From Tepidibacillus decaturensis (lineage in GTDB: Bacteria; Bacillota; Bacilli; Tepidibacillales; Tepidibacillaceae), in NCBI RefSeq assembly GCF_001561915.1, contig NZ_LSKU01000001.1, forward strand, positions 2,311,724-2,347,688: DNA of 35,965 nt. Reading direction: 5' to 3'. Positions 1 to 35,965 of this stretch are shown here, one piece after another. A program made the translations under genes and the position numbers. The notes beneath the pieces are model-generated. The model was not told the origin of the DNA and searched no databases. It saw only the letters and a program-made list of their open reading frames with translations. The stretch's first letter is position 1, and each line of letters opens with the position of its first letter.

Positions 1-1415
1 ATAACTAATATCTTCCTTTCTTTATCACTTACATTGATTGAACTTCTAAATTTATTAAGTAAGGTTACATCCTCTAGTAAAAGAGAGAGCATGATAACAT
101 CATCTATTTGTTCTGATTTAATAGCTTCCAACTGATTCCATATTTGATACGCTTCTCTATACTGTTTGTTCATTTGTTTTGCAATTGCTAAAAGAAATTG
201 ATCATTACTGTTATGATACATTTCAAGATATTCTATAAGTAAAGGATGACGTAACTGATACAATATTTTAATAAGTAAACTATATTCTTCTTGATTGGTT
301 ATTGGATATATTGCAGAAAGATATCTCTTTATTTCTTCAGAGGGTATATTAACAGTTGTTAACAACTCTATATATGAATATAATGCAGCTGGAAAATTTT
401 TCTTTTCCCGCAATGCAAAAAATAACGCCTCTACAGCCTCCAGTTTCTTCCCTTGTTTCTGATAAACTTCTGAAAGATAATAATGGGCTAAATAGCTACC
501 AACACCTTCCCTTGTAGAAGTGTGTTCTACCTCTCCTAAACTTAGGCATTTCTTAAATAATGATTCAGCTTCTTCCAAGAATCCTAGTTCTTCAAATATT
601 TTTGCTTTAATAAAAAATAAATCGGTTTTTAATGGAAAAAGTCCTATTGCTTCAGTTACAACTTTAATTCCATCTTCATATCTTTTTAACTTATATAATG
701 TTTCAACCATATGGTACAACAGATCACTAAGATAATATTGATTTTTACTTAAATAATAAGACTCTTTAAAATAATGGAGAGCTTTGTCTAGTTCTCCCAT
801 AAACATATATTGTTTTGCTAAGTTAAAATAGCTGTATCCACTTGGATTTTCAGCAACTTCATTTAATAATAGTTCAATATTTCGTTGAGTTTTATTCTTT
901 TCCGTTAATACTTCATTCTTGTATCCAATATGGTTTATTAAAATATTTGAAAATGCATGACTGTAATTTTTCCCTTCTAGATCCAAATGTTCATGTATTC
1001 TCCCATAATAGGAAAGCCCAATATTATTTTTAAATAATCTAATTGCTTCATGATAGGATGGAACCCCGTTTTCTGTATAGTTTTTTATTCTATTAATATA
1101 AAAATCCTTACTAGATTTTAAATCATCAAAAATATTAACGTCCTTTTCTAAATACTCATCTGCATCCATTATCAATATATAATCAGAAGTTGCTTGAGCT
1201 ATAGAATAATTTCTCGCGACTGAAAAATCATCAATCCAATTAAAATGGAATATTTTTGCCTTATATCTTTCCGCAATATCTAAAGTAGAATCAGATGAAC
1301 CCGTATCAACAATAATGATTTCATCTACCATATGATGTACACTATTTAAACATTTCTCAAGGTATTTTTCTTCATCTTTTACAATCATACACAAAGAAAT
1401 TGTAAATGGTTTCAT
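1..1415 (-). CDS. family 2 glycosyltransferase with TPR-like repeats (partial)
   Basis: Partial gene: 471 codons are open and no stop is reached before the left edge. The start is the ATG at 1415, preceded by GGTGGTG. The first ~110 residues show the GT-A / family 2 pattern: ISLCMIVKDEE, then IIVDTGSSDST, then the DxD-type sugar-nucleotide/metal site in LIMDADEYL. The rest is helical with TPR-like spacing (for example YFNLAKQYMFMGELDKALHY). Family knowledge: GT2-TPR proteins of this build include SunS-type peptide glycosyltransferases and enzymes next to flagellin genes. Its position just downstream of hag on the same strand suggests O-glycosylation of flagellin (inference). A terminator separates it from hag, so it probably has its own promoter. 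Sure of the fold, unsure of the substrate. Confidence 0.85.
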   Translation of the reverse strand, partial: MKPFTISLCMIVKDEEKYLEKCLNSVHHMVDEIIIVDTGSSDSTLDIAERYKAKIFHFNWIDDFSVARNYSIAQATSDYILIMDADEYLEKDVNIFDDLKSSKDFYINRIKNYTENGVPSYHEAIRLFKNNIGLSYYGRIHEHLDLEGKNYSHAFSNILINHIGYKNEVLTEKNKTQRNIELLLNEVAENPSGYSYFNLAKQYMFMGELDKALHYFKESYYLSKNQYYLSDLLYHMVETLYKLKRYEDGIKVVTEAIGLFPLKTDLFFIKAKIFEELGFLEEAESLFKKCLSLGEVEHTSTREGVGSYLAHYYLSEVYQKQGKKLEAVEALFFALREKKNFPAALYSYIELLTTVNIPSEEIKRYLSAIYPITNQEEYSLLIKILYQLRHPLLIEYLEMYHNSNDQFLLAIAKQMNKQYREAYQIWNQLEAIKSEQIDDVIMLSLLLEDVTLLNKFRSSINVSDKERKILV

Positions 1416-1520
1416 AAATTCACCACCAAGTTAGTAAATTGAATTTTCTCTCTATACTTTATATCGGTAAAAGACATTAAAGTATTTATACCTAAGTTTA
1501 AATTAAATAGGAATAATGAG

Positions 1521-1564
1521 CAAAGAAAAAACACCTTGATCTCGTTTAGGAGATTCAAGGTGTT
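1521..1564 (-). terminator. intrinsic terminator of hag
   Basis: Inverted repeat AACACCTTGATCTC / GAGATTCAAGGTGTT with one bulged base and a six-base loop, followed on the minus strand by TTTTTCTTTG. It sits 9 bases after the stop codon of hag exon 2, which supports exon 2 being the true 3' end of the flagellin transcript. Confidence 0.9.
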
Positions 1565-1572
1565 TGTTTTTA

Positions 1573-1617
1573 TTATCGAAGTAACTGAAGTACTCCTTGT
1601 GGTTGTTGGTTGGCTTG
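1573..1617 (-). CDS. hag: hag exon 2 (flagellin C-terminal tail after splicing)
   Basis: Fifteen codons reading QANQQPQGVLQLLR and stop, the canonical Bacillales flagellin C-terminus. They have no start of their own. Joined to exon 1 after codon 264 (GCT, 2008-2006) they give a 278-residue flagellin. A second tail-coding copy lies upstream at 1961-2005 inside the intron. An alternative splice register four bases later (exon 2 from 1613, intron 1614-2001) keeps the frame and gives QSNQQPQGVLQLLR. Confidence 0.85.
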   Translation of the reverse strand, partial: QANQQPQGVLQLLR

Positions 1618-2005
1618 CTTCGCCGCTGTACCTTTCGGTTACAGAATAGACTATATCTTCACCCTAAAGATCAATTAGGGGCTGGGCACTTCGGTCTGAT
1701 AAGCTTCCACATTTCTTATCATTCCTACAGGATTCATCACCATGACTTTTGCTTTAGGTGGTATTCCTTAGTCGTTGAACCTTCTCCACTCTTTCGAGCC
1801 AGGAGCTTGGCTGCTGATTATCCATTGTTCCATCCTTATTATTTTTAAACCCTCGCGTATACCGTTTCCAGTTTCGTTGTGGCTAATAAGGCTTTAGGAA
1901 GTTCCAGCAATTCACCCAGTCATTCTCTTAAGAATTACTCCTTAAGACGCCCTTCAATAGTTACCGTAGAAGTTGTAACACTCCTTGGGGTTGACTATTG
2001 GATTG
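1618..2005 (-). ncRNA. group I self-splicing intron in the flagellin gene
   Basis: No protein explains this stretch, but in the minus-strand sense the group I core elements appear in order: a P2 hairpin with arms TCTTAAG/CTTAAGA, P4 from TTGCTGGAAC and AATCAGCAGCCAAG, P6 with arms CTCC/GGAG capped by a GAAA loop, J6/7-P7 as GTTCAACGACTA, the P7 3' strand GATATAGTCT, a P9 hairpin with a GAAA loop, and a terminal G. The proposed ends give a 388-nt intron after a U (GCU) and ending in G, as the family requires. UUAGCU of exon 1 can pair with GGUAAC inside the intron with a U.G at the splice site and one bulge. No homing endonuclease ORF. Group I introns in flagellin genes of thermophilic Bacillaceae have, as I recall, been reported. 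Subgroup looks IA-like; exact ends are inferred. Confidence 0.9.
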
Positions 2006-2797
2006 AGCTAACATAGCTTGTGCTGCTTGTTGCAAAATGTTGTTCTTTGTAAACTCCATCATCTCTTTAGCCATATCAACGTCACGTATTCGAGATTCAG
2101 ATGCAGTTAAGTTCTCAGAAGCAGTTCCTAAGTTGTTGATGGTGTGCTCTAGACGATTTTGCACAGCTCCTAATCCAGATCTTTCTTGAGAAACCTGTGT
2201 AATTGCCTCATCAATTCCAGCTAATTGACTTGCAAAAGGAGTTGTTCCGAAAGCTGTTACATCAATACTGTCTATCGTCACAGTTGAACCTAATGCATCT
2301 GCTCCCATATCTTGAATGGTCAAAGTAACATCCTGATTAGCATTAGCACCAATTTGGAAAGTAATACCAGTTGTTGCGAACTCCCCGTTTAATAAATTCT
2401 TGCCGTTAAATTGGGTTCTATCGGAAATACCAGTTATTTCTGTTGCTAATGCATCAATTTCATCCTGTATAGCACTTAGATCTTCACTAGCATTTGTTCC
2501 GTTATTTGCTTGAATAACTAATTCTCTCATTCTTTGAAGAATACTATGGGTTTCGTTTAATGCACCTTCAGCTGTTTGAATTAAAGAAATACCATCTTGA
2601 GCATTTCGTTCAGCTTGCTCTAAGCCACGAATCTGTCCACGCATCTTTTCAGAAATCGATAAACCTGCTGCATCGTCTCCAGCACGATTAATACGATATC
2701 CTGAAGAAAGCTTTTCCATAGATTTAGCAGATTGAGTATTATTGAAGCTTAATTGACGATAAGTATTTAATGCAGAAATGTTGTGATTAATTCTCAT
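1961..2797 (-). CDS. hag: flagellin (exon 1 plus intron-encoded alternative tail)
   Basis: Flagellar filament subunit. The start is ATG 2797 (MRINHNIS), nine bases after AAGGAGG; longer upstream readings lack flagellin character. The N-terminal D0/D1 domain carries GYRINRAGDDAAGLSISEKM and the C-terminal D1/D0 ends AAQAMLAQ, with a short central region, 278 residues in all. The reading shown runs into the intron and stops at 1961 with tail QSNSQPQGVLQLLR; after splicing the last 15 codons come from 1573-1617 and give QANQQPQGVLQLLR, exactly the same length. The leader has a probable CsrA hairpin and a weak sigma-D-like promoter. csrA and fliW lie just upstream on the same strand. Confidence 0.97.
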   Translation of the reverse strand: MRINHNISALNTYRQLSFNNTQSAKSMEKLSSGYRINRAGDDAAGLSISEKMRGQIRGLEQAERNAQDGISLIQTAEGALNETHSILQRMRELVIQANNGTNASEDLSAIQDEIDALATEITGISDRTQFNGKNLLNGEFATTGITFQIGANANQDVTLTIQDMGADALGSTVTIDSIDVTAFGTTPFASQLAGIDEAITQVSQERSGLGAVQNRLEHTINNLGTASENLTASESRIRDVDMAKEMMEFTKNNILQQAAQAMLAQSNSQPQGVLQLLR

Positions 2798-2806
2798 ATT
2801 TATTTT

Positions 2807-2840
2807 CCTCCTTGAAAAGTTGTTTTTCCACATCCTTGTG
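2807..2840 (-). promoter_or_regulatory. two predicted CsrA-binding sites in the hag leader
   Basis: In transcript sense, CACAAGGATGTG (2840-2829) forms a CACA/UGUG stem presenting AGGA in the loop, a near-ideal CsrA site (family consensus contains ACARGGAUGU). The Shine-Dalgarno AAGGAGG at 2813-2807 supplies a second GGA, 16 bases downstream. In B. subtilis CsrA binds two equivalent hag leader sites and blocks ribosome binding until FliW removes it. Same arrangement inferred here. Confidence 0.75.
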
Positions 2841-2889
2841 ATATTGTAAGCGTTCATTCGGCCGCTATGAATCACTTACTCTATTATTT

Positions 2890-2916
2890 GTATCGAATAA
2901 AAATAGAGAGGTTTTT
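2890..2916 (-). promoter_or_regulatory. possible sigma-D promoter of hag
   Basis: AAAA-N15-TTCGATAC on the minus strand, against the sigma-D consensus TAAA-N15-GCCGATAT (3 of 4 and 5 of 8 matches). It lies about 90 bases before the hag start, between csrA and the CsrA sites. The match is moderate; its place is what a flagellin promoter would need. Confidence 0.4.
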
Positions 2917-2982
2917 CCTCCTGTTTTAAGCTGAATATAAGTTATTTTCGCTAATTTTCTAAATTTTTCTCTTATTATCTCT

Positions 2983-3228
2983 CTAATTCATCTTATTTTT
3001 ATTTTCAAGTTCAGCAAATGCATTTAGTAGATCAATCGATAGATTTTGTTTTGCTGCTAGTTTATTTTCTTCTTGTATCGCTATATAGATTTCTTTCCGG
3101 TGAATATCAATATGTTTGGGGGCATTAATTCCTAGTTTAATTTGCTCACCTTCAATGGCAACCACTGTAATTTCAATATCATGCCCTAGCATGATCGATT
3201 CGCCTTTTTTTCTAGTTAAGACTAACAT
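2983..3228 (-). CDS. csrA: carbon storage regulator / translational repressor CsrA
   Basis: Small dimeric RNA-binding protein (81 residues) that represses translation by covering GGA-containing leaders. The family opening [15 protein letters not shown] and the core [16 protein letters not shown] with [13 protein letters not shown] are all present. The C-terminal tail is slightly extended and polar. The start follows the fliW stop by one base, so the two are translationally coupled. In B. subtilis FliW sequesters CsrA until flagellin export frees FliW-binding capacity; hag is the next gene downstream and has matching leader sites. Confidence 0.97.
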
Positions 3229-3229
3229 T

Positions 3230-3679
3230 CTATTTAACCCCCTCTTTTACTTGTTGAGGGAATAATGGTGTTTTGGTTAAATAATCGGTTTCGTGAAGAA
3301 TGATTTGTTTGGCCTTTTTATTTTTTATATTGATAATAATGGGAGCCTTTAAATTCATCGTCGCCTTTTTAAAATTCTCGGGTATAGATAAAATTCCCCA
3401 AACCGCCACTTCATTAACATCTTTAATCTCTAATTCTGCTATACTCTGTTCATCCAATTCAAATTCATAATTGGGATAAAATGAAAATGGATTGGCAATG
3501 ACAAATGCTAGATTTACAGTATAAATTGATTGTAAAAAGGCTAATGGGTTCTCCTGATCGGGTTGAAACAGGATAAACTGTTTCTCCTCTTCAAAGCCAG
3601 GAATTCCTTTTTCAAAATGAATGACATCCTCTTCTTTATATTCCAATACACCAAAACGGGTCGTTTCGATTTTTGCCAT
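3230..3679 (-). CDS. fliW: flagellar assembly factor FliW
   Basis: 149 residues, usual family length, starting with ATG after AAGGAGG. The family pattern [20 protein letters not shown] followed by [17 protein letters not shown] is clear. Role: binds newly made flagellin and CsrA alternately, tying flagellin translation to its secretion. Adjacent to csrA with a one-base gap. A terminator-like hairpin precedes it, so part of fliW-csrA expression may be uncoupled from the flgM-flgL transcript. Confidence 0.97.
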
Positions 3680-3696
3680 ACAAACGCCTCCTTAAT

Positions 3697-3727
3697 CAAA
3701 AAATGCTATAGAACCTACTATAGCATT
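3697..3727 (-). terminator. terminator-like hairpin between the DUF6470 gene and fliW
   Basis: Perfect 9-bp arms ATGCTATAG/CTATAGCAT around a six-base loop, with a run of six T on the minus-strand 3' side. It lies in the 79-bp gap before fliW and could end or attenuate the transcript from flgM. Confidence 0.7.
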
Positions 3728-3758
3728 TCGTTACTTACCAATATAAATCCTTTCAATG

Positions 3759-4325
3759 TTAAATTCTTTGATCAATTTTTGGTGGTAAAATCTCAATTGA
3801 GTTTCTTTGTAGCATATAAATGTTTAGTTTCCCTGGAATATAGTCTATAACCGGTTTGTTAGGTTTTACTTCTATATCTACCTTTCCTCTATACCACTCA
3901 ATATCTAGTCTACCTGGTATGACGCGAATATCCACATTATCGTATGAAGGTTCTCCCTCATAATAAAACTCGTAGAATTGAATCGAGTTTTCCTTTGCCA
4001 TCTCAGGAATAGGATCTTCTTTGATATGAATCGCTGCGAGTCGGTCTCCTTTTTCGGTAATTTTGGCAATTGTATCTAACACAATTCGCTTTGTTTCATG
4101 ATAAATGACCTTTTGCAACTCTAATGGTGGCCTTTTTCCCAATGCACTCCAAGCTTTTGTTTGATCAATTTGGACCTGTGGATAGGTATGTTGAACCTCC
4201 ATTTTGGCTGGCTCTTGTTGGATCGAAACCTCTGCTTTTGGTTGTTCGATTTGCAAGGTTGCTCTTTTCAAGTCCATACCGATCTTTGCATAGGTTTGGC
4301 GAATTTGAATTTGAGGAATTTTCAT
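3759..4325 (-). CDS. DUF6470 family protein (YviE-like)
   Basis: 188 residues with no membrane segment or signal peptide. It begins MKIPQIQIRQTYAKIGMDLK, contains repeated short beta-type strings (IQIEQ/VQIDQ-like) and ends in alternating beta segments (DIRVIPGRLDIEW, KVDIEVKPNKPVIDY). This matches the YviE/DUF6470 protein encoded between flgL and fliW in B. subtilis. The biochemical function is not established as far as I know. Conserved place in the late flagellar operon implies a filament- or hook-junction-related role (inference). Gap to flgL is 20 bases. Confidence 0.85.
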   Translation of the reverse strand: MKIPQIQIRQTYAKIGMDLKRATLQIEQPKAEVSIQQEPAKMEVQHTYPQVQIDQTKAWSALGKRPPLELQKVIYHETKRIVLDTIAKITEKGDRLAAIHIKEDPIPEMAKENSIQFYEFYYEGEPSYDNVDIRVIPGRLDIEWYRGKVDIEVKPNKPVIDYIPGKLNIYMLQRNSIEILPPKIDQRI

Positions 4326-4345
4326 CTCTAATTCACCATTTTATA

Positions 4346-5239
4346 TTATCTTAGAAAATCAATTAAACTAGGCCGAATAATTCTAGCACCTGTAGATAAG
4401 GAGGCCTGGTAAATGTTTTCTTCTGTTTTCATATTAATGAGCAGTTCAGCCATGTCCGCATCTTCAGTTTTAGACAATAATTCTTGTAAATTGATATTCG
4501 TATTTTCTAAACGGTTTTTCATTAGATCTATCCGATTGGAACGGGCGCCAATTTCTGCCCATTTCTCCATGATCAGATCTAATCTGGAATCTAATTGTCC
4601 TAATGATTGACTAACACCTTGCTGATCATTATTATTTAAGGCATCTCTTAAATCAGCTAATACTTTAAACGCATTGGTAGGATCATTTTGGTCCCCAAAT
4701 AGATCTGCACCAGAAATATTGACTGGAATAATCGTTCCTATTCCAACTTCAAATTGAATGACACCAGCATCAGGGGTTACCGTTTCTGCCGTTCCAACCG
4801 CATATGGTTTCACATCAGTCATTTGTCCATTAAATACGTATTTTCCATTAAACTGGCTATTTCCAATCTGAACTAGTTGCTCATATAATTGATTGACTTC
4901 TTGACCTAATGCTTGCATCGCCTGAACAGGAGTTGCACCATTTGCACCTTGTACCGCTAATTCCCTAGCCCGTTGTAGAACATCATTGGCCTCATTGATC
5001 ATTTTATCGCCATATTCAAGCCAAGAAATGGCTGAATCCACATTACGCTGGTATTGCTCGTTAGAAGCTAATTCGCTGCGGTAGCGTAAAGCAAAACCTA
5101 ATCCTACTGGATCATCTGAGGGTTTATTAATCACTTTTCCAGTAGACATTTGGTTTTGCAGCTTTTCTAAACGGGTTAAATTATTATTCAGGTTACGAAG
5201 CATTTGTGAATTTAACATTCCCTGCGTTACTCTCACCAT
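4346..5239 (-). CDS. flgL: flagellar hook-associated protein FlgL (HAP3)
   Basis: 297 residues. Forms the second hook-filament junction ring, joining FlgK to flagellin. Flagellin-like N-terminus: MVRVTQGMLNSQMLRNLNNN, then LEKLQNQMSTGKVINKPSDDP. Flagellin-like C-terminus NIYQASLSTGARIIRPSLIDFLR-type ending. A GNSQFNGKYVFNG segment is typical of the family. Directly after flgK with 16 bases between, same strand; ribosome site TAGGG. Confidence 0.96.
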   Translation of the reverse strand: MVRVTQGMLNSQMLRNLNNNLTRLEKLQNQMSTGKVINKPSDDPVGLGFALRYRSELASNEQYQRNVDSAISWLEYGDKMINEANDVLQRARELAVQGANGATPVQAMQALGQEVNQLYEQLVQIGNSQFNGKYVFNGQMTDVKPYAVGTAETVTPDAGVIQFEVGIGTIIPVNISGADLFGDQNDPTNAFKVLADLRDALNNNDQQGVSQSLGQLDSRLDLIMEKWAEIGARSNRIDLMKNRLENTNINLQELLSKTEDADMAELLINMKTEENIYQASLSTGARIIRPSLIDFLR

Positions 5240-5255
5240 CGATCCCTACTTTCTA

Positions 5256-6842
5256 TTAACGACCTACGATACCCATACCGTTTATGATTTTATCTAACAT
5301 TTCATCAATCGTTGTAATCATCCTTGCTGAAGCATTATAGGCATGTTGGAACTTAATCAGATTTGCCATTTCCTCGTCTAAAGAAACACCACTCACTGAT
5401 TCTCTACGACTATCTACCTGTTCAACCAATACTTTTTGATTCTCTGCTTGTCTAGTTGCTTCCTGTGCTTTTACTCCTAACTGGCCAACCATTGAGCGAA
5501 AATACTCATCAAAGGTGCCTTCTCCACTTACTGCGTTATTGGTGTTATCAAAGGTAATAGAAACATTTCGCATCTGACCAATCCATAAGGCAAGTTGATT
5601 GTTCCCTTTCACTACTTTTTCTACAGGGGGATTGGTGCCATCATTATAAGTATAGGTCCTCGTGGAGGCAGCTATATTTCTCACATCTGCTGTAATATCC
5701 TGATTAACTTGAATGTTATTCGCAGTAAAACTTCCACTGCCATCTTTGGTTGTAAAGAATAGGCCACCTGCTTGTAGTGGATCTTGAAGGGTATAGCCTA
5801 ATTGGTGTAACCCATTTATCCCCTTTATTATTACAGTTATATCACTTGTTACTGTACGTTGATTCGCATCCCCTGTATAGGTAACGGTTGTTCCATCCGT
5901 TTTTGTTAAAGTTGTCCCATCAGGTAAAATTGTCCCAGTAGGTATGGTTAATTCAAATTCTCCTTCGACGAGTCCCTTGACCATCGCATCCATTTGTGCT
6001 TGGAAATCTTGCACATACTGATCTCGTGACAAGAGATATCCATGTATTTCCCCACTGGTTAGGTCTGCTGGTAATGCATTTGCATCTAACACGGTAGGTA
6101 CATTGATACCGTTCACTAATTCGGTATTTCCCATTTTGATGGTGTACCCATTTGGCGCATTGATCACATCAATATTGACTAACTTGGACAATTGGTCTGT
6201 GAGAAGATCTCGTTGGTCCCGCAAATCATTGGCATGATCTCCTAAACCTTCTACTCTAAAAATTTCTTTATTCAAGTTCGCAATTTGTTTGGTTAAGGTA
6301 TTGACTTCTGTTACTTTGATATTGATACTTTCCGTTAAATCGTTTTTTAAATTTTGCAATTTACTGGCTACATCGTTAAATGCATCTGCCATCGCGCCTG
6401 CCCGTTCCATAACAACTGAACGAGCTGTAAGGTTATCGGGTTGGCCCGCTAAATCCTGCCACGCATTCCAAAAATCATCTACAACCGAGCGAATCCCATA
6501 ATCTGAGGGCTCATTGACAATCGCTTCTAATTTTTCTAATGTATCCTGACGAATTGTCCAATCGCCATAGTCTTTGTTTTGGTTACGAAATTGTTCATCA
6601 AGGAAACTCTCCCGAATACGGCGAATATTTGAAAAATCGACCCCAGTTCCTAATTGTCCAGGGGCAGTGCTATGGGAAAGTCCTGGTGCTTCAATAGGCT
6701 TAGAGGCTACAAAATCGACCATCTGCCTTGTGTATCCTTTGGTATTGGCATTTGCAATATTATGTCCGGTTGTTTGGATTGCCGTTTGTTGAGCAAACAA
6801 TCCTCGTTTCGCTGTTTCTAATCCATGAAATGTGGAACGCAT
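5256..6842 (-). CDS. flgK: flagellar hook-associated protein FlgK (HAP1)
   Basis: 528 residues. First hook-filament junction protein. The N-terminal rod/hook signature is clear (FHGLETAKRGLFAQQTAIQT, then TGHNIANANTKGYTRQ), followed by helical domain, a beta-rich middle part (about residues 300-400), and the family C-terminal segment SGVSLDEEMANLIKFQHAYN with ASARMITTIDEMLDKII. Start is ATG 6842 after AAAGGAGTGG. Twelve bases separate it from flgN, its export chaperone. Confidence 0.97.
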   Translation of the reverse strand: MRSTFHGLETAKRGLFAQQTAIQTTGHNIANANTKGYTRQMVDFVASKPIEAPGLSHSTAPGQLGTGVDFSNIRRIRESFLDEQFRNQNKDYGDWTIRQDTLEKLEAIVNEPSDYGIRSVVDDFWNAWQDLAGQPDNLTARSVVMERAGAMADAFNDVASKLQNLKNDLTESINIKVTEVNTLTKQIANLNKEIFRVEGLGDHANDLRDQRDLLTDQLSKLVNIDVINAPNGYTIKMGNTELVNGINVPTVLDANALPADLTSGEIHGYLLSRDQYVQDFQAQMDAMVKGLVEGEFELTIPTGTILPDGTTLTKTDGTTVTYTGDANQRTVTSDITVIIKGINGLHQLGYTLQDPLQAGGLFFTTKDGSGSFTANNIQVNQDITADVRNIAASTRTYTYNDGTNPPVEKVVKGNNQLALWIGQMRNVSITFDNTNNAVSGEGTFDEYFRSMVGQLGVKAQEATRQAENQKVLVEQVDSRRESVSGVSLDEEMANLIKFQHAYNASARMITTIDEMLDKIINGMGIVGR

Positions 6843-6854
6843 ACTTCCACTCCT

Positions 6855-7366
6855 TTATGCTTTTTGATCAAAAATTCCTCGATTTGGCATTGTCATTTGG
6901 TTAATTGTTGGTTTGGTTGTTGGTTTCGAGTAGGTAAAAGCTTGTTTAGGTTGTTCTGTAAGCATTTCTAACGTATGAGAAACGTAATCTAAAGATTGAT
7001 AAATCAATTGCGTATTTAATTCGTTATATCTTTTCACTTCATCAATGGCATCAGATAACTTTTGATGGATTTCTTGTAATTGTGCCTTTTCCTGCGAAGA
7101 AGTTAATAGCTTTAATAAATCAGACATGGAGAATTCCTGTAAGACAAATCCTCTGTCCTCAAAAAATTGGCCAACGATTGCCTCTCGTTCCTCTTCCAAT
7201 TTCCCCATTTTTTTATCCAACGCGCTTCAAGTTGAGTGATTTTGGCCAATTCATCAATATCTCCGTCAATCAGCACTTGTTTTTTGCGTTTTGCCATCTC
7301 TACCATTTCCATATGAGATTGATAGATCTCACTGAATACTTTCATGAGATTTTGAAATGGAGCCAT
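6855..7366 (-). CDS. flgN: flagellar export chaperone FlgN, split by a frameshift at an A7 run
   Basis: Helical FlgN-type protein (chaperone for FlgK/FlgL) in the expected place between flgM and flgK. The first part (from ATG 7366, MAPFQNLMKV, ribosome site GAGGGG) reads to EARWIKK. The second, in another frame from about 7220, reads MGKLEEEREAIVGQFFEDRG and on to the natural end at 6855. The frames meet at seven consecutive A (complement of T 7208-7214). One extra A would restore one 170-residue protein of normal length. Options: sequencing error, true mutation, or transcriptional slippage on the A run. No other decay is visible, so the protein is probably made. Confidence 0.8.
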
Positions 7367-7404
7367 GATTACCCCTCGCTTCAATTGCTTTTTTAAACCA
7401 CTCT

Positions 7405-7665
7405 CTATTTAAACCACTTTAGGATTTTTTCTGCTACTTTTCCTGAATCCACTTGATAGGTTCCATTTTTAATTTGGTCTTTAATTTGGTTTATCTTTTC
7501 TTCACGACCTACATCTTTGGTTTGTTCTAATAAAGCTTTTGCTTCGTCCGAAATGTTAATTTCATCTTTTTTTGATTCTGTCTTTTTTAATTGCCGTTCC
7601 TTTTGGTTGATTTGTTGTTGATAGCGATTGATGCCTTGGATTCGATTGATATCGTTTATTTTCAT
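7405..7665 (-). CDS. flgM: anti-sigma factor FlgM
   Basis: 86 residues. Holds sigma-D (FliA) inactive until hook completion. Starts MKINDINRIQGINRYQQQ after AGGGGTG. The C-terminal sigma-binding part shows DEINISDEAKALLEQ, later KINQIKDQIKNGTYQVDSGKVAEKIL, the usual FlgM ending. It heads the flgM-flgN-flgK-flgL set and has a sigma-D-like promoter about 50 bases upstream. Confidence 0.95.
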   Translation of the reverse strand: MKINDINRIQGINRYQQQINQKERQLKKTESKKDEINISDEAKALLEQTKDVGREEKINQIKDQIKNGTYQVDSGKVAEKILKWFK

Positions 7666-7691
7666 TGTTTTTTCACCCCTAACATACTAAA

Positions 7692-7725
7692 TGCCGATAA
7701 TGAAGGTTTACCTTCATTATCGGCA
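7692..7725. repeat. perfect 15-bp inverted repeat over the flgM promoter
   Basis: TGCCGATAATGAAGG (7692-7706), loop TTTA, then the exact reverse complement CCTTCATTATCGGCA (7711-7725). The right arm contains the sigma-D -10 element read on the minus strand. There is no T run after it in either direction, so it is a poor intrinsic terminator. It could be a protein-binding palindrome or an RNA hairpin formed only by read-through transcripts from upstream. Confidence 0.9.
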
Positions 7726-7743
7726 GGATTCCTTTATTTATTA
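7717..7743 (-). promoter_or_regulatory. predicted sigma-D promoter of flgM
   Basis: TAAT-N15-GCCGATAA on the minus strand against consensus TAAA-N15-GCCGATAT: 3 of 4 and 7 of 8 matches with ideal spacing. Start of transcription would fall near 7710, about 45 bases before the flgM ATG. B. subtilis flgM also has a sigma-D promoter, giving the expected autoregulatory loop. Confidence 0.75.
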
Positions 7744-7835
7744 AAGTTGAAATTTAACGAAATTGATTTGATTTCCTTCGGATTTCTCATTTATTCTGGT
7801 GTTTTCTATATAAACTATGATTATCCTGTTTATCA

Positions 7836-8240
7836 CTATTTTAATTTTCCTTTATTATAATATCCTAATCCTTTATCTTTGTTCTTTTCTTCTGCTTCTT
7901 GTTCTAAAACATGTTTAATCCCATGTTCTAGTCTACCGCGACATTGATTACATAATCTACCTTCTTGAATGATCGTACCACAGGACTCACAAGGATATCC
8001 CATATTTGGCGCATCAGCGATCGAAATACGTCCTTCTCGGATAAATTTGGTGATTTGTTTAATAGTGACTTCAGTGGCCTCGCTTAACTCATAAATGTTT
8101 GCCCCTTTATGTTCACGTAAATAGTCAGCACAACGTTGATATTCTTGATCAATCTCTTTCTCACAAGCAGGGCAAACTTCTTTTACCCCTGCCACATAAA
8201 GCTTTCCACATCGCGGACAATTCGAAAGCTTCCCAACCAT
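7836..8240 (-). CDS. yvyF: YvyF / TIGR03826 family flagellar operon protein
   Basis: 134 residues with two zinc-ribbon-like clusters: CPRCGKLYVAGVKEVCPACE near the N-terminus and CESCGTIIQEGRLCNQC near residue 100. Between them is a helix-turn-helix-like stretch (IYELSEATEVTIKQITKFIREGR). This matches YvyF, found between comFC and flgM in Bacillales. Predicted DNA- or RNA-binding; exact role not settled. Starts with ATG after AGGGGG. Confidence 0.9.
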   Translation of the reverse strand: MVGKLSNCPRCGKLYVAGVKEVCPACEKEIDQEYQRCADYLREHKGANIYELSEATEVTIKQITKFIREGRISIADAPNMGYPCESCGTIIQEGRLCNQCRGRLEHGIKHVLEQEAEEKNKDKGLGYYNKGKLK

Positions 8241-8334
8241 CGGTCTTCCCCCTAATTCTCCTTTTTTCTTACTCTTAGTTTATCCAAAAGTTTCAATTTT
8301 GTCATGAGAAATTTAATCTTTCAAGGAATGTCTA

Positions 8335-9165
8335 TCATACTGCACGGGTTAAAGTTAAACTATATACCTGATTTACTCCAGCTCCCTTTAATGTCTGGGC
8401 ACATTCTTCTAAGGTGGCTCCTGTGGTATAGATATCATCAATCAACAAAACGTTTTTATCTTGCAAATTGACTTCTACTAAAGGTTCCATAATAAAGGCA
8501 CCTTCTATTTGTTTTAACCTTTCCCTTTTTCCATGCTTACTTTGTTTTTCTGTCTCTTTGATACGCTGTAATAAGGAATAGACTGGTTTCCCCGTAAAAA
8601 AGGAAAGTTGACTGGCTAATTGTTCTGCTTGGTTAAAACCTCTTTCCTTTAATCGGCTGGAATGTAAGGGTACAAACGTAATGAAGTCGATGTCAACATC
8701 TTTATAGTAGTAATCGTAGGCAATTTTCAGTAAGTAGCTAAAAATTTGAGATAAGCTCTCTTTCCCTCTATATTTGTACAAGGCAATGTTCTCTTTCATA
8801 AAATCATTATATAATACTGCACTTCGATTAAAGGAAAGTGCATGATTAGCATCTATGCAATCGTGGCAAAGCAATGTTCCCTCTTGTATGGGTAAAGGTT
8901 CTTCTTTATCAACAGGGATTTGGGGATCTATCGGCTTATGACATTGGTAACAGTGGTTTAAAGGGATCACTTCTAGTTCATTTTTACATGTCATACATAG
9001 GTGTGGGAGATGTAACATCTTCTGTAATACATCATGAGAATGGGACTGAATTGGCTTTTCGCATAACAAACAACGATGCTCTGGATAGAATATAGCATTG
9101 AGATAGGATTTTAATAGATTTGTTCGATGATCCCCTATGACATCACGTCCGAAAAATCGGATCAT
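8335..9165 (-). CDS. comFC: competence protein ComFC (phosphoribosyltransferase family)
   Basis: 276 residues. N-terminal zinc-binding part with CxxC pairs (CLLCEKP, CMTCKNEL, CYQCHKP, CHDCI). C-terminal phosphoribosyltransferase fold with the PRPP-binding signature NVLLIDDIYTTGATLEEC. Known to take part in uptake or processing of transforming DNA with ComFA. Its ATG overlaps the stop of the DUF1499-like gene (ATGA), so translation is coupled. Confidence 0.96.
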   Translation of the reverse strand: MIRFFGRDVIGDHRTNLLKSYLNAIFYPEHRCLLCEKPIQSHSHDVLQKMLHLPHLCMTCKNELEVIPLNHCYQCHKPIDPQIPVDKEEPLPIQEGTLLCHDCIDANHALSFNRSAVLYNDFMKENIALYKYRGKESLSQIFSYLLKIAYDYYYKDVDIDFITFVPLHSSRLKERGFNQAEQLASQLSFFTGKPVYSLLQRIKETEKQSKHGKRERLKQIEGAFIMEPLVEVNLQDKNVLLIDDIYTTGATLEECAQTLKGAGVNQVYSLTLTRAV

Positions 9166-9539
9166 TCAGGTTTAATCTCCTTATGTAACGCTTTATAAAA
9201 CGCTAAAATATTAAAATAGCTTGTCCCAAGATCACCAAAAGTCCCTCTTTTAGCAGATAGGACATCAATTGCTGAACGTGTTGGCGATATTTTAAAAACA
9301 GAGATAATCAGATCGCTTTTCCATAAAAGGTTTTTCGTTTCTACCATAATTTCTCCACGTTCTTTATCGATGTGGAAAACCTTCCAATCTGGTTTACTAT
9401 TGACCACTCTGGTGACGGCTTCCATCACCTTATCAAAACGTTCTTTATAATAACGGGTTTTGAGTTGAGGGGATTTTGCCCTTTCACTTGTTTCCTCTTG
9501 ATTTTTCCATAATCCAGTGATAATACGTAAAATTGACAT
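9162..9539 (-). CDS. DUF1499-like small protein in place of comFB
   Basis: About 125 residues from ATG 9539, which has AAGGAG ten bases upstream; an earlier ATG at 9560 overlaps its own ribosome site and is less likely. The pattern WKVFHIDKERGEIMVETKNL, then DLIISVFKISPTRSAIDVLS, then GDLGTSYFNILAFYKAL resembles DUF1499 proteins (beta strands, a DLG turn, a final helix). No signal peptide or membrane segment. It sits between comFA and comFC where B. subtilis has comFB but bears no visible likeness to ComFB. Function unknown. Confidence 0.65.
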   Translation of the reverse strand: MSILRIITGLWKNQEETSERAKSPQLKTRYYKERFDKVMEAVTRVVNSKPDWKVFHIDKERGEIMVETKNLLWKSDLIISVFKISPTRSAIDVLSAKRGTFGDLGTSYFNILAFYKALHKEIKPE

Positions 9540-9618
9540 TGATTCAAAACTCCTTCTCATTCCTTCGTTATTTTAATTCTAATTATTATCCCTATCATAC
9601 TGGAACAAGGAAAATGTT

Positions 9619-11376
9619 TCAAATCCCTTTGGCCAATCGATTCATCCTTTCGATCTGTTTTTTGGCTTTGAGCATTGCATTGGTTTTATATTCTGCCAAA
9701 AACCAAACGATCCCTGTTGGGTAATTGGCAGATCTACCTACTCTTCCCGCAATCTGAACTAAGGTGGCTTCATCAAAGATAGTAGACTCTGCTCCGATCA
9801 CCAATACATGAACATTGGGTATAGTTACTCCACGTTCCATAATCGTGGTGGTAACTAGAAATTGAATCTCCCCGTTTCGAAAGGCCTCTACCTTTTCATC
9901 TCTACCACGGTCACTAGCATAAACACCTGCAATCGTTTCATCTGGAAACCATTGTTTAAGCTTTTTCGTCCAAATGGGAATATCTCGTACATTTGCGATA
10001 AAGATAAAGGCTTGTCCTTTTTGTACCTTTACCTCATCGATAAATCTTCTAATCAGCTCATCTGGATTGGCTTGAAATATTACCTTTTCTTTTTTAGGAA
10101 TTCTTTCAATCTGCGGAACTGGTAGAGGATGATGATGGTAACGAATGGGTAGGATAACCGAATCAATTTCTTTTCGCTGTACTCGATCTAACCATTTATT
10201 TGAGGGAGTAGCTGTCATAAAAATCATTTTCCCCTCTTCTTTCAACGCTCGTTTTACCACAAATTCTAGCATTGTATCATTGTGATAGGGAAAAGCATCC
10301 ATCTCATCAACAATCACAAGATCAAAAAACTGAACAAACCTCATCGTTTGATGGGTTGTTGCCAAATAGAGTTGCCCACGATTCCACTTTTCTTCGCTTC
10401 CCCCATACAAACTGACAATAGCAACACCGGGAAAAGCACTTCTAAAGCGAGGGGATAACTCCTTGATTACATCCTTTCGTGGCGAGGCTAGCAAAATCCG
10501 ATTGCCTCGTTTTAAAGCATTGTAAACGACAGGAAAAATCATTTCTGTTTTTCCTGCTCCAGTTACAGCCCAGATTAACAACTCTTTAAACTCTTTACTG
10601 TTTGCAAACCATACAGCATGGTTAGCAATATGTTCTTGGTGTGGTGACAGTTGAAGTGTAAACGAGGGTAAATCAAGAGAATGATCTTGTATAGCCAGTT
10701 CAGAAGCTGAGAAGTGAATGAGTGGGGTACAGGTTTTACTTCTACCCATCGTTATACAAGATTCGCAAGTAGCACAGTGTTCTCCACAACTGGCACAAGG
10801 TTGTATCATCACCTTCTCCGTTGAACCACAGCGATGGCAAACTAGTAGTGGAGTTAAGATTGTGTGATTAGATTGTGGAGCTGAAACACCTGAGGAGATA
10901 TTGATTTCATTTAAAAGATAGCCTACTTGAAGGTAGTTGGATAGTTCGATTGTAGAAGTTAAATGAGGACTCGTGTGATGTTTTTTAAGTAAGGTTATTA
11001 TTTCTTCAAGTAACAACTGTTTTCCTTCCACAAAGGGTATTATTTCTTGCTTCCATTCCTCATACTTTAAAAGAATATGATTAAATCCCTGATAGGTTAC
11101 TCTTATAGAGAAAACATCATTCCTTGCGAACGTATACTTTACCCCACTTTCTCTGCTTTTCCAAAAAAGTAGACTCCTTTCTACTAGCCTACTTTCCTTA
11201 CCTTTGTCTAGGGAATCTCGATAAGCCATCGCATGGCCGATTGACATCAATGAGCCAATCACGACTAATTCCTTTATTCCCTGTTCATACCAGTACATTA
11301 AATCAATATCAAGATTTAAAGTGATGTTCCAACTCATTTTTTGGCCTAATTGAACACCATATACTTGAAATTTCAT
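9619..11376 (-). CDS. comFA: DNA translocase/helicase ComFA
   Basis: 585 residues. DEAD-like ATP-driven DNA translocase for uptake of single-stranded DNA in transformation. The N-terminal part is variable. A zinc finger follows with C180, C183, C194, C197 and further cysteines C201, C204, C207. Walker A is VTGAGKTE (273-278), Walker B has DEMD (357-360), motif III is MTATPS, and motif VI is QIAGRVGRS near the C-terminus. Start ATG with AGGAGAG upstream. Follows degV at 28 bases, as in B. subtilis. Confidence 0.96.
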   Translation of the reverse strand: MKFQVYGVQLGQKMSWNITLNLDIDLMYWYEQGIKELVVIGSLMSIGHAMAYRDSLDKGKESRLVERSLLFWKSRESGVKYTFARNDVFSIRVTYQGFNHILLKYEEWKQEIIPFVEGKQLLLEEIITLLKKHHTSPHLTSTIELSNYLQVGYLLNEINISSGVSAPQSNHTILTPLLVCHRCGSTEKVMIQPCASCGEHCATCESCITMGRSKTCTPLIHFSASELAIQDHSLDLPSFTLQLSPHQEHIANHAVWFANSKEFKELLIWAVTGAGKTEMIFPVVYNALKRGNRILLASPRKDVIKELSPRFRSAFPGVAIVSLYGGSEEKWNRGQLYLATTHQTMRFVQFFDLVIVDEMDAFPYHNDTMLEFVVKRALKEEGKMIFMTATPSNKWLDRVQRKEIDSVILPIRYHHHPLPVPQIERIPKKEKVIFQANPDELIRRFIDEVKVQKGQAFIFIANVRDIPIWTKKLKQWFPDETIAGVYASDRGRDEKVEAFRNGEIQFLVTTTIMERGVTIPNVHVLVIGAESTIFDEATLVQIAGRVGRSANYPTGIVWFLAEYKTNAMLKAKKQIERMNRLAKGI

Positions 11377-11404
11377 GATTTGCGTGCTCTCCTACAACGT
11401 TTGA

Positions 11405-12283
11405 TCAAATTTTCCCTGAAAAGGATCCTGTATCATTTGCTACCCTATACCATGTGATACCAATTGTACCTGGCCCTGTATGTACCCCAATTACTGGGCC
11501 AAAGTCAGATATATTTACCTCTACATTGGGGTAGGTTTCTTTAATCTTGTTTAAAAGCTCTTCAGCTTCTTCGATCACATTTCCTTGAATCACTGAAACC
11601 TTAAATTTTCCACCATTTTTGAGATCTCCATCAAGTAGTTGTAAAATACGTTCAAACGCCTTTTTCTTGGTGCGAACCTTTTCAAAAGGCTCTAATTTTT
11701 TATCCTGAAAATAGATGATTGGCTTTATTTTTAGTATACTACCTACAATCATTTGCGCCGCATTTAATCGGCCACCACGGTGCAAGTGGGATAAATCGTC
11801 AACGACAAAATAAGCCTTGATATTTTTCACAACCCATTCAATTCTTGACTTGATCTCTTCTAGCTTTTTACCTTCTGTAACCATTTGTGCTGCTTCAATC
11901 ACCATAAAACCTTGGGCATAACAAGCGATTTCCGAATCAATCACTTCTACATGAATCCCCTCTACCATATTTGCTGCAGCAAGCGAGGTATTCATCGTTC
12001 CACTTATTCCACTGGATAAATGAATAGCAATTGCTTCATCATATTCCTTAGCTAATTCTTCATATAGCTTCACAAAATCACCAATGGCTGGCTGAGAAGT
12101 CGTAGGCAATTCTTGTTCCACTTTTAACATGTCATAAAAATCTTCAGTCGACAGATCCAACCCTTCTCTATAGGACCTAGTACCAAAGTTAACTGCTAAT
12201 GGAACAACATGAATATGATACTTCTCAATGATATCCTTTGTTAAATAAGCTGTACTATCAGTAACCACTGCTATTTTTGCCAT
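11405..12283 (-). CDS. degV: DegV family fatty-acid-binding protein
   Basis: 292 residues. DegV-fold protein that binds fatty acids, often the acyl carrier of fatty acid kinase (FakB). The opening AVVTDSTAYLTKDIIEKYHI, the TTSQPAIGDF segment, AIHLSSGISGTMNTS and the C-terminal GPVIGVHTGPGTIGI are all family landmarks. AGGAGG precedes the ATG. In B. subtilis degV sits between degU and comFA; here the Tad island separates it from degU. Confidence 0.95.
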   Translation of the reverse strand: MAKIAVVTDSTAYLTKDIIEKYHIHVVPLAVNFGTRSYREGLDLSTEDFYDMLKVEQELPTTSQPAIGDFVKLYEELAKEYDEAIAIHLSSGISGTMNTSLAAANMVEGIHVEVIDSEIACYAQGFMVIEAAQMVTEGKKLEEIKSRIEWVVKNIKAYFVVDDLSHLHRGGRLNAAQMIVGSILKIKPIIYFQDKKLEPFEKVRTKKKAFERILQLLDGDLKNGGKFKVSVIQGNVIEEAEELLNKIKETYPNVEVNISDFGPVIGVHTGPGTIGITWYRVANDTGSFSGKI

Positions 12284-12298
12284 AAATCCTCCTATTTT

Positions 12299-14020
12299 TT
12301 AACCTGTTTCATAGACAGAAACCCGGTTTCTCCCTGCTTGTTTAGAGCCAAAATACATCGCTCGATCCGCATGGCGAATTAAGTCGTTCACAGAGCTAGC
12401 CATATCAGGATAAGAAGCAATCCCAATACTTGCTGTAACTTGAATGATAATTTCAGCTTGCCTATCAATGGAATTGGTCAACTTAATGGGATGATGTTGG
12501 ATCGCATAACGAATTCGTTCAGCAATCACTTTTGCCTCTTCATGATCGGTATTTGGCGCAATCACCGTAAATTCTTCCCCACCATAGCGAGCGATAATGT
12601 CCTCTTTTCTTGTATATTCTTTTAGTAAATTTGCAATTATTTTTAAAACTTCATTTCCTGCTAAATGGCCATAACGGTCATTCACCTGTTTAAAATGATC
12701 GAGATCAATGATCAATAAACTTAGCTTTTCTTCTTTCATTTTTGATTCCTGTAATTTATCCTGAAGCAATTGGTCAAATGCCCGATAATTATATAACCCT
12801 GTAAGCTCATCCAATTTACTTTTCTCTTCTGTCTTTTTATACTTTCTCGCATTTTGGATCGCTACAGCGGCTTGACTTGCTAAAATTTTTGCAATGGTTA
12901 AATCTTTTTTTGAAAAATGATATTCCCTTGCACTTCCTAAAGTAATCACTCCAATCGTCTGCTGATTCCATACCATTGGCACAGAAAGTAATGAGCGGTT
13001 ATTTTGAATATAGTCTGGCTCAACCTCTAATGTAAAAAATTCTGCATGACTACCTACAATTTCTCCTTCTCTATTGTTTGCTACTCGTCCTGTTAGACCT
13101 TCGCCCACTTTGATCGAAAAATCCTGATAACGGGGTTCTTCGATTCGAGTGCCATCACTATGTTCAATCGAGATTGGATTTAATTTGATTCCATTGGTTA
13201 AAAAGATATAGCTATAATCAAAAGAAAACAGTTCCCTGATTGCCATTTGGAGCGAACTGACTGCCTTATCTAGATTTAATTCCGAAGTAAAAGAAGCAGA
13301 TATTTTATTTAGAGCTTGTAACTGCTGATGGGAATGGCGCAATTCACTATAGATTTTAAATAAATGCGAAACAATAAGAATAGGAAAGGCAACGAAAATC
13401 ATCCCATTTTGTCCATATGTTACCTTAACCATATACATCAGAACGCCTAAAGGCAAAGTTAGTAAAAGTGTCGCTGCATCCCAAATCATATCCTCTGTAA
13501 ACATCGGAACACGATTTGGAGAAATGAACCTACGAATTAAATATAATATAAAATGATTGGCAAGAAAATAGCTAGCACTATAAATGAATATAGGGGTTAG
13601 CTGAATCCATAGCTCGGAAACACTAAATTGAATCTCTCCTCCAAAAAGGAAAAAACTAAAACCTGAAAGAATAGAGATCCAAATAAACATCATATTACTT
13701 AGTAGAATTCTAGGGATGGTTCTTTTTTCTGGAGAAATTAACAGGGTGACTAAAAAAGCAACTTGGGTAAGCCAAACCTCGACCACTAGGCCATAGTCTA
13801 AAAAAACAGCGATTGAAACAGCAAAGGTAAATGAAATAAAGATCCCACCAATTTTTAGTGGCAAACTATTAATCAATACCATTAAAAAAAGGTAGACTAA
13901 GATCATGTTGTAATCTTCTAATTGGATTGGGATCCATTGAGTATAGCTTACCCATAGCAAAGTGGTAATCGAAAAAAGAGAAAAGATCATAAAGGCCATT
14001 TTTTGGTTCTTTAGACTCAT
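12299..14020 (-). CDS. membrane diguanylate cyclase with GAF and GGDEF domains
   Basis: 573 residues. Roughly the first 215 hold several hydrophobic segments, a GAF-like domain follows (about 240-390), then GGDEF (about 400-573). The active-site loop RYGGEEF (480-484) is intact, preceded by IIDLDHFKQVNDRYGH. An I-site RxxD (RKED) lies five residues before the loop, so product inhibition is expected. Should make cyclic di-GMP at the membrane. Lies downstream of the Tad genes, 84 bases after the DUF192 gene, on the same strand. Possible control of pili or motility is inference from position. Confidence 0.92.
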   Translation of the reverse strand: MSLKNQKMAFMIFSLFSITTLLWVSYTQWIPIQLEDYNMILVYLFLMVLINSLPLKIGGIFISFTFAVSIAVFLDYGLVVEVWLTQVAFLVTLLISPEKRTIPRILLSNMMFIWISILSGFSFFLFGGEIQFSVSELWIQLTPIFIYSASYFLANHFILYLIRRFISPNRVPMFTEDMIWDAATLLLTLPLGVLMYMVKVTYGQNGMIFVAFPILIVSHLFKIYSELRHSHQQLQALNKISASFTSELNLDKAVSSLQMAIRELFSFDYSYIFLTNGIKLNPISIEHSDGTRIEEPRYQDFSIKVGEGLTGRVANNREGEIVGSHAEFFTLEVEPDYIQNNRSLLSVPMVWNQQTIGVITLGSAREYHFSKKDLTIAKILASQAAVAIQNARKYKKTEEKSKLDELTGLYNYRAFDQLLQDKLQESKMKEEKLSLLIIDLDHFKQVNDRYGHLAGNEVLKIIANLLKEYTRKEDIIARYGGEEFTVIAPNTDHEEAKVIAERIRYAIQHHPIKLTNSIDRQAEIIIQVTASIGIASYPDMASSVNDLIRHADRAMYFGSKQAGRNRVSVYETG

Positions 14021-14104
14021 TCACATCAACTCTTTAACTTTTCTAGGACTATTGTCCGCATTTAACCTAATTATATGACAATTCTAACTCTTTTTCATTA
14101 AAAA

Positions 14105-14512
14105 TCAATCAATTTTTTCCATACATTTTAAAATATCCCCTATTTTGACATGTTTCGACATTATCATACCTGCTTTCAATTCAAGCACATCAGTTGCCTG
14201 AGATACCCATTTGCCTACTCTCCATGGCATCATCTTTTCCTCAACTGCTACAACTTGGTATGTTTCTTCGAAAGTTAGCGAGCTATCACGTCCGCTCAAC
14301 TTCTTTAAATAAATCACATCGATAGGGAACCTCATCCAACAGGTGTGAATTTGCTTGGTTTTCGTTAACCATAGCCCTTCAACTTCATCCAATGTTGGTT
14401 TGAACATGAGACCTATGAAACGGGTATAAAAAGAGTTGGCCATTAAAATATCCTGACCAACTTTTTTGTTTGAGTCTGTTTTTCGGACTGTAATTTTTTT
14501 CACAATCATCAT
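14105..14512 (-). CDS. DUF192 family protein
   Basis: 135 residues. The DUF192 core is visible: FYTRFIGLMFKPTLDEVEGL, then TCWMRFPIDVIYL, later KWVSQATDVLELKAGMI. Small beta-barrel-like family of unknown function, often encoded in Tad/Flp clusters of Gram-positives. It starts two bases after the TadC-like stop; no classical export signal at the N-terminus. Two adjacent ATG codons (14512, 14509) are possible starts. Confidence 0.85.
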   Translation of the reverse strand: MMIVKKITVRKTDSNKKVGQDILMANSFYTRFIGLMFKPTLDEVEGLWLTKTKQIHTCWMRFPIDVIYLKKLSGRDSSLTFEETYQVVAVEEKMMPWRVGKWVSQATDVLELKAGMIMSKHVKIGDILKCMEKID

Positions 14513-14514
14513 CC

Positions 14515-15435
14515 TTACTTTAATAAGGTATTCATAATATTGATTACGGCAGGACCTAAAATAATAATAAAGATCGCCGGAAAGATGAATAACACCAATG
14601 GAAAAAGAATCTTAATCGGTGCTTTCATTGCCTTTTCTTCTGCTCTTTGTTTCCGTTTTTGTCGCATATCCTCTGATTGAACGCGGAGAACGTTTCCGAT
14701 CCGAATGCCCAACTGATCTGCTTGTATGATCGAACCTACAAATTGAATCATATCTTCAACACCTGTTCTTTCGCCCAACGCTTTTAGTGCCTCTCGTCTT
14801 CCCTTTCCCATTTTGATCTCTTGCAAGGTTTTATATAATTCATCGGATAGAATTCCCCTTGTTTTCTCAACAACTTTAGACAACGCCGCATCAAATCCTA
14901 AGCCTGCTTCAACGCTTACCGTTAAAATATCTAATACTTCAGGTAGTCCCCGTACAATTGCCTCCTTACGTTCCTCTTTCTTTCTATTTAAATAGAAGAT
15001 TGGAAGAAGATAACCTAATATCCAACCGACAAGTGGAAGAAGGAGCTGGTTCATTCCTGCTTCTTGCGCAAGCCCAACCATTGTAAAAACTCCACCAAGT
15101 CCAAGCCAAAACAAGCTCCGCCATGTCATCCATTCTTGTAAGGTTAAATGATGGGGATAGCCAGCTAGATTTAATAATTGATGCTCCCTCTTTTTCAAGG
15201 AATACGGGGTCCATTTTATCACAGACTTTCCCATCTTTTGTAGCAAGGGTTTAACCATTCTTTCTTGAAAAGGTAAAGAATAAGGGTCTTCCTCAGACTT
15301 TTGCATTCGATCTTCAACAATATTCATAATTCTTTTAGCGACCTTGAGGCGATGGTTAAACATAAGTTTTAAAATAGTAAACGTAATAAAAGCAACGGTT
15401 CCACCCACAATCAATAAGATCATTTGCTGAGACAT
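14515..15435 (-). CDS. tadC: Tad pilus platform protein, TadC-like
   Basis: 306 residues, type II secretion F domain. An N-terminal membrane segment (ILLIVGGTVAFITFTILKL), a paired central hydrophobic region, the conserved helix LPEVLDILTVSVEAGLGFDA, and a C-terminal membrane segment (ILFPLVLFIFPAIFIIIL). Acts with the TadB-like protein as the inner-membrane platform moved by the CpaF ATPase. Starts after GAGGTG, three bases past the previous gene. Confidence 0.9.
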   Translation of the reverse strand: MSQQMILLIVGGTVAFITFTILKLMFNHRLKVAKRIMNIVEDRMQKSEEDPYSLPFQERMVKPLLQKMGKSVIKWTPYSLKKREHQLLNLAGYPHHLTLQEWMTWRSLFWLGLGGVFTMVGLAQEAGMNQLLLPLVGWILGYLLPIFYLNRKKEERKEAIVRGLPEVLDILTVSVEAGLGFDAALSKVVEKTRGILSDELYKTLQEIKMGKGRREALKALGERTGVEDMIQFVGSIIQADQLGIRIGNVLRVQSEDMRQKRKQRAEEKAMKAPIKILFPLVLFIFPAIFIIILGPAVINIMNTLLK

Positions 15436-15438
15436 GGT

Positions 15439-16419
15439 TTACACCTCAATATTGATTATTTTTTTAATCAGAATCGCTCCGATGAGCTGACCTAATATAG
15501 CAGCTCCTAACATAGCCCAACCAATCGGATTGGTGAATAAAACGCTCATGTATTCAGGATTGGTCATTAGTAGAAAAACCCCTAAACCAATAGGTAAAAT
15601 CATAAAAATCATCATCGACATTTTTCCTTGTGCGGTAAGAGACTTAATCTCTCCTTTAATGCGAATTCGCTCGCGGATGGTTTCTCCTATTGTATCTAAA
15701 ATTTCTGCTAGATTCCCACCAACTTGACGTTGGATCAACATCGCTGTAATAATTAAATCCAAATCTTTACTCTCTACCCTTTGGTTAAAATGAGTTAAGG
15801 CCTGCTCTGTACTCACCCCTAATCTCATTTCCTGTAACATCCGTTGAATCTCTTCGGATAAAGGAGCAGCCATTTCTCTTGACAGTAACTCTAGGGATTG
15901 AATCAGTGAGTACCCAGCCTTTAAAGAATTGGCCGTCATGCTGATCATATCTGGTAATTGGGACTCTAGTGCAGCCTTTCTTTTTCGTTTCTTCGCCTTT
16001 AACCAAATAAAAGGAACATACCAGGAGAGTAACCCTAGCCATAACCCTCTTTCTATATTACCGTCAGCTAAAAATACACCTAAGAACGCTCCTACTAGCG
16101 TCGAAATCAATACAAAAATCATAAACTCTGAGGATTTCATCATAATGTTTGCTTTTTTTAATTCAAGTTGAATTCGTTGATCCAGTACCTGAATCCATTT
16201 CACCCGGCTTAACCCTTTCCAAATGAAGGAATAAAGGGCAAATCGGGAGTCCTCTTTTTTATTTTTGTGAAGGTCTACTACTTCTTCATGCCATTCATTG
16301 CTTTCAATCTCTAGTACCCGTTTTCGTATCCGATTTCTTCTCATCTCTAAATAACGACTAAGCCATAGTATAAAGATGAAGTTAAATAAAAATGTAACAA
16401 GTAGGACAAGCCATTTCAT
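15439..16419 (-). CDS. tadB: Tad pilus platform protein, TadB-like
   Basis: About 326 residues from ATG 16419 (MKWLVLLVTF), which has GGAGAG upstream; a longer in-frame reading to 16446 lacks a good site. Starts with a membrane segment, has a charged cytoplasmic stretch, then the T2SSF region LESQLPDMISMTANSLKAGY and three further hydrophobic helices near residues 120-160 and the C-terminus. Partner of the TadC-like protein; symbols are by layout and family, not by close identity. Confidence 0.9.
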   Translation of the reverse strand: MKWLVLLVTFLFNFIFILWLSRYLEMRRNRIRKRVLEIESNEWHEEVVDLHKNKKEDSRFALYSFIWKGLSRVKWIQVLDQRIQLELKKANIMMKSSEFMIFVLISTLVGAFLGVFLADGNIERGLWLGLLSWYVPFIWLKAKKRKRKAALESQLPDMISMTANSLKAGYSLIQSLELLSREMAAPLSEEIQRMLQEMRLGVSTEQALTHFNQRVESKDLDLIITAMLIQRQVGGNLAEILDTIGETIRERIRIKGEIKSLTAQGKMSMMIFMILPIGLGVFLLMTNPEYMSVLFTNPIGWAMLGAAILGQLIGAILIKKIINIEV

Positions 16420-16461
16420 CGTTATTCTCTCCAATCTTACCCACAAAAGTGACGAACTCTT

Positions 16462-17814
16462 TCACCGCTGGAAGAGGTCTGTGGTAATAGGTATCCCAGA
16501 TGTTTGAATGCTTTCAAAGCATTTCGGAACAATTCCAGTAGGTTGAAATGAACCAACCACTTTTCCGTTGATGTCCTTACCTTGTTGCTTGTACACAAAA
16601 ATATCCTGCATGGTGATGACATCTCCTTCCATGCCAAGTACCTCTGTAATTTGAGTAATTTTACGACTACCATCCTTTAGCCGGTTTTGTTGGACGATCA
16701 GGTCTATCGCAGATGCAATTTGCTCTCTAATCGCCCGAACAGGTAAATCCATACCAGCCATCAATACCATTGTTTCCAAACGGGATAACATATCCCGTGG
16801 TGTATTGGCATGTCCTGTAGTTAAAGAACCATCATGACCAGTGTTCATCGCTTGTAACATATCCAATGCTTCACCACTTCTGACTTCCCCTACGACAATT
16901 CGATCAGGTCTCATCCGTAAACTGTTTTTTACGAGATCCCTCATCGTAATCGCACCTTTTCCTTCGATATTAGGGGGACGTGTTTCAAGTGTAATGACAT
17001 GGTCTTGTCGCAATTGAAGTTCTGCTGCATCCTCGATGGTTACAATTCTTTCATCAGCTGGGATAAAGGAAGACAACACATTTAACGTCGTGGTTTTACC
17101 ACTACCCGTTCCTCCCGAGACCACAATATTTAGCCTTGCCTTTACTGCAGCTTCAAGAAATCTAGCCATCGGCTCAGTTAATGTACCAAATCCAATTAAG
17201 TCTTCAATTTGAAAAGGATCCTTAGCAAACTTACGAATCGTGATACTTGGCCCTTTAATTGCCAGAGGTGGGATAATTGCATTGACCCTTGATCCATCTG
17301 GTAATCTAGCATCAACCATCGGTGAACTTTCATCAATTCTTCTACCTAAGGGAGAAACGATTTTCTCGATGATTCGCATCACATGGGCATCATCTCGAAA
17401 TTGAACAGGTACCCGTTCAAGTCTCCCTTTTCGCTCTACATAGACTTGTTTAGCATGATTGACCATAATTTCAGAAACTTCATCATCGTGTAATAAAGGA
17501 TCAATCGGGCCAAATCCCTTCATTTCAGCAATCATCTCTTGACAGATGGTCTCCCGTTGTTGCCTTGTTAATGGTTCTTCCGATTCTTGCAAAATTTTTT
17601 CGATCAGCTGTTTAATTTTATCCCACTCTTCTGTAGATGAATCATCATCTAATGATTCCTTCCCAAATTCCTCCAAAATTTTTTGATGGATCGTTGATTT
17701 TAATTCTGCATAAGGATCCTCTTGGAGAATAACTTCTGAAGTGGAATGCTGTTTTTTTAGTTGCTGAATACCATCCTTTCGTTGTTCACCTTGAAGTCGT
17801 TGTAAAAGTGACAT
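16462..17814 (-). CDS. cpaF: Tad pilus assembly ATPase CpaF/TadA
   Basis: 450 residues. Secretion ATPase (GSPII_E/VirB11 class) that drives extension and perhaps retraction of Flp pili. Walker A VSGGTGSGKTTT, Asp box IVTIEDAAELQL, Walker B RPDRIVVGEVRSGEALD and the His box TGHDGSLTTGHANTPRDM are all present, so it should be active. An N-terminal helical region of about 90 residues precedes the catalytic part. Ribosome site AAGGGGG. Lies between the CpaE-like and TadB-like genes. Confidence 0.96.
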   Translation of the reverse strand: MSLLQRLQGEQRKDGIQQLKKQHSTSEVILQEDPYAELKSTIHQKILEEFGKESLDDDSSTEEWDKIKQLIEKILQESEEPLTRQQRETICQEMIAEMKGFGPIDPLLHDDEVSEIMVNHAKQVYVERKGRLERVPVQFRDDAHVMRIIEKIVSPLGRRIDESSPMVDARLPDGSRVNAIIPPLAIKGPSITIRKFAKDPFQIEDLIGFGTLTEPMARFLEAAVKARLNIVVSGGTGSGKTTTLNVLSSFIPADERIVTIEDAAELQLRQDHVITLETRPPNIEGKGAITMRDLVKNSLRMRPDRIVVGEVRSGEALDMLQAMNTGHDGSLTTGHANTPRDMLSRLETMVLMAGMDLPVRAIREQIASAIDLIVQQNRLKDGSRKITQITEVLGMEGDVITMQDIFVYKQQGKDINGKVVGSFQPTGIVPKCFESIQTSGIPITTDLFQR

Positions 17815-17872
17815 CAGCTATCCCCCTTACTTTCCTATTTCCTTTTCCTATATCATTTGACTTGACTCTATT

Positions 17873-19084
17873 CTATGCTCTTTTCCGACTCCATAGAAAC
17901 CGCTTTGTCCATGATTCTGATTTCTGCCTGTCATCCTCTGCAAGAATTTGTTCTATTAATTTACTCATCTGTTTCGCCCATCGACTATTCGGCTTCATCT
18001 CTAATAATGGTTCGCCACGATTAATTGACAAATCCGCATATTTATCTTCTGGTAATAAACTATAGGGCTCCATTCCTAAAGCGGTTTTGATATCCTTAGG
18101 CTTCACCCCTGTATCTAAGTCAGCCCGATTGATAATTAGACGAACACGATCTGTTGGATAATTTAATGTATCCATCACTTCAAGAACAGTACGATTATGC
18201 CTTAATACAGGAACATTTAGTGTATTCACAAGCAAGGTGAAATTGGATTGATCAAGTGCAAGGACTGGATCGGTAATCTGTGCAGGAGTATCAACAATAA
18301 TATAATCATGGGTTTCACGTAAAAGTCTTAAGATCTTTTCAATGTGTTTTCCTGTAATCATTTCACTTTGTTCAGGTTGAATGGGAGCTGGAAGAATACG
18401 AATCCCTGATTTGGTTTCTAATAGATAAGGTAAAAGCGATTCGGCATCAAGTCTATCGATCTCTTGAACGACATGGTAAATCGTTTCTTTCACTTTCAGA
18501 TTAAACATTGCGGCCACATCGCCAAACATCAAATCCAAATCTAAAATCACTACTTTTTTGTGCAATTGATTTAAACCAACGGCCAAATTGGTAGCAATTA
18601 AGCTTTTCCCAACTCCCCCTTTTCCACTAAATACAGTAATGATTTTCGGACTTTGGACATAGCCTTGCCCTAACACCTGGTTAGCGTACACTTGGATATT
18701 TCTCTTTTGGTTCCGCTCATATACCTCTATAATCGACTGAATCAGTTCATCAGGAGAAAAAGGCTTGACCAAAAACTCTTTTGCCCCAGATAACATCGCT
18801 TTGCGAAAATAATCGTGCTCACCCTGAACAGAAATCATAATCACTGATGCAGTGGGGCATTTTAAACTAATTCTTTCTGCAGCTTGAATACCGTCCAAAT
18901 CAGGCATATTGATATCCATTAAAATAATGTCTGGCTTATATTTACATGCCATATCAATTGCTTGAAAACCATTGGCTGCTTCTCCCACAATATCGATTCG
19001 ACTTTCAAAGGATAAGATTTTTCGAATATTTGTCCTTGTATCTTCAGTATCGTCAACGATTAACACACGAATCCAATCTCCCAT
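17873..19084 (-). CDS. cpaE: CpaE/TadZ-like protein: response-regulator receiver plus MinD/ParA ATPase
   Basis: 403 residues. The N-terminal receiver keeps the acidic pocket D11/D12, phospho-acceptor D57 (IILMDINMPD) and K107 in LVKP. It is therefore likely phosphorylatable, unlike many CpaE/TadZ proteins with degenerate receivers. The second half is a MinD/ParA-type ATPase with deviant Walker A GKGGVGKS (154-161) and IVDTPAQI. TadZ/CpaE localises the Tad machine at the membrane. AGGAGG upstream; 12 bases after cpaB. Confidence 0.93.
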   Translation of the reverse strand: MGDWIRVLIVDDTEDTRTNIRKILSFESRIDIVGEAANGFQAIDMACKYKPDIILMDINMPDLDGIQAAERISLKCPTASVIMISVQGEHDYFRKAMLSGAKEFLVKPFSPDELIQSIIEVYERNQKRNIQVYANQVLGQGYVQSPKIITVFSGKGGVGKSLIATNLAVGLNQLHKKVVILDLDLMFGDVAAMFNLKVKETIYHVVQEIDRLDAESLLPYLLETKSGIRILPAPIQPEQSEMITGKHIEKILRLLRETHDYIIVDTPAQITDPVLALDQSNFTLLVNTLNVPVLRHNRTVLEVMDTLNYPTDRVRLIINRADLDTGVKPKDIKTALGMEPYSLLPEDKYADLSINRGEPLLEMKPNSRWAKQMSKLIEQILAEDDRQKSESWTKRFLWSRKRA

Positions 19085-19096
19085 TATTGATTCCTC

Positions 19097-19813
19097 CTAT
19101 GGTGTAAAGATATTGTCCTTCGTCGTTCCTGATGTGGATAGATTGCCAGCATCATTGATGGGTCGAAGCATCAAACGAACACTCGCTTTTTCTTCTGTAA
19201 ATGTGACTTTTTCCGCATCTTTTGGTGTAATGGCAATCGTAATCGTTTGAATCTCTTTCTTTTCTTGGCCTTCAAGATTGTCCGTCTTCTCACCAACCGC
19301 CAAAACTAGCACATTTTGTAGGATCATTTTTGAGATATCTTTTTGTGTTGGATTGGTTTCTGCCGTATACGTTCCGATAATATCCACATAGTCACCAGGC
19401 TCTACCAAGCCACCTATGCCCATCACTGGGTTGTACTGTAGAGTTAACGCACGATATCCCTTAGGAATGGAGTAAGCTAAATGTGCCTTTTGATAGGCTT
19501 CATCTGCTAGTCGTTCATGAACAATGGGTTCATTTACGTAAATCGTTTCTTTTACGACTTGTCCAATTACTTCTTCAGGCTTGATATAACTAGATGAAGG
19601 GATTGTACTCGTTTTTAACGCTTTTAACTCGATCATCTCTTCTGTAATCTTCGTTTTTGGTTGAATCGTAACCTTTGCAACGACTACCTTTTTCGTAGGT
19701 TCAATTTGTTGGCTAACCGCTTCTACTTTTGCTAGATACAGATAGACTAAGCCTGTGGCAATGATTCCCATAATTAAAGCGATTAGTAATAATTTGCGGT
19801 TTGTGACTTCCAT
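19097..19813 (-). CDS. cpaB: Flp pilus assembly protein CpaB/RcpC
   Basis: 238 residues. Single N-terminal membrane anchor (LLLIALIMGIIATGLVYLYL), then an SAF domain (VVVAKVTIQPKTKITEEMIE) and the RcpC/CpaB region VMGIGGLVEPGDYVDIIGTY. Expected in the cell envelope, where CpaB-type proteins help the pilus through. No secretin gene follows, as fits a Gram-positive. Ribosome site AGGGGAG. Confidence 0.93.
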   Translation of the reverse strand: MEVTNRKLLLIALIMGIIATGLVYLYLAKVEAVSQQIEPTKKVVVAKVTIQPKTKITEEMIELKALKTSTIPSSSYIKPEEVIGQVVKETIYVNEPIVHERLADEAYQKAHLAYSIPKGYRALTLQYNPVMGIGGLVEPGDYVDIIGTYTAETNPTQKDISKMILQNVLVLAVGEKTDNLEGQEKKEIQTITIAITPKDAEKVTFTEEKASVRLMLRPINDAGNLSTSGTTKDNIFTP

Positions 19814-19828
19814 TGTTTTCTCCCCTAA

Positions 19829-20725
19829 CTATCTCACTAATTTTACGGCGTATAAACCAAATTGATTTTCACCAGAACTAATCCAATCCCCTGAATAAAG
19901 CGTTTTGATAAAACGTCCGGTAATCCGTGACTCATTCCCATTTCCCGTAAATCCTTCTAAGTAAAAAGCTGCAAAACCAACAATGGTCACTTCGTTTCTA
20001 CCATTAACATCGAGACTATCAATCACAGGTAAATAGAGAATCCGGTTGCAATCTCTTGGTGCCGTTTGATAATCCTCACATAAGTCGTTTCCAGCCTCTG
20101 ACTCCATTCGGTCTTCAATCCCTTTTCTAGTTGGGCCAGACATATTACCTGTCTCAGTTGGAATCTTCATACCAATCTCTAATTTTCCTTGATAGCCATT
20201 TTTTAAATTTTGTAGGTAATTAGATGCCCCTGTTCCTCCTAAGGCTAATGCTCCAAAATTACCATTGGTTGCTTCAGTCGGGTCATATTTTAAAGTGTAT
20301 AACTCACCATAATGAAAGGATTGCTGAACGACTCCTAGAGGAACAAAGCCGTAGCCACCTGAAACTTGCTTGATTTGCGCGGTGGAAGAAGCGGTAATCG
20401 TCTTTTCCTTAAAACCGATCGCTTTAGCAAAGAAGAAAGGAACGGTTCTTTTACCCTTCACAGTGACTTGATTCTGCTCAAGGTCAATGATCACTTCTGG
20501 TTGATTTACCCCATTATCATTGGCATATTGTATTGCTATAGCTTTCGCCTGATCTGGATCTTTAACCAGCTCTTGTACACCTGCAAGGGCTGCAGCATCT
20601 AGTGCATCCCCTAATCTTTGGTTTTCAATCATGAGATAGCCGATATCTACGACTAAGGCTGCCATGGCTAATAAAATGGTCATAAATAATAACAAAAGAA
20701 CAGCAACACTACCTCTTTCATTCAA
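19829..20725 (-). CDS. TadG-like protein (Flp pilus-associated, membrane anchored)
   Basis: 298 residues. N-terminus NERGSVAVLLLLFMTILLAM is a type IV-like anchor (TadE/TadG N-terminal region), followed by DIGYLMIENQRLGDALDAAA, a mark of putative Flp pilus-assembly TadG proteins. The rest is an exported beta-rich part with C-terminal ENQFGLYAVKLVR. The best start is TTG 20725 with GGTGATG upstream, overlapping the TadE-like stop by 8 bases; no ATG lies close. No von Willebrand domain is evident, so it is shorter than classical TadG. Confidence 0.85.
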   Translation of the reverse strand: MNERGSVAVLLLLFMTILLAMAALVVDIGYLMIENQRLGDALDAAALAGVQELVKDPDQAKAIAIQYANDNGVNQPEVIIDLEQNQVTVKGKRTVPFFFAKAIGFKEKTITASSTAQIKQVSGGYGFVPLGVVQQSFHYGELYTLKYDPTEATNGNFGALALGGTGASNYLQNLKNGYQGKLEIGMKIPTETGNMSGPTRKGIEDRMESEAGNDLCEDYQTAPRDCNRILYLPVIDSLDVNGRNEVTIVGFAAFYLEGFTGNGNESRITGRFIKTLYSGDWISSGENQFGLYAVKLVR

Positions 20726-21125
20726 TTCGCATCACCGTCTTAGCCGTAATAGGAAAAGGATTAGGTAATATATTTCTCCATAATGGGGCAAGCAGTGGAA
20801 CTTTGTAATCAATGACCACTGAGATTCGTTCTCCCCGTTCTCTTGAAGATGGAGAAGGGGAAATACTTAAGGAAAGATTATTTTGGTCTAAAACCTCTGT
20901 TTTTTGCTCGACAATTTGGGTGATCTCTTGGTCTGTAGCCCAAACAGATCCATTCCTTGCACCGTCTCTTGTTGCGTTTTGGATCACCAAATAGGAAAAA
21001 AAGATATGGCCAAACTCTAGTATTCCTAATAGAAGAAGCAATAGAATAGGAAAAACCAGCGCAAACTCTACCATTGCTTGTCCTTCTTCTTTTCGTTTAA
21101 ACCATTTATAGAATGGATCTTTCAT
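20718..21125 (-). CDS. TadE-like pseudopilin
   Basis: About 135 residues from ATG 21125, which has AAGGGAG upstream; an ATG at 21149 has no site. The class IV prepilin-like motif is EEGQAMVEFALVFPILLLLL, with expected processing after the Gly before QAMVEF, followed by GILEFGHIFFSYLVIQNA and the ARDGAR-like stretch of TadE. Minor pilin or pseudopilin of the Flp system. Its stop overlaps the TadG-like start. The peptidase needed for cleavage is not encoded in this window. Confidence 0.9.
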   Translation of the reverse strand: MKDPFYKWFKRKEEGQAMVEFALVFPILLLLLLGILEFGHIFFSYLVIQNATRDGARNGSVWATDQEITQIVEQKTEVLDQNNLSLSISPSPSSRERGERISVVIDYKVPLLAPLWRNILPNPFPITAKTVMRIE

Positions 21126-21234
21126 AGAATTTGACTCCCTTCGAAGCATATTCCGATCACTTTTTGCGGAGCACTATAATAGTTCAAGTATAACTTCGCT
21201 AATTGCTTTAATGAAGTTAAACTTTATTATGCGG

Positions 21235-21266
21235 AAGAAAAGAAAGCCCTACTCGTAGAAGTAGGA
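21235..21266 (-). terminator. hairpin downstream of the Flp pilin gene
   Basis: Minus-strand arms CCTACT/AGTAGG with a six-base loop, then GCTTTCTTTTCTT. It lies in the 178-bp gap between the pilin and the TadE-like gene. Probably a leaky terminator or mRNA 3' stabiliser that lets pilin be made in excess over the assembly proteins. Confidence 0.65.
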
Positions 21267-21303
21267 CCTTAAGGGTTGATAAGGATATTTCATTAGAGCT
21301 TTA

Positions 21304-21537
21304 TTATGGTGCAGTTGTGCCACCTGAAGTACTACTAACATCACCTGCTACTTTGTTAAATAAATCTTTTAGATTACCTCCCATAGTAGTAAGTGCAACA
21401 ATGACTACCACTGCAATTAAAGCAATAATCAATCCGTATTCTACCATTCCTTGTCCTTTTTCATTTTGCAGTGCTTCCTTTATGTTTCTTTTCACGTGAT
21501 GTTGTTTCACCCAAAGCTTCATTAAAGCATTTTTCAT
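21304..21537 (-). CDS. flp: Flp-type pilin
   Basis: 77 residues. Major pilin of the Tad system. A 29-residue charged leader ends in EKGQG, then MVEYGLIIALIAVVVIVALT, the standard Flp class IVb motif; processing is expected after the first Gly of GQGMVEYG. Short Ser/Thr/Gly-rich tail. Start ATG with GGGAGG upstream. First gene of the Tad set, followed by a partial terminator, as fits a highly expressed subunit. Confidence 0.95.
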   Translation of the reverse strand: MKNALMKLWVKQHHVKRNIKEALQNEKGQGMVEYGLIIALIAVVVIVALTTMGGNLKDLFNKVAGDVSSTSGGTTAP

Positions 21538-21867
21538 TTTACTTCCTCCCTATCGAAATTGATTTACTTAAGAGCTTGTCCAGTTTGATTACTTATTCCC
21601 ATTATATCGGTACAAACAAGATCAATCATCCAACTGAATGCCTGTTTTTGGATAGTCCGATTCTCATTATTTTGTTAATTGATCATCAATTGTTCACTAT
21701 TCCAGTGTTTAGGTACTAGGCTATTTATCCTGTCAAACCTTTTATATGTTGAAATAAGGCTTTTTGTTACCTTAGACATAGGTACAAAATAGGCCCACAA
21801 ATCGGCATTTCCCTGAAAAGCTATTTTCGATTACTTTTGTGGGATCCCATTGAAAACAATCTTTTTC
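21538..21867 (-). other. 330-bp gene-free leader region before the Flp pilin
   Basis: No credible gene on either strand. In transcript sense it holds: a long imperfect hairpin (CCCACA near 21842 with TGTGGG near 21794, inner arms AATCG/CGATT and GAAAA/TTTTC); a palindrome AATTGAT-C-ATCAATT (21677-21691); and TATAAT (21606-21601) about 65 bases before the pilin start. TATAAT lacks a good -35 box, and it overlaps ACCGATAT, close to a sigma-D -10 but without TAAA. Likely pilin promoter and regulatory zone; no known riboswitch class recognised. Confidence 0.5.
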
Positions 21868-22278
21868 TCAACTAAGTAGAGATTTTTCTGAGGCTTTGTC
21901 ACAGGTGGAGGAAGTGGTTAAATCAATCACGACAGGATTCTCTCCTGTTTCCTTACTTTTTGTTACCATCTCAAGTAAACAAAGCGCCACGTCTTCCTCA
22001 GGTTGAAGATCTACAATCTCAATCTTCGTTGATAAGGATAGATGGTATAAAATAATCAATGTATCATCAGTAGAACCAAGATCAAGAATCGTAAAACGTC
22101 TGATTCTCCCCTTTAACCATCCCGATAAGGAAATCGATCGGATGACCCACTCTATCGTCATTTGATTGTTTTTTACCACAATAAAATAATGATCGACACT
22201 GTTTTTATTTTTATTTCTGTTAAATTCAATGATCATCACACTTACCATCAATAAAGTGGCTAAAAATAAGAAAAGCAT
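21868..22278 (-). CDS. small membrane-anchored protein with a glycosyltransferase-like motif
   Basis: 136 residues. One N-terminal membrane segment (MLFLFLATLLMVSVMIIEF), then a soluble part with FTILDLGSTDDTLIILYHL, which resembles the GT-A strand-turn DxGSxDxT of family 2 glycosyltransferases. The protein is too short for a working GT2 and lacks a clear DxD site. In the 22279-22348 gap it follows degU and precedes the pilin leader. Role unknown; possibly a relic or a binding-only module. AGGAGG lies just before the ATG. Confidence 0.6.
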   Translation of the reverse strand: MLFLFLATLLMVSVMIIEFNRNKNKNSVDHYFIVVKNNQMTIEWVIRSISLSGWLKGRIRRFTILDLGSTDDTLIILYHLSLSTKIEIVDLQPEEDVALCLLEMVTKSKETGENPVVIDLTTSSTCDKASEKSLLS

Positions 22279-22348
22279 GATGACACCTCCTTAATAGAGT
22301 ATATGCCATCATGCCAAACCTAGTGAATTTTCCATGAAATTGTGCAGA

Positions 22349-23062
22349 TTAAGAAAGAATAACCCAGCCATTTTTAATCCCTGCAATCACTGCTTGTGTC
22401 CGGTCTGTACATTCCATCTTTTGCAAAATACTACTTACATGATTTTTAACCGTTTTTTCACTGATAAATAGCTTTTCACCAATCACACGATTGCTATTTC
22501 CCTCAGCCATTAATTGTAATACTTCCAATTCCCGTTTGGTTAATAACATACGCCAATCGGGCATCTTTTCCATGATGGGTTCTGGATGGGAAAGAGGGTG
22601 GAAGCCATCTGTTTGTTCCTTTACACTTAATCTGCGATATTCTTCAATCACTTTTCCTGTTACTTGGGGATGTATATATGCACTACCATCGGCAACAGCA
22701 CGAATCGCCTCGATCAATGCTTCTGCTTCCATATCTTTTAGTAAATATCCTGACGCTCCCGAACGTAACGTTTCAAACACATAGCCTTCATCATCATGAA
22801 TGGATAGAATCAAAATCTTTGCATTGGGGTATTTTTCTTTAATCCTTTTTGTCGCCTCTACGCCACTCATATTAGGCATATTGATGTCCATGAGAATCAC
22901 GTCAGGAAGGATTTCATCGTATTGGTTTAAAATACTCTCCCCATCAGAACATTCGGAAATAACTTCCATGTCCTCTTCTAAATTAATAATTCGTTTGACC
23001 CCTTCACGGAATAATTTGTGGTCATCCGCAATCAAAATATTAATTTTCGTTTTCTGATCCAT
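22349..23062 (-). CDS. degU: response regulator DegU
   Basis: 237 residues. NarL-type regulator: receiver with D13/D14, phospho-acceptor D59 (VILMDINMPNMSGVEATK) and the SIHDDEGYV loop, then a LuxR-type helix-turn-helix with LTKRELEVLQLMAEG and FISEKTVKNHVSSILQKM. It agrees over its length with B. subtilis DegU, including ending IKNGWV. Controls motility, exoenzymes and competence in that species. Overlaps the end of degS by 23 bases. Confidence 0.97.
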   Translation of the reverse strand: MDQKTKINILIADDHKLFREGVKRIINLEEDMEVISECSDGESILNQYDEILPDVILMDINMPNMSGVEATKRIKEKYPNAKILILSIHDDEGYVFETLRSGASGYLLKDMEAEALIEAIRAVADGSAYIHPQVTGKVIEEYRRLSVKEQTDGFHPLSHPEPIMEKMPDWRMLLTKRELEVLQLMAEGNSNRVIGEKLFISEKTVKNHVSSILQKMECTDRTQAVIAGIKNGWVILS

Positions 23063-24224
23063 CGCTTATTTCCCCACTTTCATTTACTGGAACTCTTATC
23101 TTTATTGTTGTCCCTTTATTCTTTATGGATTGAATCTCAAGATCACCCTCTAAAAGATCAACCCTCTCCTTCATTCCCATCAGGCCGAAATGACCCTCTT
23201 TTTGTTTTTCCTGTTCCTCTTCATCAAAGCCAATTCCATTATCTTTTACAGAAACCTCAATTTGTCCAGATTGAAATTCAACTTTGACTACTGCTTTTGT
23301 AGCTTGTGCGTGTTTTACCACATTATTTAAAGCTTCCTGAACCAAACGGAAAATCGCAACCTCCATTCCTGAAGGCAATCTTCGCTCTCTACCTGCAAGA
23401 CTAAGATCGATGTCCAAATTGTCTCTCTTTGCCATTTCTTGAATATATTTTCGCAGCGTAGGAAAAAGCCCTAAATCATCTAAAGCCATTGGTCTTAAAT
23501 CAAAAATAATTTTACGAACATCTGCCAAACTTTGCCTTACCATAAATTTCAGGTCTTTTAATTCCTGTATTGCCTGATCCATCTGCTTCACATTCATGAA
23601 TCGTTCAGCAATCTCCGTTCGCAAGACGACATTAGCCATTGACTGAGCAGGACCATCATGGATCTCCCTTGCCACCCGTTTTCGTTCTTCTTCTTGAGCT
23701 TGAATGATTTTCAAACCAAACATTTGCTTATATTGTGCAGACTCTACCGCTTCGGACATTTTAATAATATCCCCAGTCAAATAATCTGAAACAACGCCTA
23801 TTTGTGTGGCCACTACCTCAGCTCGCTCAATCGTCACATTAATATTTTTTAAACGCATTTGTAATTCATTTCTTAGTATCTTAAGATTTGCTTCTCGTTC
23901 CCTTGCCATTAATAAATCAATTTGTAGCTGATTTGCTTCTTCATATGCTTTTTGTATGTCAGATTCTGTATATAATTTAAAATTACGACTCACATCTGCT
24001 AAATTAGTCCTTGCCCTACGATACCTTGCCTCTAATTGATCTACCTCATCTATCACCTTTTTTGTTTCTTCCCGTAAAGCCTCTAGCTTTCGTAACAAAT
24101 TTTCCTTTTCTGAACGAGCATCTTCGGCAATTTCGAAAATTTGTTCCTTACTTTGATCAATCGCTCTAATTGTTTTATGTAAGATTTCTTCAAGCTTATA
24201 ACCGTCAAGTTTTGATGATTTCAA
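23040..24224 (-). CDS. degS: sensor histidine kinase DegS
   Basis: 394 residues, cytoplasmic, without membrane segments. A long N-terminal coiled coil (about 20-150) of DegS sensor type, then the HisKA_3 dimerisation domain with H189 in RVAREIHDGPAQSMANVV, and a HATPase domain with QEALNNVVKHAQAT, VKDNGIGFD and GLMGMKERVDLLEG. Start is TTG 24224, nine bases after GAGGTG; no closer ATG. Partner of DegU in the same transcript. Confidence 0.96.
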   Translation of the reverse strand: MKSSKLDGYKLEEILHKTIRAIDQSKEQIFEIAEDARSEKENLLRKLEALREETKKVIDEVDQLEARYRRARTNLADVSRNFKLYTESDIQKAYEEANQLQIDLLMAREREANLKILRNELQMRLKNINVTIERAEVVATQIGVVSDYLTGDIIKMSEAVESAQYKQMFGLKIIQAQEEERKRVAREIHDGPAQSMANVVLRTEIAERFMNVKQMDQAIQELKDLKFMVRQSLADVRKIIFDLRPMALDDLGLFPTLRKYIQEMAKRDNLDIDLSLAGRERRLPSGMEVAIFRLVQEALNNVVKHAQATKAVVKVEFQSGQIEVSVKDNGIGFDEEEQEKQKEGHFGLMGMKERVDLLEGDLEIQSIKNKGTTIKIRVPVNESGEISDGSENEN

Positions 24225-24421
24225 TGAATGTCACACCTCATCATAGGCTGGTTTGTTCTTATTTTAACATAATTTGTCATCCTTCACGTCCGCTATCTGT
24301 ACTATTACGTTAAAAACAAATAGGACTTTAGGACTATTTATCGCTTTTCTAAAGCAAACAGAAATTCAATCCTATTCTATAACTTCCTTGCCAAATTGAA
24401 TAATGGTAAATATGACCAATT

Positions 24422-24460
24422 AAAAAAGGTTTGTATATACTTATGGAATATACAAACCCT
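24422..24460 (-). terminator. terminator after the ribbon-helix-helix gene
   Basis: Arms GGTTTGTATAT/ATATACAAACC with a short loop, followed on the minus strand by six T. Lies 25 bases past the stop of the small gene and before degS, so degSU must start from its own promoter in 24225-24421. Confidence 0.8.
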
Positions 24461-24484
24461 CACTACTAGCCATAATACTTTTTG

Positions 24485-24661
24485 TTAAATGACACGAATC
24501 TTAGGAACTACTTTTTCTAAGATTTCTGTAATCACAGCACTTCGATTGGTCTTACTTTCTTCTGCAATTTGATCTAGTTTTTCAATCATGGCTGGATCTA
24601 AACGGATACTAATGATTTGTTTGGGTGGTGTTTTTTCAGGCTTCTTATTAATCACGATCAC
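24485..24661 (-). CDS. small ribbon-helix-helix (CopG/Arc-like) DNA-binding protein
   Basis: 58 residues, starting with GTG 24661, eight bases after AGGAGGG. Sequence pattern: a short lysine/proline-rich head, the DNA-contacting strand KQIISIRLDP, then helix MIEKLDQIAEES and helix SAVITEILEKVV, the typical RHH layout. A dimeric repressor or antitoxin by fold. No toxin-like partner lies next to it. It has its own terminator, so it is probably a free-standing regulator. Target unknown. Confidence 0.8.
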   Translation of the reverse strand: MIVINKKPEKTPPKQIISIRLDPAMIEKLDQIAEESKTNRSAVITEILEKVVPKIRVI

Positions 24662-24783
24662 GACAAAGTCCCTCCTAACATATATACATTCTTATCCTGT
24701 ATTTTATATGTATCACGTTAAAAATACTGTCGTAATCCGCCTTAGAAAAACCACTATTTTTGTCGAAAAAAGTTTAATCATCG

Positions 24784-25619
24784 CTAAACCTGAAATCTCT
24801 TTATGAGTTGCTGAAGATCGTTGGCCATCTGGTGAAGCATATTTCAATCCTAGCATTCTTTTGCCTTAAGGTAGTCACATAGGTTCCTGTTTCTTTAACC
24901 GTTTGATTCACCTTTTTCATTTGTCGAATGGTTTCATCAATAACATAAGTTCCTTGTTCTGCTGTTTCCATCGATTGTTGAGAAGCAACATAAACGGATT
25001 GTGTTTTTTGGTTCACTTCTTTGATTGTTTCTACCACTTGGAACAATGTTTGTTCTGAACCTTGAAGCATCTGAACCTGTTTTTCCATTCCTTCTGCTAC
25101 ACTAGCGGTCGTTGTAGCCACTTGTTCTGCAGCAAGGGCAACTTCAGTTGAAGTATGAGAAAGTTGTTCAGCAGTATCGGTCACTTGCAATGAACTATGC
25201 TGAATATGTTGGATCAACTCCTTTAGAGAAGAAAGCATCTCAGTGAAATTCTTTGCCAATTCTCCAATTTCGTCTTTATTTTTAATGGAAAGGGGGCTAA
25301 GATTTAGATTACCATTGGTGATTTCGCCAACGTGAGCAGTTACTAATTTTACCGGTTTCGAAATACGAATGGTTATTGAATATGCAATGATACTTGCTCC
25401 AACAATTCCACTTGGAATAATAGCTAAAATTAACACTTTTACAAAATTTATCTTCTGATAAACAATCTCCAAGATCTGTGCTGTATCATGGCCTTGATTG
25501 ACTAATTCTGTTACCATGCTGCCCATACTAATAATGTTATAAAGAATAATAAGAACTGCAATAAAAAACATCACCATAATCGAAGCAAAACCTAAAGCTA
25601 ATTTTTGGCCAACTTTCAT
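24784..25619 (-). pseudogene. methyl-accepting chemotaxis protein with internal deletion
   Basis: Starts ATG 25619 after AGGGGT with a membrane segment, a very short external loop (about 30 residues), a second membrane segment (VLILAIIPSGIVGASIIAY), a HAMP domain, and the first arm of the signalling coiled coil. After TYVTTLRQKN the reading goes out of frame; the intact ending MLHQMANDLQQLIKRF appears in another frame and stops at 24784. The hairpin tip that binds CheA/CheW (family E/Q-TNLLALNAAIEAAR) is missing altogether. So an internal deletion removed the tip and return arm. Unlikely to signal. Confidence 0.9.
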
Positions 25620-25819
25620 ATCAAGACCCCTTTTCCCTAAACTAGTTCATTTTGTGCAATTCAATATCATCATACTTTATTTAAGGACTGTTTTAAATCA
25701 CAAAGTGAGCTAATTAGCAAAATTTCACTGAAAATTAAAAAAGTTTGTCGAATATTGTCAGAAGGACAAGGATGGCATATACAAACTTAACTTAAAGTGG
25801 ATAGAAGGGTAGAAAGGTG

Positions 25820-25858
25820 AAAAAATCTTTCCCAGGTATAAGGGAAAGATTTTTTTAT
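25820..25858 (+). terminator. terminator-like hairpin upstream of the broken transposase
   Basis: AAAATCTTTCCC/GGGAAAGATTTTTTT with an eight-base loop, T run on the plus strand. No plus-strand gene precedes it; it may protect the insertion element from outside transcription or be the end of the element. Confidence 0.6.
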
Positions 25859-25883
25859 AAGTAATTAAATCAATTTCATAATT

Positions 25884-26432
25884 ATGAGCCTTACAGGCTC
25901 AAAGCTTTTAAAAGCTATTATAAGACAAGAAAGCCTATTTAGTATACAAGAATTATATGATTTAGAACCTACCCAAAGATTTGAAGCTATCTTTTCAACG
26001 ATTGAAATCGATCCAATATTGGTTGTGAATGCGAAAAAAATCGAGATATGGCAGACCTGTTGAGCTTAACTATGCAGCGATGATCTATTCTTTAATTGCC
26101 AGAATTACAGAACACATTCCATTTATCAAAGATTTAGTAAAACGTCTCAAGAATGATATCGTCTTTCGCTTTGAAAAGAAAATTGAAGATCAATTAGCCG
26201 TCCCATTAGCTGAGTTACGTGCCAAAATTCCTCAGGATCCCCAATGGGGCATAAAGAAAAATTGCGAAGGGAAAAACGTTTTTTGGTTTGGGTATAAAGG
26301 TCATTTGGCTGTTGGAGCAAATGGGACATCAAGCCGTTATTGCTTATAATAGTTTTGATGAAAAATATGAAACCCTAAAATACACTAGACCAAAGGAATG
26401 TAAGGATTGCCCCTTAGCTCATGATGAGCTTT
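25884..26432 (+). pseudogene. DDE transposase remnant (IS5/IS1182-like)
   Basis: Three pieces in different frames. Piece 1 from ATG 25884 (SLTGSKLLKAIIRQESLF, ending EIDPILVVNAKK) goes out of frame at a run of seven A (26034-26040); six A would continue into piece 2, KSRYGRPVELNYAAMIYSLI, to FWFGYKGHLAV. A further jump leads to piece 3, SFDEKYETLKYTRPKECKDC. Large central parts, including catalytic residues, are gone. The N-terminal DUF772-like layout and WFGYKxHL suggest an IS5/IS1182-type element; exact family not certain. Its right end abuts RHS-derived DNA, so the end of the IS is lost. Confidence 0.8.
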
Positions 26433-26622
26433 GCCAGCTAATGTTCCTGGGTAGGTGTCTGCGCACTCATGAATCGGCCTATTGCTGCTACCATTTCCTT
26501 TACTGTTGCTATTCCCTTTCCCATTCCCCTTGGAAGAACTATTTCTATTTCCATTTCCTTTGCCATTGTTTTCTTTGGATTGTCCTTCTCCTGGTTCTTG
26601 GGTGTAGTCTGTCACCATTGGC
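26432..26622 (-). pseudogene. second RHS gene remnant with internal deletion
   Basis: Minus-strand copy of two pieces of the RHS gene brought together. The stretch 26432-26484 closely matches about 29178-29223 (coding ADTYPGTLA), and 26560-26611 closely matches about 29777-29825 (coding TQEPGEGQSKENNGKG). Between them lies a Gly/Asn/Ser/Lys low-complexity tract. In the full gene these pieces are about 550 bases apart. Points to a deletion in a duplicate RHS copy. Confidence 0.8.
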
Positions 26623-26985
26623 AGTATTTTGGGATCATGCATGTTTCCAAGAATCTAAGAGTTTATATCTCCGCAGCGTGAGCCACCGTGTGCCCCTGTG
26701 TTCGATTTTGGCATTTGAGGTAGGGTAAACTTACCTGAGGCAAAAATGAAACCGGATTTGGCGGCTTTCTGCGCAAGAGTATTTTTCTTCAAAATGCAGC
26801 CCCAAATTGTGCCTTCATCACCTCAATCACAGGGTGAACCATGGGGTCGAAAACTGTGCAGGTTAAAGTCCAGGGTCGCAGGGCTTCCCCAGCACGGCCC
26901 ACATTAGCCCGCAATGCAGGGCGGAGGGCATGTGAAATCGGGAGCGGAATTGGCTTAACGATGTCTCAAACGGATCATAAGTTTA
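26623..26985. other. gene-free stretch of different base composition
   Basis: About 360 bases with no credible gene. From about 26670 to 26950 it is visibly richer in G and C than the neighbours (for example GGGTCGCAGGGCTTCCCC). It lies between the RHS remnant and the PIN gene. Probably left over from a mobile element; one end resembles a group II intron start (GTGTG) but nothing else supports that. Confidence 0.5.
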
Positions 26986-27384
26986 TCAATACTTTTCAAG
27001 AAACTCTTTTGGTGTAAGTATCTCAGGTCGCTCAATTTCTATATCCTTAAAATCCTTATCTCCTGTAATTAGAATGTCAACATCAGCCAGTATTGCTGTG
27101 TGTAAAACCATATAATCTTTGTCGTCCCTAATTTCAAATAACGGAGTTCCATCATAGCTCTTTGGCGAATATTCCAGTTCATAAGATAATGCTGTTAAAA
27201 ATTTCTCAATGGCTTTTATTTTGTTTGGAAATTTTCTTTCAACTACCGATTTCAATTCTTCAACAACATACGTTGAAAGCACCAATGTATAATCTTCTGC
27301 CACTTTCTCTATCAATCGGCTTAGGTTTTCACTTCGAAAAAGTATAGCCGAAATAAGAACATTTGTATCAAGCATTATTCTCAT
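26986..27384 (-). CDS. PIN-domain toxin of a toxin-antitoxin pair
   Basis: 132 residues, a predicted Mg-dependent ribonuclease. PIN landmarks: MLDTNVLISAIL (first Asp D6), a mid-protein acidic residue in TYVVEELKSVV, and the C-terminal DVDILITGDKDFKD with two or three acidic residues. Matches the group annotated as PIN-family toxin component (COG1569-like). Eleven bases downstream of an AbrB-type antitoxin gene, same strand, so co-transcribed and co-regulated. No decay seen. Confidence 0.9.
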   Translation of the reverse strand: MRIMLDTNVLISAILFRSENLSRLIEKVAEDYTLVLSTYVVEELKSVVERKFPNKIKAIEKFLTALSYELEYSPKSYDGTPLFEIRDDKDYMVLHTAILADVDILITGDKDFKDIEIERPEILTPKEFLEKY

Positions 27385-27395
27385 GGCTGTTTCCC

Positions 27396-27644
27396 CTATT
27401 CCTCTTTTCTAAATTGTTTTACCAAATCAACAACATCCTCTTCTGTTTCCAAACCCACACGCTCAGCCTCTCCATCAAAGGCTTCCTGTACCTCACGCAG
27501 AGCAACCTTAGTTGAGTTTTCCATTACCACCTTACCATTTTCCTCGATGAAAATAACTTTGTCTCCGTCCTTTAAATTGAGCTTCTTCCTGATGTAAATC
27601 GGTATTGTTATCTGACCTTTTGCAGTAATTTTTGCAAGTTCCAT
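27396..27644 (-). CDS. AbrB/MazE-type antitoxin
   Basis: 82 residues. Swapped-hairpin AbrB fold: MELAKITAKGQITIPIYIRK followed by LNLKDGDKVIFIEENGKVVM. The C-terminal half is acidic and helical (EAFDGEAERVGLETEEDVVD), suited to binding the PIN partner. ATG preceded by AAAGGAG. Expected to repress its own promoter, which is a strong consensus sequence. Confidence 0.92.
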   Translation of the reverse strand: MELAKITAKGQITIPIYIRKKLNLKDGDKVIFIEENGKVVMENSTKVALREVQEAFDGEAERVGLETEEDVVDLVKQFRKEE

Positions 27645-27688
27645 AAATTAAGACTCCTTTCTGTGAATTCCATGTATTCCTTACTTTT

Positions 27689-27717
27689 ATTATATGCCAT
27701 TTTAAAATTTTTATCAA
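27689..27717 (-). promoter_or_regulatory. consensus sigma-A promoter of the antitoxin-toxin pair
   Basis: TTGATA-N17-TATAAT on the minus strand, 45 bases before the antitoxin ATG. Near-perfect match with ideal spacing. Confidence 0.85.
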
Positions 27718-27760
27718 CAAAAGACAAGGCCACATCAGCCCAAACTGTGTGACCCTATTT

Positions 27761-28117
27761 TTAATTAATAAAGTTTTTTAGACTTATTGAGAACTTATCA
27801 TAGATGTCTTTTTGAAAATCAGCTAAAAAATCCTTTACAGCAATAATAATATCTTGTATACAAAGATTCGTCGCTATATTGCCTTTTCCCCAAATAGAAG
27901 TAACTACCCATGTTTTATCATTTTGGGGGTTGAATTCAATGATTTCTCCTTCACTGTAATCCATTGTTTCATATACAAAATCTTGAAATATACCTTTCTC
28001 AATTTTTCCTAACCATGCTGAGATAGCTATAGCAAATTCGAGTAAAAGTATATAATCTTCTTGGAAGAAACTATTGCCATTAATATCAATATTTAGGCTC
28101 CCTTCAATATCAGCCAA
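27761..28117 (-). CDS. small acidic protein, candidate immunity factor
   Basis: 118 residues, unrecognised. No signal peptide or membrane segment; acidic, mixed helix/strand (for example FFQEDYILLLEFAIAISAWL, then VVTSIWGKGNIATNLCIQD). The start is probably TTG 28117 with AGGA five bases upstream; ATG is absent. It follows the peptidoglycan-binding-like gene by 23 bases and lies behind an RHS gene. Small acidic cytosolic proteins in this place are commonly immunity proteins of polymorphic toxins; that role is inference from position only. Confidence 0.6.
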   Translation of the reverse strand: MADIEGSLNIDINGNSFFQEDYILLLEFAIAISAWLGKIEKGIFQDFVYETMDYSEGEIIEFNPQNDKTWVVTSIWGKGNIATNLCIQDIIIAVKDFLADFQKDIYDKFSISLKNFIN

Positions 28118-28140
28118 TAGTTTCCTATTGTTAGTATCAA

Positions 28141-28746
28141 TCAGTCTGCCGCTTTAAAAGCAAATTGAGAAGCTTCTTTTAAAATACTCTTACCCGCACC
28201 CTTTTTGATAATATCATCTAATGTCTTAATAAATTCTTTAAAAGATGATGTGACTTTTTTAGATAAGCTACCTATTGCTTTTAGTCCACTTTTTACAGTT
28301 TGTTTTCCTATAGAACCAACACCGAATAGTACTGAATCAACTATAAAATTTCCTAGCTCATCATTTTGTACGTTTCCACCATAAATTTCTGGACGAATTT
28401 CTTCGGGAACAACCTCACTGCCATAGGATGAATATAAATTCTTATAATATTGTGTATAAATTGTTCCATACTTTCTTACAATGCCATCGGCTTCCATTCT
28501 AAATCTTGGGACATTTTTAAATGTAGTCGCCATCTCTATCTGGTATAATGTTTGACTGTCGACTACTCCTGTTTCAGCTAGATTGAATTTATCTTGAAGT
28601 TTAATAACCCCGCTTTTTGTTTCGTTTCCATACCATCCATCTACTAGTAATTCTGTCCCTAATATTTTATTTAATTGTGATTGTATTATTTTTGTTTGCG
28701 CTTTTTGCTTTTCGTTTGGTGCCGTACTGGTATATTGTAAAAGCAC
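28141..28746 (-). CDS. peptidoglycan-binding-domain protein in the RHS locus
   Basis: 201 residues from GTG 28746 (GAAGGA six bases upstream). Residues about 15-70 look like a PG_binding_1 domain: QSQLNKILGTELLVDGWYGNET, cut here as a pattern of LN..L....VDGxxGxxT, then VIKLQDKFNL and GVVDSQTLYQI. The C-terminal half has a hydrophobic stretch (FIVDSVLFGVGSIGKQ) and a lysine-rich helical end, like a pre-toxin or small effector. No export signal at the start. The frame is open for 21 codons before the GTG and lies one base out of frame with the RHS stop, so it may once have been fused to RHS. Confidence 0.65.
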   Translation of the reverse strand: MLLQYTSTAPNEKQKAQTKIIQSQLNKILGTELLVDGWYGNETKSGVIKLQDKFNLAETGVVDSQTLYQIEMATTFKNVPRFRMEADGIVRKYGTIYTQYYKNLYSSYGSEVVPEEIRPEIYGGNVQNDELGNFIVDSVLFGVGSIGKQTVKSGLKAIGSLSKKVTSSFKEFIKTLDDIIKKGAGKSILKEASQFAFKAAD

Positions 28747-28817
28747 CTTATTTCCTTCAGTTACTCTACCATTTACTGTGCTAATAGAAAATGATGGTTT
28801 GGTATTGGCAGGTGGTT

Positions 28818-31106
28818 TTAGTATTCGACTAGTTCATAATTGTAAGAGTCTAGTAATAGGTCCTCTGATCCTGTCTCTTCGTCAACTATTTTATCCCATA
28901 CTACTCGATGGTGTACATAGTCCCATTGTTCATAGACGCTTTTTTTATAATATTCATAGTAGTATTTTTGATCTCTTTCTTTTCGTTGCAATTGCCAACC
29001 TGTATCTCTCGAGTAATAATCAATGAAATCCCAGAAATTCACAACTAATCTTGAACTACTTTCACTTTCAGAATAGTGTGAGGATCTATTCCTTACCCAC
29101 TCTGGAACATGTCCGGTTGGGTCCCACATGTTGATGGGGTTGTTCATGACATAGGCGTATCGATTTTGGCTTAATGGATTAGCTAATGTTCCTGGGTAGG
29201 TGTCTGCACTCATGAATCGGCCTACCACTGGATTGTACATTCTTGCATTTAGGTCGATCAGTCCTGTTTTTTCATCATATTCTTGTCCTGTAAAAGCGAT
29301 TCTGTTGTATGGTGCGGTGATTCCTGTGAAGATGCCGCCAAAGGCATCATAGCGATATCTTTCGATGATGTCTCCATGACGATCGGTTAGTTCACTTACT
29401 GTATTTAAACCATCATACTGATAATACATCAGGCCACCAGTGGTTTTTAGTTCAGGATCGTGGCCAGGTTCTGCTAATCCGTGTAAGCCAAACATTTTTC
29501 TTGAGACCACTTGATTCATTGGCCCTAGGTAATATTCGGCATAGGGAGAGCCCTTATCTCCATATTCTTTGAGAAGAAGGTTGCTTAGTCCTTCATACTG
29601 ATAACGGCTCTTGGTGATGTCTAATCGATTCGGGTATTGGCCATTTTTGTAGATCCCTAGTTTTAGGCCTTGACCAGGGTTGTTATATTTGGAATAGCCA
29701 TTGCCCTTTCCATTGTTCTTTGATGAACCATTTCCTTTTCCGTTCGTTTGTGCTTTTTCGTTTCTTTTTTCTTGGCCTTTGCCATTGTTTTCTTTGGATT
29801 GTCCTTCTCCTGGTTCTTGGGTGTAATCCCATGTTGCTTCTTCTCGGTAGATTTTTCTCCCCATCGCATCATATTGGTATTTGGCATAGCTTTCATCTTG
29901 ATAGAGGACTTCCGTTAGTTGGTTGGCTCCGTTGTATAGGTATTGAATCTCCCCTCTATCTCCATTTTCTTGGATGAGATTGCCTGCTCCATCATAGGTA
30001 TATTGCGTATCCCCTGATTGTATCAACTGATCAGCAGCATTGTACTTATACTGGATGATTCCTTGATCGTTAGTCATGGATAAACGGTTTCCAACGGCGT
30101 CATAGGTATACTGAACCTTGCTTTGTGGCTCAAGGAGATACCCTGGACGGTCGATCAGATAAAATGGTTCAGTTTCTTCAAAACCTTCTCCATATAGGGC
30201 ATTATCTTGTGCTTTCTTCCCTTTTCCTTTGGCTTTATCAGAATTGCCATTGCCATTATTAAAGGCTAGTAATTCAAATTGATAAATGAAACCATTTCGT
30301 TCGATGCTTGACGTAAGATTGTTTTTTACATTATTGCTCTTTTCTTCGTTCTTATCAGTGTTCTTGCTATTGTTATTCTTATTATTCTTCTCATTCTGTG
30401 TTGGATCTGTTAGATCTGTTGGACCTTGATCTTGTTTGAGATCTTTTTGTTGCGTTGTATCCTGAGGAGTGTTGGGATCTTTTCTTAGAGACAAGATCTT
30501 CTCTAACGGATAGTTTACTTCAATCAGACGATTTAGGTCATCATAGATGTATCTGGTCTCTGCCCCATCTTCCTCAATTTGCCGTATTCGATTTCCATAG
30601 GCATCATATTCATAATTGAAGGATGAAATGATCCCATCTTGATTCCGGTTTTCGATCTGATCTAAGGTTCCGTCAGGATTATATTTTTTGACTATGGTAT
30701 TGCCATTTGCTAATTTGCGTACTGTTTCTCTTCCAAGTCCATCATATTCAAAGATGGTGACAGAGTCATCTGGATCAATCATTTGTGTCATTAGATAACG
30801 ATTGTCATAAGCATATCTAGTTGTACGATCCTCACTATTAGTTAGACTTAAAAGGTTGCCAACCGCATCATATTGATAGGAAATGCTTTTGTTCATCGTC
30901 ACATTGTCTTGTTGGACGATTCTCCCGAGCAAATCATAGGTAAAACGATCGGTTGAAGTTGGTGAACTCATCTCGGTAATTCGACCAACTTGATCATAGC
31001 GATAATTCAGAGTTGCTCCTTCATATTCAATTGATGAGATTTGTCCTGCTAGATTGTAGCGGTAATCTGTTGCTTGTGCAATTTGGAATCTAATGGGTAC
31101 TTCCAA
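28818..31106 (-). CDS. RHS/YD-repeat protein with truncated N-terminus
   Basis: 762 codons open from TTG 31106. About 15 YD repeats (YDxxGRxxxxxxP type), two Lys/Asn/Gly-rich linkers (near residues 230-270 and 455-495), more repeats, then the RHS core: GRFMSADTYPGTLANPLSQN, NNPINMWDPTGH. After DPTG comes a 97-residue tail rich in Tyr/Trp, like the variable toxin tips of RHS proteins; no known toxin recognised. There is no signal peptide or N-terminal RHS domain in frame: those residues lie just upstream in another frame. Probably not secreted as it stands. Confidence 0.85.
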   Translation of the reverse strand: MEVPIRFQIAQATDYRYNLAGQISSIEYEGATLNYRYDQVGRITEMSSPTSTDRFTYDLLGRIVQQDNVTMNKSISYQYDAVGNLLSLTNSEDRTTRYAYDNRYLMTQMIDPDDSVTIFEYDGLGRETVRKLANGNTIVKKYNPDGTLDQIENRNQDGIISSFNYEYDAYGNRIRQIEEDGAETRYIYDDLNRLIEVNYPLEKILSLRKDPNTPQDTTQQKDLKQDQGPTDLTDPTQNEKNNKNNNSKNTDKNEEKSNNVKNNLTSSIERNGFIYQFELLAFNNGNGNSDKAKGKGKKAQDNALYGEGFEETEPFYLIDRPGYLLEPQSKVQYTYDAVGNRLSMTNDQGIIQYKYNAADQLIQSGDTQYTYDGAGNLIQENGDRGEIQYLYNGANQLTEVLYQDESYAKYQYDAMGRKIYREEATWDYTQEPGEGQSKENNGKGQEKRNEKAQTNGKGNGSSKNNGKGNGYSKYNNPGQGLKLGIYKNGQYPNRLDITKSRYQYEGLSNLLLKEYGDKGSPYAEYYLGPMNQVVSRKMFGLHGLAEPGHDPELKTTGGLMYYQYDGLNTVSELTDRHGDIIERYRYDAFGGIFTGITAPYNRIAFTGQEYDEKTGLIDLNARMYNPVVGRFMSADTYPGTLANPLSQNRYAYVMNNPINMWDPTGHVPEWVRNRSSHYSESESSSRLVVNFWDFIDYYSRDTGWQLQRKERDQKYYYEYYKKSVYEQWDYVHHRVVWDKIVDEETGSEDLLLDSYNYELVEY

Positions 31107-31375
31107 CCACGACCAAAAGGTCCTACTTCTTGATCATTACTAGAATAGGCTCGCTCTACCACAAAGTCATAGCCAATCCCAGGTAAGTTTAACTCCTTCT
31201 CTGAAAATTTCAAATATCCTGTAGTGATATCTACATCTGGTTTCTTATCATTTTCAAAAATAGGTGCATTCGATTGTTGACTACGTATTGATGGTTCTTG
31301 TGTTTGAATCTCTGTTGAAGGTATGGAAGGAAATTGAGGTAATCTTTTTCTCCTAAAATTCCTTATATTGGTTCT
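31049..31375 (-). pseudogene. out-of-frame N-terminal RHS domain fragment
   Basis: Reading from an upstream stop (31376-31378): KKPDVDITTGYLKFSEKELN, then GIGYDFVVERAYSSNDQEVG and PFGRGWKYPLDSKL, ending at TAG 31049. The TG-Y/L, R-x-Y-x-S and GPFGRGW marks are those of the DUF6531/RHS N-terminal domain. The gene has no ATG, GTG or TTG before these residues. It overlaps the 762-codon ORF in a different frame, so deletion plus frameshift joined the start of RHS to its repeats. Confidence 0.8.
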
Positions 31376-31455
31376 TTATTCCTATTTTACCACTTCAAAA
31401 CAGGTAATATATTCCTAGTCATTTGTTCCTATTGTAAGAAATATAAAGTGCAAAT

Positions 31456-31493
31456 AAAAAAATCCTTCTCGTCTAAAAAGAGAAGGATTTTTG
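31456..31493 (-). terminator. intrinsic terminator of metK
   Basis: AAAAATCCTTCTC/GAGAAGGATTTTT, 13-bp arms and a nine-base loop, T tract on both strands, 53 bases past the metK stop. Confidence 0.9.
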
Positions 31494-31545
31494 CGTATAT
31501 TATCTTTTATTTAAGTCATCGTGTAGAGTGAATTCTGTTCTTTTG

Positions 31546-32757
31546 TTATTTTGCGTAAGCCATTGCTTCTTGTCTTAAGACTTCTGCCTTATCTGTACGC
31601 TCCCATGGTAGATCAAGATCATGACGACCAAAGTGGCCATATGCAGCTGTTTGACGGTAAATTGGACGGCGAAGATCAAGTTGTTTAATAATCCCTGCAG
31701 GGCGTAAATCAAAATGTTTACGAACTAATTCAACAAGGATGTTTTCATCTACTTTTCCAGTACCAAATGTATCAATACTAATGGATACAGGTTGAGCCAC
31801 ACCTATCGCGTAAGCAACTTGAACTTCACATTTATCCGCTAATCCTGCAGCAACAATGTTTTTCGCAACATAGCGGGCAGCATAAGCACCAGAACGGTCA
31901 ACCTTCGTTGGATCCTTACCAGAGAATGCGCCACCACCATGGCGAGCATAACCACCATAGGTATCAACAATGATTTTACGACCTGTTAATCCTGCATCAC
32001 CTTGAGGTCCTCCGATCACGAAACGGCCTGTTGGATTGATAAAATACTTTGTTTTATCATCTAATAATTCTGCTGGTACCACTGGTTTAATCACATATTT
32101 ATGAAGATCGGCTTTAATTTGTTCATTTGTTACTTCAGGATGATGTTGTGTTGAAATAACAATTGTATCAATACGAACTGGCTTGTCTCCTTCATATTCA
32201 ACAGTCACTTGCGTTTTGCCATCTGGACGTAAATAGTCTAAGATTCCCTCTTTTCTTGCTTCAGTAAGACGTCGAGCTAATTGGTGGGCTAGTGAGATAG
32301 GTAATGGCATCAATTCAGGTGTTTCGTTGACTGCAAACCCAAACATTAAACCCTGGTCTCCAGCACCAATCGCTTCAATTTCTTCATCAGACATTTGCCC
32401 TTCACGAGATTCTAACGCTTGGTTAACACCTACCGCAATGTCTGGAGATTGTTCATCAATTGAAGTTAAGACAGCACAGGTTTCTGCATCAAAGCCATAT
32501 TTTGCTCTTGTATAGCCAATACTTCGGATCGTTTCACGCACAATTTTTGGAATGTCAACATAACAGCTTGTTGTAATTTCTCCCGCAACCAAAACCAATC
32601 CAGTTGTTACAGAGGTTTCTGCCGCAACACGAGCATTGGGATCTTTTTCAAGAATCGCATCAAGGATTGAATCGGAAATTTGATCACAAATTTTATCTGG
32701 ATGGCCCTCAGTCACAGATTCAGAAGTGAATAAATGACGACCTTTTTGTAACGCCAT
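31546..32757 (-). CDS. metK: S-adenosylmethionine synthase
   Basis: 403 residues from ATG 32757 ([10 protein letters not shown]), preceded by AAGGGAGG; the longer in-frame reading has no site. Makes SAM from methionine and ATP, cytosolic tetramer. Landmarks: [17 protein letters not shown], the [15 protein letters not shown]-binding hexapeptide region, and [16 protein letters not shown]. Length and motifs are normal. Stands alone between two terminators with its own consensus promoter; a terminator hairpin lies in the leader. Confidence 0.98.
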
Positions 32758-32811
32758 ATGAAAACCTCCCTTAAAATTAGTATGTACATCTATTGTTATG
32801 ATACTCATGCA

Positions 32812-32843
32812 AAAAAGCCTTTCCTTTAGAGGAAAGGCTTTTT
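32812..32843 (-). terminator. terminator in the metK leader (possible attenuator)
   Basis: Perfect 14-bp arms AAAAAGCCTTTCCT/AGGAAAGGCTTTTT with a TTAG loop and a T run. It lies 55 bases before the metK start but downstream of a consensus promoter, so transcripts from that promoter must pass it. It also would end transcripts from the copper-amine-oxidase-domain gene. Confidence 0.9.
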
Positions 32844-32855
32844 ATACTCAAGCTT

Positions 32856-32898
32856 ACCTCTTATGTTTAAATAGATTTTGAATAAGAGATCCATTCAA
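32856..32898 (-). promoter_or_regulatory. candidate pseudoknot in the metK leader
   Basis: In transcript sense UUGAAU (32898-32893) pairs with AUUCAA (32883-32878). The nine-base loop between holds AUCUCUU (32890-32884), complementary over seven pairs to AAGAGGU (32862-32856), making an H-type pseudoknot. AGAGG can instead pair with CCUCU inside the leader terminator (32832-32828), so the two states exclude each other. No S-box (SAM-I) features are present. Confidence 0.45.
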
Positions 32899-32904
32899 CA
32901 ATCT

Positions 32905-32933
32905 ATATTATAAGAAGTAAGAAAGACTGTCAA
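32905..32933 (-). promoter_or_regulatory. consensus sigma-A promoter of metK
   Basis: TTGACA-N17-TAATAT on the minus strand. Start expected near 32898, giving a leader of about 140 bases. Confidence 0.88.
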
Positions 32934-32974
32934 CCATTTTCACTTGAAATTTTACTCACGATTATATTTATGTT

Positions 32975-34186
32975 TTACTGAACAGGTTGAGTCTCAGTTG
33001 TTGTTTCAGTTGACGGTTCAGTTGTTACTTGATCTTGGTTATCTACAAAAATTAATTGAGTATCAGAATCATATTCCACATCCGCCCCAAGACTTTCACT
33101 AATAAATCTTAAGGGTACAACTGTATTGCCATTAACAGTTGTGGCAGGTACTTGTAGCTGAATGATTTGGCCATTTACTTTTGCTTGTTTTTGATTTAAG
33201 ACAAAGGAAACACTTACATCACCTTGTTTTACTGTGATTGTTCTTGTTTCAGGATCATAACTAACCTCTGCACCCAATGCTTCTGCAATCGCCCTAAAAG
33301 GAACAAGCGTATTGCCATTTACTAATTGAGGTGGAACATCAAATTGTGGTTGCTTACCATTTACAAATGCTTTTAATTCTTTCTTATTTGTTTCTTTGTA
33401 AAGCTCAATTAATTTTTTTGCTTCGTCTTTAGAGCCTTTCGTAAATCCTAGAATTTGCTCTTGAGCCTCTAATGCATCTTGATCTTTGTCCATCAATTTA
33501 TACATTTCCATTAACTGTTTATATGCTTCTATCTTTGAAGTAGGTAATTCGATGTCTTCAAGACCTTCTACCTCTTCTAATCCTTCTAATTCACCTTTTA
33601 ATTCCTCTTCTAAGTTTTCCATAAGTTCTTGCGCATCTTTTTGTTCTTCCTCAGTTAATTCATTTTGATTTAATAAGGACTGTACATATTCATAGGTAGC
33701 TTGAATCGATTGTTCTGTGTTTTCTTGGTTAGATAGTTCCTCTAATAAAGGTAACCATTTCTCTTCCATATTTTGTTTTAACTCTTCCACTTTTCGCTGC
33801 ATTTGCTCTTTTGCTTTTTCATTTACTTTTTTAAGAGCCTTTTCCATTTCATGCTCAAGTTTCTTGATGTCTTTTTGAAGTTTTTTCATTTGTTTATCTT
33901 TACCATTTTCATTGTCACCATTCTCATCTTCATCTACGTCTTCTTCGATTGCTTCGTCATCCTCTTCTTCGTCTTCATTTTCTTCAAGATCTGCATCATC
34001 TGATACATCTTGTCCATCATTTAATGTAGAACTAGTTGAATCTGATGATGTATCTGTATTTATTGTTGTATCCTGTGTTGTATTGGTTGTGTTTGTTTCT
34101 TCAGCAGATACAATTCCTCCGATAAACGGAGTCAATACAAGCGTTAATGTCAAAAGAATAGGTAAGATGATTTTTTTCTCCATCAT
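32975..34186 (-). CDS. secreted protein with copper amine oxidase N-terminal-like (stalk) domain
   Basis: 403 residues. Signal peptide at the start (KKIILPILLTLTLVLTPFIG, ending VSAEE). Then a Thr/Ser/Asp-rich and very acidic linker (about 30-100), coiled-coil helices (about 100-280), and a C-terminal stalk domain with two repeats: VPFRAIAEALGAEVSYD and VPLRFISESLGADVEYD. In Bacilli this module occurs in extracellular and cell-wall proteins without oxidase activity. No LPXTG or membrane anchor. Ribosome site GGAGG; a second ATG follows the first at once. Confidence 0.9.
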   Translation of the reverse strand: MMEKKIILPILLTLTLVLTPFIGGIVSAEETNTTNTTQDTTINTDTSSDSTSSTLNDGQDVSDDADLEENEDEEEDDEAIEEDVDEDENGDNENGKDKQMKKLQKDIKKLEHEMEKALKKVNEKAKEQMQRKVEELKQNMEEKWLPLLEELSNQENTEQSIQATYEYVQSLLNQNELTEEEQKDAQELMENLEEELKGELEGLEEVEGLEDIELPTSKIEAYKQLMEMYKLMDKDQDALEAQEQILGFTKGSKDEAKKLIELYKETNKKELKAFVNGKQPQFDVPPQLVNGNTLVPFRAIAEALGAEVSYDPETRTITVKQGDVSVSFVLNQKQAKVNGQIIQLQVPATTVNGNTVVPLRFISESLGADVEYDSDTQLIFVDNQDQVTTEPSTETTTETQPVQ

Positions 34187-34513
34187 ACTTTTTCCTCCTC
34201 ATGGTAATCATTTCTAATATTTTTTCTTACACTTAAAAAGTATAAGTGCAACTAAGACTTCTACCTTCGCCAAAGACTTGGCATAAGCCAAGTTTTCTTT
34301 ATTATATTCCTTTATTGCTTAACAGTATATAGGTTGTTCCATAAATCGTTCCAATGGACTAACATATTTTTTTTGTTTGGGACTTTATGTATATTATTTC
34401 ATCCTATTTACATACTAAAGAAAGGCCTATTGGTATCTCCAAACCAATAAGCCTCTAAGCAACAGGTAGGTATTCAAATTGTTTTAAAATGTTGTAAAAT
34501 GTGTAAACGATTA
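34187..34513 (-). other. 327-bp gene-free stretch: leader of the stalk-domain gene and sasP terminator
   Basis: No gene on either strand. In minus sense it holds the sasP terminator (separate entry), TATAAT (34306-34301) without a good -35 box, a hairpin CTTGGC/GCCAAG (34277-34292) and a second hairpin CACTTA/TAAGTG about 60 bases before the stalk-domain gene. The two hairpins make the leader look structured, but I recognise no known riboswitch. Confidence 0.45.
34423..34457 (-). terminator. terminator of the SASP gene
   Basis: Minus sense GAGGCTTATTGGT, eight-base loop, ACCAATAGGCCT, then TTCTTT. Imperfect 11-bp stem some 60 bases after the sasP stop. Confidence 0.75.
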
Positions 34514-34735
34514 TTATAATCCTTTCATGAATTGTTCTGCACTTTCAACCAATCTTTTGGTCATGGCGCCACCTACTGCTCCACAATCCCTTGCAGAGAG
34601 CTGACCCCAGTAATCTTCACTTCCTTGGTAAACAGGAAGCCCCATCTCTCCAGCAATTTCATATTTCATATTATCTAATGCTTGATGGGCTTCTGGTACT
34701 AGTTGTTGTCTGCCCCATTGTCCTTTGGCCATCAT
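34514..34735 (-). CDS. alpha/beta-type small acid-soluble spore protein
   Basis: About 73 residues from ATG 34735 (a second ATG follows directly), with AAAGGAGG upstream. Landmarks: LVPEAHQALDNMKYEIAGEM and VGGAMTKRLVESAEQFMKG, the two conserved halves of DNA-binding SASPs that coat spore DNA. Odd: the GPR protease region reads EIAGEMGLP rather than EIA-EFG, and the middle has an unusual insert with a cysteine (YWGQLSARDCGAVGG). Evidence that the organism forms endospores. Confidence 0.92.
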   Translation of the reverse strand: MMAKGQWGRQQLVPEAHQALDNMKYEIAGEMGLPVYQGSEDYWGQLSARDCGAVGGAMTKRLVESAEQFMKGL

Positions 34736-34792
34736 GATCACCTCCTTTCAAAGGAAGTCGTCACCTTAGTTGGTTATTTGATGAGGTAATCA

Positions 34793-34799
34793 TAGTATG
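34793..34799 (-). promoter_or_regulatory. possible sigma-G -10 element of sasP
   Basis: CATACTA matches the sigma-G -10 consensus and lies 57 bases before the SASP start. A -35 box is not clear; GGATT lies 19 bases upstream. Forespore expression is expected for this gene class. Confidence 0.45.
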
Positions 34800-34900
34800 A
34801 CCGAGAATAACACGTTCAAATCCTTTAAGATAGTGGTACTATAGGTTAAAATTGACTAAGCCTGTAAAAGGATCATCGAAGACTAAGAATCATATAGTAT

Positions 34901-34928
34901 TTGAAAAAAGCTCTATTTATGTTATCCT
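34901..34928 (+). promoter_or_regulatory. possible promoter of gpsB
   Basis: TTGAAA-N16-TATCCT on the plus strand, 34 bases before the gpsB start. Moderate match. Confidence 0.4.
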
Positions 34929-34962
34929 TTAAAAAAAGGAAAATATAAAAGGAGTTAAGGCT

Positions 34963-35238
34963 ATGTTAACACCTGAAGATATTTTTGAAAAAGAATTTAA
35001 GCGTTCGATTCGTGGATATGATGTGGATGAAGTGAATGAATTCCTTGACCAAGTGATTCAAGATTATTCCCGACTCATCGACGAAAATAAGGCACTAAAA
35101 AAAGAAAATCAACAATTAAAATCCAATACGACTCGTCAAAGCTATCATGCACCAGCACCAACCCCTGAAGAGTCCATTACATTACAGGATTTAGTAAAAC
35201 GGGTAGAAATCTTAGAGAAGAAGACAAGATTTTTATAA
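34963..35238 (+). CDS. gpsB: cell division regulator GpsB (DivIVA family)
   Basis: 91 residues. The N-terminal DivIVA/GpsB coiled-coil domain is clear: MLTPEDIFEKEFKRSIRGYD, then VDEVNEFLDQVIQDY. A short linker rich in Pro/Ala follows, and the C-terminal trimerising helix DLVKRVEILEKKTRF is GpsB-like. That length and C-terminus exclude full DivIVA. Membrane-proximal adaptor that directs penicillin-binding proteins between side wall and septum. ATG eight bases after AAGGAG; a terminator follows. Confidence 0.93.
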   Translation: MLTPEDIFEKEFKRSIRGYDVDEVNEFLDQVIQDYSRLIDENKALKKENQQLKSNTTRQSYHAPAPTPEESITLQDLVKRVEILEKKTRFL

Positions 35239-35262
35239 AAGGTTGATATCGTTTATCTATCG

Positions 35263-35290
35263 CCCCCTTTTCAAACGAAGGGGGTTCTTT
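35263..35290 (+). terminator. terminator of gpsB
   Basis: CCCCCTT/AAGGGGG around an eight-base loop, followed by TTCTTT; 25 bases past the gpsB stop. Confidence 0.88.
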
Positions 35291-35293
35291 CAT

Positions 35294-35322
35294 TTGACAT
35301 CATCCCCATCTAGGAATAAGAT
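35294..35322 (+). promoter_or_regulatory. promoter of the TetR-family gene
   Basis: TTGACA-N17-TAAGAT, consensus -35 with ideal spacing, 35 bases before the ATG. Confidence 0.75.
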
Positions 35323-35335
35323 AAGTATGTACTTA
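35322..35335. promoter_or_regulatory. candidate TetR operator
   Basis: Perfect palindrome TAAGTA-TG-TACTTA on the expected transcription start, between the -10 box and the TetR gene. Autorepressor operators commonly lie here; rather short for this family, so tentative. Confidence 0.4.
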
Positions 35336-35357
35336 ATCATATAGGAAGGTGCATAGT

Positions 35358-35965
35358 ATGGAAGCCTCACATATCTCATTTGAGCATTTGCCAAGTGCTA
35401 CTCAACAAAAAATCCTTGAGTCAGCTGTTAAAATTTTCTCACAAAAAGGCTTTTCTGGTTCAACAACAAAGGAAATAGCGAAAGAGGCTGGGGTATCTGA
35501 AGCCACGATATTTCGTTACTTTGAAACAAAAAAGGATCTTTTATTTGCTCTTATTTCACCAGCAATGGTTAAATCGATCACTGATCTATTTATTGATATT
35601 CATGGTAAAAATGATGTAGAGATTCTTAAAAACTTCCTTAGAAGAAATACAGAGGCCGTGCAAGAAAACAAAGATCTCTTAAAAATTGTTCTTTATGAAG
35701 CTTTATTTTATCCAGAAATCAAGCAAACCATGTTTCAAGAAGTGATTCAAAAAAAGTCAAAGCTTTTAGAAAAGTATTTTGATCAGCAAAGAGAAGCAGG
35801 TAACCTAACCGATATTGAACCTAGAATTGCTACTCAGGCTCTATTAGGAATGTTGATTGGATACGTTATTTGGAAGCATATTTTGAAAGATCATGATATC
35901 GACCAATTTAATGAGGAAAAAGTTCTTGATGATATGGTCCAAATCTTTTTACATGGGATTAAGAA
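35358..35965 (+). CDS. TetR/AcrR-family transcriptional regulator (3' end cut)
   Basis: 202 codons visible, running off the right edge close to its natural end. Start ATG 35358 after AGGAAGG. The N-terminal TetR helix-turn-helix is canonical: ILESAVKIFSQKGFSGST, then TKEIAKEAGVSEATIFRYFE and TKKDLLFALI. The C-terminal ligand domain is helical (LLKIVLYEALFYPEI, LLGMLIGYVIWKHIL), of a type found with lipid or drug efflux genes. The target gene is probably the next one, outside the window. Confidence 0.92.
   Translation, partial: MEASHISFEHLPSATQQKILESAVKIFSQKGFSGSTTKEIAKEAGVSEATIFRYFETKKDLLFALISPAMVKSITDLFIDIHGKNDVEILKNFLRRNTEAVQENKDLLKIVLYEALFYPEIKQTMFQEVIQKKSKLLEKYFDQQREAGNLTDIEPRIATQALLGMLIGYVIWKHILKDHDIDQFNEEKVLDDMVQIFLHGIK

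Follow-up and report, generated by a model that had tools for sequence, protein, structure and literature searches.

The metK leader in the analysed window (the whole 35,965-nt stretch of Tepidibacillus decaturensis DNA) is built from parts homologous to those of an S-box (SAM-I) riboswitch, and the aptamer core is absent. The leader is probably an S-box that has lost its SAM-binding core, no longer responds to SAM and reads through by default. We favor this interpretation because the plan of the leader, its P1 arms and its flanks match those of intact relatives, and because its pair of arms is unique to metK in the window genome. Such a fate is little documented for riboswitches: the sensor is lost and the expression platform kept, and this more than once at the gene for the ligand-producing enzyme. 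No earlier account of metK S-box loss or of riboswitch remnants was found in the open-access literature.

Parts of the metK leader and comparison with relatives

L-numbers denote metK leaders or loci. The window genome is G000 (leader L007) and its relative G002 has leader L008. The features of the window around the leader are as follows, with the basis of each call.

32975–34186, minus strand: open reading frame for a copper amine oxidase N-domain protein, upstream of metK, with its stop at 32975.
32905–32933, minus strand: sigma-A-type promoter, TTGACA (32933–32928), 17 nt, TAATAT (32910–32905); consensus scan, and an order of promoter, leader and terminator shared by relatives that have an S-box and relatives that lack one.
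32882–32893, minus strand: TGGATCTCTTAT, remnant of the S-box P1 5′ strand (AUCUCUUAU, 32890–32882) plus metK-type upstream context (consensus CGGAUACUCUUAUCC); alignment with metK S-boxes and left-flank shuffles.
32865–32881, minus strand: loop of 17 nt in place of the P2–P4 aptamer core; its G002 counterpart has 10 nt, and the two loops are unlike.
32856–32864, minus strand: AUAAGAGGU, remnant of the S-box P1 3′ strand, doubling as the antiterminator 5′ strand; alignment, stepwise folding and middle-flank shuffles.
32811–32843, minus strand: intrinsic terminator, 14 bp (helix 32843–32812) and U-tract; folding, and a terminator common to S-box relatives.
32798–32806, minus strand: GAGUAUCAU, decayed metK element 2 (consensus GAGUACCGU), the long-range 3′ partner of AUGG (32894–32891) and CUC (32888–32886); consensus present in L009, L010 and L015.
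31546–32757, minus strand: metK, start at 32757, an ordinary SAM synthetase (S-adenosylmethionine synthetase) by Pfam.

The promoter scores 10/12 in the consensus scan. An alternative −10 candidate, TATAAT, lies at 32912–32907 (minus strand), and the promoter position predicts a transcript start at about 32898. The metK RBS is GGGAGG at 32770–32765 (minus strand), and a genome search found a single metK copy. The 96-nt leader folds better than 200 of 200 shuffles (z = −3.5). The first-pass annotation, made from the letters alone, had described this promoter, the 14-bp terminator and two alternative pairings, all of which are present. Its pairing between a hairpin loop and AAGAGGU grows to 9 bp, AUCUCUUAU with AUAAGAGGU. 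Its pairing of AGAGG (32861–32857) with CCUCU (32832–32828, in the terminator 5′ arm and loop) is part of a longer antiterminator in stepwise folding. The leader is indeed an attenuator, with antiterminator and terminator mutually exclusive.

The annotation was also right that metK has no recognizable S-box: RF00162 (SAM-I / S-box) has no match in the window at the gathering score and none around the leader at E ≤ 10. An Rfam scan of the leader for any SAM family gave weak matches only. At E ≤ 10, no SAM family matched in or near the leader, including SAM-II, SAM-III (SMK), SAM-V, SAM-VI and SAM/SAH, which are small SAM-related leader RNAs, several with pseudoknots. PyrR-like Rfam matches in the leader were rejected as generic terminator sequence, also seen in L060.

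Among five sampled genomes of the family, three (L009, L010 and L015) have a full S-box at metK, and the window genome and G002 keep P1, antiterminator and terminator alone, in unchanged order. The three S-box leaders run promoter, UUGUACGGAUACUCUUAUCCCGAG, core, GAUAAGAGGUAAAG and CCUUUCCUCU terminator. The window runs UUGAAUGGAUCUCUUAUUC, 17 nt between the P1 arms, AUAAGAGGUAAG and CCUUUCCUCU terminator; G002 runs CUCUUAU, 10 nt, AUAAGAGGUAA and CCUUUCCUCU terminator. The commonest P1 arms among 62 metK S-boxes whose arms are clear are CGGAUACUCUUAUCC and GAUAAGAG. Both strands of the P1 helix CUCUUAU...AUAAGAG are found in the window leader (7–9 bp); the P2-P3-P4 core with its GGCAACC and GGUGC segments is not, as a mere 17 nt separate the strands. 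The window leader thus resembles the metK subgroup of RF00162 in its P1 strands, antiterminator, terminator, promoter spacing and controlled gene, with the full version at metK in the closest family members, but it lacks P2, P3, P4 and the SAM-binding core and is unmatched by the family model.

Alignments to L009, L010 and L015 were compared with those of shuffled sequences. For the window, 0–1 of 1000 shuffles were as good at the left flank, 6–11 at the middle flank and 1–5 at the terminator; L008 flanks behaved similarly, except the middle flank against L015 (161 of 1000), and kinship among the genomes inflates every one of these tests. A search of 141 Bacilli genomes for the pattern CTCTTAT-N4-30-ATAAGAGG (in RNA, CUCUUAU-N4-30-AUAAGAGG) gave 30 matches; G000 and G002 have one each, at metK. 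The P1 arms CUCUUAU and AUAAGAGG are identical in these two genomes. On a metK tree, one starred clade unites both with the three S-box genomes. The P1-retaining remnant form was seen in these two genomes only, a number compatible both with a shared loss and with two separate losses, and P1 retention may reflect recent inheritance rather than selection.

Elsewhere in the window genome, six S-boxes (93–101 bits) stand at other methionine loci. By eye, the genes behind them are metX, metY/metI, two metN-type ABC genes, an ABC substrate-binding gene and a homocysteine methyltransferase-like gene. Methionine synthesis and uptake would stay under SAM feedback through these six intact S-boxes.

Proposed mechanism and rival explanations

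When the window leader is folded stepwise, the AUAAGAGG strand pairs mainly in P1 until the 5′ arm of the terminator emerges. The antiterminator then dominates (P about 1 at 70–78 nt) and the terminator is more stable afterwards; as equilibrium folds, these take no account of polymerase speed, NusA or NusG. Folded without ligand, the L009 S-box goes through the same succession and has the same layout, with the P1 3′ strand competing with the terminator as antiterminator. The L008 antiterminator is weaker (P 0.64), and L007 has a competing 10-bp 5′ hairpin that may matter. Without an aptamer, SAM could not stabilize P1. The AUAAGAGG strand would by default pair with the emerging terminator 5′ arm, forming the antiterminator, and a fraction of polymerases would read through into metK at any SAM level. 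As SAM would have nothing to stabilize, the leader is expected to stay in a ligand-free-like, read-through-competent state. Folding therefore makes it most likely that the leader senses SAM no more and that its default is read-through. S-box aptamer mutants are derepressed, which fits default read-through.

The first-pass annotation had proposed instead that an unrecognized compact SAM- or methionine-binding RNA, an H-type pseudoknot, governs the terminator. A small hairpin, alternative pairings and a terminator do precede metK, and the pairing on which the pseudoknot was built exists. It is not of the H-type, because the true P1 (CUCUUAU:AUAAGAG) is formed with the 3′ arm of the hairpin itself; the two need the same bases and are mutually exclusive. 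The pairing arms are strands of the S-box P1, and Rfam SAM families give no match. Nor do relatives supply covariation: G002 alone shares the form, and the arms are invariant between the two genomes. Its loop is unrelated to that of the window in length (10 versus 17 nt) and sequence, leaving no conserved pocket. We consider such an RNA highly improbable, and a loss of SAM responsiveness more likely than a newly arisen one. A different objection is that the hairpin is merely the terminator of the upstream copper amine oxidase N-domain gene, with the promoter there by chance and metK transcribed from elsewhere. Chance alone does yield promoter-like sites (1.5 of this score expected in the region). 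The terminator likely also serves the upstream gene and ends its transcripts, since the interval from the upstream stop codon to the promoter shows no other terminator. However, the metK strand has no promoter-like site from the terminator to metK, and the order promoter, 15–60 nt, terminator recurs in unrelated lineages. In L013, L086 and L104 the RBS lies directly behind the U-tract. In G002 the upstream gene differs and an extra hairpin is found there, yet the leader is kept. Together these make it unlikely that the hairpin belongs to the upstream gene alone.

A putative long-range helix in metK S-box leaders

Many Bacillales leaders carry GGGAAUGAGUACCGUAUCA, which we call element 2, downstream of the S-box terminator and ahead of the metK RBS. 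A cmscan of L060 found no Rfam family over it. Allowing at most one mismatch, element 2 is found in 52 of 76 S-box leaders (expected after shuffling, 8.3 of all 141 leaders). Among the 65 non-S-box leaders, it is found in G002 and in four likely chance matches. A second set has it in 24 of its 38 S-box leaders and in none of its 32 others. The GAGUACCGU part of element 2 complements ACGG(A)UACUC at the leader 5′ end (ACGGAUACUC), which overlaps the P1 5′ strand. Besides the S-box relatives L009, L010 and L015, which have the consensus element, the helix was noted in L044, L060 and others.

In the first set, own pairs have a mean duplex energy of −19.2 kcal/mol; shuffling the elements gives −9.2 (sd 0.34), swapping partners between species gives −17.6 (sd 0.26), and 0 of 5000 swaps are as good as own pairs. 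The second set gives −19.2 for own pairs and −10.0 for shuffled elements, with 24 of 5000 swaps as good. The helix result thus recurs in a second set of genomes, although kinship inflates these alignment tests as well. In 35 of 54 leaders, no other stretch of the leader pairs as well with element 2 as the 5′ end does, and full-length folds of all six S-box leaders tested contain the helix, spanning about 200–270 nt. Several helix pairs show two-sided changes, such as C-G to U-A in G000 and G002. Fewer than 1% of by-column partner shuffles reach the observed cells paired and two-sided changes, and shifting the helix register lowers the cells paired from 89% to 28–52%. In a coordinate comparison with metK matches across 141 genomes, metK leaders account for 27 of the 28 copies of the 5′ motif and for 10 of the 11 copies of element 2. 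The sole copy of the metK-type 5′ motif away from metK (ACGGATWCTCTTATCC, G037:C1:900613-900628) lies at the start of another gene's S-box.

From this complementarity and covariation in two sets, intact Bacillales metK S-box leaders seem to form a long-range helix; we found no earlier description of it in the open-access literature. If confirmed, it would be a second regulatory layer on a very well-studied riboswitch. Of this helix the window retains only AUGG:UCAU and CUC:GAG, with a compensatory change at one pair, and no stable helix is predicted there. We call the helix decayed in L007 and L008 because long-range complementarity there is no better than in shuffles. Since some bases belong to both the helix and P1, and the 3′ half of the helix arises only after read-through, we speculate that it works as a latch or as a shield of the 5′ end. 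We give roughly even chances to the wider scenario. In it, Bacillales metK S-box leaders would hold a second switch, whose helix forms only in read-through transcripts and either blocks P1 from re-forming or shields the mRNA 5′ end; loss of the aptamer would have let the latch decay and left an aptamer-less attenuator.

Aptamer-less metK attenuators in other lineages

No S-box was detected in 65 of the 141 metK leaders of the first set. The aptamer-less leaders require at least four changes on the metK tree, a single-gene quick tree in which L051, L074, L078 and L081 are marked ‘none’ though by eye they have distant or variant S-boxes. The Paenibacillaceae form one starred clade, and all sampled members are aptamer-less. 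Brevibacillus retains an S-box together with a nearly identical terminator. In the lineages without the aptamer, SAM feedback seems to have been abandoned at metK and retained on methionine supply. Natural aptamer deletions of this kind make the physiological role of metK SAM feedback testable.

Paenibacillaceae-type leaders have a sigma-A promoter and then, 15–27 nt past the −10 box, AACCUUUUCC-loop-GGAAAAGGUU and a U-tract; L011, L013, L014 and L024 are similar leaders without an S-box. Like the window leader, these attenuators combine the absence of an S-box with a sigma-A promoter and a conserved terminator ahead of metK, and they belong to no named family. Unlike it, they lack the P1 5′ strand, and their transcripts are expected to begin near the antiterminator strand (GAGG/GAAGG), about 15–30 nt before the terminator. 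The Paenibacillaceae-type form, with an invariant CCUUUUCC arm and 5′-terminal GAGG/GAAGG, is seen in L055, L063, L064, L079, L082-L116, L131, L132, L137 and L222-L235.

These leaders raise the alternative that the aptamer-less attenuator is under selection and answers another input, such as an RNA-binding protein, a small RNA, start-site choice or the level of the initiating NTP. All 24 of 24 Paenibacillaceae-type leaders have CCUUUUCC unchanged as the terminator 5′ arm, while their loops vary freely and G-U pairs are allowed in the 3′ arm; such conservation suggests that the 5′ arm has another partner as well. GAGG/GAAGG at the leader 5′ end complements this arm beyond shuffles (−4.7 versus −2.7, sd 0.29; −5.9 versus −4.1 in a further test), and the conserved terminator was found at metK alone in four genomes with an exact match. 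Against this, own antiterminator pairs in aptamer-less leaders are no better than partner-swapped ones and so show no covariation (L102, whose start codon was misassigned, was left out of the pairing tests). The alternative fits the Paenibacillaceae best and reaches the window by extension only. We hold it to be possible but distinctly less probable than an S-box that lost its core and now reads through by default.

A further group of S-box-less metK leaders (L017, L030, L031, L187, L189, L196, L199 and L209) has CGAGG upstream and CCUCG in the terminator loop. CGAGG:CCUCG is possibly the same antiterminator as AGAGG:CCUCU with one base pair changed. A CATACTA motif recurs just ahead of the metK RBS in L007, L008, L011, L064, L099 and L110. 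The window has a gene for an alpha/beta-type small acid-soluble spore protein at 34514–34741, and in several lineages (L008, L087 and L101 by eye), Paenibacillaceae-type loci included, such a gene is close to metK or immediately upstream of it. In some lineages there is no separate terminator between the spore protein gene and the metK promoter. Elsewhere in the window, a group I intron (RF00028, 95 bits) at 1626–1979 on the minus strand overlaps the 3′ end of a flagellin-like gene (open reading frame 1961–2875).
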